From NCBI GenBank assembly GCA_903932045.1, contig CAIZES010000216.1, forward strand, positions 1 to 60,363: a DNA stretch of 60,363 nt, given 5' to 3'. How positions within the stretch are numbered: position 1 is the stretch's first letter; each line of letters begins with the position of its first letter. Shown one piece after another: positions 1-60,363 of the stretch. This DNA is from an uncultured Silvanigrella sp. GTDB lineage: Bacteria; Bdellovibrionota_B; Oligoflexia; Silvanigrellales; Silvanigrellaceae. The translations under genes and the position numbers were made by a program. The notes under the pieces are model-generated. The model searched no databases and was not told the DNA's origin. It worked only from the letters and a program-made list of their open reading frames with translations.

Positions 1-665
1 CTCCAGAAAAAACCCTCACGATAGGGGCCCACCGGCAAACACATCGAAGGTGCGGTTTGCACCACTGCAGGATCCCAAACACACAGGTTCAAATGTCGAG
101 GAGCCGCAAAATGCTGGAGACCATCGTCAAGAATTACCAAACTCCGATCAAAAGGAAGTTCGCAAGACGCAGTCAGCGCTGAAAAGGCATTTACAGCAGC
201 AAGCCGATTGGAACCCTGAAATACAGCGAAGCGAGCTTCCGGGAAACGCATCGTTAAAAATTCAAAATGTTCCTTATTTTCGTCGGACAAATCGCATGTG
301 CTCAAAACATTCAACAAACACTTTTCTGCATTGCTTTGAAGGCTGGCAGAACATGCAACTCCCGTTTTTATCCCCTTGCCAATTCCACGGGCAACTATGG
401 CAACCATGTTGTTGCGACTTAAAAAGTCTTGAGCAATATGCCGAACAATAGGTGACTTTCCTGTTCCACCCACCAGAATATTCCCACAACAAATCACCCT
501 AGGTGATTTATGCAAATCCCGAAAACGCGCGTATCCACGGCGCCTTCGAATTGAAGCAACCCAAGCCCACAGTAAAGAGACAACAAACAAAATGGGACTC
601 AAAACCCAAAAACCAATTCCTTTTTGAGCAAAACCAGCATCCAATGTTTTTCGAACGTGCCCCAC
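1..665 (-). CDS. lpxK: Tetraacyldisaccharide 4'-kinase (partial, C-terminus missing)
   Basis: This enzyme phosphorylates the 4' position of the lipid A disaccharide at the inner membrane, giving lipid IVA. About 221 codons are present and the C-terminal part lies beyond the window. I read a GTG start at 665, one base after the stop of the upstream ABC transporter gene. A hydrophobic N-terminal helix (about residues 17-36) is followed by a Walker A motif, GNILVGGTGKS (61-71), which fits the LpxK pattern GNxxxGGTGKTP. DDGLQH (180-185) and LPVGPYREG near the window edge are also family signatures. It is the last visible gene of the lpx operon. The family match is firm; the GTG start is inferred from spacing. 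Confidence 0.93.
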   Translation of the reverse strand, partial: MGHVRKTLDAGFAQKGIGFWVLSPILFVVSLLWAWVASIRRRRGYARFRDLHKSPRVICCGNILVGGTGKSPIVRHIAQDFLSRNNMVAIVARGIGKGIKTGVACSASLQSNAEKCLLNVLSTCDLSDENKEHFEFLTMRFPEARFAVFQGSNRLAAVNAFSALTASCELPFDRSLVILDDGLQHFAAPRHLNLCVWDPAVVQTAPSMCLPVGPYREGFFW

Positions 666-666
666 C

Positions 667-2445
667 TTACAACTCCCAAACGCTACGTGCGTCTTTGGGA
701 TCAATTTTCTCAACGATTCGCCCCTCACGAAAAACATAGCAAACATCCCAGTCCTCGGGGCGAGACATAACATGCAAAACAGAAACAACAGTGTTGTGTT
801 TATTTTTCGCTTTCCATTTGTTTACAGAATTCCAAAACTGTTGCGCGGATTCAACATCAAGATTGGCTGTGGGCTCGTCCAACAACAATAATCGAGGATC
901 CCGTACAAAAGCACGGGCGAGAGCAACCCGCGCACGCTCTCCTCCCGACAATCCTTCGCCCAAAAAACCCAAATTCTTTCTTGCCAACACGCCGGCACCA
1001 ACGTCGGAGTACGCAAGCGACAACGCCTGCAACAACTCATGAACACGGGTTTCTGCCACATCAGGAACCGCATAACTGGCATTATAGAGAATATTTTCCT
1101 TCACACTTCCGCGGAACACATAAGGAGATTGTGTGGCCATTAAGAAATTTGAGTCGATAGCAACGTTTCCTTTGGACCCAGACAACAGCCCAGCACACAG
1201 TCGAAGAAAAGTTGTTTTACCAGAACCGCTTGGACCAACAAGAGCCACGCGCTGACCTAGAGTTATTTCCAGACTACAATCTTCCAATATAGACCTACCA
1301 GAAGGCGCAAGATAGCACACATTCTTTGCATCTAATGCAACACCAGAACGAACTGTTGCCGTTTGCGACTGTATGGAACAATGACACGCAACGGCGTAGG
1401 AATTCCACTGTTTCGCTAGGCGATCCACCACCACTCGAATTTCGTTCCACTGCGTCGCAAATCCTGCAACATTTTTGAGAGGGCGAAACAAAACCGCCGC
1501 AAACACAAATAATCCCGACCACGCCGAAGCCTCATAGCCATCACCTAATCGAAATCGCCAAAATACAACCAGAGAAACCATAGCAATGGCCAAAAATTCC
1601 ATTCCAGGTCGCGAAATTGTGCGAACAGTAAAGAATCGAGCCACAAACTGAAAATAGGACTCGGACATAGCGCTGATATCGTTTTTTTCTCGCTCTTGAG
1701 TACGCATTCCAAGAATGGGAAGAATTCCATTACGCGTTTGCAGCACTCGCGTAGACAAATCAACTTGCCGTTGCGCCGACTCTCGCGCAAAAATAGTGAT
1801 CCTCTTTGTTAGAAAAAGCAAAAAAAGAACCACTGGAATCATTAGCAAAACAACAACAAAAATAACCTTATACGCATAGAGGATAACCGAAACAAGACCT
1901 CCAACAAGAACCAAAACATCACGTAAAGAACTCAACAATCCCTTGCTGATGGTTCCTTGCAATACCGTTGTATCATACAACATTTGATTGGCAGTTTCGT
2001 CGGGATTGCGCTTATCCAATTCATGGCCTGTGCTGCCCAAAAATCCGGCCAACAAGCTATGACGCAACGCATGTGCAATTTTGTGTCCTGCACGCTCTAC
2101 TAAATACGTGCTCGAGAAGTTGGCTATCATCTTCACAAAACCGAAAAGAATGATTAAGCCAGGCAAAACAAAAATGAGCTCTTTCCGATCTACAGTTTGG
2201 CCCATATCAAGCCAGCCACGAATGTGTTCGGGCACAAGTGACGACAAAACAACTCGCGGAGTTTCAATAAATATGAGTTGGAGCAATAGCGTTTCTACAA
2301 AGGCAATACCAAGTTCTGATCCCGCGTACAACGGAATCCAAGGTATCCCAAGCATAACATCGCGTCGCCCGGCACGCCAAATGGTACGCAGCAACGAGCC
2401 TTTCCCAGCAAGTTCAGGCAAACCCTCGGGCATTTTTTGAGTCAT
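667..2445 (-). CDS. msbA: ABC exporter, probable lipid A flippase (MsbA-like)
   Basis: A 592-aa half-transporter with a fused membrane domain (about residues 1-330, several hydrophobic helices) and an ATPase domain. The ATPase shows Walker [10 protein letters not shown] (about 402-410), a Q-loop [10 protein letters not shown], the signature LSGGE (about 497), Walker B LLLLDEP (about 518) and a switch histidine in SVLHVM. The gene lies between lpxB and lpxK and overlaps the end of lpxB by 4 bp, so lipid A-core transport across the inner membrane is the likely role, as for MsbA. The type I exporter fold is clear from sequence. The substrate is inferred from neighbours only; the membrane domain alone would not exclude another lipid or peptide exporter. 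Confidence 0.8.
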
Positions 2446-3761
2446 TCCTTAGCCTCTGACAATAAACGAACGCGAACTTGTTCGTGCTTGCGATATTTCT
2501 CAGCCTCGGGAATAAGGTTAGCAAGTATGGTCTCTGACATTTTTTGTGCCGTTCGCAGGGCTGCATGCGGCGGAAAAAGACGCTCTAAACCTTCAAGACT
2601 CATAACCATATCTCTACGAGCTATTTTATCAGAAAGCATGCTCATTGCATGATTCACCAAATTTTCAACCGTAGCTTCAAATTGCAAATACTCGGGAACA
2701 ATTTCACGTCGAGCGCACAAATTACTCAAGCTCACATAAGGGACACACATGGTTGCCTTAATAATGAGAGCCGACGCGAGAGAGATTCGGTAGGCTACCG
2801 AATTTGGCACCGCAAAAAAACCAACCTCAAGGGCAGCAGTGCCCGAACAAACCCAACAATAATCACTCTCACTTAGAATTTTGTAGGTTGCTTCTTTTTC
2901 AAAAGTCACGTGTGTCTTGAGCCACTCTTGCGAAATTCCCGCTTGTTCAGCCGCTCTGTCAAACAATTCTGTTACGTACGCTGCAGAAAGAGTTGGTGCA
3001 ACGGGCACTCTACCCAAAACAAATGTTTGCAACTTCGAACTGAAGCGTTTTTCCAACTCATAAAGAGATTTCAAATAAAGGGGTACAAGGCGAATAAGTT
3101 CCGATTTCCGACTTCCTGGAAGCACCGCAATTTGAATTTTTTTGACATTGTCCACAGGCCTAGGCAACTCAGAACTCTCAACTTCTTCAACACCCCGGTC
3201 CTGCGTGCTCGTGCCATTTCCAAGACGAAAATCGCGCACGGCATCACACAGTGGATTGCCAACAAAAAAAGCGTTAATTCCAACGTCCCTAAATATTTTT
3301 TCTTCAAAGGGCAAAATGCATGTCACCAAGTGAGTAAACGAGCTCAATGCCTGAACTCTGTTCCAACCATGCGCCCACACCTTGGGTGCAATATGATAAA
3401 GAACCGTATTGCCGCGCTGATAAGCGTCACGAGCAAACTTCAAATTAAATCCTGGATAATCAACTAATACAACAACTAATGGACGCCTTTTTTCAATTTC
3501 CGCAAGCAACACTTCATACGCTTCGCGCACTCGAAAATACGCAGGAACCACTTCAGAAAAAGCCATTACCGCCAAGTCTTCGGTACGAACGAGAGCTTCA
3601 ACACCCATTGCGCGCATGTGAGGCCCAGCGGCCCCCCAAATGGGAATGTCGTGAGCGCCTACCGCTGCCAATTCGGCCTTTAACGCCTTTAACACAGGCG
3701 CAACTTGAACATCACCGCTGGCTTCGCCAGCAACAACGCAGATTCCGCCCGAAATTGTCAT
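2442..3761 (-). CDS. lpxB: Lipid-A-disaccharide synthase
   Basis: LpxB condenses UDP-2,3-diacylglucosamine with lipid X to form the beta-1,6 lipid A disaccharide at the inner membrane. Family landmarks are [11 protein letters not shown] near the N-terminus, the [11 protein letters not shown] segment, [21 protein letters not shown] (YxxSPQVWAW in other LpxB) and VGNPLCD. At 439 aa it is longer than the usual roughly 380. Part of the excess is a charged, low-complexity insertion at about residues 185-215, between the VGNPLCD motif and the LPGSR motif of the donor-binding half. It overlaps lpxA upstream and the ABC exporter downstream by 4 bp each, which suggests translational coupling. Confidence 0.95.
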
Positions 3762-4591
3762 ACCGAAGTGTCCTCGCTACCGCCCGCAAGAGCCTCGGCT
3801 GTTGGACGAACAACACCACGTTTGCTGCTGCGAATAAACTCTACAAATTTTTTCGCGGCAACATCTTCCAGCAAACCATCGCGCTCAACTTGCGCAGCAG
3901 CGTCATCCACTGTGGGAAAAGCGCTTAAAAACATGGTTTTGTACACCTTACGCACATTGGAAAGATTTGATGCCGACAAACCACGGCGCCGCATAGCAAC
4001 AACATTCAAACCTCGAATGTTTGCGCGATTGCCTTCCACAATTGAAAATGGAGGCACATCGTGAACAACAACCGATGACAAAGCAATCATTGCCATGTCA
4101 CCAAGAACACAAAATTGATGAATAGCAGCAAATCCACCTAGCACAACCTGATTTTGCACCGTAACGTGCCCAGCCAAACTCGCACAATTGGCAAAAACAT
4201 TTTGATTGCCAACGATGCAATCGTGCGCCACATGAGTATGGGCCATAAAAAGATTTTCATCGCCAACAACGGTTTCGCCGCAACCTGTCACGGTTCCTGG
4301 CTGAAGTGTTGCATACTCTCGAATGATATTCTTACGGCCAATTTTGAGAAGTGTCGGCTCACCTTTGTACTTAAGATCCTGAGGTGCGTGGCCAATACTT
4401 GCAAACGGATAAATTTCGTTCTCTTCGCCCAAAGTTGTATATCCAGTAATCACTGCATGCGAATGCAAACGAGTTCCTGCTCCCAACTTCACATTTGAAC
4501 CAATCACGCAGTAAGGGCCAACATAAACCCCCCCCCCAATTTCGGCTCCCTTTTCAATTATGGACGTTGGATGAACGAATATTTCGGTCAT
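3758..4591 (-). CDS. lpxA: Acyl-ACP--UDP-N-acetylglucosamine O-acyltransferase
   Basis: First enzyme of lipid A synthesis: it moves a hydroxyacyl chain from ACP to the 3-OH of UDP-GlcNAc in the cytosol. The 277-aa protein is a left-handed beta-helix of hexapeptide repeats from residue 7 to about 190, followed by an alpha-helical C-terminal domain. The catalytic histidine is H123 in the HTHVAHDC segment (H125 in E. coli numbering), followed by GNQNVFANCASLAGHV-type coils. The ATG at 4591 overlaps the fabZ stop by 4 bp. An uninterrupted run of ten G spans codons 19-22 (positions 4528-4537), so a one-base slip would truncate the protein almost at its start. Apart from that run the gene is intact. 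Confidence 0.96.
   Translation of the reverse strand: MTEIFVHPTSIIEKGAEIGGGVYVGPYCVIGSNVKLGAGTRLHSHAVITGYTTLGEENEIYPFASIGHAPQDLKYKGEPTLLKIGRKNIIREYATLQPGTVTGCGETVVGDENLFMAHTHVAHDCIVGNQNVFANCASLAGHVTVQNQVVLGGFAAIHQFCVLGDMAMIALSSVVVHDVPPFSIVEGNRANIRGLNVVAMRRRGLSASNLSNVRKVYKTMFLSAFPTVDDAAAQVERDGLLEDVAAKKFVEFIRSSKRGVVRPTAEALAGGSEDTSV
4528..4537 (-). repeat. Ten-G homopolymer inside lpxA
   Basis: Ten consecutive C on the plus strand read as ten G in the lpxA coding strand. They encode Gly19-Gly20-Gly21 and the first base of Val22. Runs of this length are classic sites of replication or transcription slippage. Whether it is variable cannot be told from one sequence. Confidence 0.9.
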
Positions 4592-5058
4592 TGTGTTCCC
4601 TTTCTAAAGAAGCGCGCGCCAAACTCCGCTTCTGTCACAACCTCGCCGTCAACTACGGCTTCGCCTTCAAAGAAAATAAACATTCCACGAGAGCGCTTGT
4701 GACGCACGCGAATTTCAACCAAATCTCCAGGGACAATTGGTCTTCTAAACTTTGCACTTTCAATGCTCGCAAGATTGCAACGGGAATCGCAATCGGTGCC
4801 GTCCATTTGAAAGGTTTTAAAAAACAGCACTGCGGCGGCTTGTGCCATGGCTTCAACAATAAGAACACCAGGCATTATGGGCATGCCTGGAAAATGTCCC
4901 GCAAAATAAGGTTCATTTGCACTCATGCATTTTTGCGCATGAATACTTTTCCCTAGCTCCATCGAAATCACTCTATCAAGCATCAAGAATGGCGGTCGAT
5001 GGGGCAAAAGTGCGATAATATCCGAATAACCCATTTTTTCTTCAATTTTTTCGGTCAC
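4588..5058 (-). CDS. fabZ: 3-hydroxyacyl-[acyl-carrier-protein] dehydratase
   Basis: FabZ removes water from 3-hydroxyacyl-ACP in fatty acid elongation and so competes with LpxA and LpxD for the same hydroxyacyl-ACP pool; co-location with them is common. The hot-dog fold signature is complete: LLPHRPPFLMLDRV, then the catalytic His55 in GHFPGMPIMPG and Glu69 in LIVEAMAQ. The start is GTG at 5058, preceded seven bases upstream by a very strong GAGGAGG ribosome-binding site. Its 156 aa is close to the family norm. The gene ends within the first codons of lpxA. Confidence 0.96.
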   Translation of the reverse strand: MTEKIEEKMGYSDIIALLPHRPPFLMLDRVISMELGKSIHAQKCMSANEPYFAGHFPGMPIMPGVLIVEAMAQAAAVLFFKTFQMDGTDCDSRCNLASIESAKFRRPIVPGDLVEIRVRHKRSRGMFIFFEGEAVVDGEVVTEAEFGARFFRKGTQ

Positions 5059-5112
5059 GACAAATCCTCCTCTAGTTTATTGCCTTGATGAAAAAAAACA
5101 AAATCAATTGTT

Positions 5113-6120
5113 CTAACTTGGGTTGCCCCCCTTCAAAATGCGGCGAAACAGTGCTTGCAGCTTAAGCCAATCTTTGTGAGGCATCACAGGCGATCCGGAA
5201 TAAATACCCGACTTCTCCATTGAAGATGAAACTCCCGACTGAGCCATAATCATAGTGTTGTCGGCAATGGAAAGATGCCCAGCCACACCAACTTGCCCCG
5301 CCAGCGTCACACGGTTGCCAAGAGTGGCCGAACCAGCAACTCCAACAAGCCCGCAAAGGAAACAAGAATTTCCGATAGAAACATTATGTCCTACCTGAAC
5401 AATACTATCAATTTTAGTATACTCACCAACAGTTGTGTCGTCCATTGCTCCACGATCAACAGAAGAATTTGAGCCCACTTCCACATCACTCGCCAAACGC
5501 ACGCCACCAACCTGGGGAATTTTAATATTCTCGTGCCCGCTAGGCGCAAACCCAAAACCGTCGCCACCAATTACGGCTCCCGGATTCAAAATACACCGGT
5601 CGCCAAGGTGACATCCTTCGCGCACAACAGAATTTGGATACAAAACACAGTCGGCACCAATTGTAGAACCTGCGCCCACAAAAGCTCCGGAGTACAAAAG
5701 AGTGTTGGCACCAATCACAGCGCCGGGCCCCACAAATACAAACGGAAAAACAGTTGCCGACGCATGAACCTGTGCCGAACCGTCTACATAAGCCTGAGGC
5801 GAATGCCCCGAAAAACCAATCTTCGGCTCAAAAAAATACTGAGAAATTCGCGCAAATACTGCATAGGGATCTTTTGCTGTAAAAACTCTTCCAGCAAACG
5901 ACGCAGAAAGCTCTTCTGCCGCCGCAGCAGAACAAACAATTGCACCAGCCTTGCTCACAAGAGCGCTTTTCAGATATTTGGGATTCGCCAAAAAAGATAG
6001 CAGCGATAGTTCTGCTTTTTCCAGCGTTCCAATACCCAAAAATTCTATCTCAGGCTTTGTATCACCAAACTCGAGACATCCAAATTGTTCAACTAGTTTG
6101 CGCGAACTCAGTGTTTTCAT
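5113..6120 (-). CDS. lpxD: UDP-3-O-acylglucosamine N-acyltransferase
   Basis: LpxD adds the second hydroxyacyl chain, on the 2-amino group of UDP-3-O-acylglucosamine. The 335-aa protein has the N-terminal uridine-binding domain (about 1-100), with a LSFLANPKYL segment typical of the family. A long hexapeptide-repeat beta-helix (about 110-300) follows, and then a short C-terminal helical tail. The catalytic histidine is H245 in VQVGHNV. GGDGFGFAP at about 185-193 is another LpxD hallmark. The ATG overlaps the end of ompH by 4 bp, and a 54-bp gap carrying the fabZ ribosome-binding site follows. Confidence 0.96.
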   Translation of the reverse strand: MKTLSSRKLVEQFGCLEFGDTKPEIEFLGIGTLEKAELSLLSFLANPKYLKSALVSKAGAIVCSAAAAEELSASFAGRVFTAKDPYAVFARISQYFFEPKIGFSGHSPQAYVDGSAQVHASATVFPFVFVGPGAVIGANTLLYSGAFVGAGSTIGADCVLYPNSVVREGCHLGDRCILNPGAVIGGDGFGFAPSGHENIKIPQVGGVRLASDVEVGSNSSVDRGAMDDTTVGEYTKIDSIVQVGHNVSIGNSCFLCGLVGVAGSATLGNRVTLAGQVGVAGHLSIADNTMIMAQSGVSSSMEKSGIYSGSPVMPHKDWLKLQALFRRILKGGNPS

Positions 6121-6698
6121 TTCTTGTGTTTCTTATTATATTCTGCAACAATTTCGTTTGTAATATCTTCAATTTTTGAAGCATAAAGCAATGCGCCCGT
6201 ACCCTGCTCAAATACAAAATCGAAACCATTCTTTTTCGAATACTCGTCCAAAATAAGAAGCATTTTGTTCAGTATTTTTCCAGTTTCCTTTTGTTCACGT
6301 TCCCGAAATTCTTGTTCAAAATCCATTCTGGAACGCTGAAATGCTTCATACTTCTTTTGAAGCTCTTTTTGTTTTTCGGCCTTTGCAGAATCGGGCATCA
6401 CAGCAAACTGCGACTGAAAGTCGTCGGACATACGCTTGAGTTCCTGCTCGGATGCGGCGAGATCTTCGTGCTTCTTTTTAGCATCCTTATCAATAACATC
6501 GCGCGCAGTTTTTCCTTCATTTGTTTGAAGAATAGCTTGTTGCACATTAATGAACCCAACACGCAAGCCCTTCATTGTTTCGCCAGCTTTGGCCGTTTCA
6601 CGCAAACCAGCCGTTTTGCCACCCTTAGTTTGACCAAACGCCGGAACCGCAAGCGCCAACACCGATGGAATAAGAACAGTCCGAATCACCTTCTTCAT
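6117..6698 (-). CDS. skp: OmpH/Skp family periplasmic chaperone
   Basis: Skp-type chaperones hold unfolded outer-membrane proteins in the periplasm on their way to BamA. The 193-aa product has a cleavable signal peptide (MKKVIRT, a hydrophobic stretch, then AFGQ). A beta segment RVGFINVQQAIL (about 46-57) follows, as in OmpH. A long, highly charged, probably coiled-coil region with many Lys, Glu and Gln (about 65-145) comes next, and the C-terminal strand segment DFVFEQGTGALLYAS closes the fold. The ATG at 6698 has a good ribosome-binding site (GAGGAGAAGG). It sits directly after bamA, the usual bamA-skp-lpxD-fabZ-lpxA order. Confidence 0.92.
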   Translation of the reverse strand: MKKVIRTVLIPSVLALAVPAFGQTKGGKTAGLRETAKAGETMKGLRVGFINVQQAILQTNEGKTARDVIDKDAKKKHEDLAASEQELKRMSDDFQSQFAVMPDSAKAEKQKELQKKYEAFQRSRMDFEQEFREREQKETGKILNKMLLILDEYSKKNGFDFVFEQGTGALLYASKIEDITNEIVAEYNKKHKK

Positions 6699-6725
6699 GA
6701 TGCCTTCTCCTCAAAAAAACCGCGT

Positions 6726-9098
6726 TCAAAATGCGGCAGCGTTATCAAACCCAATTGTGAACACAAAATCACCCTGACCCAATCGACCCTTTTCAAGGCG
6801 CCACGCCCACTCAAATCGGAACGGCGCGATAGGGGTCATCCAACGGATACCCATGCCAACATCGTGACGCAATTTGTTAAATGTAAATTGCTCGTTGTCG
6901 GCAAGAATTGTTCCAGACTCAACAAACGTCACCAAACGCAAATTTGCTTCCTGAATAAGAGGCACAAAATACTCTGCAGCACCATAAATACGCGTCATAC
7001 CCCCCAATGCGACATCCACGGGAGCCAATGCGCGAGGAGAATCAATCATGGCACGCCGCGGTGAAATGGGATCTCGTTGAAAAGCGCGCATGTTATATTG
7101 TCCACCCAACTTGAGACGCTCCCAAACAGGCACACGTTCATCAGCAATAGGATAAACAAAGCCAGGCTCAAAAGCGAATCTAAAATTGGACTGAAAATCG
7201 TCGGAAAAATTAATTGGAACATAATAAACAGCTGAAAAATCGGTTTTTCCAAATTTGTAATCGCCGCCCAACAAATGCACCGCCAATGTGTTGGAAACAG
7301 AACCATAGTACCCAGACGTGGGCAAACGAAAATTATTGGTGCGATCGTAGGTTAACGATTGCGATAGGCGCTCGGTATCGCCCTCCTCAGTCATGAATCG
7401 AAACACGGGATTAATATTATCAGTTTTCACACGCTCATAAGAATATCCCAAATTGAGACGAAGATCCTCAAAAATTTCCCGACCTATACTGACACCGCCA
7501 CGGGTACGTCGCGAAACGCGCTCGGGTTCAGACTTAATGGGTCGCGTATATTCAAAATCGAACTTTCCGTACGTGGTTAAGCTCCACAAACTGTCGTTAA
7601 TGGCCGGTTCTGTGAAACGAATATCCAAACCCCAGTTTGGATTTGTTGAGGTGTCGTTCTTGGTAAGATTTCCAGTGAGGCTAGAGTCCCAACCTTTACC
7701 TAAGAAGTTAGCTTCGTTGTAAGCTCCCTGAAGAACAAAATTAACAACACCATTCGCGGCAGGCGATGCGCCAATGGACGCATTCAAACTTCCCGTCGAC
7801 TTTTCTTTTACCTTTACGCGCAAATCTACAGCTCTATTTTTGGCATCAGGAACGCGTTGAACCTGAACTTCTTGAAAATACCCCAGGCGATCGATAGCTT
7901 CCCGACTCTTCTCAATACGCGTGGCATGGAAGCGCTCACCTTCGGCAACTCGGATATTACGACGAATCACGTTATCACGAGTTTTTGTGTTTCCTTCAAT
8001 GGTGATGCTACGAAAGTACGCTTTTTCGCCTTTTGTAATTTTCCACACGATATCCACAGTTCTGGCAGAGCGATTGGTGGTGGTTTCTGGCACAATGTCC
8101 ACAAATGCGTAACCCTCGTCGCCATACATATCAGTAAGAGTTTTTACGTCATTCTGAAACTGCGAGATTCGAAATAAGTTCTTTTCTTTAAGAGCCATTT
8201 TGCTATGAAGTGTTTCCACGGGAATAGCCAAGTCTCCTGCAAACGCAATTTTTCCAACGTTAAACTGTTCCCCTTCTTCCAGATTAAAGGAAATATCAAC
8301 ACGCTGGCGAGCCGGAGAAAGCCGAGCAAGCGGAGACGATACATCCGCTTCAATATACCCGTTATCTTTGTACAAATACGACAAAAATTCACGGTCGCGC
8401 GCCACAAATTCATCCCGAAACATTCCGGTGCTATTTAAAAAAGAGCCCCAACGCTTTTCGCCCAACATCATGCCATTTTTTAACTCGGAATCACTAAAAT
8501 AGCTATTCCCCATAATACTAATGCGTCCAACCACAACAGGATTGTTCTCGATAACACTAAAAACCAGAACAACTTCGCCAGCGGCATTCGAACGAGTTTC
8601 GTACGAAACTCGTGCCAAATAGAAACCTTTTTCGACGTACATTTGTTCTATGGTACGAACATCGCCACCGAGTTTTTTTTCATCCACAATTGTATAGCGT
8701 TTTGTGAGTAACTTTTCCCCAATTGAAGAGGTTGTAACTTCACGAAAGCCCTCATACTGAATATCACTAATGATTGGCTTTTCCACAACAGAAACAACCA
8801 GCACAACGCCATCTTTTCCGTCGGTTTCATCCATGCGCACGTCCTGAAAAAATCCACTACGATAAATCGCACGAATATCGGAGCGAATTTCTGAGGCGGC
8901 AACAATAGACCCCACTCGCGAACTCAAAAGGCCCATTATGGCCTCGGCCTGGACGGCGTGATTGCCTACCACCCGAATCTCAACAATTTTTTGAGACGAT
9001 GCGAAAGCCAATGCCCCAAAAAACACGGCTGCAACAAACCAACGCAAAAGACGCAAAGAACGAAGACAATGTGCCAAGGAATATACCCTCTGTGACAT
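6726..9098 (-). CDS. bamA: Outer membrane protein assembly factor BamA
   Basis: BamA is the core of the machine that folds beta-barrel proteins into the outer membrane. The 790-aa protein starts with a signal peptide (hydrophobic stretch ending near AFASSQ) followed at once by the first POTRA domain (KIVEIRVVGNHAV). Several POTRA repeats follow, such as ISDIQYEGFREV, VGRISIMGNSYF, VGKIAFAGDL and FRSITIEGNTKTRDNVIRR, consistent with five. The surface-antigen barrel occupies about 430-790. VPVWERLKLGGQYNMRAF matches the conserved strand and loop before the RGF-like region, and the protein ends in Phe, as expected for a barrel beta-signal. No obvious strong ribosome-binding site precedes the ATG. 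Confidence 0.96.
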   Translation of the reverse strand: MSQRVYSLAHCLRSLRLLRWFVAAVFFGALAFASSQKIVEIRVVGNHAVQAEAIMGLLSSRVGSIVAASEIRSDIRAIYRSGFFQDVRMDETDGKDGVVLVVSVVEKPIISDIQYEGFREVTTSSIGEKLLTKRYTIVDEKKLGGDVRTIEQMYVEKGFYLARVSYETRSNAAGEVVLVFSVIENNPVVVGRISIMGNSYFSDSELKNGMMLGEKRWGSFLNSTGMFRDEFVARDREFLSYLYKDNGYIEADVSSPLARLSPARQRVDISFNLEEGEQFNVGKIAFAGDLAIPVETLHSKMALKEKNLFRISQFQNDVKTLTDMYGDEGYAFVDIVPETTTNRSARTVDIVWKITKGEKAYFRSITIEGNTKTRDNVIRRNIRVAEGERFHATRIEKSREAIDRLGYFQEVQVQRVPDAKNRAVDLRVKVKEKSTGSLNASIGASPAANGVVNFVLQGAYNEANFLGKGWDSSLTGNLTKNDTSTNPNWGLDIRFTEPAINDSLWSLTTYGKFDFEYTRPIKSEPERVSRRTRGGVSIGREIFEDLRLNLGYSYERVKTDNINPVFRFMTEEGDTERLSQSLTYDRTNNFRLPTSGYYGSVSNTLAVHLLGGDYKFGKTDFSAVYYVPINFSDDFQSNFRFAFEPGFVYPIADERVPVWERLKLGGQYNMRAFQRDPISPRRAMIDSPRALAPVDVALGGMTRIYGAAEYFVPLIQEANLRLVTFVESGTILADNEQFTFNKLRHDVGMGIRWMTPIAPFRFEWAWRLEKGRLGQGDFVFTIGFDNAAAF

Positions 9099-9197
9099 GA
9101 ATGGGCTACTTTTCAGCGTGCACTATTCCCCAATCCGCAAAATTTTGCAAACAGCGGCCTAGGATTTGGCCTTTGGAGAATCGCATCCAGGGAGTTC

Positions 9198-9911
9198 TCA
9201 AACACTCCACTCCGCTTCGTTCATGCTCGATCGGCTATCACGGACAATGATTCCATCGCGGAACTCAATGACGCGCGGAAGGGTAGAGGCAAAAGAAAGA
9301 TTGTGCGTAACCACCACCAAGGTGGTTCCAAAGTCTTTATTCATTTCCAATAGAAGTGCATGAATTTTTGCCGCGTTAACGGAATCCAGATTTCCAGAGG
9401 GCTCGTCGGCCAACAGAAGCAACGGATCATTGATAAGTGCACGCGCAATGGCGATACGTTGCTGTTCGCCACCACTCAACTGACCCGGAAAATGATGCGC
9501 TCTATGCGACATAGAAACTCGGTCTATGAGTTTTTGAGCACGAGTCCTCACATCAAAATCTTTTTTGCCTAAAATTAAGGCAGGCATCATAACATTTTCG
9601 AGAGCAGTAAACTCTTGCAGCAAGTTGTTATGCTGAAAAACAAATCCCACATGAGAATTCCGGAAACAACTCACTTCCCGATCGGTACCGGAAAAAGGAT
9701 CGAAGCCACCAATGTGAACCGATCCCGATGACGGCGAATCCAAAGCACCAAGAATATGCAAGAGAGTGCTTTTTCCAGAGCCACTTTCGCCAACAATGGC
9801 AGCAGCCTCGCCTTTTTGTAAACGAAAAGAAACGCCACGCAAGGCATCCACCCTGCCATCGCCAACCAAAAATGTTTTCCAAAGAGTAGAGACGTCGATA
9901 GCGCTGCTCAC
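9198..9911 (-). CDS. lolD: Lipoprotein-releasing system ATP-binding protein
   Basis: LolD powers extraction of outer-membrane lipoproteins from the inner membrane. The 237-aa ATPase has Walker [10 protein letters not shown] (41-49), the signature [15 protein letters not shown], Walker [14 protein letters not shown] and the switch His in VVVTHN, all typical of the LolD/MacB branch. The GTG start at 9911 overlaps the TGA stop of the permease gene (GTGA), so the two are probably coupled. It precedes bamA by about 99 bp, a gap in which I see no clear promoter. Confidence 0.93.
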
Positions 9912-11209
9912 GCAAATCCTCCGCGATCTGAAATGGTTTCAACAACATCAATCCGCATCACTTCAAATGCGGGCCACACCGAGGCCACAGCTGCAAGCAC
10001 AACACTTCCAATAGAAACAAAACCAACATCAAACCAATTCACCAAAACAGGCAAAGGCTTGTCGCTGTATGCTCCAGTCAGAAAAGCTAAAAAATTTCCC
10101 TTCACCAACTCAAGAATCCCGAAGGAAAGCGCAAGTCCAACCAAAACTCCAACCAAACCAATTCCAATTCCATGCAACAAAAATATGAGTCCAAGGTCTT
10201 TTCGACGCAAACCCAAAGCCCTTAATATTGCCATTTCGCGAGCTTTGCGGCGTACAGCCAAAACAAGCGTTATAGTGATGCTAAAACAAGCCACCAAAAT
10301 AACAACAAACATCACAAATTTCATAGCCCAACGCTCTAACCTAAGCGCACGCACAAAGGCCTGATTCGCTTCGGTCCAAGGTTTAGCGCGCAACTTGCGC
10401 GGTTCCAGTTTTTTGTTAAGCGCCTTAACAACGTTGTCCAAATCCAAGGGATCGCGGACTCGCACCTGAACCCCTGCCCAAAACCCTTCCGTTCCAAAAA
10501 AATGATTAACAAAATCCAGGGAAGCAACAACTAATTTGCTATCAAATGCCGGATTTCCAGTACGCAGCTCATCGGCTGCGACAACCGGAAATTGTCGAGG
10601 CGCCAAACCAGCAGGCCCTTCTTCCGATGTTACCGAAACCAATGTCAGACGGTCGCCGAGCTCAGCGTTCACGTGAAACAGAATTTGATTCCCAACAAAT
10701 ACGGCAGGAAATTTTTCCGATGGCTGAACATTTTCAGGGCTGATTTCGCGAGTTAGTATTTGCAAATTTTTATTCCGAGTTTTGGACTCCAACTGCGAAC
10801 TCAGCCGTGCCGACACCGGGTCAATTCCCCACAAAACAACCGTGCTTGGACGAGCGCTCGACTGCAAAATAGCATCGCCGCGCTGGAACGGCGATACAGC
10901 TACAATTCCAGCGTGTGCCTCACGAATTTCTTTTAGCAAAGAGGCCTCTTCAGGAATAAAGCCGAAAGAATCCTTCACAACAACTTCAACGTGACTGTCC
11001 ACTGCCAACAAACGATCTTCCAAATTGCGAACAAATCCGGCCATAATACTAAGCACAACAACAAATGCAGCCACGCCAACAGCCACACCCAGCATGGGAA
11101 GAAACACACCAATTGCTCCGCGTGTTCGCGTTCTACGGGTCATCCATGATGAAACCAAATATCGCAAAATAATCAGACGAACTGCCCGAGCCGACGAATT
11201 TATTTTCAC
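9908..11209 (-). CDS. lolC: Lipoprotein-releasing system permease, LolC/LolE family
   Basis: A 433-aa membrane subunit that works with LolD. It has a cytoplasmic N-terminus, a first membrane helix (GAIGVFLPMLGVAVGVAAFVVVL region, about 32-56), a large periplasmic MacB-like core (about 60-290) and three further helices in the FtsX domain (about 300-425). The segment AILRALGLRRKDLGLIFLLHG between the second and third helices is the conserved coupling region. The start is a GTG overlapping the elbB stop. Only one permease gene lies beside lolD, so it may act as a homodimer like the LolF type, or a partner may be encoded elsewhere. LolC versus LolE versus LolF cannot be decided here. Confidence 0.9.
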   Translation of the reverse strand: MKINSSARAVRLIILRYLVSSWMTRRTRTRGAIGVFLPMLGVAVGVAAFVVVLSIMAGFVRNLEDRLLAVDSHVEVVVKDSFGFIPEEASLLKEIREAHAGIVAVSPFQRGDAILQSSARPSTVVLWGIDPVSARLSSQLESKTRNKNLQILTREISPENVQPSEKFPAVFVGNQILFHVNAELGDRLTLVSVTSEEGPAGLAPRQFPVVAADELRTGNPAFDSKLVVASLDFVNHFFGTEGFWAGVQVRVRDPLDLDNVVKALNKKLEPRKLRAKPWTEANQAFVRALRLERWAMKFVMFVVILVACFSITITLVLAVRRKAREMAILRALGLRRKDLGLIFLLHGIGIGLVGVLVGLALSFGILELVKGNFLAFLTGAYSDKPLPVLVNWFDVGFVSIGSVVLAAVASVWPAFEVMRIDVVETISDRGGFA

Positions 11210-11949
11210 CGCGCACCCAAAATAGAAAGAACACCGTCAACCATGGCGCGTGCACAAGCGTAGATATCGGCAGGAGAGGCATCGTCAATCATGTATGCAG
11301 GAACCGAAACCAATTTATTCAAATGATCGACACAAGCTTCACCCGAACCACACAAAACAACATCGCAGCCCCAGTTTTTTGCCGCATCAATGGTTTCTTT
11401 TGCCGAACCATTTCCAAGCGTAATTTGCACGTTTTTCAGAGACTTCTCACGAGTAGCTAACCCCAACAACACCGGGGCAATACACATTGCACAAATAACC
11501 TTGCGCGCTTCCAGGAATGCAAACAGCACTTTACGAACATCCAAAGCAAGTGTTGCATCAACGCCCCGAAAGGCAAAATCACACAAATTTTTTGCCACAC
11601 CAAATCCGCCACTAAAGGCAAGCACATCAAAATCAGAAACATTCAACGCCGAAAGGGCTTGAACTTGCCCCCTCGCAATACGAGCGGCTTCATCCAACAT
11701 TGAACGGCAAGTTCCCAACACTTCCATACCGGTGTTATGATTTATCACATGAAAAGTGTCCCGTTCGGGAGCAAAAAACGAAACCGAAAACCCTGCCTGC
11801 GACAGAGCAATCATGGCACTCACAGCTTCGGTAATTTCGCTTCCATCGCGAGCACCACAACCAGCCAACACCAACGCGACCCGATATCGAGAATGCAAAC
11901 CCAGATAACCACCTGGACTCATTGCTGCTACAAAATGATTGCTAAACAT
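11206..11949 (-). CDS. elbB: ElbB/ES1-like DJ-1/PfpI superfamily protein
   Basis: The protein matches the ElbB family: VALVLAGCGARDGSEITEAV, FAPERDTFHVINH and a nucleophile-elbow cysteine in ICAMCIAPVLLG. Members are class I glutamine amidotransferase-like proteins; glyoxalase activity has been reported for E. coli ElbB, but the cellular role is unsettled. I place the start at ATG 11949 because AAGGAGG lies seven bases upstream. A longer reading frame exists upstream of it without such a site. That gives 247 aa with about 30 extra residues before the domain. It overlaps lolC by 4 bp, so it is probably made from the same mRNA as the outer-membrane biogenesis genes. Confidence 0.85.
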   Translation of the reverse strand: MFSNHFVAAMSPGGYLGLHSRYRVALVLAGCGARDGSEITEAVSAMIALSQAGFSVSFFAPERDTFHVINHNTGMEVLGTCRSMLDEAARIARGQVQALSALNVSDFDVLAFSGGFGVAKNLCDFAFRGVDATLALDVRKVLFAFLEARKVICAMCIAPVLLGLATREKSLKNVQITLGNGSAKETIDAAKNWGCDVVLCGSGEACVDHLNKLVSVPAYMIDDASPADIYACARAMVDGVLSILGAR

Positions 11950-11986
11950 AAGCGTCCTCCTTGTTTTGCAAGAGAGAGGCACTAAT

Positions 11987-12730
11987 CTACATCAAATCAT
12001 CAACAGGAACAAGTTTCCTACCAAATGAAATTTCGCTTTGCCTTATGTATATTTCACGGGCAAAACGACTGTATTTTTTGTCATTTGAAATTTCTGAAAG
12101 CTCTTTTGCCAAAAATGAGAGCGTTTTCATGCGGGCGACAAAATTTTCTTCACGATCGCCCACAACAACACCTTTAACCGTACTCGCCATGTAATCGTTC
12201 AACTCACCAACACCATGAACAAAGACCCAGTGTGAGCGCTCAAAGTTTTCTCGCACACGCGCTCGAAGCGCTTCTTTCGCAACAGCATCAGCTTCCGATT
12301 TAGCATTTACTCCCAAGAAATAAGCTCGATATTCATTAAGAAGATCTGAATATTTTTGAAATGAAGGCCTATAGTCATTCAAAAAGACACTCACGGCAAT
12401 TTGTGTTGTGTTTTTTGGCAAAGAAAAAACCATACCCTGTGTTTGATGATCAACTGGCGGCGAGATAGAATCTCGATCTTTTTGGGAATGAATTTGCGGC
12501 TCATACACTTGCGGCGCACTTAACGGACGAGGAGAAGATTCTGTTTCAGGAACCTTTTCTTCGTTACTTTTTTGTTCTGCTTTTGTAGAAGCATTTTCTT
12601 GCGCACCAGCATCGGGCTTGCCATCCAAAAGAAGCTCTGAATCATTACTAGTCACACAAGCCGAAGTACCTACAATACCTGCAACAAAAGCAACAATCGC
12701 CAAACACTTTCGCAGTGTTCTTTTTCCCAC
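11987..12730 (-). CDS. Predicted lipoprotein of unknown function
   Basis: A 247-aa product with a lipoprotein signal peptide: a basic start (GKRTLRKC), a hydrophobic core and the lipobox VGTSAC, with the cysteine at about residue 25. A low-complexity, Glu/Lys/Ser/Pro-rich linker follows (about 35-95), then a mixed helical domain rich in charged residues (about 100-245). The start is taken as GTG 12730, eight bases after GGGAG; an upstream TTG at 12745 in the same frame would overlap the preceding gene. It lies 37 bp upstream of elbB and just after the next gene, so it may belong to the same transcript. I recognise no family. Confidence 0.75.
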   Translation of the reverse strand: MGKRTLRKCLAIVAFVAGIVGTSACVTSNDSELLLDGKPDAGAQENASTKAEQKSNEEKVPETESSPRPLSAPQVYEPQIHSQKDRDSISPPVDHQTQGMVFSLPKNTTQIAVSVFLNDYRPSFQKYSDLLNEYRAYFLGVNAKSEADAVAKEALRARVRENFERSHWVFVHGVGELNDYMASTVKGVVVGDREENFVARMKTLSFLAKELSEISNDKKYSRFAREIYIRQSEISFGRKLVPVDDLM

Positions 12731-12734
12731 AACG

Positions 12735-13778
12735 CTATCTCCCAATCAAAGAAATACGCAGGCCGGCTCGCGAACGAATTTGAAATGGCGACGAAGCCTG
12801 AAGACTCACAAACGGACCAACATCAAATATACCGCCCCACCCCCAATAAGCACCAGCAGACAAAGACAAACTCGTAAGTGCAAAAGACCAATGGGGCACA
12901 ACCTCGCTGTTTGCAGGTAAAGGATCATCAGAATATCGAACGGCTTTGACCCATTTTAGAGGAAAACATCCGATTCGTGCATCCCAAGAAAAGGATTGTA
13001 ATGACGCTTCTATCGTTTTTTCGGAACGAGTTGCAGCTATAAGACCCAACTCCATAGAATTCGTCTCAGCATAAAAATTTGAGTTCCCACCCCACGGATC
13101 GGAGGCATTCAGATACGTCCCGCCGTTATAGGTTACAATTCCCAAACCAAGGAAGGTTGTTGAATCTTTCGGCGCAGAATCCGAAGGCGAACTTTCAGGA
13201 GGATTTGCCTGAACTGGTATTGCAGCGTTTGTTGCCGCGTTTGTTGCCGCGTTTGTTGCAGCGTTTGTTGCAGCATTTGTTGCAGCATTTGTTGCAGCAT
13301 TTGTTGCAGCATTTGCTGAAGCAATTCCCCTTGCCACCCCCATCAATATCGCATCAATAGAGACCAAGAAATTTGCTCCATACGAAAAATCGTACATAAA
13401 TTTTGTGCCCTTTGGCCTATAAACACTCCACCACGAACCAAAATCAATGTCAGCTCGAAAGAGTTCATTTTTCTTTTCACCTTCTTTACCAAAGCTTTCC
13501 TCCTTCATTTTTTCAATATCACGCGCCAGGGCTGAGGGCGTGGGCTTGGGCGAAGGAACAGGCGCAGGCGGAGGTGGGAGAGGAGGCAAGATCCCCTTGT
13601 CAATCAAACGCTCAGTCCGCTCCTGCGTATTTTCACGACCATCACCTTCCGAAGGACCCTGTTTTTTTGAGGGAAGGACAATGTACACATCCCCAGGTTT
13701 AGGAAAACTTTTCCCAGCAGGTTCAATCTGATTCTGCGCAACGAAAACTGGCACAATCTGGGACAACAGCAGCAACAT
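12735..13778 (-). CDS. Secreted or outer-membrane protein with NAAT repeats, function unknown
   Basis: About 347 aa beginning with a hydrophobic signal-like segment (MLLLLSQIVPVFVAQ). A proline-rich and charged region follows (about 40-100), including a PPLPPPPAPVPSPKP stretch. Then comes a tract of Asn-Ala-Ala-Thr repeats (about 155-185), encoded by eight near-identical 12-bp units. The C-terminal half alternates short hydrophobic and polar stretches and ends SRAGLRISLIGR, compatible with a small outer-membrane beta-barrel. ATG 13778 has GGAGG nine bases upstream; an upstream GTG at 13805 has GGAG only two bases away but would supply a basic residue to the signal peptide, so the start is uncertain. 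No family recognised. Confidence 0.7.
   Translation of the reverse strand: MLLLLSQIVPVFVAQNQIEPAGKSFPKPGDVYIVLPSKKQGPSEGDGRENTQERTERLIDKGILPPLPPPPAPVPSPKPTPSALARDIEKMKEESFGKEGEKKNELFRADIDFGSWWSVYRPKGTKFMYDFSYGANFLVSIDAILMGVARGIASANAATNAATNAATNAATNAATNAATNAATNAAIPVQANPPESSPSDSAPKDSTTFLGLGIVTYNGGTYLNASDPWGGNSNFYAETNSMELGLIAATRSEKTIEASLQSFSWDARIGCFPLKWVKAVRYSDDPLPANSEVVPHWSFALTSLSLSAGAYWGWGGIFDVGPFVSLQASSPFQIRSRAGLRISLIGR
13222..13317 (-). repeat. Eight tandem 12-bp units coding for Asn-Ala-Ala-Thr
   Basis: Near-identical 12-bp units (gcagcgtttgtt, gccgcgtttgtt and gcagcatttgtt variants on the plus strand) run in tandem inside the coding region above. The unit is a multiple of three, so copy-number change would lengthen or shorten the protein without a frameshift. 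Neighbouring units share the same base variants, which suggests recent expansion by slippage. Confidence 0.9.
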
Positions 13779-13949
13779 TGCAAAAATCCTCCAGTCAGTC
13801 GGCACGTCTCCATTCTACCCTGCCCAACCTTTTCCTCACTTAACCCGATCGCGCAATATCGCCAAAATTCTATCACCTTTTGCTTTTCTTGCATGCCTCA
13901 AAGTTCAATCCAGGGCTCATGCTTAAAGGACAACAAGGAGCAAGGCGAC

Positions 13950-14891
13950 ATGAATCCCGGAAACGTCACAAATTGCACTTTCCGCTTCATATGGCGACCG
14001 TTCGAAAGACAGGGGGCGCTGTCGTGCTTATTGCTAACTCTCATTTTCAACATCTTTTTCACACCCCTGGTATATGCTGATTCATCAATTCGAACCGGTC
14101 CTGCCTATTTTGAACGCGATCTCATGCTTCTAAGCATCGCAATTGTTTCACTGATTCTTTTTCATTTCTTGAAAACCAAAACCGAACGAGTTCGCACACG
14201 GCCTATTGGACGACGCATTACAGATCTCACAAAATTCGGTGGGCGCATGAATATAGAAGAACCACCCAACAATGAAATTATTCCATTTACAAACACCAAC
14301 TGGGAGCCTTCACAACAAGAAGTCTACTCAACTTTTCCCACAGAACGCCTTGCGCACTGGCAAATTTCTTTATTCTCAGTGACACCTATCACAACATCGC
14401 TAGAGCGATTTGGAGCAACAAACAGCGGTCTTTTTGTGTTCGCAAACAACAAGGACGATGCAGAAAGATTTATTTCGCCATTGCAAAGAAAGATTGTAAG
14501 CCGTTATCGTGCGCAATTTTCCAATATTTCAGTCATGCATCTCACTCCTCCAACATCCGAAATATCCTCATTCACCTGGCTTCCCAACGATCTCGCAATA
14601 TGGAATGCAATTATTGGATTCGTAGACGAATGCCTAGCAATTTCCGAATTGTTAGACTGCGAACCTTCGCTCAGCATATGTCGCGGACTCTGCTTTTGGA
14701 TTGAAATCGAATGGCCCGCAGACCTGTACACAGAATGGATTCAAAAAATCGGCTCAGAAACCCCAGAACTGGAATTCACAAGCGAAGACGGCAACGTGGG
14801 ACTCCGTTTGCATATTTCTTTCCCGCAGTCTCTAGTTCCACAAGCTGCTTTGGCTGCACAAAAACGAACAGCGGAAAAACAAACTGCCTAA
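13950..14891 (+). CDS. Membrane protein of unknown function
   Basis: A 313-aa product with two hydrophobic segments near the N-terminus: one at about 22-43 (SCLLLTLIFNIFFTPLVYA, a signal anchor or signal peptide) and one at about 55-72 (LLSIAIVSLILFHFL). A basic stretch follows, then a soluble domain of about 230 residues. That domain contains CEPSLSICRG and ends in a basic tail. The start at 13950 is supported by AAGGAG nine bases upstream; the frame is open further upstream without a ribosome-binding site. It is divergent from the NAAT-repeat gene. I do not recognise a family; it may be a membrane-anchored periplasmic or cytoplasmic protein. Confidence 0.65.
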   Translation: MNPGNVTNCTFRFIWRPFERQGALSCLLLTLIFNIFFTPLVYADSSIRTGPAYFERDLMLLSIAIVSLILFHFLKTKTERVRTRPIGRRITDLTKFGGRMNIEEPPNNEIIPFTNTNWEPSQQEVYSTFPTERLAHWQISLFSVTPITTSLERFGATNSGLFVFANNKDDAERFISPLQRKIVSRYRAQFSNISVMHLTPPTSEISSFTWLPNDLAIWNAIIGFVDECLAISELLDCEPSLSICRGLCFWIEIEWPADLYTEWIQKIGSETPELEFTSEDGNVGLRLHISFPQSLVPQAALAAQKRTAEKQTA

Positions 14892-14944
14892 TATCTTTGA
14901 ACACAAATCAACCGTTGCGAAAGCATTTTTCGTGCATTCAAGAG

Positions 14945-15268
14945 TTACGGATTCTTCGCAACTTTTCTCGACTTCGCCTTCAACTTAGAGCGAGTTCCAG
15001 CCTTTGCTCGAGGCCTATCAAACAAGGCAACTCCCCCTTGTCCCACTGTTACAGCACTAGACTCCGAGGCTTCGTACGAAAAAGGAATCGTTCCTTTATA
15101 CGTTATCCACGAATAATTTGTACGGCCATCCTCAAGACCCACTTCATCGATAATGGGAATTTCATTTTCAGGTTCGGGAGTCAAGTTCGCAGACGTCGTC
15201 ATACATCCCGTTGCAGCACCCAGAAATCCCCAAACACAAAACAGCATACGCAATGAAATGTTTTTCAT
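14945..15268 (-). CDS. Small predicted lipoprotein
   Basis: A 107-aa product with a lipoprotein signal peptide: MKNISLRM, a hydrophobic core and the lipobox GAATGC, Cys at residue 21. The mature part is acidic at first (EPENEIPIIDEVG), then Gly/Ser/Val-rich, and ends in a strongly basic tail (KLKAKSRKVAKNP). The start is the ATG at 15268, preceded by GGGAGAGAGG; the open frame extends about 46 codons upstream but without a signal peptide. It converges with the preceding membrane-protein gene and is divergent from the MerR-type regulator. No family recognised. Confidence 0.7.
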   Translation of the reverse strand: MKNISLRMLFCVWGFLGAATGCMTTSANLTPEPENEIPIIDEVGLEDGRTNYSWITYKGTIPFSYEASESSAVTVGQGGVALFDRPRAKAGTRSKLKAKSRKVAKNP

Positions 15269-15420
15269 ACCTCTCTCCCTTTTCAAAAAAGATTCGATAT
15301 TCAGGCTTCTCGATGCAAGTTGCATGCCAAGCCCCCTACCCAAAATTGAATTGACGTTCCCCATGAAATCAGATACATGCAGAGTTCGACTCAAAAGCAA
15401 AAACATAAAATTTGAAAAAA

Positions 15421-15439
15421 TTGTCTACTTATTAGACAA
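15421..15439. promoter_or_regulatory. Palindromic operator candidate overlapping the -35
   Basis: A perfect inverted repeat, TTGTCTA-N5-TAGACAA, covers the -35 hexamer and most of the spacer of the promoter above. Its place suits autoregulation by the encoded MerR-type protein or control by another dimeric regulator. Binding is inferred from symmetry and position only. Confidence 0.5.
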
Positions 15440-15449
15440 ACTGTATAAA
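15421..15449 (+). promoter_or_regulatory. Sigma-70-type promoter of the MerR-like gene
   Basis: TTGTCT (15421-15426) and TATAAA (15444-15449) are separated by exactly 17 bp and match the -35 and -10 consensus at most positions. The predicted transcription start is about 15456-15457, only four or five bases before the ATG at 15461. No Shine-Dalgarno sequence lies between them, so the mRNA would be nearly leaderless. Confidence 0.6.
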
Positions 15450-15460
15450 CATTGGACACC

Positions 15461-16504
15461 ATGATGAAGCGACTTTACACGGTAAAAGAACTCGCAGACG
15501 AAGCTGGAATTTCAACATCAGCCTTGAGAGCCTGGGAAAGACGTTTTGCCATTTTTTCGCCCAATCGAACCCCAGGTGGCCACAGACTTTACACTCGGGA
15601 CGATCTCAAAATTCTCTGGTACGTAAAAAAACAACAAGCAAGTGGGCGCGACCTCAAAGAAATTTCGAGTTGCGGACATGAGGCACTCTTAAAGTCTGCT
15701 CGAAGTTTTTTTGGCACAGAGTCACACACCGCTCTCGACAATTCCATCCCTTCAAGCAATTCACACAACACCATTTCCGCCTACCCCAATTCCAAACCAG
15801 CGGAGACAAGCGAACAAGACATCATTTGCGCACTAAAAGCATGTCAACTTGAAGTCGCTCAACGCATGGTCGAGAACTTGTACTCGGTTTCCACATCAGG
15901 CATCGACTTCGTAAGCTGCGCGCTTTGTATCATGTCACACATCTGCAATCCCTCGCTCAGCATTTGCAACTGCTGCGTTGCGTTTTTTCACAATATAGTA
16001 AAACACCTCTGCCAAGATTTCATACTTCACTCCAAAGTCCCTGCTAAGGGAATAGCCCTGTGCCTAAATCTTTCTAACAACGAATCAGTCACATCTCTTA
16101 CAGAAAACCTCCGTTTTCTCCAGGCCGCGCTCTATTTGCGTCAATGGGGATATGCTGTTGTCCTAGTAGATGAATCTATCGCTACGCCCGACATCCCAAA
16201 TCTTGTTAGAGGAACAAAACCGCTTCTAGTATACATTTCTACATCAAATGCCAGCAACGATGCGCAGGTCTTGCAGGAAATCAGCAGCACAATTTCAACC
16301 ACATCCCTGTGCTGCGTCGTTACACAAAAAAGCGAAAGTCAAAATGATTCAGACACCAATAACAAAAATTTAAATCTAAAAAATATGAATTTCTATTTCG
16401 TAAATTCAATGCTCGAATTCGAAATTCTGGCACTAAGACGCATGGAAAACCAAACACAACCCCCTCAAGAACTTTTACAAAATTTCTTACTCGAATATCA
16501 TTAA
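15461..16504 (+). CDS. MerR-family regulator with a degenerate, Cys-rich B12-binding-like domain
   Basis: The 347-aa protein has an N-terminal MerR winged helix (YTVKELADEAGIS...LRAWERRF, then TPGGHRLYTRDDL, about 3-70) and a C-terminal region laid out like the CarH/LitR photoreceptor regulators. That region has a helical bundle (about 125-190) and a Rossmann-like domain (about 195-300). The usual cobalamin-ligand histidines are missing: the ExHxxG-type segment reads LNLSNNESVTSL, and the upper-ligand EH position reads CC. Instead the bundle carries Cys153, 156, 162, 169, 171, 172 and 184. Sensing through cysteines (redox or metal) is a possible replacement, but this is inference. ATG 15461 is immediately followed by a second ATG. 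Confidence 0.8.
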   Translation: MMKRLYTVKELADEAGISTSALRAWERRFAIFSPNRTPGGHRLYTRDDLKILWYVKKQQASGRDLKEISSCGHEALLKSARSFFGTESHTALDNSIPSSNSHNTISAYPNSKPAETSEQDIICALKACQLEVAQRMVENLYSVSTSGIDFVSCALCIMSHICNPSLSICNCCVAFFHNIVKHLCQDFILHSKVPAKGIALCLNLSNNESVTSLTENLRFLQAALYLRQWGYAVVLVDESIATPDIPNLVRGTKPLLVYISTSNASNDAQVLQEISSTISTTSLCCVVTQKSESQNDSDTNNKNLNLKNMNFYFVNSMLEFEILALRRMENQTQPPQELLQNFLLEYH

Positions 16505-16550
16505 TTATCGTTACATATCAATAATTACGGCCTCTCAAAACCATTTCCTC

Positions 16551-17282
16551 TCAATTCGCAGGCTGCACTTTAATCTTGAACTTGCACCTTCCTGCCTTAA
16601 CCACATCTTGTTCACTTATTTTAACCGCTCTCGAAATCTTAATTCCGTTAACAACAACTCCGTTCGTACTACCAAGATCCTCAACCCAAGCGTTAGCATC
16701 GTCATCAATAAAAAAACGTGCATGCTTTCGAGAAAGTTCATCGTCCCTGGAAAACGCCCCCAAATCAACCAACCTTCCCAAAACAATTTCACCCTTTACC
16801 TTTAGCGTTTCGAAAGTGCCGTCCCCATATGTCACATCAGCAACAATGCATAATTCTTTCAAAAAAAGACTGCGTTCCCGCATAAAAATATCATCAATTT
16901 CTTTCGCACCAGAAGCCTCCGGCGGCAAATAGTTTGCAGGGTCCAGCGCCTGCCCATTCGAATCCGTTTTTCCAACTTCATCCGACGCAAAATCAAACAC
17001 AAAATCCGTCTTCCCAACACGGATACGATCTCCGGGCTGTAGACGACTTTTTACAATACGCTGCCCATTCACAAATGTTCCGTTTGTACTGTGCAAATCA
17101 AACAAATGAAAATCACCGTTCAAAATTTGAATCTGACAATGCGACGATGAAACTTCGCCGTCATCAAGCACAACATCAGTGCGCTCACGCCCAATAACAG
17201 TTAGTGCCGCCTGCAACGGAATAGTCTCCAATTGCATTTCACCTTGCATCACCTTGAGAATTCCACGCTTCTCTTGCATCAT
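16551..17282 (-). CDS. Protein with two FHA domains
   Basis: FHA domains bind phosphothreonine peptides. The first (about 20-95) shows GRERTDVVLDDGEVSSSHC and the HSTNGTFVNG motif; the second (about 165-243) shows LGRLVDLGAFSRDDELSRKH and DLGSTNGVVVNG. Both keep the Gly-Arg, Ser-x-x-His and Thr-Asn-Gly residues that build the phosphopeptide site. The linker (about 105-155) is acidic and polar. There is no other catalytic domain, so the 243-aa protein probably acts as an adaptor. The start is uncertain: two ATGs at 17282 and 17279 lack a good ribosome-binding site, and longer GTG or TTG starts are possible. Confidence 0.85.
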   Translation of the reverse strand: MMQEKRGILKVMQGEMQLETIPLQAALTVIGRERTDVVLDDGEVSSSHCQIQILNGDFHLFDLHSTNGTFVNGQRIVKSRLQPGDRIRVGKTDFVFDFASDEVGKTDSNGQALDPANYLPPEASGAKEIDDIFMRERSLFLKELCIVADVTYGDGTFETLKVKGEIVLGRLVDLGAFSRDDELSRKHARFFIDDDANAWVEDLGSTNGVVVNGIKISRAVKISEQDVVKAGRCKFKIKVQPAN

Positions 17283-17412
17283 CACCGTACCGCCCAAACA
17301 CTCTCAACAAAAACAATTCAACAACTCTTATCTTTCTATGTTAGCATCCCTGGACCCCTCTCGACGAGAACGAAACGCCAAACCCTTGCCAACAAAACTT
17401 TCCGACGTAAAG

Positions 17413-17418
17413 TATAAT
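17413..17418 (+). promoter_or_regulatory. -10 element (TATAAT) before the DUF1844 gene and greA
   Basis: A perfect TATAAT lies 23 bp before the ATG at 17442. The nearest -35-like TTGCCA (17386-17391) is 21 bp upstream, which is too far for a standard promoter, so the -35 is weak or activator-dependent. Confidence 0.4.
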
Positions 17419-17441
17419 AGGCACAAACTATTGGAGGCCTC

Positions 17442-17714
17442 ATGACCGAAACAAATTCCGAAACCATGTCACTCTTTGGACTTCTCGTTTTAAGCCTCGG
17501 AAACGCGGCACTATTAGGAATTGGACTTGTTCCCGATCCAGCAACCAACAAAACGACCGTGAACTTAGAACTTGCGCGACACAACATTGAGTTTTTAACA
17601 ATGCTTCAAGAAAAAACAAAAGGAAACCTGACTGCCGAGGAACAACGCCTGCTAGAAGACATCCTTTATGATCTTCGTCTCAAGTATGTTGAAGCTCGTC
17701 GTGGTGTGTGCTAG
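17442..17714 (+). CDS. DUF1844 family protein
   Basis: A 90-aa protein that fits DUF1844: SLFGLLVLSLGNAALLGIGLVPDP, then LELARHNIEFLTMLQEKTKGNL, then EEQRLLEDILYDLRLKYVEA. The family is found in several delta-type and other lineages and has no known function. The N-terminal hydrophobic stretch (about 10-30) may be a membrane or packing helix. A good GGAGG site precedes the ATG. greA begins 26 bp after its stop codon, so the two are probably co-transcribed. Confidence 0.85.
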   Translation: MTETNSETMSLFGLLVLSLGNAALLGIGLVPDPATNKTTVNLELARHNIEFLTMLQEKTKGNLTAEEQRLLEDILYDLRLKYVEARRGVC

Positions 17715-17740
17715 GGTGGCCAGTCTTGTTTGGAGGTTTC

Positions 17741-18229
17741 ATGAGTGACACGATTCCGATAACGCCCGAAGGCTACGAACGCATCCGCGAAGAACTCAAA
17801 CGTTTGAAAACAATTGAGCGCCCGAGCGTCATCCAAGAAATTGCAGAAGCCCGCGCACTAGGCGATCTTTCTGAGAATGCTGAGTACCATTCTGCTCGCG
17901 AAAAACAGGGATTCATTGAATCTCGCATTTCCGATCTCGACTCCAAGCTTGCAAGACTCAACGTTATTGTGCCACCTCAAAAAGGTATACCTGAAGCGGT
18001 CGTTTTCGGTTCTTACGTCCGCCTGCGCGATGTCACCGACGGTCAGCATGCCGCAGATCAACGATATCGCATTGTTGGCGACCTCGAGGCAGATGTCAAA
18101 AACAATTCTATTTCGCTTTCAAGCCCTATAGCACGCTCACTTATCAACAAACACGTCGGCGACGTTGTTTCCGTTATTCTTCCTCGCGGCGAAAAGGAAT
18201 ACGAAATCATAGCAATTTCGTACGAATAA
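17741..18229 (+). CDS. greA: Transcription elongation factor GreA
   Basis: GreA rescues backtracked RNA polymerase by promoting cleavage of the nascent RNA 3' end. The 162-aa protein has the N-terminal coiled coil, with the family signature EARALGDLSENAEYHSAREKQ (about 30-50) carrying the tip acidic residues. The C-terminal FKBP-like domain contains VVFGSYVRLRDV and the final GDVVSVILPRGEKEYEIIAI segment. ATG 17741 is chosen because GGAGG lies just upstream and because MSDTIPITPEGYERIREEL matches the usual GreA start. Confidence 0.95.
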   Translation: MSDTIPITPEGYERIREELKRLKTIERPSVIQEIAEARALGDLSENAEYHSAREKQGFIESRISDLDSKLARLNVIVPPQKGIPEAVVFGSYVRLRDVTDGQHAADQRYRIVGDLEADVKNNSISLSSPIARSLINKHVGDVVSVILPRGEKEYEIIAISYE

Positions 18230-18352
18230 TTTCTCAATTCCACAATGATTCACAATTGGTGTCGAGAGAATTTAAAGTTTCTCAACTCATCGTCATTTTC
18301 AGAATGGAAATGGCCCGAATTTGCGAGCAGGGTTAGGGACAACTGAACCATC

Positions 18353-19078
18353 CTAGCGATCTCCCTCTGTACTTGTTTGCCACGTCATCCCAAGCTGAAG
18401 TAGAGCCCCCTTTGCAGCAATATCAAGCTTCTCAAGTGCACTTGTTTTTTGAGACCCAAAAGTGCAGACACTGCGAATACCAACGCACTGAATACTCAGA
18501 AATCGATAACCCAATGCAACCGAAAAAGCCGTATTGCCTTCCGAGAATAAATCGAGTTGACCAAGTATTGCTGCGGAATGCGGAATTGCAGCAAGCAACT
18601 GCTCACTTCCATCGTTCAAACAAGTTTTCATCCACGGAAAAGTTGTTCCTGTATACTGCCCCATTAATACAAAACGCTGTGCTTCGGAAAAACTCTTCAC
18701 TACGCCAAACGTCATTGAGGGAAAGGAAAAACTAGGACCTGCCCGAAACCCACGCCCCCCACAACCCATAGCATCATTTCCCCCAACATCCGACCAGTCG
18801 TGATAAAAAGCAACATCAGTACCAACTACGCCGCCAATTCCACGAATAAACTGAAAATGAAATGCATAGCGCAACACCAGCCCCGGAGAAAAACTCCACT
18901 TTGCAGCATTCTTCACTCCACCGGCCTCATGGATATCCCACTCTATTTGCTGAACAGACGAGAGAAGGCTAACATTACCCCCGGGCCGGAAAGTAATGGA
19001 TTCAGAAGGCCCAAAGGCAAACGCACATGGAACGCACATGAGGGACGACAAAATGGCTATCCAAATTTCTTTACGCAT
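18353..19078 (-). CDS. Predicted secreted or outer-membrane protein, unknown
   Basis: About 241 aa with a clear cleavable signal peptide (MRKEIWIAILSSLMC, cleavage likely after the Ala in CAFAF). The mature part is rich in Gly, Phe and Ser with alternating hydrophobic residues (for example VLRYAFHFQFIRGIGGVVG and TAFSVALGYRFLSI). It ends near LQLGMTWQTS, compatible with a small outer-membrane beta-barrel. ATG 19078 has GAGGG five bases upstream; the frame is open further upstream. Its 5' end overlaps that of the divergent membrane-protein gene. I recognise no family. Confidence 0.65.
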   Translation of the reverse strand: MRKEIWIAILSSLMCVPCAFAFGPSESITFRPGGNVSLLSSVQQIEWDIHEAGGVKNAAKWSFSPGLVLRYAFHFQFIRGIGGVVGTDVAFYHDWSDVGGNDAMGCGGRGFRAGPSFSFPSMTFGVVKSFSEAQRFVLMGQYTGTTFPWMKTCLNDGSEQLLAAIPHSAAILGQLDLFSEGNTAFSVALGYRFLSIQCVGIRSVCTFGSQKTSALEKLDIAAKGALLQLGMTWQTSTEGDR

Positions 19079-19607
19079 CAACCCTCGCATTCCGCGCACA
19101 AAAATCTCTGTGCGAAATATAGCTTCCGACATGTTTCTTGCAATTCCAATTCTTGCAATCGCTTTGGACACCAACATTTTGCAGTCGGTCAACCGCGTAG
19201 GAATGACCGCTGGAACGTGTTACCTTCTCGCAACACTCTCCACGCCCCTACGCCGTTACCTATGGTGCGAAATGGTCGTAATCCTTTTCTATCCTGCTTC
19301 ATCCACCATACTCTTGGCAACATGCTTCTTCTTTTTGCGTCTTTGGAAAGAAGCCAAACTCCAAAGAGGCTCAGACGAGCGAAGTCGAACAGGAATTCTA
19401 ACGGATTTAGGCTTTCGCCTCCAGGCAATGAATCCAACGCCCCCAACCTGGGCGCTGATATCAGCAATCGCAGCCTGGCTTTCTGAACTCATCACCCGTC
19501 TTTGGGGTATTTCAGGCATTTCTTGGATTCCCTTCTGGTTATTTGCCACCACCATGGTGTCAGTGCTAACCTCTAGCCTGAAGACTGAGGAAAAGAGAAA
19601 CTCATGA
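19053..19607 (+). CDS. Small membrane protein of unknown function
   Basis: About 184 aa with a basic N-terminus and probably four hydrophobic segments: MFLAIPILAIALDTN, TAGTCYLLATL, EMVVILFYPASSTILLATCFFFL and a C-terminal SGISWIPFWLFATTMVSVL. The ATG at 19053 has a GAGGG nine bases upstream, but other starts are possible (for example 19131). The stop overlaps the start of the next gene by 4 bp, which supports it being real and co-translated. Function unknown; membrane location is predicted from hydrophobicity. Confidence 0.55.
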   Translation: MAIQISLRINPRIPRTKISVRNIASDMFLAIPILAIALDTNILQSVNRVGMTAGTCYLLATLSTPLRRYLWCEMVVILFYPASSTILLATCFFFLRLWKEAKLQRGSDERSRTGILTDLGFRLQAMNPTPPTWALISAIAAWLSELITRLWGISGISWIPFWLFATTMVSVLTSSLKTEEKRNS

Positions 19608-20704
19608 ATAACACAGGCATCCGGCTAGGAAGATCTCAAGTTTTCGTAATCGGATTCATTTCATTTTTTATTATTATTTTGCTGCTTTTGCGCATCATAC
19701 TCATTCCAATTCTTATTGCATTCCTTATTGCATTCGTTCTAGATCCACTCATTTCTAAAGTGGAAAAGCACGGAGTGAAACGTTGGGCCACATCGTTCGC
19801 CGTTGTTATTTTGGGTTGTTTTCTAGTCATACTTGCAGCCTGGATTCTTCTGCCCATTTTGTTTGATCAGCTTCAAACTCTGTTTTCACAATTCCCTGCT
19901 TTCAAAAAACACGCCGAGGAACGATGGCTACCCATCATCTTGGAAACGAGTAAACAGTTTTTCGGCACCCATACGCGAGAAGACACTGAGTCAAAACTCC
20001 GTGAAATTCTTTCGTCGTCTTTTTTTCCACAACCCGAAGCACTTCTCTCGGGAATTTCCAAAGGAACCCAAAAAGTTGCTTTCTGGGTTCTTGAAGTGGT
20101 GATCACCCCAATTATTACGTTCTTTGTTCTCAAGAACGTTCCAGAGATGATGCAAAAAGTACGCAGCGCAATTCCCTTAGACGTGCGCGAAAAATACTCA
20201 CCTGTCGTGCGCGAATTCAATAACACACTCCACAACGTTTTACTTGGGCAGGTTCTTACGGTCACATTGCTCAGCATATTATACTCAACTGCCTTCACAT
20301 TCGCCGGTATGCCGCTCGGGTTTGCTGTAGGATTTATCACAGGAATCGTCCGTCTCATTCCTTATATGGACATCGTTATTGGCGGTTCCCTTGCGATATT
20401 TGTTCTCATCACTCACACTCCAATTGCAACATCCGTCATTGTTGCCTCGGGCGCTAGCTTTGCCGCCATCCAAATTCTCGACATGTTTCTGCTCACTCCC
20501 CGAATTTTGGGAAAGTTTTCGGGAATTCATCCACTCCTTATCGTACTAGCTGTTCTTTGTTTTGGCGACTGGCTTGGATTCTTGGGAGTTCTACTCGCAA
20601 TTCCCCTGGCAGCAATAGCTCGCGTGGCAATAACTTCTCTGCTGAACGAATATCAGCAGTCTGATTTTTTCAGAAACGGAAAGCATGTCAAAACAATGGA
20701 ATGA
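19604..20704 (+). CDS. AI-2E family transporter / PerM-like membrane protein
   Basis: A 366-aa polytopic membrane protein of the PF01594 (AI-2E/PerM) family. Paired N-terminal helices (about 10-45 and 60-90) are followed by a cytoplasmic helical region (about 90-155) and then further helices. Conserved family segments are FVLDPLISKVEKHGVKRW, GFITGIVRLIPYMDIVIGG and LLTPRILGKFSGIHPLLIVLAVLCFGDWLG. Members include a quorum-signal exporter and Na+/H+ antiporters, so the substrate cannot be read from the family name. It overlaps the upstream gene by 4 bp and the sigma-factor gene by 20 bp, implying one transcript. Confidence 0.88.
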   Translation: MNNTGIRLGRSQVFVIGFISFFIIILLLLRIILIPILIAFLIAFVLDPLISKVEKHGVKRWATSFAVVILGCFLVILAAWILLPILFDQLQTLFSQFPAFKKHAEERWLPIILETSKQFFGTHTREDTESKLREILSSSFFPQPEALLSGISKGTQKVAFWVLEVVITPIITFFVLKNVPEMMQKVRSAIPLDVREKYSPVVREFNNTLHNVLLGQVLTVTLLSILYSTAFTFAGMPLGFAVGFITGIVRLIPYMDIVIGGSLAIFVLITHTPIATSVIVASGASFAAIQILDMFLLTPRILGKFSGIHPLLIVLAVLCFGDWLGFLGVLLAIPLAAIARVAITSLLNEYQQSDFFRNGKHVKTME

Positions 20705-21305
20705 CCTCTTTATTGAGGCCACAAAACCACACTGGGATGCAATGCTGCGCTTTGCGCACTCACTGGCACCATCCCATATGGAAGCCGAAGATATTCATCA
20801 AAGCGCTCTCCTAAAGGCACTCAAGGCATTTCCCAACTTTGTTCAAGAAAAATCCAAGCTGGCTCTGCCCAATCAATCGTCTCACGAACCTCCACCCGAA
20901 CTCTCGGGTGTGGCTTTGTCCCAAAATGCACATCTGCGCAACTGGCTCATGAAAATTGTAAAAAACACTTGGCTCGATTCCATGCCCATGTATCGCCGCC
21001 TGGTTCTCGACAACGATGGCAACATTCTTGGCAATGTGTCGGTTGACCCCATTGAGTTTGGCGAACTCGAAAGTGGAAAAAAGCAACTGCTTTCTGAGGA
21101 AGAACGCCAATTCTGGGAGTCCGCCCTAGATGATGAATGGTTGACAAAAATCAACACACTCAACAGTCGGCAAAAAAGTGCTCTCTTTTTGGCAGCTCAC
21201 GATTACAGTTACAAAGAAATCTCTGAAATTCTGGATATTCCGACCGGAACTGTTATGAGCACACTTTCTCGTACAATTCAGAAGCTCAAGAAAACGTCAA
21301 ATTAA
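20685..21305 (+). CDS. ECF-type RNA polymerase sigma factor
   Basis: A 206-aa sigma-70-family protein with only regions 2 and 4. Region 2 includes AEDIHQSALLKALKAF (about 34-49) and a WLMKIVKNTWLD segment (about 86-97). Region 4 is the helix-turn-helix near the end (LNSRQKSALFLAAHDYSYKEISEIL, then PTGTVMSTLSRTIQKLKK). The region between them is longer than usual. It overlaps the transporter gene by 20 bp and is followed 59 bp later by a gene for a single-pass membrane protein that could be its anti-sigma factor. Regulon and signal are unknown. Confidence 0.85.
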   Translation: MSKQWNDLFIEATKPHWDAMLRFAHSLAPSHMEAEDIHQSALLKALKAFPNFVQEKSKLALPNQSSHEPPPELSGVALSQNAHLRNWLMKIVKNTWLDSMPMYRRLVLDNDGNILGNVSVDPIEFGELESGKKQLLSEEERQFWESALDDEWLTKINTLNSRQKSALFLAAHDYSYKEISEILDIPTGTVMSTLSRTIQKLKKTSN

Positions 21306-21364
21306 GTGCTTCCATGGAATAAAGAGCCCCTCCTCTCCGTATTGTGGACGGGAGTGAAATTTGT

Positions 21365-22075
21365 ATGAATTATTCTTTGAACAACAAGAACAACTGGAAA
21401 TCACAAATTGCACACCATTTCGGTAACTTCCATCTTTCACCAGAAAGATCCCTCGAACTCGAAACACTCCTTCGAAACACCGACCTTCACATCACAGAGG
21501 GCCCCACAAAGGCTTCGCTGTTTACTTTAGCTTTACAGCGCCTGCACCAATCGGGAATAGGATACGCTGCCGCGGCGCTTGCTGCAGCTGCTCTCACATT
21601 TGCAATAGTTGACACATCTACTCAAGGGAAAGACTCTATCGAAGAACTCGCAAGCGTGGCTACCAAACCCTATCCACCAGATTTCGACTTGGAAGGCGAC
21701 GCCACTGCGTTTCAAGCCATTATGCAAGAACTCATGCCCAACGAAACCTTTACTGCAGAAATTCCCAAACAAATCCAGGCTAAGTTTGCTCCCGCAGCTG
21801 GACGCTTCTTCACATGGGGCGGCGAATCGGGCGTACGCATCAATCTGGTGAGCAACAATTCAGGCACAGGACTCCAAAACGGCGCAGCTCTTTATATTGT
21901 AAGACTTCCTAAACACGCCGTTAAACAGTTCCCACTTGAAAAAACAACAAAAAAAATCAAGGGTATCGCCGGCAAAGACAAAAGCGTCAAGGCGTGGCGC
22001 GATGGTAGGTATGGTTTCGCACTTGTTCAATATGTCGCCATAAATGAAGGTAACCCTTCCGTAGAAGAACCCTGA
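21365..22075 (+). CDS. Single-pass membrane protein, candidate anti-sigma factor
   Basis: A 236-aa product with a cytoplasmic-type N-terminus of about 60 residues, one alanine-rich membrane helix (about 64-82, GYAAAALAAAALTFAIV) and a periplasmic domain of about 150 residues. This topology and the position directly after an ECF sigma gene are typical of anti-sigma factors. The zinc-binding HxxxCxxC motif of the common ZAS type is absent, and I see no recognisable sigma-binding domain, so the role is inferred from context. The start is ATG 21365 with GGGAG about ten bases upstream. Confidence 0.6.
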   Translation: MNYSLNNKNNWKSQIAHHFGNFHLSPERSLELETLLRNTDLHITEGPTKASLFTLALQRLHQSGIGYAAAALAAAALTFAIVDTSTQGKDSIEELASVATKPYPPDFDLEGDATAFQAIMQELMPNETFTAEIPKQIQAKFAPAAGRFFTWGGESGVRINLVSNNSGTGLQNGAALYIVRLPKHAVKQFPLEKTTKKIKGIAGKDKSVKAWRDGRYGFALVQYVAINEGNPSVEEP

Positions 22076-22110
22076 ACCAGCGATCCTCACATCAGCCTGA
22101 GGAACTCGAA

Positions 22111-22773
22111 ATGAGCAGAAATCCTGATCCAGCCCCTACAAAATTCCGCCCCACAGCACTCGACTACCAAATCCAGCACAAACAACGCCTCTCGTGGATG
22201 CCTTGGCTCTTCAGTTCCCTCAAACCCAAACATCTCGAATGGGCTATTCCTTGGCAGGAACAAATTCAACAGAAACTTGTTGCGCTAGAAACGGTGACAA
22301 TTGAGAGTGCGTGTTTTGTGGCGCCTACTGCTCATATTTTTGGTGAGCCCGGGCGCACTGTTGAAATACAAAGCGGAACCAATGTTGCCGCTGATGTGTT
22401 TATTCACGGCCCTGTTACCATAGGCAAAAATGTTGGAATTAATGCGCGCGTTTCTATAGATGGCGGAGCAAACGGAGTTGTTATTGGAAATGACACACGC
22501 ATTGCAACTGGAACAGCTATTTATGCATTCAATCACCTTACCGAACCTGACCGACTCGTACGAGACCAGCCTGTTCGTTCACAGGGAATCCGTATTGGTT
22601 GCGACGTTTGGATTGGCGCAAATGTCAACATCACTGACGGCGTTACCATAGGAGATCACGCGGTCATTGCCATGGGCGCTGTTGTTACAAAAGATGTACC
22701 AGAGTGGGCCATTGTAGCCGGTGTCCCAGCGAAAATGATTGGCGACAGACGCACTCAAAAATCAAATTCTTAG
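22111..22773 (+). CDS. Hexapeptide-repeat acyltransferase (maltose O-acetyltransferase-like)
   Basis: A 220-aa left-handed beta-helix acyltransferase. The C-terminal signature is strong: IRIGCDVWIGANVNITDGV, then IGDHAVIAMGAVVTKDVPEWAIVAGVPAKMIG, as in the LacA/Maa/WbbJ group of acetyl-CoA-dependent O-acetyltransferases. The catalytic-type histidine is expected in YAFNHLTEP at about residues 145-153. The N-terminal ~60 residues are not part of the repeat. The acceptor sugar is unknown; nearby galactokinase and glycosyltransferase genes suggest a surface carbohydrate. Its stop codon overlaps that of the convergent PLP-enzyme gene. Confidence 0.85.
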   Translation: MSRNPDPAPTKFRPTALDYQIQHKQRLSWMPWLFSSLKPKHLEWAIPWQEQIQQKLVALETVTIESACFVAPTAHIFGEPGRTVEIQSGTNVAADVFIHGPVTIGKNVGINARVSIDGGANGVVIGNDTRIATGTAIYAFNHLTEPDRLVRDQPVRSQGIRIGCDVWIGANVNITDGVTIGDHAVIAMGAVVTKDVPEWAIVAGVPAKMIGDRRTQKSNS

Positions 22774-24035
22774 CGTTTCTTTGTGGATGCCCGAATGGCT
22801 CTTTCCAAATCGGCAATAACATCCTGAGGATCTTCTAACCCAACAGACAAACGAATAAGACCATCGGTAATTCCTGAATGTTCTTGCTGTTCTGGTTCAA
22901 TTTCCGAGTGTGTCATGGTTTTGGGATGTTCAATCAAAGTTTCGGTGCCACCTAAGCTTACTGCCAAGCGACAAAGCTTTACGGCATTCAAAAGTTTAAA
23001 TGCCCGGGCCTTTCCGCCCTTCACTTCAAACGAAATCAAAGAGCCATCGCCCGTGCACTGCTTCTGAAGAATTTTAGCTTGTTCCGATCCTTTTGCGAAA
23101 AATCCCGGATAATAAATTTTTTCGATTTCTTTATTTTTCGCCAAATATGCAGCTACAATTGCAGCATTTTGAGCTTGCGTTGTCATGCGTACTTTAAGCG
23201 TTTCCAAACTGCGCAGCATAAGCCAACTTGTAAACGGTGCGCTCATGGTGCCCAAAAAACTACGATAGCCTTTCACAGGAGCCATAAGTTCTTTGTCGCC
23301 AACCACAGCGCCAGCAATGAGATCGCTGTGCCCACCAATGAATTTTGTGGCAGAATAAATAGAAAGATCAGCCCCCAGTTGAACTGGTTTCTGAAAAACC
23401 GGCCCCAACAAAGTATTGTCGACACAGAAAACAATATTGCGCTTAAACTTCTTTTCCAAAGCCCGACGTTCTTTGTTTACAGCTTCAATATCTGTCATTG
23501 TAAGAGTGGGATTTGAAGGGGTTTCAACAAAAATCATTTTGAGCTTAGGATCACGAACAGCACGCAGCGCGGTTACAGGCGCGGTTGCGTCTATGGGGAT
23601 GACGCGAATTCCAAACTCTTTCAAAATTTCTGTAAAAAAGTGACTTGTTCCACCATAAATAGGAATGGTATATGCAATAGAATCGCCGGGTTTACAATGA
23701 GCAAGAACCACAGTACTGATAGCTGCCATTCCCGATGCAAAAACAGCCGCATCACCAGCTTCCTCCCAAACAGCCAAACGAGTTTCCAATATTTCAAGCT
23801 CAGGGTTATTCAAACGGCTGTAAATAAGACCAGGAACTTTTTTTGCCTTCTTTTTTCCGAGTGCAATAGCAAAAAATTCTTCGCCGTCCTCGGCAGTTTT
23901 AAACATAAAAGTACTTGTTAAAAACAATGGCGGCTTAACCGCCCCCTCCGACCACCAAGGGTTATAACCTAGGCCCATCATGTGGGTTTCCGGCGATTCC
24001 TTGTGAACAACTTTGTGAACAATTTTCTTGGTCAT
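22770..24035 (-). CDS. Cys/Met metabolism PLP-dependent enzyme (cystathionine gamma-synthase/lyase type)
   Basis: The 421-aa enzyme belongs to the trans-sulfuration PLP family. Landmarks are KPPLFLTSTF near the N-terminus, YSRLNNPELEILE, AAVFASGMAAIST, DNTLLGPVFQKPVQLGADLSIYSATK with the PLP lysine at about K231, and the C-terminal SLGGTETLIEHP...RLSVGLEDPQD. The residue equivalent to the methionine gamma-lyase active-site Cys is Gly (YGGTSHF), so a gamma-synthase or gamma-lyase on cystathionine or homocysteine precursors is more likely than methionine gamma-lyase. ATG 24035 is preceded by AGGAG; a longer open frame runs into galK and is not used. Confidence 0.87.
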   Translation of the reverse strand: MTKKIVHKVVHKESPETHMMGLGYNPWWSEGAVKPPLFLTSTFMFKTAEDGEEFFAIALGKKKAKKVPGLIYSRLNNPELEILETRLAVWEEAGDAAVFASGMAAISTVVLAHCKPGDSIAYTIPIYGGTSHFFTEILKEFGIRVIPIDATAPVTALRAVRDPKLKMIFVETPSNPTLTMTDIEAVNKERRALEKKFKRNIVFCVDNTLLGPVFQKPVQLGADLSIYSATKFIGGHSDLIAGAVVGDKELMAPVKGYRSFLGTMSAPFTSWLMLRSLETLKVRMTTQAQNAAIVAAYLAKNKEIEKIYYPGFFAKGSEQAKILQKQCTGDGSLISFEVKGGKARAFKLLNAVKLCRLAVSLGGTETLIEHPKTMTHSEIEPEQQEHSGITDGLIRLSVGLEDPQDVIADLERAIRASTKKR

Positions 24036-24064
24036 GGTCTTTCTGCTCCTATTCAAAACAAAAA

Positions 24065-25498
24065 CTAGAGAATCGAAATGCGAAGTCCGTCTTGAGGTTG
24101 CGACACAATAAGATTGGGATGACAACCCGTCTTGCGCGAATATGGGTTCATACCATCTTTAAAGGTTTCAACAAACCTGTCCAGAATAGAATTATGAACA
24201 AGCTGAACCGTGCTTCCACCAAAGCCCCCTCCGGTCATACGAGGGCCTAAAATAGAGGGAACACGCAACGAAATTGCACGAGCCAAATTTTGCGCCGTTG
24301 TTCGAGCAATTTCACAGGCCGCATCGAGTTCAGAACACGAAACCTCATAATCAAAAGACAGACTCCGATGACTTTCTTGCAACGCCGCATCAAGCATTTC
24401 CAACTCTCCTTGAGCCAATGCCGCCATCGCTTGTTCCACACGCACGTTCTCGAAAATCGCATGAGCAGCCCGACGCACCAAAATGGCTGATTCCGAAGTT
24501 GTTACTCCACGATCCACAAAAATATCGTTCAACACTTTTGCAACATCGGATTGATGAGCGTTGTCTCGCGCTATGCAAAACGTGGCTTTAAACAAACAAC
24601 GTTCACTGTACTCACCCAACGACAAACACGATCCGTTCCTATGTGCGTTCAATAAATCCAAAGCTTTTTCACATGCCCTTCTGCGTTGATTGTATTCGGA
24701 ATTTGCAAGAGAATGACTGACTCCCGTGTGAAATGCGACTGCACTATATTGTTCAAATTTATGATGCGCCTGAATCTGTTTCACATTTGCTTTTTGAAAA
24801 GAAGGAAATTCAACAAAATCGATACTTGTAAAGTGCCCTCCCTTGGAACACATAACGGCAAGCTGATCCATCAACCCACACTTTGTTCCCGAAAAACCAT
24901 GCTCAACGCTCATGGCCATTTTCGAAATTTCGTACGCAGAAATATGCTTACCAAAAGCAAAACAAAAAGAAGAAATAAGGCCGGTACACAAAGCAGCAGA
25001 CGAACTCAAGCCCGAGCCAACAGGCAACTTAGAATTGATTGATATCGCCACCACAGAATCTTCGGGCAGTTGAATTTTGCCTTTGGTGCCGTCCCAAAAA
25101 ACAACGAGAGAACCCAACACGTACCTAGCCCACGAAGTTCTTATTTCAGACGTCATTAACTCACTGTCGTCAGCATTCGATGCAAGCATTCCACGGCGCA
25201 ACAAATGATCACGAATCTCATTTTCGCCAACCACAAAAACATCGGAAAACGCATCAGAGCCAATAACAAAAAATGCCCCAGATTGCTCCTTTGAAAAATC
25301 TAAGAACCCCGCCCTAGGCGCTATGCGTACCCGGATGCTAACACCCATTCCAATTGCAAAAGGAAGAACCTTGCCTCCGTTGTAGTCGGTATGCTCGCCA
25401 ATAAGATTCACCCGACCTGGAGCAAAAATCTCGAATTGTGCCGGCAGCGAATCAAACGCACCAAGAAAACTGGTGCGAGCTTCAGAAATCATATGCAT
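24065..25498 (-). CDS. galK: Galactokinase
   Basis: GalK phosphorylates alpha-D-galactose to galactose-1-phosphate, the first committed step of the Leloir pathway. The three GHMP-kinase motifs are present: FAPGRVNLIGEHTDYNGG (substrate binding), LPVGSGLSSSAALCTG (ATP binding) and MTGGGFGGSTVQLV near the C-terminus. The catalytic Asp sits in GTKCGLMDQLAV. At 477 aa it is longer than the usual roughly 390, mainly through extra sequence between the N-terminal motif and motif 2. The start is ambiguous between ATG 25498 and ATG 25492, both just after GGGAGG. No galT or galE lies in the window. Confidence 0.92.
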   Translation of the reverse strand: MHMISEARTSFLGAFDSLPAQFEIFAPGRVNLIGEHTDYNGGKVLPFAIGMGVSIRVRIAPRAGFLDFSKEQSGAFFVIGSDAFSDVFVVGENEIRDHLLRRGMLASNADDSELMTSEIRTSWARYVLGSLVVFWDGTKGKIQLPEDSVVAISINSKLPVGSGLSSSAALCTGLISSFCFAFGKHISAYEISKMAMSVEHGFSGTKCGLMDQLAVMCSKGGHFTSIDFVEFPSFQKANVKQIQAHHKFEQYSAVAFHTGVSHSLANSEYNQRRRACEKALDLLNAHRNGSCLSLGEYSERCLFKATFCIARDNAHQSDVAKVLNDIFVDRGVTTSESAILVRRAAHAIFENVRVEQAMAALAQGELEMLDAALQESHRSLSFDYEVSCSELDAACEIARTTAQNLARAISLRVPSILGPRMTGGGFGGSTVQLVHNSILDRFVETFKDGMNPYSRKTGCHPNLIVSQPQDGLRISIL

Positions 25499-25777
25499 AA
25501 AACCTCCCGCAAGAACCATGAACTCAACTTTGTAAGTGTAACGTAGCCATAACTCTAGCCGTACGCCTATGACTTAGCAACCGTTCAAGGGCTCCACCGA
25601 TGCCCGTGTTAACCCCACAAATGAAGGGCCCCCTTTGGCTCCACCCCTCTCTTTTAACTCTTTTATTACAAATACTTAAAGACTTTTTTTTGCTAATATA
25701 CAATTTCTGAGGTTCAGTTTTCGGAAAAAAAGACCGACAGTTCTGTTGGAAGAGGAATTCCATTCGGGAGAAGCGTC
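25499..25777. other. Divergent intergenic region between galK and the Ig-like lipoprotein gene
   Basis: The stretch is AT-rich in its middle (25655-25710, including a run of eight T) and must hold the promoters of both genes. CTTAAA followed 16 bp later by TATACA (near 25674-25701) is a weak plus-strand promoter candidate. I see no gene or strong palindrome here. Confidence 0.4.
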
Positions 25778-28700
25778 ATGAACACCAAACGTCGTTTTGT
25801 ACCTCTGCTCGCATATGCCTTGCTAACCTGCGTTGGCTTCGGCTCTTGCTCCCGAAACGCCACAAACACGGGAGCGCCCCTGAACTTAGCTGTCAAATTC
25901 CCCGAGCTGCCAATGCGACTCTACGCCGGCACGTGGCTTGCGCCCTTTCAGGTTAACATTCTGGTGGAGGGGCCAGGCGGATATATCCACAGACAAGCGG
26001 TAACGGCAGACGCTATTCTGGACCTCGTGGTCCCGGCTGGTGCCGTTCGAATTCGAGCCGAGTACCTTGGTGTTGAACTCCCGCTCGACAAAACCGCAGC
26101 AAACATGTGCGACAACGGCCAAAGTTCAAGCTCGGGCAGCGGTGGAACCAGCGGAAGTAGCGGCACAGCCGGAAGTACACCTCAGGGCACCAGCAACACA
26201 AGCGGAAGCAGCAACGATAAAAATGATGTCATGTACTTCGCAAGTAGCGACCAAACCGTAACACCCACAGGCGGAGAGCAGTTCACTGTTTCTTTTAACA
26301 ATCTTCGCCTACTGAAATTCATTAAGTACGGACTGACAATCAAAAAATCCGACGGCACACCAGCCGCTGGAGCAAAGCTTTCGTACACAGATGCTCTGGC
26401 AGGGCTGCCAATAACGGGTCCATGCCCGCCTGATGCCACAAAAGGACCATTCGACATCGCAGACTCTCAAGGACGAGTCGCAAGCGACTTCCCCGACATG
26501 TGGAACGGAACAATTCCCGCAGTCGTTACCTTGGAGGGAACATCGGTTCCCATTAAATTGAATGTTTCTTCCACCGACATTCTTCAAAATTTCTTCACAT
26601 TTAACCTTGGCAGCAAGACACTTGTTGCAGACTCGCCAAACTCAGACTTTGACGGCGACGGCATAAGCAACTCCGCAGAAATTGCAGCAAACACAGATCC
26701 TTTCCACCAACCGTACAGCAGTTGTAGCGGAACCTGCACAGGAACGGGAACAGGAACGGGAACAGGAACGGGAACAGGAACGGGAACGGGTAGCACCACT
26801 GGTGGTGGCACGAGCTCCGGAACCGGAACGGGAACGGGAACGGGAAGCACATCAAATCCACCATTCAAACTAAAAGACTTTTTCCCAAAGGATGGCGTTG
26901 TTAATCTTGAGCCATCCAACAAAATTTCACTCTTCTTTGAACTTCCCATCGACTTCGCAACAGTTCCAGCAAACGTTATAATTTCCAACGGGACAACAAC
27001 ATTAGCATGCGCAGTGGATGCATCAATTCCCCTTCAGCAACGCTCTCAATTCGAATGCTTAAATGCACTCCAACCCAACACTGAATACACAGTCACAGTC
27101 AATCCCGGACTCAAGAGTGCAAGCGGTATGATTGCGGGCTTCAGCACTCAATCGATCCATTTTCTGACAGGAGCTACAGACACAAATCCTCCCACAATTC
27201 TCAATCTCTGGGTACAACCCAATAACTCAGCACGAGCATCCGTGGGTGGACAATTCGATGTTCAATTTTCTAAACCCATGGACAAAGGCAGTTTGAGCAA
27301 CTCGGTAACACTTATAAATACAAGTACAGGTGTGAACACATTACTTCAATGCAACTACAACCCCTACTCAATTGGCGCACAAACCTATCACAACCTTCAC
27401 TGTTTTTCAGTGGATTCATCGGGAAACAGCATTCTTCTTGCGCCTTTTACTCGCTACATACTCAGAGCTGGAGCTGCCCTTGCCGAAAAAGACCGATATG
27501 GTGTGCCCATAATGTCGTCCCAAACCCTCGAATTCACCACCGAAGGCACTCCAGGCGACACAAGTGCGCCCATAGTAGTTTCAAAATTTCCTGCAGCAGG
27601 GGCAACAAGTGCGGACTTCGACACGTGGGTTGCAGCTTTCTTTAACAAAAAAATTGACGCTTCAATGTGGAACGTTGTTGAACTTTACGATGCGTCCAAC
27701 GGCTCTATTTCCATGTCAACATGCGGCAGCGTGGCACAAGGCGTTTTCTGCAAACCCAGCAACAACCTTGTCCCCGGCGCAACATACAGAGCTCACCTTG
27801 CACAAATTCACGACAACAACGGCAACATCCTGGCTCCAATGGATTGGACCTTTACCGTGAGCAGCGCAGCCATCCCAACACCGATACCACTCAAAGCCCA
27901 ACTTATTATTCCAGATCTCGACGGCTACGGAACGGGATCTCTTTCAACACTTTTTGGAATTCGCTATGCAGCGCTCTTCAATAAGTCTCTTGATTGGTCG
28001 AGCATAACCTCCAGCACTCCATCACTTCTCATAACTGGCGCTGGGAGCCCGTATGAAAATTGCAGCGGATGCATGTCACAACCCGAACTCAATGGTTACA
28101 TGATTGTTCGCTCATTCCCAGCAGTGCCGCCGCCGAATTCAAATATTAATATTATACTTGCTTCGTCCATACGCGCACAAGATCAAACAGTATTAGGAAC
28201 AAACTCGGCATCCGCAACACTCGCCATTCCCAGTCTCGCTCCTTTGGCCGTGAGAAAAACCTACCCAGTAGCAGGAGAATCCGTTTCACGCACCAGCACA
28301 ATAAGATCATATTTTAATAAGCCCATCTCAGCCTCACCTTCAATTCTCACGTCAAAATTCACTGTTCAGGATGTTACAACCGGAACAGCAATTCCAGTTC
28401 CTTGTATGCTCAAAATTAGCCCCAACGATCCCTACGTTGAGTGCAACGTGAATGGGGGCCTCACAAATGGCAAACATTATCACGTCACAATTACTGGGGC
28501 GCAATCAGATGGAGGCTTCAACGAACCCATTTCCTACTCGTGGGACTTCCAAACTTGGGCCACAGAATTCCCTGCGTCAGTAGCCTATGTTTCACCCTTT
28601 CCGGGGAGCACACTGCCCTCGGTACCGAGCTCATCAATATCGGGAAATATTGGATTTTCAGAACCAATCACTTCGCTGTCAAATTTCCAAATTTGCGATA

Positions 28701-28891
28701 TGGCCGCGCCTCCTTCTTGCGGTGCCTGCACTCTTGCATCAAATCTATCCATGGATCCCATGAACAAATATTCAGCTCCGTTTACCTGCAGCAGCACATT
28801 TCAATCAGGTACCACTTACAGAGTGAGCATCTCTGGCACCACTCCTGCGCTTTTCGACAACTCGTATTCATGGTTCATAAAAACACCGTAA
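25778..28891 (+). CDS. Large lipoprotein with repeated Ig-like (SbsA/Big_5-type) domains
   Basis: A 1037-aa surface or periplasmic lipoprotein. The signal peptide ends in the lipobox GFGSC (Cys at about residue 27). The N-terminal domain (about 30-275) is interrupted by a Gly/Ser-rich linker, SSSSGSGGTSGSSGTAGS. A calcium-binding-like DFDGDGISNSAE loop follows (about 290), then a Thr-Gly repeat linker (about 322-358). Then at least four Ig-like modules follow, each beginning with a pattern like FPKDGVVNLEPSNKISLFF, FPAAGATSADFDTWVAAFF, YPVAGESVSRTSTIRSYFN or SPFPGSTLPSVPSSSI, typical of the SbsA/Big_5 group. Cysteine pairs recur in the modules. A structural or adhesive role is likely; no enzyme motif is seen. 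Confidence 0.8.
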   Translation: MNTKRRFVPLLAYALLTCVGFGSCSRNATNTGAPLNLAVKFPELPMRLYAGTWLAPFQVNILVEGPGGYIHRQAVTADAILDLVVPAGAVRIRAEYLGVELPLDKTAANMCDNGQSSSSGSGGTSGSSGTAGSTPQGTSNTSGSSNDKNDVMYFASSDQTVTPTGGEQFTVSFNNLRLLKFIKYGLTIKKSDGTPAAGAKLSYTDALAGLPITGPCPPDATKGPFDIADSQGRVASDFPDMWNGTIPAVVTLEGTSVPIKLNVSSTDILQNFFTFNLGSKTLVADSPNSDFDGDGISNSAEIAANTDPFHQPYSSCSGTCTGTGTGTGTGTGTGTGTGSTTGGGTSSGTGTGTGTGSTSNPPFKLKDFFPKDGVVNLEPSNKISLFFELPIDFATVPANVIISNGTTTLACAVDASIPLQQRSQFECLNALQPNTEYTVTVNPGLKSASGMIAGFSTQSIHFLTGATDTNPPTILNLWVQPNNSARASVGGQFDVQFSKPMDKGSLSNSVTLINTSTGVNTLLQCNYNPYSIGAQTYHNLHCFSVDSSGNSILLAPFTRYILRAGAALAEKDRYGVPIMSSQTLEFTTEGTPGDTSAPIVVSKFPAAGATSADFDTWVAAFFNKKIDASMWNVVELYDASNGSISMSTCGSVAQGVFCKPSNNLVPGATYRAHLAQIHDNNGNILAPMDWTFTVSSAAIPTPIPLKAQLIIPDLDGYGTGSLSTLFGIRYAALFNKSLDWSSITSSTPSLLITGAGSPYENCSGCMSQPELNGYMIVRSFPAVPPPNSNINIILASSIRAQDQTVLGTNSASATLAIPSLAPLAVRKTYPVAGESVSRTSTIRSYFNKPISASPSILTSKFTVQDVTTGTAIPVPCMLKISPNDPYVECNVNGGLTNGKHYHVTITGAQSDGGFNEPISYSWDFQTWATEFPASVAYVSPFPGSTLPSVPSSSISGNIGFSEPITSLSNFQICDMAAPPSCGACTLASNLSMDPMNKYSAPFTCSSTFQSGTTYRVSISGTTPALFDNSYSWFIKTP
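26740..26845 (+). repeat. Tandem (aggaacgggaac)-type repeat coding for a Thr-Gly linker
   Basis: Two blocks (about 26740-26790 and 26818-26845) of 6- and 12-bp units such as ggaacgggaaca encode alternating Thr-Gly. They flank a short non-repeat stretch (STTGGGTSS). All units are multiples of three, so length variation would keep frame. Confidence 0.85.
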
Positions 28892-28981
28892 ATACTTTTT
28901 CCCACACTTGAGGTCTGTGGGCAGCTCCATTACTGTATCCCGGTTCCTGTGCAACAAAGAATTTGGGGGACGTTTTTTCTC

Positions 28982-30103
28982 ATGCGAATTGGATTTGATG
29001 CCAAGAGACTTTTTCATAACTTTACCGGACTCGGAAACTACAGCCGCACACTGGTGTCAAACCTCGCGCGCCTTTACCCAGATAACGAATATTTGCTATT
29101 CACTCCATCCACACGAAACACGCATCGAACTGCCGAATTTTTGTCTCACCCACGCATGCAAATTATTACACCCCAAAGGCCAAATCCACTTTGGCGTGTG
29201 TGGACCATGAAAAATGATGCAGAAAAAGCAAAACTGGATGTTTTTCACGGACTCAGTCACGAAATTCCCTATCGCTTTCAAAAGAAGAAAATCCCGTCTG
29301 TTGTAACCATTCACGATCTCATTTTCAAGGTTTTTCCCCAACAGTATTCATGGACAGATCGCAATATATATAATCTCAAGTTCGAATATGCCTGCAAAAA
29401 CAGCAGCAAAATTATAGCCATTAGCGAAAACACAAAAAAAGATATTGTTCAGTTCTACAAAATTTCCGAACAGAAAATTGCTATGATTCCTCAAACCTGC
29501 GATCGGTCGTTCTATCAACTCGTTTCGCGCAAACAAAAAAATATTGTCCGCGACAAATACAATCTTCCCTCACAATATTTGCTTAATGTAGGTAGTATTA
29601 TCGAACGAAAGCGCCTTCTGTCAATTGTTCAGGCCCTCGCTAGTTTTTCCAAGGAAAATCGTCCGCCTCTTGTGGTGATTGGAAAAGGGCGCGAATACAA
29701 GCGTTGCGTTCTTGAATTTATCAAGCAGCACGGTTTAGAAAACGACGTCATTTTCATTCCTCATTTAGCTTTTGCAGACTTCCCTGCAGTCTACCAAAAT
29801 GCTTTGGCAATGGTGTATCCGTCCATTTCCGAGGGCTTTGGCCTCCCTATTATCGAAGCTCTCTTTAGTCACATCCCCGTTGTTACGTCCAATCGTTCCT
29901 GTTTGCCCGAAGCAGCAGGGCCATCGTCACTGCTTATCGATCCCGACAACATCGAAGAAGTTGCTCACGCACTCTCGCGAGTCACAAACGACTCGCAACT
30001 CCGCGAGCGCATGATCACAGATGGCGTTCAATACGTTCAGCGATTTCACGAAAATAGAGTCACTGCCCAAACAATAAATCTTTACAGTTCCCTCATTCGT
30101 TGA
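28982..30103 (+). CDS. GT4-family glycosyltransferase
   Basis: A 373-aa GT-B fold, retaining glycosyltransferase. The N-terminal domain begins MRIGFDAKRLFHNFTGLGN, with the glycine-rich loop GLGNYSRTL that contacts the nucleotide sugar. The C-terminal donor-binding domain has YLLNVGSIIERKRL and the EX7E-like SEGFGLPIIEAL. It lacks a signal peptide or membrane helix, so it is probably a cytosolic or peripheral enzyme acting in LPS, capsule or glycogen-like polymer synthesis. ATG 28982 is chosen because MRIGFDAKRL is the usual start; an in-frame TTG/ATG lies 11 codons upstream. Donor and acceptor are unknown. Confidence 0.87.
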   Translation: MRIGFDAKRLFHNFTGLGNYSRTLVSNLARLYPDNEYLLFTPSTRNTHRTAEFLSHPRMQIITPQRPNPLWRVWTMKNDAEKAKLDVFHGLSHEIPYRFQKKKIPSVVTIHDLIFKVFPQQYSWTDRNIYNLKFEYACKNSSKIIAISENTKKDIVQFYKISEQKIAMIPQTCDRSFYQLVSRKQKNIVRDKYNLPSQYLLNVGSIIERKRLLSIVQALASFSKENRPPLVVIGKGREYKRCVLEFIKQHGLENDVIFIPHLAFADFPAVYQNALAMVYPSISEGFGLPIIEALFSHIPVVTSNRSCLPEAAGPSSLLIDPDNIEEVAHALSRVTNDSQLRERMITDGVQYVQRFHENRVTAQTINLYSSLIR

Positions 30104-30289
30104 ATTTCTCAATTCAGAAACTCTAGAAACATTTCCTAGAATCCGTAGCCACTAGTGTCTACAACATCAGCTACACACTAGGGCAAAGTTTATTTCTGAT
30201 GCAAAGCGGAGAAATTCAATATCCATGCCATTATTTTGACTCGCAAAACAAATCTATCCACATTTTTGTGAATTACGCCTAGAACCAAC
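30104..30289. other. Convergent intergenic region with a 7-bp stem-loop
   Basis: CTAGTGT (30152-30158) and ACACTAG (30175-30181) form a perfect 7-bp stem with a 16-nt loop between the ends of two convergent genes. There is no T-run on either side, so it is only a weak bidirectional terminator candidate. Nothing else is recognised. Confidence 0.3.
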
Positions 30290-31657
30290 TTAGAAAGAAC
30301 AAGGAGACGAAGAAGATTTCGTCAGAAAGAGAGCATCTCGAGGTCCAATTGACAATCCAGCCCGACTGAGCGAGCCCCAAGCAGTCACCTTGCGCACACC
30401 GCCTTCCATTCCAACTTCAACTTGGAAGTTATTGCGATTCTCTCGGTAGCAGCCCACATCCAGACCCGGCATGCGAACCTCGGGTTCATCTACCCACTGA
30501 GCGCCCTTGTTGATAACGACAATGCCATGGGAGCCTCTTTCAATCATCAACAGGTTGGGGTTCTCGAGATTAGGAGCATATTCAGAAGCAGCACGCATGA
30601 ATTCCGATTGCCCCACCATGGCTTCATGAAAACGAACACCAGCACTCACCAGAGGATTAAACACATCGTTTCTGAAAATAATGGGAAAGCCTTCGCCTCT
30701 GCCTAAAATATAAGCATGGGCCAGGGTCATGTCACTCCACCGACCATCTCGCGACCGAGAATCGAGGGCCATTCCACCCAAATCCCAGGGATGCTCATGG
30801 ATGTCATGGTTATTGACAAACGTTACCGACGAAGGGCCGGGCAATGCCTTGTTTTCAGCTGCTGGCCATTTCAAAATCCGCAAATCACCGCCGTAGGAAA
30901 AAGCATCCAAGATACGTGCAAGCAACGGATAATCGGTGACACTCATATAGGGAGTATAAACCCAAGCCTCGTTGATTCTGTTATAGTGAACCAGAACCTC
31001 ACCATAGATAAATTTCTTTTGATCCTTAGCAAAATCAGCCATCTCACGAAAGAAATCGGGTTCAATATGCCCTGCGGCATCAAAACGAAAACCATCGGCG
31101 CCAAGTGAAATGAGATATGTAAGATACTGCTTTGCAACATTACGCACTCGAGGTGATTCGGTGCGCAAGTCGGGCAAGTCGTTGCCAAGCCAACCACGAA
31201 GAATATCTTCGGCCGCATTCCGGTGGTATTTGCAATCGCCATGAAAATCTTGTGGAGAAAATTGTGGATAAGCAAGGGTGCAAGGGATGTCGCCCACATT
31301 TGCCATATGGTTGAAAACCACATCAACAATAACAGATATTCCTGATCGATGTGCTGTTGTGGTAAGGCTTTTGAGATCAGTTGCATCACCCAACGGACTT
31401 TCGATGACCGAAAAATCGATGGGCTGATAGCGAGCCCACCAATCAGGCGCGGGGTTGCTTTTCTGCGGCGGGGAAATTTGGATATGAGTCACGCCAACTG
31501 CAGCGAGATCGGGAACAATCTTCTCAATTTCCGAAAATCGCATATTGTGCTCTTGAACGATAACACCTGCAGAGCAACTGTTCGCCCAAAAAGAAACAGC
31601 CATTGTCAGAACCTGGACAATGTAGCGCAGCGCACTCACGAACTTCGCGAAACGCAT
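30290..31657 (-). CDS. Secreted GH13 alpha-amylase family glycoside hydrolase
   Basis: A 455-aa (beta/alpha)8 enzyme with an N-terminal signal peptide (MRFAKF, hydrophobic core, cleavage near SCSAG). The four GH13 regions are present: DVVFNHM (I), GFRFDAAGH with the nucleophile Asp (II), GEVLVH with the acid/base Glu (III) and FVNNHD (IV). The short length and ending suggest catalytic domains A to C without a starch-binding module. It probably cleaves alpha-1,4-glucans outside the cytoplasm. The start at 31657 is set by the signal peptide; the only SD-like sequence before it is an uninterrupted run of ten G ending four bases upstream. Upstream palindromes suggest regulated expression. Confidence 0.88.
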   Translation of the reverse strand: MRFAKFVSALRYIVQVLTMAVSFWANSCSAGVIVQEHNMRFSEIEKIVPDLAAVGVTHIQISPPQKSNPAPDWWARYQPIDFSVIESPLGDATDLKSLTTTAHRSGISVIVDVVFNHMANVGDIPCTLAYPQFSPQDFHGDCKYHRNAAEDILRGWLGNDLPDLRTESPRVRNVAKQYLTYLISLGADGFRFDAAGHIEPDFFREMADFAKDQKKFIYGEVLVHYNRINEAWVYTPYMSVTDYPLLARILDAFSYGGDLRILKWPAAENKALPGPSSVTFVNNHDIHEHPWDLGGMALDSRSRDGRWSDMTLAHAYILGRGEGFPIIFRNDVFNPLVSAGVRFHEAMVGQSEFMRAASEYAPNLENPNLLMIERGSHGIVVINKGAQWVDEPEVRMPGLDVGCYRENRNNFQVEVGMEGGVRKVTAWGSLSRAGLSIGPRDALFLTKSSSSPCSF

Positions 31658-31661
31658 GTTT

Positions 31662-31671
31662 CCCCCCCCCC
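31662..31671 (-). repeat. Ten-G run serving as the ribosome-binding region of the amylase gene
   Basis: Ten C on the plus strand read as G10 on the mRNA, followed by AAAC and the ATG. No other purine-rich SD-like sequence is present. A change in run length would alter SD strength and spacing without touching the protein. Confidence 0.85.
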
Positions 31672-31712
31672 TAGGCATTACCTGGGCACACAATGTTGAA
31701 CGATCCGATAGA

Positions 31713-31730
31713 AGCATCGAAATGGATGCT
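31713..31730. promoter_or_regulatory. Inverted repeat upstream of the amylase gene
   Basis: AGCATC-GAAATG-GATGCT, a perfect 6-bp inverted repeat, lies 56-73 bp before the amylase start. It could be an operator or a 5' leader hairpin. Function inferred from position only. Confidence 0.3.
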
Positions 31731-31797
31731 CGTCCAGTTTTTTGTCATTTCAATGCCCTCAACTTTACTCGAATTTCTTCAATTATCTGTTATTACG

Positions 31798-31813
31798 CCA
31801 GTTATCAAACTGG
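31798..31813. promoter_or_regulatory. Perfect 16-bp palindrome, operator candidate
   Basis: CCAGTT-ATCA-AACTGG lies in the divergent region about 140 bp from the amylase start and 180 bp from yciB. The size and symmetry suit a dimeric repressor such as a LacI-type sugar regulator, but the 4-bp centre would equally allow a small hairpin. No regulator gene is adjacent. Confidence 0.35.
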
Positions 31814-31993
31814 TAATTTAGCGTATGCACAAATTCAGAACAAAATTTCTCCATTTGTCCATTGTACATTTGACAAGGTCGTTTCTGCTTCCCATTTTCT
31901 TCGAAGCCTAGCCTCAGTCACCGAATCCCCCCATGTGACCTCTTCGCTCCTTTGTCGTATGCTGCCCCTCGAACACTTAGCCAGGAGACGTGC

Positions 31994-32590
31994 ATGAAGT
32001 TCCTCTTTGATTTTTTCCCTGTGATACTCTTTTTTGCAGCTTTCAAAATATTTGGCATTTACGTAGCAACTGCGTTTATGATGGCAGCATCAATTCTTCA
32101 AATTTCAATCAATTGGTGGAAGCATCGCCGTATTGAAACAGCTCACGTGCTCACACTTGTTGCTGTTTTGGTTCTAGGAACAGCAACATTGGTCCTGCAC
32201 GACGAACGCTTTATTAAGCTAAAACCAACGCTAGCATACGGACTCACTGCAATTGTTTTTGCTGGAAGCCATTTTGTTGCCGGTAAAAAACCGCTCATCC
32301 AAAAACTCCTTGGAGATCAGCTCATACTGCCTAGCAAAATTTGGACTCTGCTGAACATTGCATGGATTGCTTTTTTTGTTGTCTGCGGAGTTCTCAACCT
32401 TGTTATTGCCCACTATTTTTCGCTTGATGCATGGGTTAATTTCAAGCTTTTTGGATTTTTGGGGATCACACTCGTTTTTGCCATGGCACAAGGTCTTGTG
32501 ATTAACAAATATGCTCAGAAACCATTGGAAAAATCCGAAGAAAAACCCGAAGAAAAATCCATAGAAACTCACGGGAGCATCCAGTCATGA
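31994..32590 (+). CDS. yciB: Inner-membrane-spanning protein YciB / intracellular septation protein A family
   Basis: The 198-aa protein matches the YciB (IspA/IspZ septation protein A) family. It starts MKFLFDFFPVILFFAAF, then GIYVATAFMMAASILQI, LVLGTATLVLHDERFIKLKPT, an IWTLLNIAWIAFFVVCG segment and a WVNFKLFGFLGIT segment. It has five or six membrane helices. YciB has been linked to cell-envelope synthesis and septation, but its activity is unknown. The C-terminal tail is a Glu/Lys-rich repeat (about 178-192). The start at 31994 has AGGAG upstream. It overlaps the LRR gene by 4 bp. Confidence 0.9.
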   Translation: MKFLFDFFPVILFFAAFKIFGIYVATAFMMAASILQISINWWKHRRIETAHVLTLVAVLVLGTATLVLHDERFIKLKPTLAYGLTAIVFAGSHFVAGKKPLIQKLLGDQLILPSKIWTLLNIAWIAFFVVCGVLNLVIAHYFSLDAWVNFKLFGFLGITLVFAMAQGLVINKYAQKPLEKSEEKPEEKSIETHGSIQS

Positions 32591-33405
32591 TCAGGCTTTC
32601 GGATTGGGCTCTAAACACATGCAAAACACCCGCTCAAGAAAAAACCTTGAACCGTTTGCTACGCATAGCCAAAACCAAAGAAGCTTTCGCCGCACAAACT
32701 TTCTTTGAGCAAATTCCAGAACTCGACTTAAGTGCCGACCTCTGGATGTCTGCTTCAGCTTCCATGGACATGGGCGTGGTAGCCTCGCTAACATCACTCA
32801 AAAGACTCAAATTAGACGCACAGCCTATGGAAAACTTTAGTCTCATTGAAAGCCTGAAAAAGCTCGAACATCTTTCGTTAAAACAATGCAAACTTGATTC
32901 GTTCGCATTTCTTTCCCAATTTCCGCAACTCACACATCTCAATTTGGACGACTGCGGATTTACCGATTTCGCTGTACTTGAAACTCTCACTCAATTGAAA
33001 TCAATCAGCATCAGCAAAAACAATATTCGTTCCCTTGCTCCTTTAAATTCTCACACAGCACTCGAAGAAATTTTTGCCAGTGACAACAACATCACAGACA
33101 TCGCAGTTTGTGCAACATTTTCCGAACTACGCAAACTGATGGTTTCCAACAACATGGTGGAAGATCTTTCGCCACTTTCCAAAACAAAAAAACTTCGTTG
33201 CCTTGATGTGAGTCGCAATAAAATAGACGACCTCATCGCCATAAAGGACCTCCGCGATTTATCCGATCTGAACGTGCGCGACAATCGCATTCGCGATCTC
33301 AAACCTCTTCGCGACATGTGGGGACTTACCACTTTAACCATTGGCGGAAATCCCATTCACGAAGAAGATTTGGAAGACATCAGTCGCCGAGTACGGATTC
33401 AGTAA
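32587..33405 (+). CDS. Leucine-rich repeat protein (SDS22/internalin-like repeats)
   Basis: A 272-aa protein with about eight LRRs of 21-22 residues from about residue 70 to the end, such as LEHLSLKQCKLDSFAFLSQF, LTHLNLDDCGFTDFAVLETL and LSDLNVRDNRIRDLKPLRDM. The spacing is that of the bacterial SDS22-like class seen in internalins. Unlike internalins it has no signal peptide or surface anchor, so it is probably cytosolic and mediates protein binding. The first ~65 residues are helical and act as an N-cap or separate domain. It sits between yciB and mnmE, overlapping yciB by 4 bp and ending 3 bp before mnmE. Confidence 0.85.
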   Translation: MIRLSDWALNTCKTPAQEKTLNRLLRIAKTKEAFAAQTFFEQIPELDLSADLWMSASASMDMGVVASLTSLKRLKLDAQPMENFSLIESLKKLEHLSLKQCKLDSFAFLSQFPQLTHLNLDDCGFTDFAVLETLTQLKSISISKNNIRSLAPLNSHTALEEIFASDNNITDIAVCATFSELRKLMVSNNMVEDLSPLSKTKKLRCLDVSRNKIDDLIAIKDLRDLSDLNVRDNRIRDLKPLRDMWGLTTLTIGGNPIHEEDLEDISRRVRIQ

Positions 33406-33408
33406 AAT

Positions 33409-34851
33409 ATGAGAAACATAAGTCACGTCCCCATATTTGCAGTTTCAACCACAACCACTCGCGCCGCAATTCATGTTCAAAGAATTTCGGGCAACGGCAT
33501 TTTCTCCGCGCTTGTACCGCACCTCAAAAAACCAAAAACTGAGGAACCTCTTTCAACAAAACGTTGGCCTCCCGCAAACGCACAACCGGTTCTTATGCGA
33601 TCTCTCATTTGTGACAAGAATCACGATATCATCGACGAAGTCATGATTTCCGGATTTTGCGGACCCCACAGTTTTACGGGCGAAGACGTCATCGAAATTG
33701 CGTCCCACGGAAATCCACTCATTCTTGCAAAAATTCAAACTCTCCTTCGAAGTCTTGGATTTCGCGACGCCCTTGCTGGAGAATTCACCGAACGAGCATT
33801 TCGAAACGGAAAAATGGATCTCACGCAGGCCGAAGCTTTGCACGAAATTATTACAGCTCGTAGCGATCTCGCCATCCGGTTGGCACACAAAGCTGCATCC
33901 GGACAAATAGCTGATGCTGCAGGTGCACTCCGCAAACAACTCATTGAATGCCTCGCATATTTAGAAGCACACATTGATTTTGCCGAAGACGAAGTTGGAA
34001 CATTCGATTCACATCATGTTGTTCCCGCACTGCAAAAAATAGCGCTACAACTGGAGTCTTTGGCTCAGACTTTTGATGCAGCAACCCGCGCTCGCGATGG
34101 CTTGCGGGTTTGTTTTGCCGGAAAACCCAATGCCGGAAAATCGAGTTTATTTAACGCTATTTTGAAGAAAGAAAGAGCTATCGTAACCGATATTCCCGGA
34201 ACAACTCGCGACATTCTGGAAGAACACTTTTTGTTTCGTAACCGAGACTTCGTTCTTTTAGATACTGCTGGTTTGCGTGAATCAAACGACGTCGTTGAAC
34301 GAATTGGCGTAGAACGTTCGAACCAACAAATAAAAGGTGCCGATTTGGTTTGTTTGTTAGTGGATGCTTCTATCCCAAAATCCGGTCACGAAGCCAAAAA
34401 AAACATGCGGGAAGCTCTCCAAGAAATTCATTCAACACGAGGGCAGCACAACATTTTGGTTGTTGCATCAAAGACAGACATTGCGGATGGCAACATTGTT
34501 GAGGCAATGTGCGAGCAAGCAAAAACACAAGGCTCCCTGAAGGCTATTGCCGCATCTCAGGCTTCTCTAGACAATGTCTTGAACGAATTCTGCAACATCT
34601 ACGATTTACTTTCTCACACGGCGGAGCTAGAGCATTCAACGGTGCTTATATCGGCTCGTCAGCGCGATTGCGCACGCACGGCCGCGCATCATTTGCGCGA
34701 AGCTATTGCTGCAGCAAATGCCGGAAGTTTTCCCGAATCCATTGCATCATTGCTCATGAGCGGAAAAAACGGAATTGAAGAAATTGTTGGTGTCATTGCT
34801 CCAAACGACGTTCTCGAAACTCTGTTTTCACACTTCTGTATTGGAAAGTAG
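33409..34851 (+). CDS. mnmE: tRNA uridine-5-carboxymethylaminomethyl modification GTPase MnmE
   Basis: MnmE with MnmG modifies U34 of several tRNAs. The 480-aa protein has the folate-binding N-terminal domain (about 1-130, including FTGEDVIEIASHGNP and AGEFTERAFRNGKMDLTQAEAL). The helical domain contains an inserted G domain, with GKPNAGKSSLFNAI (P-loop, about 240), PGTTRDILEE (G2), DTAGLRE (G3) and a degenerate ASKTDIA (G4). The C-terminus is CIGK, retaining the catalytic cysteine of the CxGK motif. The N-terminal start differs slightly from the usual DTIAAIAT pattern (HVPIFAVSTTTTRAAIHVQRISG), but no better start is visible. Confidence 0.95.
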   Translation: MRNISHVPIFAVSTTTTRAAIHVQRISGNGIFSALVPHLKKPKTEEPLSTKRWPPANAQPVLMRSLICDKNHDIIDEVMISGFCGPHSFTGEDVIEIASHGNPLILAKIQTLLRSLGFRDALAGEFTERAFRNGKMDLTQAEALHEIITARSDLAIRLAHKAASGQIADAAGALRKQLIECLAYLEAHIDFAEDEVGTFDSHHVVPALQKIALQLESLAQTFDAATRARDGLRVCFAGKPNAGKSSLFNAILKKERAIVTDIPGTTRDILEEHFLFRNRDFVLLDTAGLRESNDVVERIGVERSNQQIKGADLVCLLVDASIPKSGHEAKKNMREALQEIHSTRGQHNILVVASKTDIADGNIVEAMCEQAKTQGSLKAIAASQASLDNVLNEFCNIYDLLSHTAELEHSTVLISARQRDCARTAAHHLREAIAAANAGSFPESIASLLMSGKNGIEEIVGVIAPNDVLETLFSHFCIGK

Positions 34852-34901
34852 AGTTCGGAAAGTAGAGTTTGGAAACCCGTGAATTTAGAAATTTGCAGAA
34901 A

Positions 34902-35315
34902 TCACATCCGGATTTTATCACCCTCAAACGAATAGACACGAGGCAATTCGCGGGCAAATCGAATCAGTTCCGCTTGCTGGTTACGCAATGTGGAAACAAC
35001 TTTTCGGCTGCTTGGCTCCTTTGCCAAGCCATCAATTTGCTGCTGCAGCATATTGATGCGCTCTCCATTTTCAGGATTGGTCATGATGTCGTCCATAATG
35101 GCGTTAAACTGATCCTTTTCCTCCGGACTCAAGCCCGTGGTATTTGTGTGACGATGATACTGACGAATAGATTCGGGATCAGTATCAATAATCACGCTAC
35201 CGTCTTCATTTTTTTCAGTCACCACTCCCGGCTTGGTATAGATGCCCGCTTTAGCAACATAATCGCCAATTTGCATCTTATTAAAATTTGTAGGAACCGG
35301 TGGAAGCATAACCAT
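34902..35315 (-). CDS. Protein of unknown function, paralogue of the upstream gene
   Basis: A 137-aa soluble protein starting MVMLPPVPTNFNKMQIGDYV. It begins with a small beta-rich segment (about 14-45: IGDYVAKAGIYTKPGVVTEK, SVIIDTDPES) and then a helical region (FNAIMDDIMTNPENGERINMLQQQIDGL). The same architecture and several identical positions occur in the neighbouring upstream gene, so the pair is a tandem duplication. There is no signal peptide or membrane helix. The start is supported by GGGGGT before ATG 35315. The N-terminal segment might bind a ligand or partner, but I recognise no family. Confidence 0.65.
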   Translation of the reverse strand: MVMLPPVPTNFNKMQIGDYVAKAGIYTKPGVVTEKNEDGSVIIDTDPESIRQYHRHTNTTGLSPEEKDQFNAIMDDIMTNPENGERINMLQQQIDGLAKEPSSRKVVSTLRNQQAELIRFARELPRVYSFEGDKIRM

Positions 35316-35332
35316 AGAGCACCCCCTTTTGT

Positions 35333-35707
35333 TTAAAGACCAATTGAACTTTGCGGCACACACACTTGCACAGGCTGATACCTTTCACGAGACATTCGAT
35401 ACTGAAGCTCGCCCTCAAGATAACGCAGTGTCCGTGCATCTGCCCCGCGCGATCTCATTTCCGAAATTTTCTTATACAAACTATCAATTTCAGCTCTTTT
35501 GTCGGGATTCCGCACACCTTCAATGACCGAATTAAAAGCCTCTCTCGCATCAGGATCTACGCCATTTTTAACACTATTTACGCACATATCCTGAACAAGA
35601 TGAATATTATCATCAAGATTTGCTTTCTCAGTTTTTTCGTCGTAATTCACAACGACCGCAGGTTTCCCAGCGCGAGCAAAGACAATATCCCCAACGGTAA
35701 GCGCCAT
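35333..35707 (-). CDS. Protein of unknown function, paralogue of the downstream gene
   Basis: A 124-aa protein (MALTVGDIVFARAGKPAVVV...) sharing its layout with the next gene downstream: a short beta-rich start (VGDIVFARAGKPAVVVNYDEK), a linker, the helical FNSVIEGVRNPDKRAEIDSLYKKISEM and a basic C-terminal helix. The gap between the two is 17 bp, so they form one operon. ATG 35707 is chosen because it aligns with the paralogue and has AAGGA upstream; ATG 35737 and 35770 in the same frame are alternatives. Function unknown; cytosolic by sequence. Confidence 0.65.
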   Translation of the reverse strand: MALTVGDIVFARAGKPAVVVNYDEKTEKANLDDNIHLVQDMCVNSVKNGVDPDAREAFNSVIEGVRNPDKRAEIDSLYKKISEMRSRGADARTLRYLEGELQYRMSRERYQPVQVCVPQSSIGL

Positions 35708-35863
35708 CTTCGGTTCCTTCTCAAAAAGGAGCGACATCTTCTCTCTCAGTATATTGCAAATCTGAAACAATTAGGGCGACATGGCCCAAACTTTGACTCG
35801 AAAAAAAATTCCTACGGTGCAAAATTTGCATCGCGATAAGGATGTGACAGAGACACAGGGAAA

Positions 35864-36673
35864 CTACTTTTGACAAACGGGACAATACCAGCTGGATCGT
35901 CCAGCCTGAGTCATTTTACAAATGATACCGGAGCAACGGGGACGCACACAAGAAAGGCCATCGCGACCGTAAACCTGATGAGAATTCTGAAATCCACCGG
36001 AATCGCCCGAAAGACGTTTGTAGGAAACTATGGACGATCCGCCCAAGCGAATGGCCTCTGAGAATATTTCCGGCAAAGCTTTGGCAAGTAGGCGACAATC
36101 CTGCTTCCTTAAACTGTCACAAGAGCGGTCGGGACGAATTCCTGCTCTAAAAAGTGCCTCAACCGCATAAATATTCCCAACGCCACCAATAAGACTTTGG
36201 TCCATCAAGAAGCTCTTAATAGGGCGCTTTGTTCGACCTGTGCGCAATTTCAATAATAAAGCCAACAGTCCTTCTTCATTGGTACCGTCCACCGCGGCAT
36301 CAACAAAATCGGAAGGTATAACACGCCATGAACCAAAACGGCGTGCGTCCACAAAACCCAATCCGGTATCGTCGGAAAACTCTATTGAAATATGTTCATG
36401 CAAAGCTGGTTTCCCAGAAATCGAATCCACAAAATGGCCTGTCATGCCAAGCGAAATAGCAACGCGACCACGCTCAGTTTCCAAAATTAAACGCTTTCCT
36501 ATTCTAAAAAATCGAACCAAACGTACGCCCGAAGCAAGCACGCTTCGAAGTTCTTTCTTTTGAAAAGGTTCACGAATTCCCGCTCGGCGAAAGCGGAGAA
36601 CACCAACTATTTTTCCGGAATATTTCTTATTGAGATCGTCGCAAAAACACTGAACTTCGGGTAATTCTGGCAT
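35864..36673 (-). CDS. mutM: Formamidopyrimidine-DNA glycosylase
   Basis: MutM (Fpg) excises 8-oxoguanine and formamidopyrimidines and cuts the abasic site. The 269-aa protein must start at the ATG giving MPELPEV, because Pro2 is the nucleophile and Glu3 is catalytic; that places it at 36673, one base after the dnaE stop. Other landmarks are GRVAISLGMTGHF, FVDARRFG and IGGVGNIYAVEALFRAGIRP (the helix-two-turn-helix). The C-terminal zinc finger ends YCPVCQK. Its first pair of cysteines reads CVRPRC, four residues apart instead of the usual CxxC, so the finger may be slightly distorted. Probably translated with dnaE. Confidence 0.94.
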   Translation of the reverse strand: MPELPEVQCFCDDLNKKYSGKIVGVLRFRRAGIREPFQKKELRSVLASGVRLVRFFRIGKRLILETERGRVAISLGMTGHFVDSISGKPALHEHISIEFSDDTGLGFVDARRFGSWRVIPSDFVDAAVDGTNEEGLLALLLKLRTGRTKRPIKSFLMDQSLIGGVGNIYAVEALFRAGIRPDRSCDSLRKQDCRLLAKALPEIFSEAIRLGGSSIVSYKRLSGDSGGFQNSHQVYGRDGLSCVRPRCSGIICKMTQAGRSSWYCPVCQK

Positions 36674-36674
36674 A

Positions 36675-39600
36675 TCAATTCGCAAACTCTGCTGCACTAT
36701 AGCAGCGGTGAACAAAAATCAAACCGGGCCATTTCTCTTCAATGGTTGTGATGAACTCGTCTGAGGGTTTCACCGACGACATCTTGAGACGTAAGCGACG
36801 TTTGTCAGCTAGCAGCAAAATATCCAGCGCAAGAGGCGTATTTCCCGAAAAGCGTTCCACTGTAGATTTTAAAAACTCCACATTATCGTTACTGGGCTCA
36901 AACGCTTCATCAAATATCAGCACCAAACCCTTTACACTTTCGGCACGTTTATCTGCAACCAAAGCAAGTTCAACGCACTCAGCACGCACAGAACCCGATT
37001 CAATTCCTTTAGAAAGACGACACTCTGCCCAAATTCGATCTCCCTTCACTGGTTTTCTTTGAAGAGCAGCGTACTGCTTTGCAAAAATCATCATTTCCAC
37101 GGAACCTGTGCCATCCTCAATTTTAACAACTCCAAATCGCTCGTCGTCTTTGTTTCTTTTTTCAACAACGTCCATTGCTATGCCAACAATTTTCACTGTT
37201 TTGCGCTTGAACTTTGGCACATCGTCTTTTTCAAGATGCAATAACAAACTATCGAGACTCACCTGAGACAACGATTTGACATCTTCACGAATAACGTCTG
37301 CGGGATGCGCTGTCATACAAAAGCCCAAAGTCTGCATCTCTCCTGCCAGTTGCTCACGTAGGGTCCATGGCTTGCTTTTTTTCAGCTGCACGCCAATGAG
37401 AAGTCTAGAAACCGAATCCAAAGCTTTTAGAGTGGTAGATTTGCTCAAAGGAAAATAATTCCCAAATTTTCGTCTTCTTTTTTCTGCAAAAGAACTGAGC
37501 TCAGCAAAGCTGGAATCTGAAGACTCCAATTTCGAATCCAACAAAGAAGCTACTCCGGCACGTGAACGAGATTTTGAGCCAGCGGGAACCATTCCGAACA
37601 TTCCAAATATTCCATCTCCAGCTTGAGCGCTGCATTCCGCTTCTCGAGCAATGGCACGCACCCAAGAGTCAACATTCTGCAAAATCTCAGCGCGGTTTGT
37701 AGCTAAACAATCGAAAGCCCCCGCCATTACCAAGCTTTCCATAACTTTTTTATTTAATTTTCGAGCATCAACGCGCGCAATAAAATCGGGAACAGAAACA
37801 AATGCTCCATTCTTTCGCCGCTCCTCTACAAGCATATCCACAACGCCTTTTCCAAGCCCCTTAATTGCTCCAAGGCCAAATTGAATTGTATTTTCAGAAG
37901 GAATTGAAAAACCAAAATTTGAGCCATTCACACTTGGCGGAAGCATAGTGATTCCCAGTCTTCGGCAGTCTCGAACATATGTAATTATTTTATCGGTATT
38001 ATCCAAATCTAAAGACATAATTGCAGCCATATATTCAGTGCAATAATATGTTTTCAAGTATGCTGTTTGGAAGGTTACATAACCATACGCAGCAGAGTGA
38101 CTTTTGTTAAAACCGTACTCCGCAAATTTAGCAATAAGATCGAAAAACTCCGACGTTCGCTGAGGATCGTGACCATTTTGTTCGGCACCCGAAACAAAGC
38201 GCGATTTTTGCTTTTCCATTTCGGCTTTATCTTTTTTACCCATAGCACGCCGCAACAAATCGGCTTCGCCAAGAGTATAACTCGCAAGCACCACGGCAAT
38301 CTTTTGCACTTGTTCTTGATAAACAATAACTCCATAAGTATCACGCAAAATTTCTTCAAGCTCTTTAAAGGGATACTCAACAGGAACTTCACCATGCTTC
38401 CGCTTTACAAAATCTTCCACCATTCCCGAGCCCAACGGCCCCGGTCGGAAAAGAGCAAGTACAGCAACAATATCCGAAAAGCATGTTGGCTTTAAATCGG
38501 CAATTAGCTTGCGCATACCATTGGATTCAAGCTGAAAGATACCCGTCACATGTGCTGTAGAAAGCATTTTATAAACAGCAGGATCCTCAACATCCACCTT
38601 TTCAATATCAAAATGAGGATCACGGCGTTTGCGAATCATTTGCAGAGCGGTTTCTATCACCGTTAAAGTTTTCAAACCCAAAAAGTCGAACTTAATAAGC
38701 CCAATTTTTTCGGCCAATTTGTATTCAAATTGAGTTAACAACTGGCCTTCTGATTCCATAAGAGGACAACGTTCATCCAACGCCTGATCTGAAATAATCA
38801 CACCTGCAGCGTGAATTCCCAGCGAAGCCAAAACACCCTCAACTTGAATAGCATCATCCCACAATGCTTTGGCGCGCTCATCTGTTTCCAATCGAGCCTT
38901 CAGCCGCTCGTCCTCCTTAATTGCTTTTTCCAACGTCATGTCGGGCGACTCGGGAACCAGCTGCGCAAATTCATTCGATTCGTTAAACGACCACTCCGAA
39001 ATGCGCGCAAGATTCTTAATTGCATTGCGGGCTTTCATTCTGCCAAAGGTAACAATTTGAGCGACAGCTTTTTCTCCGTATTTACCATAAACGTAATTTA
39101 GAACCTCGGAACGCCGATCCTGGCAAAAGTCCGTATCAATATCAGGCATGGAAATACGTTCGGGATTCAAAAACCGCTCGAACAACAAATCGAAGCGAAT
39201 GGGATCAATATTCGTAATGCGAAGAGCATAAGTCACAAGACTTCCTGCAGCGGAACCACGCCCCGGACCTACAGGAATTCCGTGATCTTTTGCCCAATTG
39301 ATAAAGTCTTGCACAATTAAAAAGTAGCCAGAAAACTTCATTTTTAAAATAACGCCGAGTTCGTACTCAAGTCGTTCTTCATATAACGACTTCCATTTTT
39401 CTTCCGAAAAATTTGAACCCATCCAATGCTGCACATCGGCCTTACGAACCAACAATCCCTCTCGCGACAAACGCGACAAACAATCATCAGAAGGTTCATC
39501 GGGTCGCTGACGATAGTCGGGCATAAAAATACTTTTGGTATCGATATTCACCTTGCATCGATCGGCAATCTGCTTCGTAATTTCCAATGCTTCAGGAAAT

Positions 39601-40397
39601 TCTGCAAATTTCTGCTGCATTTCCACGAAGGTTGCCAAATGAAACTCATAGGAGGTGTCAACATCTCGCAAGTCGGAACGACGCAATTTATGTTTAATTG
39701 CCATAAGCGACAGATGGGTTTCTTTATCCGACTTTTTAAGATAGTGAACATCCGCAGTTGCTACATATCCAAGCCCAACGCTACGAGCGATGTCTACCAG
39801 TTTGGGTGGCAAACCTTTTTGAGCCAACAAGCCGTTGTCGCAAAGTTCTACAAAAACATTATTCTTGCCAAAAACCTTAGCCAGGTGCTGCAAAAAAAGC
39901 CTTGCCTCATTCAACGCACCCGCACAAACCAATGTGGAAAGCTCGCCTTTTAAATTCGCAGTTAAGCAAATCACACCTTCAGAATGCAACTGCACCTGTT
40001 CCCACGTCACAGCAACGGCATCAGCACCCAAAGCATTTTTTCCGCTTGTATTCGCAATGGAGCAAAGCTTGATAAGATTTCGATAGCCAGTATCGTTTTC
40101 AGCCAATAAAACGAGATGGGCCGCATTATTGCCTACGCTTTTTGTAAAAAATTCCACATTCGCTTCGTATCCCATAATAGGATTCAAACGATCGGAGCGT
40201 TCAGGCGGATACAAATCCTTTTTTTGCGAATCAAGATAAAATTCTAACAAGCCGTGCATGCCGTCATGATCGGTAAGTGCACAAGCACTAGCACCACGGG
40301 CAATAAGCTCCTTCAGGAGTTTTTTGATCCTGATGGAACCATCCAGTAGCGAATATTCGGAATGAACATGGAGATGAACAAAATCTTCGGCGCGCAA
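36675..40397 (-). CDS. dnaE: DNA polymerase III alpha subunit
   Basis: The replicative polymerase, about 1240 aa. The N-terminal PHP domain starts FVHLHVHSEYSLLDGS. The polymerase core shows GPGRGSAAGSLVTYALRI and PDIDTDFCQDRR with the catalytic aspartates. The tandem HhH region and an OB-fold (IVGIAMDVVEKRNKDDERFGVVKIEDGTGSVEMMIF) lie towards the C-terminus. A Ser/Lys-rich insertion at about 925-985, just before the conserved EMQTLGFCMTAHP segment, makes it longer than E. coli DnaE. I favour the TTG at 40397, five bases after GGGAGG; a TTG at 40421, directly after the DUF507 stop, is the alternative. Upstream DUF507 and downstream mutM form a likely operon. Confidence 0.95.
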   Translation of the reverse strand: MRAEDFVHLHVHSEYSLLDGSIRIKKLLKELIARGASACALTDHDGMHGLLEFYLDSQKKDLYPPERSDRLNPIMGYEANVEFFTKSVGNNAAHLVLLAENDTGYRNLIKLCSIANTSGKNALGADAVAVTWEQVQLHSEGVICLTANLKGELSTLVCAGALNEARLFLQHLAKVFGKNNVFVELCDNGLLAQKGLPPKLVDIARSVGLGYVATADVHYLKKSDKETHLSLMAIKHKLRRSDLRDVDTSYEFHLATFVEMQQKFAEFPEALEITKQIADRCKVNIDTKSIFMPDYRQRPDEPSDDCLSRLSREGLLVRKADVQHWMGSNFSEEKWKSLYEERLEYELGVILKMKFSGYFLIVQDFINWAKDHGIPVGPGRGSAAGSLVTYALRITNIDPIRFDLLFERFLNPERISMPDIDTDFCQDRRSEVLNYVYGKYGEKAVAQIVTFGRMKARNAIKNLARISEWSFNESNEFAQLVPESPDMTLEKAIKEDERLKARLETDERAKALWDDAIQVEGVLASLGIHAAGVIISDQALDERCPLMESEGQLLTQFEYKLAEKIGLIKFDFLGLKTLTVIETALQMIRKRRDPHFDIEKVDVEDPAVYKMLSTAHVTGIFQLESNGMRKLIADLKPTCFSDIVAVLALFRPGPLGSGMVEDFVKRKHGEVPVEYPFKELEEILRDTYGVIVYQEQVQKIAVVLASYTLGEADLLRRAMGKKDKAEMEKQKSRFVSGAEQNGHDPQRTSEFFDLIAKFAEYGFNKSHSAAYGYVTFQTAYLKTYYCTEYMAAIMSLDLDNTDKIITYVRDCRRLGITMLPPSVNGSNFGFSIPSENTIQFGLGAIKGLGKGVVDMLVEERRKNGAFVSVPDFIARVDARKLNKKVMESLVMAGAFDCLATNRAEILQNVDSWVRAIAREAECSAQAGDGIFGMFGMVPAGSKSRSRAGVASLLDSKLESSDSSFAELSSFAEKRRRKFGNYFPLSKSTTLKALDSVSRLLIGVQLKKSKPWTLREQLAGEMQTLGFCMTAHPADVIREDVKSLSQVSLDSLLLHLEKDDVPKFKRKTVKIVGIAMDVVEKRNKDDERFGVVKIEDGTGSVEMMIFAKQYAALQRKPVKGDRIWAECRLSKGIESGSVRAECVELALVADKRAESVKGLVLIFDEAFEPSNDNVEFLKSTVERFSGNTPLALDILLLADKRRLRLKMSSVKPSDEFITTIEEKWPGLIFVHRCYSAAEFAN

Positions 40398-40421
40398 AAC
40401 GCCCTCCCGAGGAATCTCCAA

Positions 40422-41030
40422 TTAGGCTTCGACAGGAACACCAGAGACAGGAACGACATCTTCGCGTTTCTGTTCCATGCGCAAACGTGCCTCAGCAAAA
40501 TAGCGATCGTACATCTGACACCATTTTGGAGAATAAGCTTCTTCCTGAACCTTACGCGATACCAAACGTTCAATAGCATCAACAATGCGATCGTCTTCCA
40601 TGCGAAAACGGTAAATGGCATGGGCAAGACAATTTTGAATTTTACGATCTTCACCAAAAAATTCGAGTGCCTCAACTCGCCACAACGCCTTCAACATTTT
40701 TTCAGCAATAAGGTCGGCGCGCTCAGGACCTTCATCCAACATAACTCGCTTGGATTTTGCCAAACGTGCTTTCACTTCCTGGACAAGCTCTTCGCGAGGA
40801 CGATCGGATTTGCTAACCACGTCCTTTTGCTGATCCACCAAACGCTCAGCTTCACGGGACAAACGATCTTCAGTGCGAGAGTCGTCTTCAAGCACGTTTA
40901 ATATGGCGTCAACAACACGTTCATCAACTCGTTCGTCAATAGAAGCATCAAGTTCCACGTAGCCTGACAACTTCAAAACTCTTAAAATACGGTCGGCAAT
41001 GCGTTCAAGCTGATTGCTGGAAAGCTTCAT
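40422..41030 (-). CDS. DUF507 family protein
   Basis: A 202-aa, highly charged helical protein that fits DUF507: MKLSSNQLERIADRILRVL at the start, VVDAILNVLEDDSRTEDRL, a second module with IQNCLAHAIYRFRMEDDRIVDAIERL, and the C-terminal SPKWCQMYDRYFAEARLR, which is conserved in long family members. The two modules look like an internal duplication. The function is unknown. The dnaE reading frame follows directly, so the two genes are co-transcribed. It starts divergent from the large lipoprotein gene. Confidence 0.82.
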   Translation of the reverse strand: MKLSSNQLERIADRILRVLKLSGYVELDASIDERVDERVVDAILNVLEDDSRTEDRLSREAERLVDQQKDVVSKSDRPREELVQEVKARLAKSKRVMLDEGPERADLIAEKMLKALWRVEALEFFGEDRKIQNCLAHAIYRFRMEDDRIVDAIERLVSRKVQEEAYSPKWCQMYDRYFAEARLRMEQKREDVVPVSGVPVEA

Positions 41031-41365
41031 ATCTGTGTTCTTCCTTCACAGTAAGTGGCTGAAAATACAGCCTCAACAGAGGCGATGCACTGGGTGTCGG
41101 AGGCATATTGTGCCATTGGAGCAAAAATTGCAACTGCCAGCTAGCGAGAAACGAGTTACCTTGGTAGGGGATATTCCCAAACAGACTGCACCCTATAGTG
41201 AAAACTCCGTAAAAAAGACAATCTATAGTAAAAAGTTATAGCAACTTAAAAAAGTAACGAAATCGGTGCTATACCCAGCAAAAAAAAAACACAAAAGCAA
41301 AAAAAGGAGTTGGTCAGCATTGCTCTTTCTGTTAGCACTTTTGCAGAAAACAAGGAGGAATTGTT
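41031..41365. other. Divergent intergenic region before the secreted-protein module
   Basis: No gene is seen in these 335 bp. The right half is A-rich. CTATAGT occurs at 41193-41199 and again at 41223-41229, exactly 30 bp apart, with a related TTATAGC at 41236-41242. The AAGGAGG ribosome-binding site of the 1077-aa lipoprotein gene is at 41353-41359. Promoters for both flanking genes must lie here, but I cannot assign a convincing -35/-10 pair. Confidence 0.5.
41193..41229. repeat. Two helically phased CTATAGT direct repeats
   Basis: CTATAGTGAAAA and CTATAGTAAAAA-type copies begin 30 bp apart, close to three turns of DNA, in the promoter region of the secreted-protein module. They could be regulator half-sites. 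Seven matching bases can also arise by chance in an AT-rich region. Confidence 0.35.
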
Positions 41366-44300
41366 ATGCGCGCAAAACGGAGGTCGAATTCTATGGCTAT
41401 CACAAGTTCTTCGATAAAAGTTGTTGCTGGCTTTGTCTGCGTTCTTGCTTTTTTGGGTTGCGACTCAAACCTCGCAAACAAATCGCAAACCGAGGACATT
41501 ACAGGCGGCTCAAAACCCCAACCCGCTGCGCCTATTGCCTCAGACTATCCGGGACTCATTCCGCCAGCCGGAAAAGGCGTGCCGGCCAACGACCTTGTGA
41601 AAGATGGAAAAAAACTCACATCTGAGGAGGCTCGAAAACTTTCACTGAGTGGCGTTGATATTTCAACTCTTAACCCAGTTGCAACAACCGACCTCTGGAC
41701 AGACAATATTGGCGAAAAACCCAACGCAGCCAACGATGCCTTAGGAGTTTCTTCTGGCGATGCTATCGAATTTGTAACATCTATTCCTTCTGTTTCAGGC
41801 AACGCTCGCTTCACCGCACGGAAGGTTTCTGGCAACGCTGTCTCCAACTTTACCGTGCAACTCGGAAGACGCGCCCACGATCTTTTGCTTCGAAAAGCGT
41901 TGCTCAGAAAGCTTGGATATAAAATTCCGAGCACGTCGTTTCTCAACAAATTTACACTCAAATTCAGCAACACGCGCGAACGCGAAATCTTTGTAAAACG
42001 CCTGGCTTCCGATGCCATGGCCGATCCAGCGCGCTGGATTTTGCAACAGCCCGACGAGCGCACTCTGGTGCTACAAGACGCTGTTATTATGAACGCACAA
42101 TTCGACACATATAACCTTGCCTCGGGCATTGTTCCTGCAAATATTGTTGGAGGACGCAGACTTCTTTCGAGTCTTTTGGTTCCCTATTCTCTTGTAAGCA
42201 TGGGCGAAAACGCCAACTTGTTTTCGTGGATTGCAGGACGAACCTTCGATCAAAGCATAATTCTTCCCTACGACAACGCAGATAGCTTTTCGTGCTCACG
42301 CGAAGATGCAATCTGGGCTGCTCGCCGCATTGTACGCCTTTCACGCAACGACTTTGCGGAAATCGCACACGAAGCAAACTTACCCGCTGAAGTGGAAACC
42401 CTTTTAACGGAAAAACTTGTTGCTCGTCGAAATTCGCTGCGCAAACTCCTTGCCCTTTCGGGTGACGATATTTCCTTTGACTCAAAAATCAACGCCGGCA
42501 GTCGGCTTGTGAATGGCGAAATTGTTGGTGAAAATTTCCCTGGATACGCCGAACGTTTTTCCTACGGAGACCCAGAATCCCCTCTTTCCGCACAAGAAAT
42601 TTGGGCCTTTGTGCAGTCCCGCGGAATTTCTGCCGCAATTTTTAATGCCGTCAGCAAGTTAAACGACCTGCTTCCAAAGACGGACGTTCAATCACAAGTT
42701 ATCAACCACAAAGTTGACCTCATCAACAAAGCCATTGCCGAATACTACAGCACAGGTCAGATCACAGAAAAACCAATGGGCGCCTTCGTTATTCCGATGT
42801 TTGGTAGCAGCCTCATTCTCAGTCGGGACGTTGTGATTGGCACATACATGGGTCTCGAAAACAAGGTCAGCCTTGCCGATTCCGTTGGAGTCAACATTCA
42901 AGCTGGTGGATACGTTGGATTCGAAAATATTCCGCTCCCTGCAACGATGTCTGCACAAACTGTTGGATACATTCGCCGCATTTACACACACATTAGGCCC
43001 TTGGGAAGTGTGAAAGCTGCACTCAAATCTCCTTTCAAAAACATAATTGTTCCTTTGTACGGACACGATGTTTCCCAGCTCCTTGGCGAAATCACTGAAG
43101 ATGCACTTTCAAAACTCAGTGCAACAGATAGGCAAAAGAAAATTTCCAACACTATGTCTGCACTCGATGATCAATTGGGAGTTGGTGAATCGATTATCAT
43201 TACAGACTCCATTGGTGGCGACGTCGATGTGCAAGTTGGCAAAAGTTTCTACGAAATCTTGGACACAACAGTTGGCGTTGGAGCTGGTCAGCTCATGTTG
43301 AATCGCACGTTTGTTCAGCGTCTGAGTAAAGAAACCGTAATTGTTTCAGATGCACACGGAAACACAACAACATTTCGCGTTGCTGCGGGCGTTAGCGCAG
43401 CACAAGTTCCAATACTCACTATTAGAGCAAGCCAAACTGAAGGCACTGCAACAAACCAAGTTGTGCCTCTGACTCTTATCGCTGATGAACTACAAAATCC
43501 AAATATCCTTCGTGTTGCCGCAGCGCTTCGCTCGGTTATTGGAAATGGTTCGTCGGCTGCTGCAAAACAAATTGTGCCCGGATATCGATTGAATCACAAA
43601 TTTAGAGACAACTCTGTAAGCGTTAACCTTCTGTTCCAACGTTACGTGCATCTTGAAGGGGCTACCAGCATTGACGTTGAAGACGTTGCGTCAGGCGCAC
43701 ACAAAACATTCTACCAACGCCGCTTGGCAGAACGCACAGGCAACGACTTCCAAAGTTTTGCTATCGACGGCTTTAACGCAATCATAGCAAATTTAACAAA
43801 AATAAATCTGAGCATAAACAACTCAGACTCAGATCCTGCTGGCACACTCGGTGGTTCGTCGTTCTTGCGCGAACTCATTTACGAAGGTGTTCTTGAGTCA
43901 GCAGCAAACAATTCAGACATAGCGAGCATTAAAGAAGGCTTTTTCTCGCTCACATACCGTTGGCGTGGTTGGTCCATCAATCGCGATGCTCTTAACAATA
44001 TTGTCGATCAAATCAACACACGCTATCCAAAACCGCTCATTCCTGGTGATACTCTTGGAAAGACCGACCAAATTCAGTTCTACGACATATCATCCCGTGT
44101 TGCTATCGCGCCAGAAGGCTTGAAGGATCTTTTACGTCACGACAACGCTTTCTACATAAACATTTTCAATAAATATATGCCGCATCCTCTGGATCCAAGA
44201 ACTTGCAAATTGGATAACAACTCCGCCCTGCTCAGTAACAACCCTTACTGTCGTGGATTTAGCCAATTTCTTTGGTTCCGCTCAAGTTACGGTGGCGCAT

Positions 44301-44599
44301 GGGCCAAGGGGCATAACGAAAACGCAGCTGCTGATTTGGTGAATGCAGTGGCTGCTGTGGAAGGACTCTTGAATAAAGAGGACTTAGTAACCGTATTGGG
44401 AGGCGAGAAGAATTTGTTTGCCACCGCACGAATCGACGGTTTCCGTGTGGGCGATGAAGCTGGTGACACCGCCATTGTTGGCAGTACTTTTGGTCGCTTA
44501 GGCACTGCAGATGCAGCAGGCCCTTTGCGAACACTGAGCCAAAATATTGGTTTACCAATGTCGGAATTGATGGCAACGTGGATTCGACAAAGCCTGTAA
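41366..44599 (+). CDS. Very large lipoprotein of unknown function
   Basis: A 1077-aa product with a lipoprotein signal peptide: basic start MRAKRRSN, hydrophobic core and the lipobox LAFLGC (Cys32). A Ser/Pro/Gly-rich stretch (about 40-75) would be the tether. The rest is a long mixed alpha/beta protein without recognisable repeats. Segments such as LLLRKALLRKLGYKIPSTSF and CSREDAIWAARRIVRLSRNDF resemble conserved helical motifs, but I cannot name a family. AAGGAGG six bases before the ATG predicts strong translation. The subtilase gene starts 15 bp after its stop, so the two are one operon; a partner, substrate or inhibitor role towards the protease is possible but unproven. Confidence 0.75.
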   Translation: MRAKRRSNSMAITSSSIKVVAGFVCVLAFLGCDSNLANKSQTEDITGGSKPQPAAPIASDYPGLIPPAGKGVPANDLVKDGKKLTSEEARKLSLSGVDISTLNPVATTDLWTDNIGEKPNAANDALGVSSGDAIEFVTSIPSVSGNARFTARKVSGNAVSNFTVQLGRRAHDLLLRKALLRKLGYKIPSTSFLNKFTLKFSNTREREIFVKRLASDAMADPARWILQQPDERTLVLQDAVIMNAQFDTYNLASGIVPANIVGGRRLLSSLLVPYSLVSMGENANLFSWIAGRTFDQSIILPYDNADSFSCSREDAIWAARRIVRLSRNDFAEIAHEANLPAEVETLLTEKLVARRNSLRKLLALSGDDISFDSKINAGSRLVNGEIVGENFPGYAERFSYGDPESPLSAQEIWAFVQSRGISAAIFNAVSKLNDLLPKTDVQSQVINHKVDLINKAIAEYYSTGQITEKPMGAFVIPMFGSSLILSRDVVIGTYMGLENKVSLADSVGVNIQAGGYVGFENIPLPATMSAQTVGYIRRIYTHIRPLGSVKAALKSPFKNIIVPLYGHDVSQLLGEITEDALSKLSATDRQKKISNTMSALDDQLGVGESIIITDSIGGDVDVQVGKSFYEILDTTVGVGAGQLMLNRTFVQRLSKETVIVSDAHGNTTTFRVAAGVSAAQVPILTIRASQTEGTATNQVVPLTLIADELQNPNILRVAAALRSVIGNGSSAAAKQIVPGYRLNHKFRDNSVSVNLLFQRYVHLEGATSIDVEDVASGAHKTFYQRRLAERTGNDFQSFAIDGFNAIIANLTKINLSINNSDSDPAGTLGGSSFLRELIYEGVLESAANNSDIASIKEGFFSLTYRWRGWSINRDALNNIVDQINTRYPKPLIPGDTLGKTDQIQFYDISSRVAIAPEGLKDLLRHDNAFYINIFNKYMPHPLDPRTCKLDNNSALLSNNPYCRGFSQFLWFRSSYGGAWAKGHNENAAADLVNAVAAVEGLLNKEDLVTVLGGEKNLFATARIDGFRVGDEAGDTAIVGSTFGRLGTADAAGPLRTLSQNIGLPMSELMATWIRQSL

Positions 44600-44613
44600 G
44601 GAGGAGTTACAAA

Positions 44614-47574
44614 ATGAAGATAATTATCTCGCATGGCAGTGTAAAAAATGCTCGAGTTGGATTCACGCTTCTTGCAACACTCACTGCACCGCTTGCGTTG
44701 GCAGGCACCGATGAATACTTTGCAAAACAGTGGCCACTAAACGCTTCGGGACAGTCTTTCAGGCGCGATGTTGACGATATCACATCTGAAACCGTAGTTG
44801 CTAAAGCAGGATCTGACATTCACTGGCAGGCAGTGGTTTCGCGCCTCAATGGAATTATGAAACGCGATGCAGTTGTTGCTGTTCTCGATAGCGGCGTAGA
44901 CCTAGACCATCCCGACCTTGCCGCAAATATTTTTCGCAACACAAAAGAATGCACTGCAGCTGGGAAAATTGATCCCCTGGCGAGGGAAGACCGCGACGGA
45001 AACGGCTTTGTAGGCGATTGCATGGGATGGAACTTTGCTGCCTCGGGTGCCGGAAATCCTAGAACATACGATTCCGCTGGACACGGCACTCACGTTGCAG
45101 GAATTATTGCTGCTATTGGAAATAATGGAATAGGAATAACGGGAGTTGCACAGAAAATCAAGATTTTGCCCGTTCGCATTATTGAAACCGATGCAAATGT
45201 AACTGAACTTCCCCCTCGAACCGACATTTTTGCACGCGGCATTCGTTATGCAGCCGATATGAAAGTTGACGTAATAAACATGTCGCTGGGCTGGCCCCTC
45301 AGCATGCAAACAACTGAACTCAAGAACGCAGTCAACTATGCTCTTAGCAAAGGCATCACATTGGTTGCCGCTGCCGGTAACAATGGTCACGATAATCCCA
45401 CATTTCCATGCGCTCTCGACGGTGTTATTTGTGTAGGAGCAATATCCCCAAACAACACGTTAGCGCCATTTTCCAACTTTGGTGGGGCGGTTGACCTGGT
45501 AGCTCCCGGTGAATTTATCTACAGCCTATTCCCCGGAACTCTTCGTCCTATTGTATCGGGAGTGCAGGGATACGAAGTCAAAAACGGCACTAGCCAAGCC
45601 GCTCCTTTTGTATCGGCCGCAGCTGCAATTTTGCGTGCAACATATCCTAGAATCACAAATTCGGAAATTCACGCACGTTTGGTGGCTGGAGCAAACGCAA
45701 TTGATAATGATAACACCAAGCGCCCCACGCTTCACGGAAAGCTTAACCTTGAATCGGCCATATTCGGAAATCCACAAGTTGTTGCCGAACCTTCGTTCAA
45801 AGACCTTGTGCAAGTGGGATTTCAAATGCAAACAAAACAGTTTTCATTTGCATTACCCATCAAGAATTTTTGGATTCCTGCGTCTGAAGTGAAAGTAAAG
45901 TTTTCGGTACCAACAGGAAGCATTGTTCTCAATAAGAGCGAATTTATCGTGGGAAACATGCCCTCAGGTGCCACGAGCGTCCTGAATATTTCCGGAAAAA
46001 TTGTAGATGCGCAAGCTCACAGCGAAGTGCCAATTGCAGTGGAAGTATCCTCAACAAATGGCGGTAGCAAAACATTTCGTAGCACCCTCTTTTTCTCGCG
46101 ACAACTCACAAACGACCCTGCACTGAAACGGGTCGCACTTCCCACCATTTCTGGATTTTCGCTGACCGATCCCAGCGGAAATAGCCTGATGCGCACAATT
46201 GGTGATAGTTTTCGTTATTCAGAAACACCTGAATATTATGCAATAGCCAGTGCACAAAATTCGATTCGTATAGCAGTTCTCCGCATGGCAAATGCCAGCG
46301 CTAGCCAACTCACTCACGCAGGAACACTTGAAATTGCTGGCGCAACTCGAATTTTAAATATTGTCATGGTTGACGCAAATGGCGATGGTTCGCGTGAATA
46401 CATGATTCAATCGTTAGCTATGAATTCCGGCAAACCAGGCATGCGCCTCTCATGGTTCGACGGTAATCTTCGCCCTCTGTATGGCAACAAATCGGAATGG
46501 AATATTGCAATAGAAGGCGCTGCGCTCTCTGGAAACTTTGCATTCCTTCGCGCGAACGATCCTACCCTTGGAAAAGTTGCGCTTCCCGTGTTTGCCGAAA
46601 ATGGCTCTCTACCAAGCAACGACCGCTTTAACGATCCATTAGGAACAAGTGACGGCAATGGAGCCACAAAGCACCTTTATTTCATCAATCCGACAATCCA
46701 AAACGACACAATTGTTGCGCAAACACGAGTGTTAGACACGAATGCCGCGATCAACGAAATGCGCAAACAAATGAACTCAGGCGACGAAGATGCTGTGCTG
46801 GTATCTGCGCTGTTTCCACAATCACGAAAAGACCTAGACAGCGGTGAACTCAATGCTCTTTTCGTCAGTGGAAACCGAGGCAACAGCAAACCGTTTGTTG
46901 TTAAATTTACGGGATACGAGCAGTTCTCCATAACAGAAGTCAATGCAGAAGGCGCAGATCTTACTGGTAACGTGACTCAAGCACTTCGTTCACTCCAAGG
47001 ACCCACAGTCGATTTCGCCGGCGGATTGTCGTTCATTTCGCAATTTGGACCGTATAGTGCTAGAACCATATCCATTGTTCCACGATCCAATCACAGCACG
47101 ATTGCACCCATAACAGCGCAACAATTTGATTACGCTAATAGAGGTGGCGATTCCCTTCTTGCCGGACTGGGAACTTTTGAAGAAAATGGCCGTTCGTATG
47201 TTTTCTACCAGTCAAAGCAACGTCTGCTTATGCAACACGTTATTGCAGGAAAAGAGCAAGCCCGCTTTGAACTTCCAATTTATCGCTACAGCTTTATTCC
47301 TGGTACGGTATTCAACCAGCTTTTCTACCCTGTTTCGTATCACGCAGGAAACACCAGTTTCGCAGCTTTCTACACCGACAACAGCGCCATCAACCGCAAT
47401 TCGGCACAACTTGTTGTTGGTACCAACACCGGACTCACACGACCCATGAATATGTCTATTGCTCTTCCCGAAAATTGCCAAAGCATGAATCCAGCACGAA
47501 TTGGATCACAGGGAACTTTCTCGTTCGTATTCTTGTGCGGAAAAGAATTGCGAATGCTTCCAATGGGGCTTTGA
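44614..47574 (+). CDS. Secreted subtilisin-like serine peptidase (S8)
   Basis: A 986-aa peptidase with a signal peptide (hydrophobic stretch ending APLALAG). The catalytic domain (about 80-375) has the triad Asp92 in AVLDSGVDLDHPDL, His157 in GHGTHVAGIIAA and Ser327 in GTSQAAPFVSAAAA, plus the oxyanion Asn in AAAGNNGHD. A conspicuous Asp-rich loop, EDRDGNGFVGDC, probably binds calcium. The C-terminal ~600 residues are beta-rich and repetitive in character (for example VMVDANGDGSREYM, a VCBS/FG-GAP-like segment at about 600). No pro-domain of the classic I9 type is obvious. ATG 44614 follows a strong GGAGGAG site. Probably extracellular or surface-bound. Confidence 0.92.
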   Translation: MKIIISHGSVKNARVGFTLLATLTAPLALAGTDEYFAKQWPLNASGQSFRRDVDDITSETVVAKAGSDIHWQAVVSRLNGIMKRDAVVAVLDSGVDLDHPDLAANIFRNTKECTAAGKIDPLAREDRDGNGFVGDCMGWNFAASGAGNPRTYDSAGHGTHVAGIIAAIGNNGIGITGVAQKIKILPVRIIETDANVTELPPRTDIFARGIRYAADMKVDVINMSLGWPLSMQTTELKNAVNYALSKGITLVAAAGNNGHDNPTFPCALDGVICVGAISPNNTLAPFSNFGGAVDLVAPGEFIYSLFPGTLRPIVSGVQGYEVKNGTSQAAPFVSAAAAILRATYPRITNSEIHARLVAGANAIDNDNTKRPTLHGKLNLESAIFGNPQVVAEPSFKDLVQVGFQMQTKQFSFALPIKNFWIPASEVKVKFSVPTGSIVLNKSEFIVGNMPSGATSVLNISGKIVDAQAHSEVPIAVEVSSTNGGSKTFRSTLFFSRQLTNDPALKRVALPTISGFSLTDPSGNSLMRTIGDSFRYSETPEYYAIASAQNSIRIAVLRMANASASQLTHAGTLEIAGATRILNIVMVDANGDGSREYMIQSLAMNSGKPGMRLSWFDGNLRPLYGNKSEWNIAIEGAALSGNFAFLRANDPTLGKVALPVFAENGSLPSNDRFNDPLGTSDGNGATKHLYFINPTIQNDTIVAQTRVLDTNAAINEMRKQMNSGDEDAVLVSALFPQSRKDLDSGELNALFVSGNRGNSKPFVVKFTGYEQFSITEVNAEGADLTGNVTQALRSLQGPTVDFAGGLSFISQFGPYSARTISIVPRSNHSTIAPITAQQFDYANRGGDSLLAGLGTFEENGRSYVFYQSKQRLLMQHVIAGKEQARFELPIYRYSFIPGTVFNQLFYPVSYHAGNTSFAAFYTDNSAINRNSAQLVVGTNTGLTRPMNMSIALPENCQSMNPARIGSQGTFSFVFLCGKELRMLPMGL

Positions 47575-47588
47575 AACACCCCACCCAC

Positions 47589-49040
47589 CTAGGGAGAGCC
47601 GCACGGAGTTTGTGGCTTGCAATAAATCTTTGAAAGAAGCGAAAAGATAGGACCTTGAATAACTTCACTTTCGCCAATGCCAAGTTCAACTTCTATTTCA
47701 AAATTTTCGCTCACTCGAGAACCACTCGAATTCGAGGCAACAGCCTTGCCGGGCAGGGTCAAACTCAAACCGTGAGCCATTCCAACACTTCCAGGCCCAC
47801 GAGCGCGATTCTCCACAACCGCTTTCTTCAATCCATCAGAAATTTGAGCTTTTGTTGAGGGTGAAACAACTCCCGCAATAGAAAGATCGTAAATCATTGT
47901 GTAAATGTCAACCCAAATTTTGGGCGCAAGCAGGCCACCGAAATAAGGTTTTCTTTCACTCATCCATTTTTCAACCAAATCGGATTTAGCAAAAGCCTCT
48001 TCAGCAAATTTCCGGAGCCCCTGAACAACCGGTTCCAGTTTCGTGACATCAACAACAGACAGTTGCGTATTTGGCAAATTTTGCGCAACATATCCGTCAA
48101 CTACAGCGGAAGCAAATCTCCCTGCATCAAACGGCAATGAACTCCGTTTGAAAGGGTCCCACACTCGCGATGCTTCGTTAAGTGCGTATAAGGTTCGTCC
48201 CCAATCGTGACCAGATGCTCGCTCTGTTTCTTGAGATGCAACATAATAATTGGTCACATTTCTGAGCGCATAAGCATTTTCAATGGTTTGACTCACACAA
48301 GAATCAGCAACGACAACTTCAAAAGCATTTGAGGCTTGGGAATTTTGAAACGAAAACTCAGAATTTATTTGGGCAAGGGCATTGGTAAGTTCTAGCGTTG
48401 TCAACGATGACTTTCCTTCAAACCCTTCCGCAGGAAATTCGTCGTGCGAAAAATATCGCGTTCCCGAACGACTTGTTGCGAAGCGATCAGCAGACACAGC
48501 ACCACCTATTGGAATTTTTTCGTTCCGAACTCGGGTGGAAAATCCGTAACCATGCCCAGAAAGCACTAAAGCGCGGTGGTCTGCAGGAAATTTTTGAATT
48601 GCCCAACGTAAAAAATCTTTGAGCACATCAGGATTTCCAGAATCGATTTCTCGGAATTTCGCAACCGGTGTTGAAAAACCCATTTGTTTGGAAAGCTCTC
48701 CAAAATCTGAGCCAGGCGCAGCCTTTACAATGAAACGAGAATCGCTATCTGGACTGCGCTTTGCAGAAAAATCAACCTGACCTACGACGAGTACCGAAGA
48801 AGTGGACCCTACAGTTTCCATCTCCGCAATATCTTGACGAACATCTTGCGACAAATCGTTGTCTCCCATTCCATAATAAACAACGAGCCATGGAACGGGA
48901 CTCTCAAGCAAGGGTTGCTGGGCGGTGTTCTGCGAATTGAGCGTGTTCGAATTGGAAAAATGAACACCAGTTCCCAAACCACAGCCGGTGAAGAAAAACG
49001 TACCAACTAAAAATACGGGTTTCTTTTCGAAAATGTTCAC
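47589..49040 (-). CDS. Clostripain-like cysteine peptidase (C11), lipoprotein
   Basis: A 483-aa lipoprotein with the lipobox FFFTGC (Cys20). It carries the C11 layout: WLVVYYGMGDNDLSQDV near the start of the domain, His163 in LVLSGHGYGF and the nucleophile Cys248 in VVVADSCVSQTIENAYALR. C11 enzymes cut after Arg or Lys and are usually self-activated. The GTG start at 49040 lies seven bases after AAGGAGG, but that SD is the 3' arm of a perfect 9-bp hairpin, so translation may be regulated. The gene converges with the S8 peptidase gene, with 14 bp between the stops. Confidence 0.87.
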   Translation of the reverse strand: MNIFEKKPVFLVGTFFFTGCGLGTGVHFSNSNTLNSQNTAQQPLLESPVPWLVVYYGMGDNDLSQDVRQDIAEMETVGSTSSVLVVGQVDFSAKRSPDSDSRFIVKAAPGSDFGELSKQMGFSTPVAKFREIDSGNPDVLKDFLRWAIQKFPADHRALVLSGHGYGFSTRVRNEKIPIGGAVSADRFATSRSGTRYFSHDEFPAEGFEGKSSLTTLELTNALAQINSEFSFQNSQASNAFEVVVADSCVSQTIENAYALRNVTNYYVASQETERASGHDWGRTLYALNEASRVWDPFKRSSLPFDAGRFASAVVDGYVAQNLPNTQLSVVDVTKLEPVVQGLRKFAEEAFAKSDLVEKWMSERKPYFGGLLAPKIWVDIYTMIYDLSIAGVVSPSTKAQISDGLKKAVVENRARGPGSVGMAHGLSLTLPGKAVASNSSGSRVSENFEIEVELGIGESEVIQGPIFSLLSKIYCKPQTPCGSP

Positions 49041-49047
49041 AAATGAG

Positions 49048-49069
49048 CCTCCTTATTTTCATAAGGAGG
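49048..49069 (-). promoter_or_regulatory. Hairpin sequestering the Shine-Dalgarno of the C11 peptidase gene
   Basis: In the mRNA, CCTCCTTAT and ATAAGGAGG form a perfect 9-bp stem closed by the GNRA tetraloop GAAA. The entire SD lies in the 3' arm, and the 5' arm repeats the anti-SD of 16S rRNA. The hairpin ends seven bases before the GTG. This suggests translation that depends on melting or on a factor. Confidence 0.65.
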
Positions 49070-49147
49070 TAGCAATAAGAATATCACTCTTCAAGGAAAA
49101 TAGGAGGGAAACAAAAACACTGAAAATTACCAGAAATATCGGGAGGA

Positions 49148-50521
49148 TCACTCAACATCCAAAACATCGACAGAGTCATCTTTGGAGAGGTAATCGTTGA
49201 CGTACGCAGGATCTTCACCACCAAGCGAGTCAAAAATAGTGAACGCAGAGTTGCGTTTGACACGATGAGTCTCTGTTTTTGTGGATGTTGAAGTCGTACG
49301 TTTCTTAAGTTTTTCAACCAAAGTTGTACGATTCATCGACAAAAGCTGAGCAGCGCGGTTTTTATTATGATTCGTTCTGCGGAGTGCTTCGGAAATCAGT
49401 CGATTTTCGAATTCTTCAACAACACGATAGAAATCAATTCCACTTCCGATATCAATTTCTTTTTTCACAAACTGCTCAATATCGGATGCTTCTTCATATG
49501 CTCGCGAGGAATTCGAAACATTTCCATACGCATTTGCATTTTGTTGCCCGTATGCAGCCCCCATACCAACACTCGAATGCGAAGTCTTTTGGTTTACAGA
49601 ATTCGATTCGTTCATGTGGTGATGAGGCATTGTGGGTGTATGATAATTGGGCTGCGAATACGGAGCCGTATTCACCGGCCGTTGCTGCGGCTGGTTTTTG
49701 GGCATTTGACGAACTTCTCGAGGAGCATTCCGCGTCACATCATAGAAACTATCAATATTATCCGTTACGAAGTTTCGCAATCTGGGAGGCAGATCACACA
49801 CTTCCACGGAGCCTGAATTCTTAAGAACAACAATACGCTCAATAAGATTTTCAAGTTCACGAATATTATTAGCCCAGTCATGTTGCAACAGTGCAGTCAT
49901 TGCATCTGCAGAGACTCCAAAAATGCTCTTGCCCTTTTCGCGGTTGAATTTTTCCACAAAATGTTCAACAAGGCCAGGAATATCTTCACGACGTTCGCGC
50001 AATGGCGGGAGATAAACGGAGCACGAAGCCAAACGATAATAGAGATCTTCACGAAGAATACGATTGCGCACCAAGTCGTCGGGAGACTGAACGCTTGCGC
50101 AAAGGATTCGAACATTGATGGCTACAGGTTGATTGCTACCAACCGGAACAACCACACCATCAGTCATGGCACGCACAAGAGCCGCCTGCAAACGAGGGCT
50201 TAGCTTTGCAATCTCATCAACAAATACCGATCCTCCGGTCGCAAATTCGAGGCGACCCGCACGAGTTGCACAACCATCACGAGACAAACCAAATAACTCT
50301 GCCTCGAGAAGATCTTCGGTAAACGCACCACACTTCACAGGAACAAAAGGCCCTGCTGCACGTGGCGATTTTTCGTGTATCGCCCTCGCAACAAGCTCTT
50401 TTCCTGTGCCTGTTTCACCAGTAATCAAAACAGGTGTATCGGTTTCCGCCACACGCACAACAAGATGTTGTACGTGACGAATAACCGTGCTTGTACCAAT
50501 GATAGCTACAAAAGCACTCAC
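49148..50521 (-). CDS. NtrC-like AAA+ transcriptional regulator lacking the GAFTGA loop
   Basis: A 457-aa protein with the AAA+ central domain of bacterial enhancer-binding proteins: Walker A GETGTGKE (about 35-42), CGAFTEDLLEAELFG, Walker B GGSVFVDEI (about 96-104) and the sensor regions (LREDLYYRLASCSVYLPPLRERREDI). The L1 loop that should read GAFTGA, which contacts sigma-54, reads GLSRDGCATRAGR, so sigma-54 activation is doubtful. There is no receiver or PAS domain. A Gln/Asn/His/Pro-rich linker (about 270-350) leads to a C-terminal Fis-type HTH (ALRRTNHNKNRAAQLLSMNRTTLVEKLKK). The start is GTG 50521, after GGGAG; longer in-frame starts lack an SD. Confidence 0.86.
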   Translation of the reverse strand: MSAFVAIIGTSTVIRHVQHLVVRVAETDTPVLITGETGTGKELVARAIHEKSPRAAGPFVPVKCGAFTEDLLEAELFGLSRDGCATRAGRLEFATGGSVFVDEIAKLSPRLQAALVRAMTDGVVVPVGSNQPVAINVRILCASVQSPDDLVRNRILREDLYYRLASCSVYLPPLRERREDIPGLVEHFVEKFNREKGKSIFGVSADAMTALLQHDWANNIRELENLIERIVVLKNSGSVEVCDLPPRLRNFVTDNIDSFYDVTRNAPREVRQMPKNQPQQRPVNTAPYSQPNYHTPTMPHHHMNESNSVNQKTSHSSVGMGAAYGQQNANAYGNVSNSSRAYEEASDIEQFVKKEIDIGSGIDFYRVVEEFENRLISEALRRTNHNKNRAAQLLSMNRTTLVEKLKKRTTSTSTKTETHRVKRNSAFTIFDSLGGEDPAYVNDYLSKDDSVDVLDVE

Positions 50522-50721
50522 GAGAATCTCCCTATCCCCGCTCCTTGCGGACTGGAACCCAACCGTAGAACCCTGTAACTTCTTCCATGAAGCCCAGAAG
50601 CTCTTTAAATCAAAATTTTTTGCAGTGACTGTTTTGAGTATGACAGTTCCGAAGTCAGAAAACAAGCGGTCCGGGAAAGGTCTGCAGGGCTGGCCGTCAA
50701 AGACCTAGCACCTCATCCAAA

Positions 50722-52545
50722 TCAAAAGAACACAACCTCACCTTTTGCAACAGTTTCATCGTGTTCTTCTTTCCTTTCTTCTTCTTTTTTCACTGACTGA
50801 GGCTTGCTTTCAGAAACCGGTGCACTCTCCTCAACAAACAACTCCGGTTGATCGAGGGAAGCGGTAGCATCAAACGCAGCTTGCGACACGTTGGATGCTG
50901 TTGAGGGCGCGGCGCCTGTTGTTGCCGTAGCTGCCCCTCCCGACTTTACTTGAGAAATAGACTTATGAAACGTTGTCATTGTAGGCGAATATGAAGATCG
51001 CTCGGTTGCTCGTCCCGAACTCAAAATGCGATTCACCATATCTTCGACAGTAACGCGAACATGTTCCAAGGGCCGCATTGCGCCATCAATCTGCTGTTTT
51101 GTGATATCCTGAAACTGCAATCCCAAAATAATTTCGTCAATGCTTTTTGCAACACTTTCAGAGCTCGCAACAGCATTTTGGATGAGCTTCATAAACACCT
51201 CTGTACTTTCTTCTGCTGTTCGTACGAGGTCGTTCACTGCTTTATCAACAGAGCTTTTCTTCTCAACATTCTTAGTAAGGTTTTCATCCAAACTTTGCTT
51301 GATGGTTTGAACGCTCGATGCAACCTTTCCAACAATCATAATAATATTGTTACTTGCCAAACTCGTGCGATCGGAAAGCTTACGAACTTCCTCGGCAACC
51401 ACAGAGAATCCACGACCGTGCTCTCCAGCACGAGCAGCCTCAATAGCGGCATTAAGTGCAAGCAGGTTTGTTTGATCGGAAATATACTGAATTTCATCAC
51501 TAATTTTACTAATTTCATCAGTGTTTTTCAAAATTGTATCAATAGATCCCGAGAATTCAACACTCAACTGAGAATTTTCTTCCAACATGGATGTCATTTC
51601 GCTGAGCAGCGAGATGCTTCCCTGAATCACCTTGTAAAGACTCTTGCTATTATCAGCATCCGCAGTTGTTGCTCCAAATTGAGCCGAAATTTCGTTGGAT
51701 TCCACAAGATGTCCTTGCGCTTTATCGTATATAAAGCGAACCTTCTCACCAATATCGATAGCAATAGTTTCGGTGTGATGAGTGACACTTCTGAGCTGAG
51801 CCGTAATCGTTGGAATAAGAGTCACAATCTCTTCAAGACAACGAAGGTACTCAGATGTACCCGAAACGTGCGAATGAATATCGGTTTCAGAACGACTCAA
51901 ACGCGATTGCAAGTCGCGAACTTTTTCTTCTGCAAGCGTACCGCGAGCTTCTAAGTCTGAGGCCACATGCTCAAACTCTTGCCGCGTTTCTTGGAGTCGT
52001 TTGTGAAGCGCCAAAGATTCCATACGCCAATGATCAAGTGCCTTTTGTTGCGCCTGTGAACGCGCCTCAAATTCATTCTTGATCACAGATAACTGCATTT
52101 GCAGAGCCTCAGCTTTTTCTTTGATCTGCAAACGCAAACCAACATTCTCTCGCTCGACTTCAATTGCTGCCTGTTCTGACTGAACATTCCCTTGTGTTGT
52201 TTCGTTTGTTCTGCTTTCAAGGGCTGCCATTTTTTCTTGAATTATGGCATCCTTTGTTGCAGCCTCAGCTTCACGCTGAAGAACTGCTTTTTCACGCTCA
52301 TCAATCACTCGGAGGGCTTCGCGAGCATCGGCAAGATGATCAACCGAGTCGTTGTCACGCTCGAAATGTTCAGCAAGGTTTTTGACAACATTTAAATGCC
52401 AAGCACCCAAAGCGCAAATTGCGACAACTGCGACACCCATTGAGACAAACACATTCGCAAAGGCGAAAGTGACAATGACAACAAAAACATTTGCAACCAT
52501 CAACGAAACGAGAGTTGACGTAACGTAGCTTCGATTTAGGTCCAT
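50722..52545 (-). CDS. Methyl-accepting chemotaxis protein-like signal transducer
   Basis: A 607-aa protein with two adjacent membrane helices at the N-terminus (about 7-48) and almost no periplasmic loop, so it has no classic ligand-binding domain. A very long charged coiled coil (about 55-230) follows. The conserved MCP signalling hairpin is at about 351-385 ([30 protein letters not shown]). Its C-terminal tail is Ala/Glu/Lys-rich and ends EVVFF, which could serve as a CheR/CheB-docking tail, though this is speculative. No che genes are nearby. ATG 52545 follows AAAGGAG. It is divergent from the secretion operon. Confidence 0.88.
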
Positions 52546-52698
52546 GAACAACTCCTTTACAGTATGCACACATTCTACGTCCAACTGATCAAGACACTGC
52601 GGTGACAATGACCGAGAGAGACATGCTTTTGACGCTCAGTGTTGGATTTCCAACCCTCTAGGCACTTCTCGCCAGCAGGCCCTATCATATCTGCAAGT

Positions 52699-52719
52699 TT
52701 GTTTGATATACTCAAACAA
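52699..52719. promoter_or_regulatory. 8-5-8 palindrome over a -10-like element upstream of the secretion operon
   Basis: TTGTTTGA-TATAC-TCAAACAA is a perfect inverted repeat with 8-bp arms. The centre plus the next base reads TATACT, close to the -10 consensus, about 68 bp before gspC1. A protein bound here would block polymerase. No good -35 is visible upstream, so the promoter call is weaker than the palindrome. Confidence 0.5.
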
Positions 52720-52778
52720 CAAGAAATCCACTCTCAAAGCACACAACTGCTATATTGAGTGGCGCATAAGGAGTTCCG

Positions 52779-53789
52779 GTGACACTTGAAAGGGTTCGAC
52801 GTCTTTTTTCGTCGACGACATTTGAAAAACTTCTTCTCGCTGATTGGAGCCTACCCTCAGTCGAAAAAGCCATGCCTTGGTTTTTCACAGCACTCGGCGG
52901 ATTTCTTGCAGCGACTTTAACATCCCTACTGCTTGCTTCTTTTTTGATGCCCCAACATGGCAAGTCGAAATCGGGAAAATCGTCCTCTAATATAGATGGT
53001 TCTCTCACTGCTTCTCCAATCAACCTTCCTAGTCCTCCTCTCATGGCAGATTTCAAAAACATTGTTGCGCGCAATCTGTTTAATAGTGAAGGAGCAATGG
53101 CCGACTCCAACGGAACCAAAGTTGTGTGCGAGCTTCGAAAATCGGAGCTTCCCCTCAAATTCACCGGTGTTATTTTTGGTGGCACAAGCGCAACCAGCTT
53201 GGTTGTTATTGAGTCCAGTGCATCCAAGCAGGCAGAGACATTTTTACTCTATGATGAGACTCCAAACCAGTCGCGAGTTGTTGGAATCGAACGCTCGCGT
53301 GTTATTTTGGAACGCAACGGTTGTCAGGAGTATTTAGAATTGGAAGCGCCCCCACTTCCCAAACGTCGCGTTGCAGGAAGCAAAATTTCGCGCAAAGATG
53401 GCTTGGCTGCAGGAGAACAATCGGGAGATGGATTCAAAGAAGATGGATTTGTTCGATCTGGAAACAAAATTCAAGTCGAACGTCGATGGGTTGATCGTGC
53501 ACTTGGTATCGATTTTGCGAAAACTTTACAAGATGCAAAAGCGAATCCCAATTTGGTGGGTGGAACAGAAATCAAAGGGTTTGTTCTTACAAAAATTCGC
53601 CCAAACAGCGTTTACGAAAAAATGGGATTAAAAGATGGTGACATCGTGAAAGCGATTAATGGAATTGAGCTCAGCGGAATGGCACAAGCGGTTCAAACGC
53701 TGAATCAAATGCGAAACGAAACAGTCATTTCACTCTCTGTTGAGAGATCTGGCCAAACTCTTAATATGAACGTAGACATTAGAAGATAG
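52779..53789 (+). CDS. gspC: Type II secretion protein C (first copy), PDZ-containing
   Basis: GspC links the inner-membrane platform to the secretin. The 336-aa protein has a cytoplasmic N-terminus, a membrane helix (about 31-53), the homology region that contacts GspD (IVARNLFNSEGAM, about 92-105; CELRKSELPLKFTGVIFGG) and a C-terminal PDZ domain (about 265-336: GFVLTKIRPNSVYEKMGLKDGDIVKAINGIEL). The GTG start at 52779 follows a good AAGGAG site. A second gene with the same domain order follows 20 bp later. This is probably the first gene of the secretion operon. Confidence 0.87.
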   Translation: MTLERVRRLFSSTTFEKLLLADWSLPSVEKAMPWFFTALGGFLAATLTSLLLASFLMPQHGKSKSGKSSSNIDGSLTASPINLPSPPLMADFKNIVARNLFNSEGAMADSNGTKVVCELRKSELPLKFTGVIFGGTSATSLVVIESSASKQAETFLLYDETPNQSRVVGIERSRVILERNGCQEYLELEAPPLPKRRVAGSKISRKDGLAAGEQSGDGFKEDGFVRSGNKIQVERRWVDRALGIDFAKTLQDAKANPNLVGGTEIKGFVLTKIRPNSVYEKMGLKDGDIVKAINGIELSGMAQAVQTLNQMRNETVISLSVERSGQTLNMNVDIRR

Positions 53790-53809
53790 AAAAGGTGGAA
53801 AAAACGCAA

Positions 53810-54922
53810 ATGAAGAAACTGTCAGATTTTCTCAAACAAAATAAACAGACAAAGCAGTCTGCCACTTTTGATCGAGAAAACACGCAGTACACATCAACCT
53901 ATGCCACACATGGTCACTCCGTTTCATCCCAGATTGGGCAATACCTACTCAGAGTCAATGCATGGTTTGAGGTAAGCGGACAACCACTTCTCAGGCAATT
54001 CAACTGGAGCATAGTCAGAAATGCAAGCTTCATTCTCGCTAGCTCATTTGTTTGCGCCAACGTAACGAGCATTTCTGTAGCTCATTCCTCATTCAAAGCT
54101 TTTCACCTTTCACAAAAAATGTTACTTGCTGCAAAGTCTACCAGCGGCACGTACACCCCTAATCTTACTGCGAGCACCCAACGGTCTTCAACCTCCGCAG
54201 TAAAAGATCAAATTCTAAAACGAAACCTTTTTAATTCCGACGGCACGCTCGCCCCCGAGTTAGAGAACGCCCAAGGAAGAAAAACAAGCGACCTGGACTT
54301 TGCAAAGGCACCGTGCACAAACGAAAAACTTCCTGTTGAAATTTTAGGTACTATATTTACAGGCAACCCGTTTAGCAGCGTTGTGATTTTGAAAGATCCC
54401 AAAATAGCGGATGCCGACATCTATCAAACCGGAAAAGCTATTATCGATTATGAGGATTACGAAATCTACAAAGTAGAACAAGGCGCCGCTGAATTCAGAA
54501 AGGGCGATACGAAAATTTGTGTCGATCTCACAGGTCGAAAACCAAAAGACAATGCCATAGCGGCGTCTTCGGCTATTAAAAGCATGAGCGTAACCGAAAC
54601 TATTGATTTGCCAGATGACGAAATGAAAAATTTACTAGGACCAGAACTATCGCGCGCTATGAACGAGGCAAAGCTTATTCCCGACCCCGCTCCGGACGGG
54701 ATCGGAATCCAAGGGTTTCGGCTTTTGGCAATTGTGCCAGGATCTGTTTTTGATCGCGTGAAATTGCAGAATGACGATTTGCTTCTAGAAGTGAATGGCC
54801 AAAGCCTAAAAGACCCAGGTCAAGGCTATCGACTTTTAGAGGCTCTTCAACAACAAAGAGAAATAACCATCAACTTCACCCGTAGGGGTGAACCCATGGT
54901 ACGGAAGGTGCGAGTGAAATGA
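53810..54922 (+). CDS. Type II secretion protein C (second copy), PDZ-containing
   Basis: A 370-aa protein with the same layout as its upstream neighbour. It has a longer Gln/Lys-rich cytoplasmic N-terminus (about 1-60), a membrane helix (about 62-82) and the homology region ILKRNLFNSDGTL (about 136-148), with CTNEKLPVEILGTIFTG. A C-terminal PDZ domain (GFRLLAIVPGSVFDRVKLQNDDLLLEVNGQSL) closes it. The two proteins have diverged widely outside these motifs. ATG 53810 is preferred over an in-frame GTG five codons earlier. It overlaps gspD by 4 bp, so it is the copy most tightly coupled to the secretin. Confidence 0.82.
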   Translation: MKKLSDFLKQNKQTKQSATFDRENTQYTSTYATHGHSVSSQIGQYLLRVNAWFEVSGQPLLRQFNWSIVRNASFILASSFVCANVTSISVAHSSFKAFHLSQKMLLAAKSTSGTYTPNLTASTQRSSTSAVKDQILKRNLFNSDGTLAPELENAQGRKTSDLDFAKAPCTNEKLPVEILGTIFTGNPFSSVVILKDPKIADADIYQTGKAIIDYEDYEIYKVEQGAAEFRKGDTKICVDLTGRKPKDNAIAASSAIKSMSVTETIDLPDDEMKNLLGPELSRAMNEAKLIPDPAPDGIGIQGFRLLAIVPGSVFDRVKLQNDDLLLEVNGQSLKDPGQGYRLLEALQQQREITINFTRRGEPMVRKVRVK

Positions 54923-57429
54923 AACGTTCAATTTTTTCTAGCAGTCGTGTTATGCAAGCCTCTTTCATTTGTTTGGTGAGTTTGGCAGGACTATCCTCTA
55001 CTGGACATCTTGTTCTTCGCTCGCAAGCATTTGGACAAGCACCCATTCCGCCACCACCGCCACCGCCACCACCGCCACCGCCATCGGACGACGATATGCC
55101 ACCACCCGATATGCCCATACCGGAAGACAGCATGGATTCCGGTGGTTCCAGTGCGATGCATTCCTCGTTGGGCGGAAAAGCAAACCCCAAAGGCGTTGGC
55201 GCAAAAGACAAAGATACGAGCGCGGCACCAGGAAAGAAAGTTGCTCCAGGAAAAGAAACAGTGAGCATTGATTTTCCCGAGGCCACCGAACTGAAAGATA
55301 TCATCAAAGCCGTGAGTTTGTGGTCGGGTAAAAACTTTATTCTAAACAAAAATATTTCGGCAAAAATTCAGCTCATTTCGCCACAGCTTGTGACAAAGGA
55401 AGAGGCCTGGCAGGCATTTTTAAGCGCCCTGAACATTGCTGGATTCACAACCGTTGAAAGCGGAAAATTTACAAAAATTGTTCCAACAAATGTTGCTCCT
55501 GGTGCAAATCTCAAAACATATTACAGCAAATATTGGGCTCCCGCCACCGACGAAACCATTACCCAAATTATTCCACTGGAGTATATGCAAGCAAGTGAAC
55601 TTGCCAATAACATTAAAAATACTCTAAAGATTTCTTCGAATATCACCACCTTTCCGGCAACTAATTCATTAATTGTAACCGATACCGGTCACAAAGTGCG
55701 TCGTATTCTGGAAGTCATTCGCATTCTCGACATCAAAGGGAATCAACCTCAACTCGCTATTGAGCCCGTGAAAAACACTGATGCAAACGACATTAAAACT
55801 AAAATTGAAGCTCTCTTCACACGTTCGGGAGGAGCGTCTCCCTATTTACAAAAAGTCATTGTGGACACGCGCTCAAATTCGCTTTTGCTAGTAGGCCCTC
55901 CCAAAGGACTCGATGATGTTGTGCGCGTTATTCGGAGATTGGATAAACCAACCGAAGATCTTTCGGGACAAGCACAAATTCACATTCGCCCTTTGGAATA
56001 TGCTGACGCTGAAAAACTTTCACAAACACTGAGCTCACTGGCATCGGGAACCCGAACATCCTCGGTGCGCCGTTTGCCATCGTTGCCAGGCAGCTCCAGC
56101 GGCGGAGGCTCGGTTGCTAACCTTGGTGACACAAAAATTACGTCTGACAAACCAACAAACAGTCTTATTATTCAAGGTTCAAAATCGGCTTTCGACGAAC
56201 TCGAACCTATCATTCAGACCTTGGATAAGCGCCGCAACCAAGTTTACATCGAAGTGGATATTCTCGACATCGGCGTTGATAACAGCCTCGATGTGAGCAC
56301 TGGTTTACTAGCAGGTGCAACCGCCGACAATGGCAGAGCCCTCCTTCCATTTGGATGGCGTCCATCGCGAGTACTGCCATTTGCTTACACTCCCACAACG
56401 GGTATTACAGCTGCCCCTTCCATTCCCAATGATGCTATACTGGGAATACTGGGAGGAAAGCCCATCAGCATTGGGGGCGTACAATTGTCTCCTGGTGCAT
56501 TTATTCAAGCCCTTAAGTCTGATTCAAATGCCAATGTGCTTCAAACTCCAAATCTATTAGTTGCGGACAACGAAGATGCCTCGTTTACCGCAACGGACCG
56601 GGAATACTATCAGGACATCAGTCAAGATACCCAAACAAAAGTGGAATCTAAGAAATGGCAAAATACGGACGCGGCATTGGAACTCACAATTAAACCCCAA
56701 ATTTCTAAGGCTGACTTTGTGAATCTCGACATCAATATCAAGGCCGAGCGTTTTGACACTCGAGTGGATCGTTCTGCCCCACCCAATAAGAACGTGCGGC
56801 AAACGAAAACAAAAATTACGGCCGGAAGTCAACAAACAATTGTTATTAGCGGCTTAAATCGTGACAAGGAAATGGAAACAAAATCGAAGGTGCCAATTTT
56901 AGGAGATATTCCTATTTTGGGTTGGTTGTTCCGCGATACTCAACGCACTAAACAAAAAACAAATCTTACAATTTTTATCACGCCATATGTTGTGCGAGAG
57001 TCGTCGGACCTTGCAAAAATTTACGAGAAAAAAGTTCGTGAACGCGATGAGTTCTTAAAAGCATTTTATGGTTCACTTAAAAAATCGGAGGTGTTTGCGA
57101 GAATGCCCGATTTGGAACGTGGCAAAGTTCCGGCAGTGCAAGAAAACAAAAAGTCCACGGATTCTCAGCCAAACATTCCGGCAATTCCTGGAAATGACCC
57201 TGCGAAACCAGGAAAAGACGAAACAAACTCCGGCGCCACCGACGCGAAAAAAGCGTCCAAAACGGCTTTTCCGAGTGAAGATCCAAACCCGGTTGTTGTA
57301 CCCTCTGGAAGCGGGGGGGGAGGCTCGACCCCCATGTACAGCGACGGCGGTGGGTTTGACCCCGGAAGCACACAACCACCTCCTCCACCACCACCTCCTC
57401 CTTCGTCACAATCAGAAGAGGCACCATAA
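54919..57429 (+). CDS. gspD: Type II secretion system secretin
   Basis: GspD forms the outer-membrane pore of the type II system. The 836-aa protein has a signal peptide (cleavage near AFGQA) followed at once by a run of twelve prolines and an Asp/Pro-rich linker. Then come the N0 domain (VSIDFPEATELKDIIKAVSLWSG), N1 to N3 (for example IIPLEYMQASELANNIKN, KVIVDTRSNSLLLVGPP and IHIRPLEYADAEKLSQTL) and the secretin core. VPILGDIPILGWLFRDTQRTKQKTNLTIFITP is the secretin signature. The C-terminal tail has another Gly- and Pro-rich stretch, coded partly by a run of eight G (57313-57320). It overlaps gspC2 by 4 bp. Confidence 0.95.
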   Translation: MKRSIFSSSRVMQASFICLVSLAGLSSTGHLVLRSQAFGQAPIPPPPPPPPPPPPSDDDMPPPDMPIPEDSMDSGGSSAMHSSLGGKANPKGVGAKDKDTSAAPGKKVAPGKETVSIDFPEATELKDIIKAVSLWSGKNFILNKNISAKIQLISPQLVTKEEAWQAFLSALNIAGFTTVESGKFTKIVPTNVAPGANLKTYYSKYWAPATDETITQIIPLEYMQASELANNIKNTLKISSNITTFPATNSLIVTDTGHKVRRILEVIRILDIKGNQPQLAIEPVKNTDANDIKTKIEALFTRSGGASPYLQKVIVDTRSNSLLLVGPPKGLDDVVRVIRRLDKPTEDLSGQAQIHIRPLEYADAEKLSQTLSSLASGTRTSSVRRLPSLPGSSSGGGSVANLGDTKITSDKPTNSLIIQGSKSAFDELEPIIQTLDKRRNQVYIEVDILDIGVDNSLDVSTGLLAGATADNGRALLPFGWRPSRVLPFAYTPTTGITAAPSIPNDAILGILGGKPISIGGVQLSPGAFIQALKSDSNANVLQTPNLLVADNEDASFTATDREYYQDISQDTQTKVESKKWQNTDAALELTIKPQISKADFVNLDINIKAERFDTRVDRSAPPNKNVRQTKTKITAGSQQTIVISGLNRDKEMETKSKVPILGDIPILGWLFRDTQRTKQKTNLTIFITPYVVRESSDLAKIYEKKVRERDEFLKAFYGSLKKSEVFARMPDLERGKVPAVQENKKSTDSQPNIPAIPGNDPAKPGKDETNSGATDAKKASKTAFPSEDPNPVVVPSGSGGGGSTPMYSDGGGFDPGSTQPPPPPPPPPSSQSEEAP

Positions 57430-57432
57430 GCC

Positions 57433-59250
57433 ATGGACAAGAACGTCTTAGACAGAATTCTCGATAAAATCGATCCGTCGAAGATGATCGGTCCCGACGG
57501 CAAACTCACTATTCCCGAATCTCCGCAAAAGGCCGCGCTCAATAAGCGAATTCCCATTGGCGAGCTTTTGATAGACCGAAACAAACTCACTCGGGAAGAT
57601 TTGGAAAAAGCTCTTCGCGAGCAAATAGAATCGAAACGCCATATCGGCGAAATTCTTGTGACTGAAGAAGTTATCGAACAAAATGAACTCAATAAAGCTC
57701 TAGCGGAACAATTCGATCTTGTTTTCTTAGATAGTTTACCCCTGAACGACATCGATCCCGATCTTGTGGGAAATCTTCAGCGTTCTTTTTGTTTGCAAAA
57801 TCAGATTGTTCCTATTTCCCGCGACAACTACGGTCTAACTGTTGCAATTTCTGACCCACTGAACCTCGCACCGGTTGATGATCTCAGATTGATTGTTGGA
57901 ACAACTATTTTTCGAGTGATGTGCCCAAGCGCAGTGATTGAAGCAGCCATCAACAGTGTTTTCGAACGTCAGGACATGAACGAAGGCGCAACTTCGCTCA
58001 AGCATGAGCAAGAAGACACCATCGAAGGGCTGGACAACGTCCATGATCTTCTGGATGACAGCGAAGAAGCTCCTGTGCGTCGCGAAGTTTCGCTTATCAT
58101 TCGTCGCGCTGTGGCTGAACGCGCATCGGATATCCATATCGAACCCTATGACGATCGATTGGTTGTGCGCATTCGCGTTGACGGAAGTTTGCGTGAACTT
58201 CGCACGATTCCGAAAAAATACCAATCTAGCGTGACAACACGAATTAAAATTTTGGGCAGACTGGATATTGCAGAAAGCCGACTCCCTCAGGATGGACGAA
58301 TTCCTCTAAAAGTGGGTGGACGTGAGTGCGACGTTCGCCTATCCACTTTGCCAACAAAATGGGGCGAGCGCATTGTGATGCGTATCCTAGATAAATCGGC
58401 TGGTATTCGTGAGCTAGAAAAGCTCAATATACCCGAACGTATTTATAAACCTTTCGAACAGTGTTTACGGCAAGAACACGGAATTTTACTTGTAACGGGT
58501 CCAACCGGTTCAGGTAAAACATCTACGTTGGCATCGGCACTCATGCACGTCAACAGACCCGATGTAAACATCATTACCATTGAAGACCCTGTTGAAATTG
58601 TCATTCCCGGTACCAGTCAGGTGGAAGTTAACGAAAAAGCAGGACTCACATTTGCCACAGCTTTACGTTCCATTTTACGACAAGATCCCAACATTGTTCT
58701 TATTCAAGAAATTCGTGACGCTGAAACTGCGCACATTGCTGTGCAGGCTGCTATTACGGGCCATTTGGTGCTATCGACACTGCACACAAATGACACAGCT
58801 ACAGCAGTGACTCGACTTACCGATTTGGGCGTTGCGGGTTATCAAATTGCATCTTCCGTTATTGGAGTTCTTGCGGTTCGCCTTGTTCGTACAGTGTGCA
58901 CAACGTGTCGCGATGTTGTGGACCACACCGCAGCCGAACTTGCTGAACTTGGAATTACCTCCGAACAAGCGCGCAACCACAAAACATACAAGGCACGTGC
59001 CGGTGGATGTTCTCTTTGCAAAAACACCGGCTATGCTGGGCGGACTGGTATTTACGAATTTCTTGCCATTGACGATCAAATTCGTTCGTATGTTTTAAAA
59101 AGTGCCGACGGCACAGGACTCAAGCGCCTCGCCCTTCAAAAGGGAATGATGACACTGCGCGATTCTGCTGCTCAACGTTTTTTGTCTGGAATGTGTTCAC
59201 TTTCCGACTCAGTTTCTGCCACACAAATTGACCAGGAGGAGCCAACATAA
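57433..59250 (+). CDS. gspE: Type II secretion system ATPase
   Basis: GspE is the cytoplasmic ATPase that drives pseudopilus assembly. The 605-aa protein has an N-terminal T2SSE domain (about 30-190, IGELLIDRNKLTREDLEKAL and a repeat-like IGEILVTEEVIEQNELNKAL). The core follows, with Walker A GPTGSGKTS (about 355-363), the Asp box RILDKSAGI and TIEDPVE. The Walker B region reads IVLIQEIRDAET, where most GspE/PilB proteins have GEIRD, so Gln replaces the Gly. The His box TGHLVLSTLHTND and a four-Cys zinc site (CTTC at about 489, CSLC at about 526) are intact. It starts 3 bp after gspD. Confidence 0.94.
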   Translation: MDKNVLDRILDKIDPSKMIGPDGKLTIPESPQKAALNKRIPIGELLIDRNKLTREDLEKALREQIESKRHIGEILVTEEVIEQNELNKALAEQFDLVFLDSLPLNDIDPDLVGNLQRSFCLQNQIVPISRDNYGLTVAISDPLNLAPVDDLRLIVGTTIFRVMCPSAVIEAAINSVFERQDMNEGATSLKHEQEDTIEGLDNVHDLLDDSEEAPVRREVSLIIRRAVAERASDIHIEPYDDRLVVRIRVDGSLRELRTIPKKYQSSVTTRIKILGRLDIAESRLPQDGRIPLKVGGRECDVRLSTLPTKWGERIVMRILDKSAGIRELEKLNIPERIYKPFEQCLRQEHGILLVTGPTGSGKTSTLASALMHVNRPDVNIITIEDPVEIVIPGTSQVEVNEKAGLTFATALRSILRQDPNIVLIQEIRDAETAHIAVQAAITGHLVLSTLHTNDTATAVTRLTDLGVAGYQIASSVIGVLAVRLVRTVCTTCRDVVDHTAAELAELGITSEQARNHKTYKARAGGCSLCKNTGYAGRTGIYEFLAIDDQIRSYVLKSADGTGLKRLALQKGMMTLRDSAAQRFLSGMCSLSDSVSATQIDQEEPT

Positions 59251-59253
59251 GCC

Positions 59254-60363
59254 ATGGCAACCTTCACCTACACCGGCCAAAATCGACAAACAGGAAAAAA
59301 ACTAAAAGGCAAAGTTGAAGCTGATTCACTTAAAGATGCTCGCGCCAAAGTTCAGAAACTAAGTCTGTTTATTTTGGAGATGAAACAAGCCGACACCACG
59401 GCAGCAGCGCGTAGCGACGCTTCGTTGTGGACAAAACTCAATCGACGCCCTCCCCGTCAGGAAGATATTGCTTTTGCAACCAAACAATTTGCCATTCTTG
59501 TGAAGGCCGGCGTTGATTTCAGCGAAGCACTACGCTCGGTTTCGGAACAAGTTGAAAACGACGAATTGCGTTCGGTATACGCAAAAATACGCGATCTCGT
59601 GAGCGAAGGAAAAAGTCTTTCTGACGCACACAAAGAATTTTCAAATGTTTTTCCACCACTTTACACAAACATGATTGCAGCCGCAGAGCGTTCTGGCGCA
59701 CTGCCAACGGTGTTGCGTCGGTTGGCCGACTTCATTTTTTACTCCATCGAAATTCGGCGTAAGGTTGTAGGAGCACTTTCATATCCTGCATTTATGCTTG
59801 CAGTTACATTTGCAGTTACGATATTTCTATTTGTTAATATTCTTCCAAAAATTACCAAGGCGCTATCAAGCTTGCGCGTAACGTTACCATGGTACACAGT
59901 GGCGCTCAACAAAATTTCGGCATTCATGCAACAATATTGGCTATGGGGTATTGTTCTAATGGCCCTATTTGCTATGGGATTTTGGGCATGGGTTAAAACT
60001 CCGGGCGGACGCTACAAGTTTGATAAATTTGCGTACAATGCTCCTCTTTTTGGTGAGCTTGTTCAGCGCATTGGAATTTCGCGCTTTTCAAAAACACTAT
60101 CAACTGTGCTTTCGTCGGGCGTTCGCATTGTGGAAGGCCTCACGCTCACTCGAAATGTTGTTGGTAACGCTGTATTGGAAGAGGCTCTAGACAAAGCCAT
60201 TATTCATGTCCAAGACGGCGACAAACTCACCATGGCACTTGAAAAAACAGGTGTCTTTCCTGCTTTGGTATTGCACATGCTGCGCACCGGTGAAAAAACA
60301 GGTCGCATTGAAGAAATGCTCACCTATATTGCTGAAGTGTACGACGACGAGGTAGAAGACAAA
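59254..60363 (+). CDS. gspF: Type II secretion system inner-membrane protein GspF (partial, 3' end missing)
   Basis: The frame is open from ATG 59254 to the window end (370 codons). GspF is the polytopic platform protein of the secretion system. Two copies of the T2SSF domain are visible: the first from about 65 (EDIAFATKQFAILVKAGVDFSEALRSV), followed by a membrane helix (LSYPAFMLAVTFAVTIFLFVNILP, about 175-198) and a second helix (about 222-247), and the second from about 275 (RIGISRFSKTLSTVLSSGVRIVEGL). The final membrane helix lies beyond the window. The gspE stop and gspF start share the same TAAGCCATGG junction seen between gspD and gspE, with AGGAGG upstream. Confidence 0.93.
   Translation, partial: MATFTYTGQNRQTGKKLKGKVEADSLKDARAKVQKLSLFILEMKQADTTAAARSDASLWTKLNRRPPRQEDIAFATKQFAILVKAGVDFSEALRSVSEQVENDELRSVYAKIRDLVSEGKSLSDAHKEFSNVFPPLYTNMIAAAERSGALPTVLRRLADFIFYSIEIRRKVVGALSYPAFMLAVTFAVTIFLFVNILPKITKALSSLRVTLPWYTVALNKISAFMQQYWLWGIVLMALFAMGFWAWVKTPGGRYKFDKFAYNAPLFGELVQRIGISRFSKTLSTVLSSGVRIVEGLTLTRNVVGNAVLEEALDKAIIHVQDGDKLTMALEKTGVFPALVLHMLRTGEKTGRIEEMLTYIAEVYDDEVEDK

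Follow-up and report, generated by a model that had tools for sequence, protein, structure and literature searches.

What happens to the translation of a gene if its SD is folded completely into a hairpin? This question is raised by the C11 peptidase gene of an uncultured Silvanigrella sp., which is encoded on a contig of 60,363 nucleotides (the window, by which we mean the whole stretch of DNA that was analysed; Table 1). A preliminary description of the locus had proposed a perfect stem of nine base pairs with a GAAA loop and the AAGGAGG site inside the 3' arm, and all of this can be read from the sequence and folds in silico. The minus strand from 49069 to 49048 reads CCTCCTTAT-GAAA-ATAAGGAGG, nine of nine pairs are perfect (49069..49061 with 49056..49048), and a spacer of 7 nt separates the SD from the GTG (49040..49038) within the leader context 5'-TTGCTA CCTCCTTAT GAAA ATAAGGAGG CTCATTT GTG AAC ATT TTC. 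The span originally assigned to the structure, 49038-49069, contains the hairpin but also takes in the GTG (49038), and the hairpin proper begins at 49048. With its SD paired within a stable local hairpin, as computed, the leader would qualify as SD-sequestering, and the hairpin is, as a prediction, a real SD-occluding structure of a well-known kind.

Table 1. Positions of the features discussed (window coordinates unless a contig is named).
Feature	Position	Strand	Basis
C11 (clostripain family) peptidase gene, 483 aa, GTG start, lipoprotein-type signal peptide	47589..49040	minus	
3' arm ATAAGGAGG, holding SD AAGGAGG at 49054..49048	49048..49056	minus	sequence + folding
GAAA tetraloop	49057..49060	minus	sequence + folding
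5' arm CCTCCTTAT	49061..49069	minus	sequence + folding
Best sigma-70-like leader site, TTTTCA-18-TATTTT, predicted start near 49090	49097..49126	minus	
Sigma-54-type activator gene, upstream neighbour, conserved in family	49148..50665	minus	
C160 locked hairpin (L159)	G000:C160:14234-14263		

The hairpin, the occlusion of the SD, the stability, and the energy balance are all results of computation and hold for the models used. Folded in isolation, the hairpin has an energy of -20.1 at 4 C, -12.4 kcal/mol at 37 C, and -7.0 at 60 C. The claimed occlusion of the SD was borne out in that the GGAGG core is fully paired, with an unpaired probability of ~0, in every modelled transcript starting at or upstream of 49069. 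In a modelled transcript from 49064, inside the 5' arm, the SD is largely freed and most of its bases are unpaired with a probability of ~0.9. The 5' arm had also been said to mimic the anti-SD of the 16S rRNA. However, pairing with AAGGAGG requires the sequence CCTCCTT in the arm, and the resemblance is therefore forced by the pairing and does not constitute independent evidence.

The gene had further been supposed to be off by default. A simple model of initiation energies assigns -11.9 kcal/mol to the SD:anti-SD duplex, which is stronger than in 98% of 773 genes and pays most of the 14.5 kcal/mol that unfolding at the C11 start costs. The model is crude, it includes terms for start codon and spacing, and an E. 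coli-type 16S tail is assumed (no 16S gene was found in the genome stretches read). The local net initiation energy is 2.5 kcal/mol compared to a genome median of 0.3, corresponding to the 69th percentile of weakness. Deleting the 5' arm in the model lowers the net energy to -3.9, and the full 107-nt leader gives 5.0, which is nearer to "off". Because the SD and its lock largely cancel each other, a default off state is not supported, and the hairpin would probably weaken what is a very strong start signal to an ordinary or weak one.

We give about an even chance to the reading that the hairpin acts in cis, sequesters the SD, and acts as a constitutive throttle on the translation of an exported C11 peptidase that is specific to the lineage. 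As it emerges, the leader would form a local stem of nine base pairs with GAAA as its loop, the 30S subunit would wait on single-stranded RNA nearby until the stem opens, and once the stem is open the unusually strong SD would capture the 30S subunit. With strong SD and lock nearly balanced, the output would be ordinary to low and not zero. Expression in the cell would thus be lowered, presumably without any dedicated switch. Lowered initiation is expected from a stable occlusion of the SD because this is established for the MS2 coat gene, whose expression is shaped by the stability of its RBS hairpin together with standby-ribosome kinetics (PMC9894550). A local hairpin covers the SD in both leaders, and in MS2 (de Smit and van Duin; modelled in PMC9894550) the rate of translation depends on how the stability of the hairpin competes with capture by the 30S subunit, as would be the case here. 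However, the MS2 hairpin includes the start codon and a partial SD (GGAG), whereas the 3' arm of the C11 hairpin, a computed prediction, holds the whole 7-nt SD and leaves the GTG outside. If the hairpin works, it would provide a clean natural case of a near-perfect SD in a near-perfect lock from a little-studied lineage, and the trade-off between a strong SD and a strong lock would become measurable.

This reading takes transcription to start upstream of the 5' arm. With an E. coli-type matrix, the best sigma-70-like site of the leader is at the 99.95th percentile of scores on the minus strand of the window, which is weak evidence, and a stricter promoter scan of the leader did not find it. 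A start near 49090 would lie 21 nt upstream of the 5' arm and would, on this weak evidence, include the hairpin in the transcript. A second arm further upstream, CCTCCTATTTT, is also able to pair with the SD and gives no open state; a transcript from ~49090 would exclude this CCTCCT arm. A sigma-54-type promoter in the leader was rejected, as only 8 of 11 consensus bases are present and the GG at -24 is missing. The activator gene upstream is preceded by a chemotaxis-receptor-like gene, and this pair is conserved in the family. Searches with the C-terminus of the activator recover relatives in Fluviispira, Spirobacillus, and Silvanigrellaceae MAGs, in line with a placement of the genome in that family. 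The relatives examined keep the activator and have genes other than C11 next to it, so that this neighbour does not lead to a comparable leader.

The product matches Peptidase_C11 (PF03415) with E=6e-23 and 82.4 bits against a cut-off of 25.8, and it has in common with its homologue in L003 the residues His163 and Cys248, the catalytic pair expected of C11, so that it belongs to the clostripain family C11. The lipoprotein-type signal peptide MNIFEKKPVFLVGTFFFTGC is retained by the GTG start only, and by this signal sequence the protein is predicted to be an exported lipoprotein. It had been called a potent peptidase, for which the sequence gives the signal and the His/Cys pair and no more. Protein searches of 58 genomes of the class and phylum gave a single match, the L003 homologue with 27% identity, and no close one. 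No homologue turned up in scans of GTDB and viral contigs either, although copies that have diverged would escape such scans, which rely on exact matches of short peptides. In L003, the GTG start overlaps the stop of the preceding gene and has no evident SD. It is the one homologue that lacks the pairing, but such a distant gene in another context does not decide for or against the lock.

Instead of throttling translation constitutively, the hairpin might keep it low as long as the SD is not freed by processing, by a trans-acting factor, by an sRNA, or by a ribosome that initiates upstream, which we consider rather unlikely. In the processing variant, cleavage within the 5' arm or the loop would act by analogy to type I toxin mRNAs or leader-peptide attenuation, and a transcript start or cut there would indeed free the SD and lead to the favourable net energy given above. 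In addition, a 16-codon frame from GTG 49087 runs through the hairpin in full and ends in a GTGA overlap with the C11 GTG, and the other strong SD locks of this genome are also followed by exported proteins. However, the small frames of the leader are not preceded by any SD, no alternative structure frees the SD given that the upstream CCTCCT arm would sequester it as well, and an Rfam search of the window gave no match at gathering score. The preliminary description had expected the hairpin to repress until it melts, is bound by a factor, or is opened by a small RNA. Evidence for a trans-acting factor, an sRNA, or a ligand was not seen, and in folding over a temperature range the hairpin persists to about 85-90 C in the model.

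As in the type I toxin mRNAs tisB (PMC7708055) and timP (PMC11228461), the RBS of the C11 gene would be occluded in the primary fold, and its translation would depend on standby binding, on refolding, or on processing. In contrast to these, the C11 leader comes without an antitoxin RNA, demonstrated processing, or a conserved alternative fold, and the product is a large exported peptidase. The fourU and ROSE thermometers also have the SD within a hairpin near the start, but the C11 hairpin has a perfect stem and is far too stable; because it stays folded well beyond the physiological range, it is not an RNA thermometer. Translational riboswitches likewise have SD occlusion as output. Without an Rfam match in the window and without an alternative SD-freeing helix, a riboswitch or another described RNA family was rejected. 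A leader-peptide attenuator of the ermC type was also rejected because of the small frames without SD and an alternative helix that sequesters the SD likewise.

Another alternative to the throttle is that a strong SD following a C/T-rich leader just happens to fold, with little consequence and no selected role. Base rates were taken from stretches of the genome. A 225-kb sample contains 10 perfect stems of 9 bp or more with loops of 3-8 nt, or about one per 22 kb. Random genomic DNA placed upstream of the C11 SD reached an equal lock strength in 6 of 3000 trials, and shuffles of the own C/T-rich leader in 59 of 2000 (60 nt, ~3%) and 7 of 1000 (107 nt, 0.7%). Over the strong-SD genes in 595 kb, 0.22 starts as locked as that of C11 were expected and two were seen, which speaks against chance, but this sample includes the C11 start itself as the ascertained case. 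Scaled to the 4.2-Mb genome, ~1.5 equally locked starts are expected by chance. With an SD opening energy of 12.3 kcal/mol, the C11 start ranks third among 393 SD-bearing starts in 1.18 Mb of the same genome, a sample that is partly made of contigs picked for such patterns. Averaged over the strong SDs of the 595-kb sample, the lock is no stronger than expected (4.06 versus 3.98 in the null). The C11 lock is therefore an extreme of its genome, unusual yet within chance, and selection is not demonstrated. Chance is also favoured by the unremarkable local net initiation energy. However, a perfect 9-bp stem placed exactly over a 7-nt SD should on established grounds affect initiation somewhat, and we regard a chance or neutral fold as unlikely.

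Two broader readings were also considered and rejected. The hairpin is present once in the genome, a near copy with up to two mismatches was not found elsewhere in it, and viral contigs contain 2 matches compared to 11 for the reversed palindrome, so that it is not a recurring module. For a selection of SD locks across the class, 49 start-linked matches compare to 21 with a scrambled arm. This is not a clear excess because the 49 are swollen by a single repeated element in one genome (8 matches in G019) and by many others that precede very short frames or transposase-like genes.

At the level of DNA, the 9-4-9 inverted repeat could be an operator below the promoter at which a dimeric regulator blocks transcription. 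Counted from the predicted start near 49090, the perfect dyad would lie at about +22 to +43, but the genome does not contain a second copy even if two mismatches are allowed, and the dyads at other locked starts differ in sequence and share the complementarity to the SD alone (in part an effect of the search pattern), which makes an operator very unlikely. It is hardly credible that the hairpin terminates the upstream activator transcript. In three close relatives, the activator gene is directly followed by a canonical terminator, and the hairpin is the sole terminator-like site in the gap between activator and C11. However, it has no T tract following a G+C-rich stem as in an intrinsic terminator, it scores -42.5 whereas the terminators of the three relatives, the positive controls for the formula, reach 8 to 52, the plus-strand reading is negative too, and the loose scan alone lists it, at chance level.

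Coming back to the throttling hairpin, a few other starts of the same genome are similarly locked. The strongest SD lock seen precedes a transglutaminase-elicitor-type lipoprotein gene (G000:C170, L123, 6223..7335 minus). This lock at C170:7335 minus, GTCACCTCCA-ATAT-TGGAGGTGAC with -17 kcal/mol, is a 24-bp perfect dyad, GTCACCTCCAATATTGGAGGTGAC, over the SD and 2 nt ahead of the ATG, and it is generally absent from the homologues of the gene elsewhere. In the other genome of the class that encodes a C11 homologue, a transglutaminase-elicitor gene (PF16683) directly precedes the C11 gene with a GTGA overlap (L003 8..2727 for both), which suggests that the two form a functional pair. A pattern search of the whole genome adds a lipoprotein gene (G000:C161, start 2254 plus; L229/L177) with an opening energy of 13.3 kcal/mol and the gene of a secreted 126-aa protein (G000:C160:14261 plus) with 12.7 kcal/mol. 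Thus, all four of the strongest pattern-matched SD locks (C11, C170, C161, and C160) precede exported proteins, compared to an exported share of 42% among strong-SD genes according to a simple signal-peptide rule. The enrichment is weak, and lipoproteins are enriched among strong locks with p = 0.002 overall and 0.03 without the ascertained contigs at one cut-off, and the enrichment is not significant at other cut-offs. It is conceivable, but we consider it quite improbable, that this bacterium uses SD-locking hairpins of differing sequence as a shared brake on the translation of several exported proteins. Such a brake would, just as doubtfully, cover the C11 peptidase together with the transglutaminase-elicitor-type lipoprotein, whose homologues adjoin elsewhere. 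If this wider pattern were true, the secreted enzymes of this bacterium would share a brake at the RNA level.

Some further hairpins over SDs were noticed. Within the window, the minus-strand start at 11949 belongs to a 247-aa gene whose SD, a strong AAGGAGG, has a lock predicted at 9.3 kcal/mol, CCTCTCTCTTGCAAAACAAGGAGG. In the same genome, CTCCTCCACAATATTCAGTGGAGGCAG is located before the ATG at about 2458 plus of G000:C427 (L226), with an SD opening energy of 8.9 kcal/mol; the gene is presumably glmS-like, as judged from its N-terminal sequence. In G015 and G026 (L152, L170, L171, L026), short SD-holding hairpins, CCTCCTAAACAGGAGG and similar ones, precede genes that look transposase-like by eye. 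The dyad CCTCCTTATGTTTTACATAGGAGG is repeated in four contigs of G019 (C12, C66, C101, and C111; L146) and is possibly the end of a mobile element.
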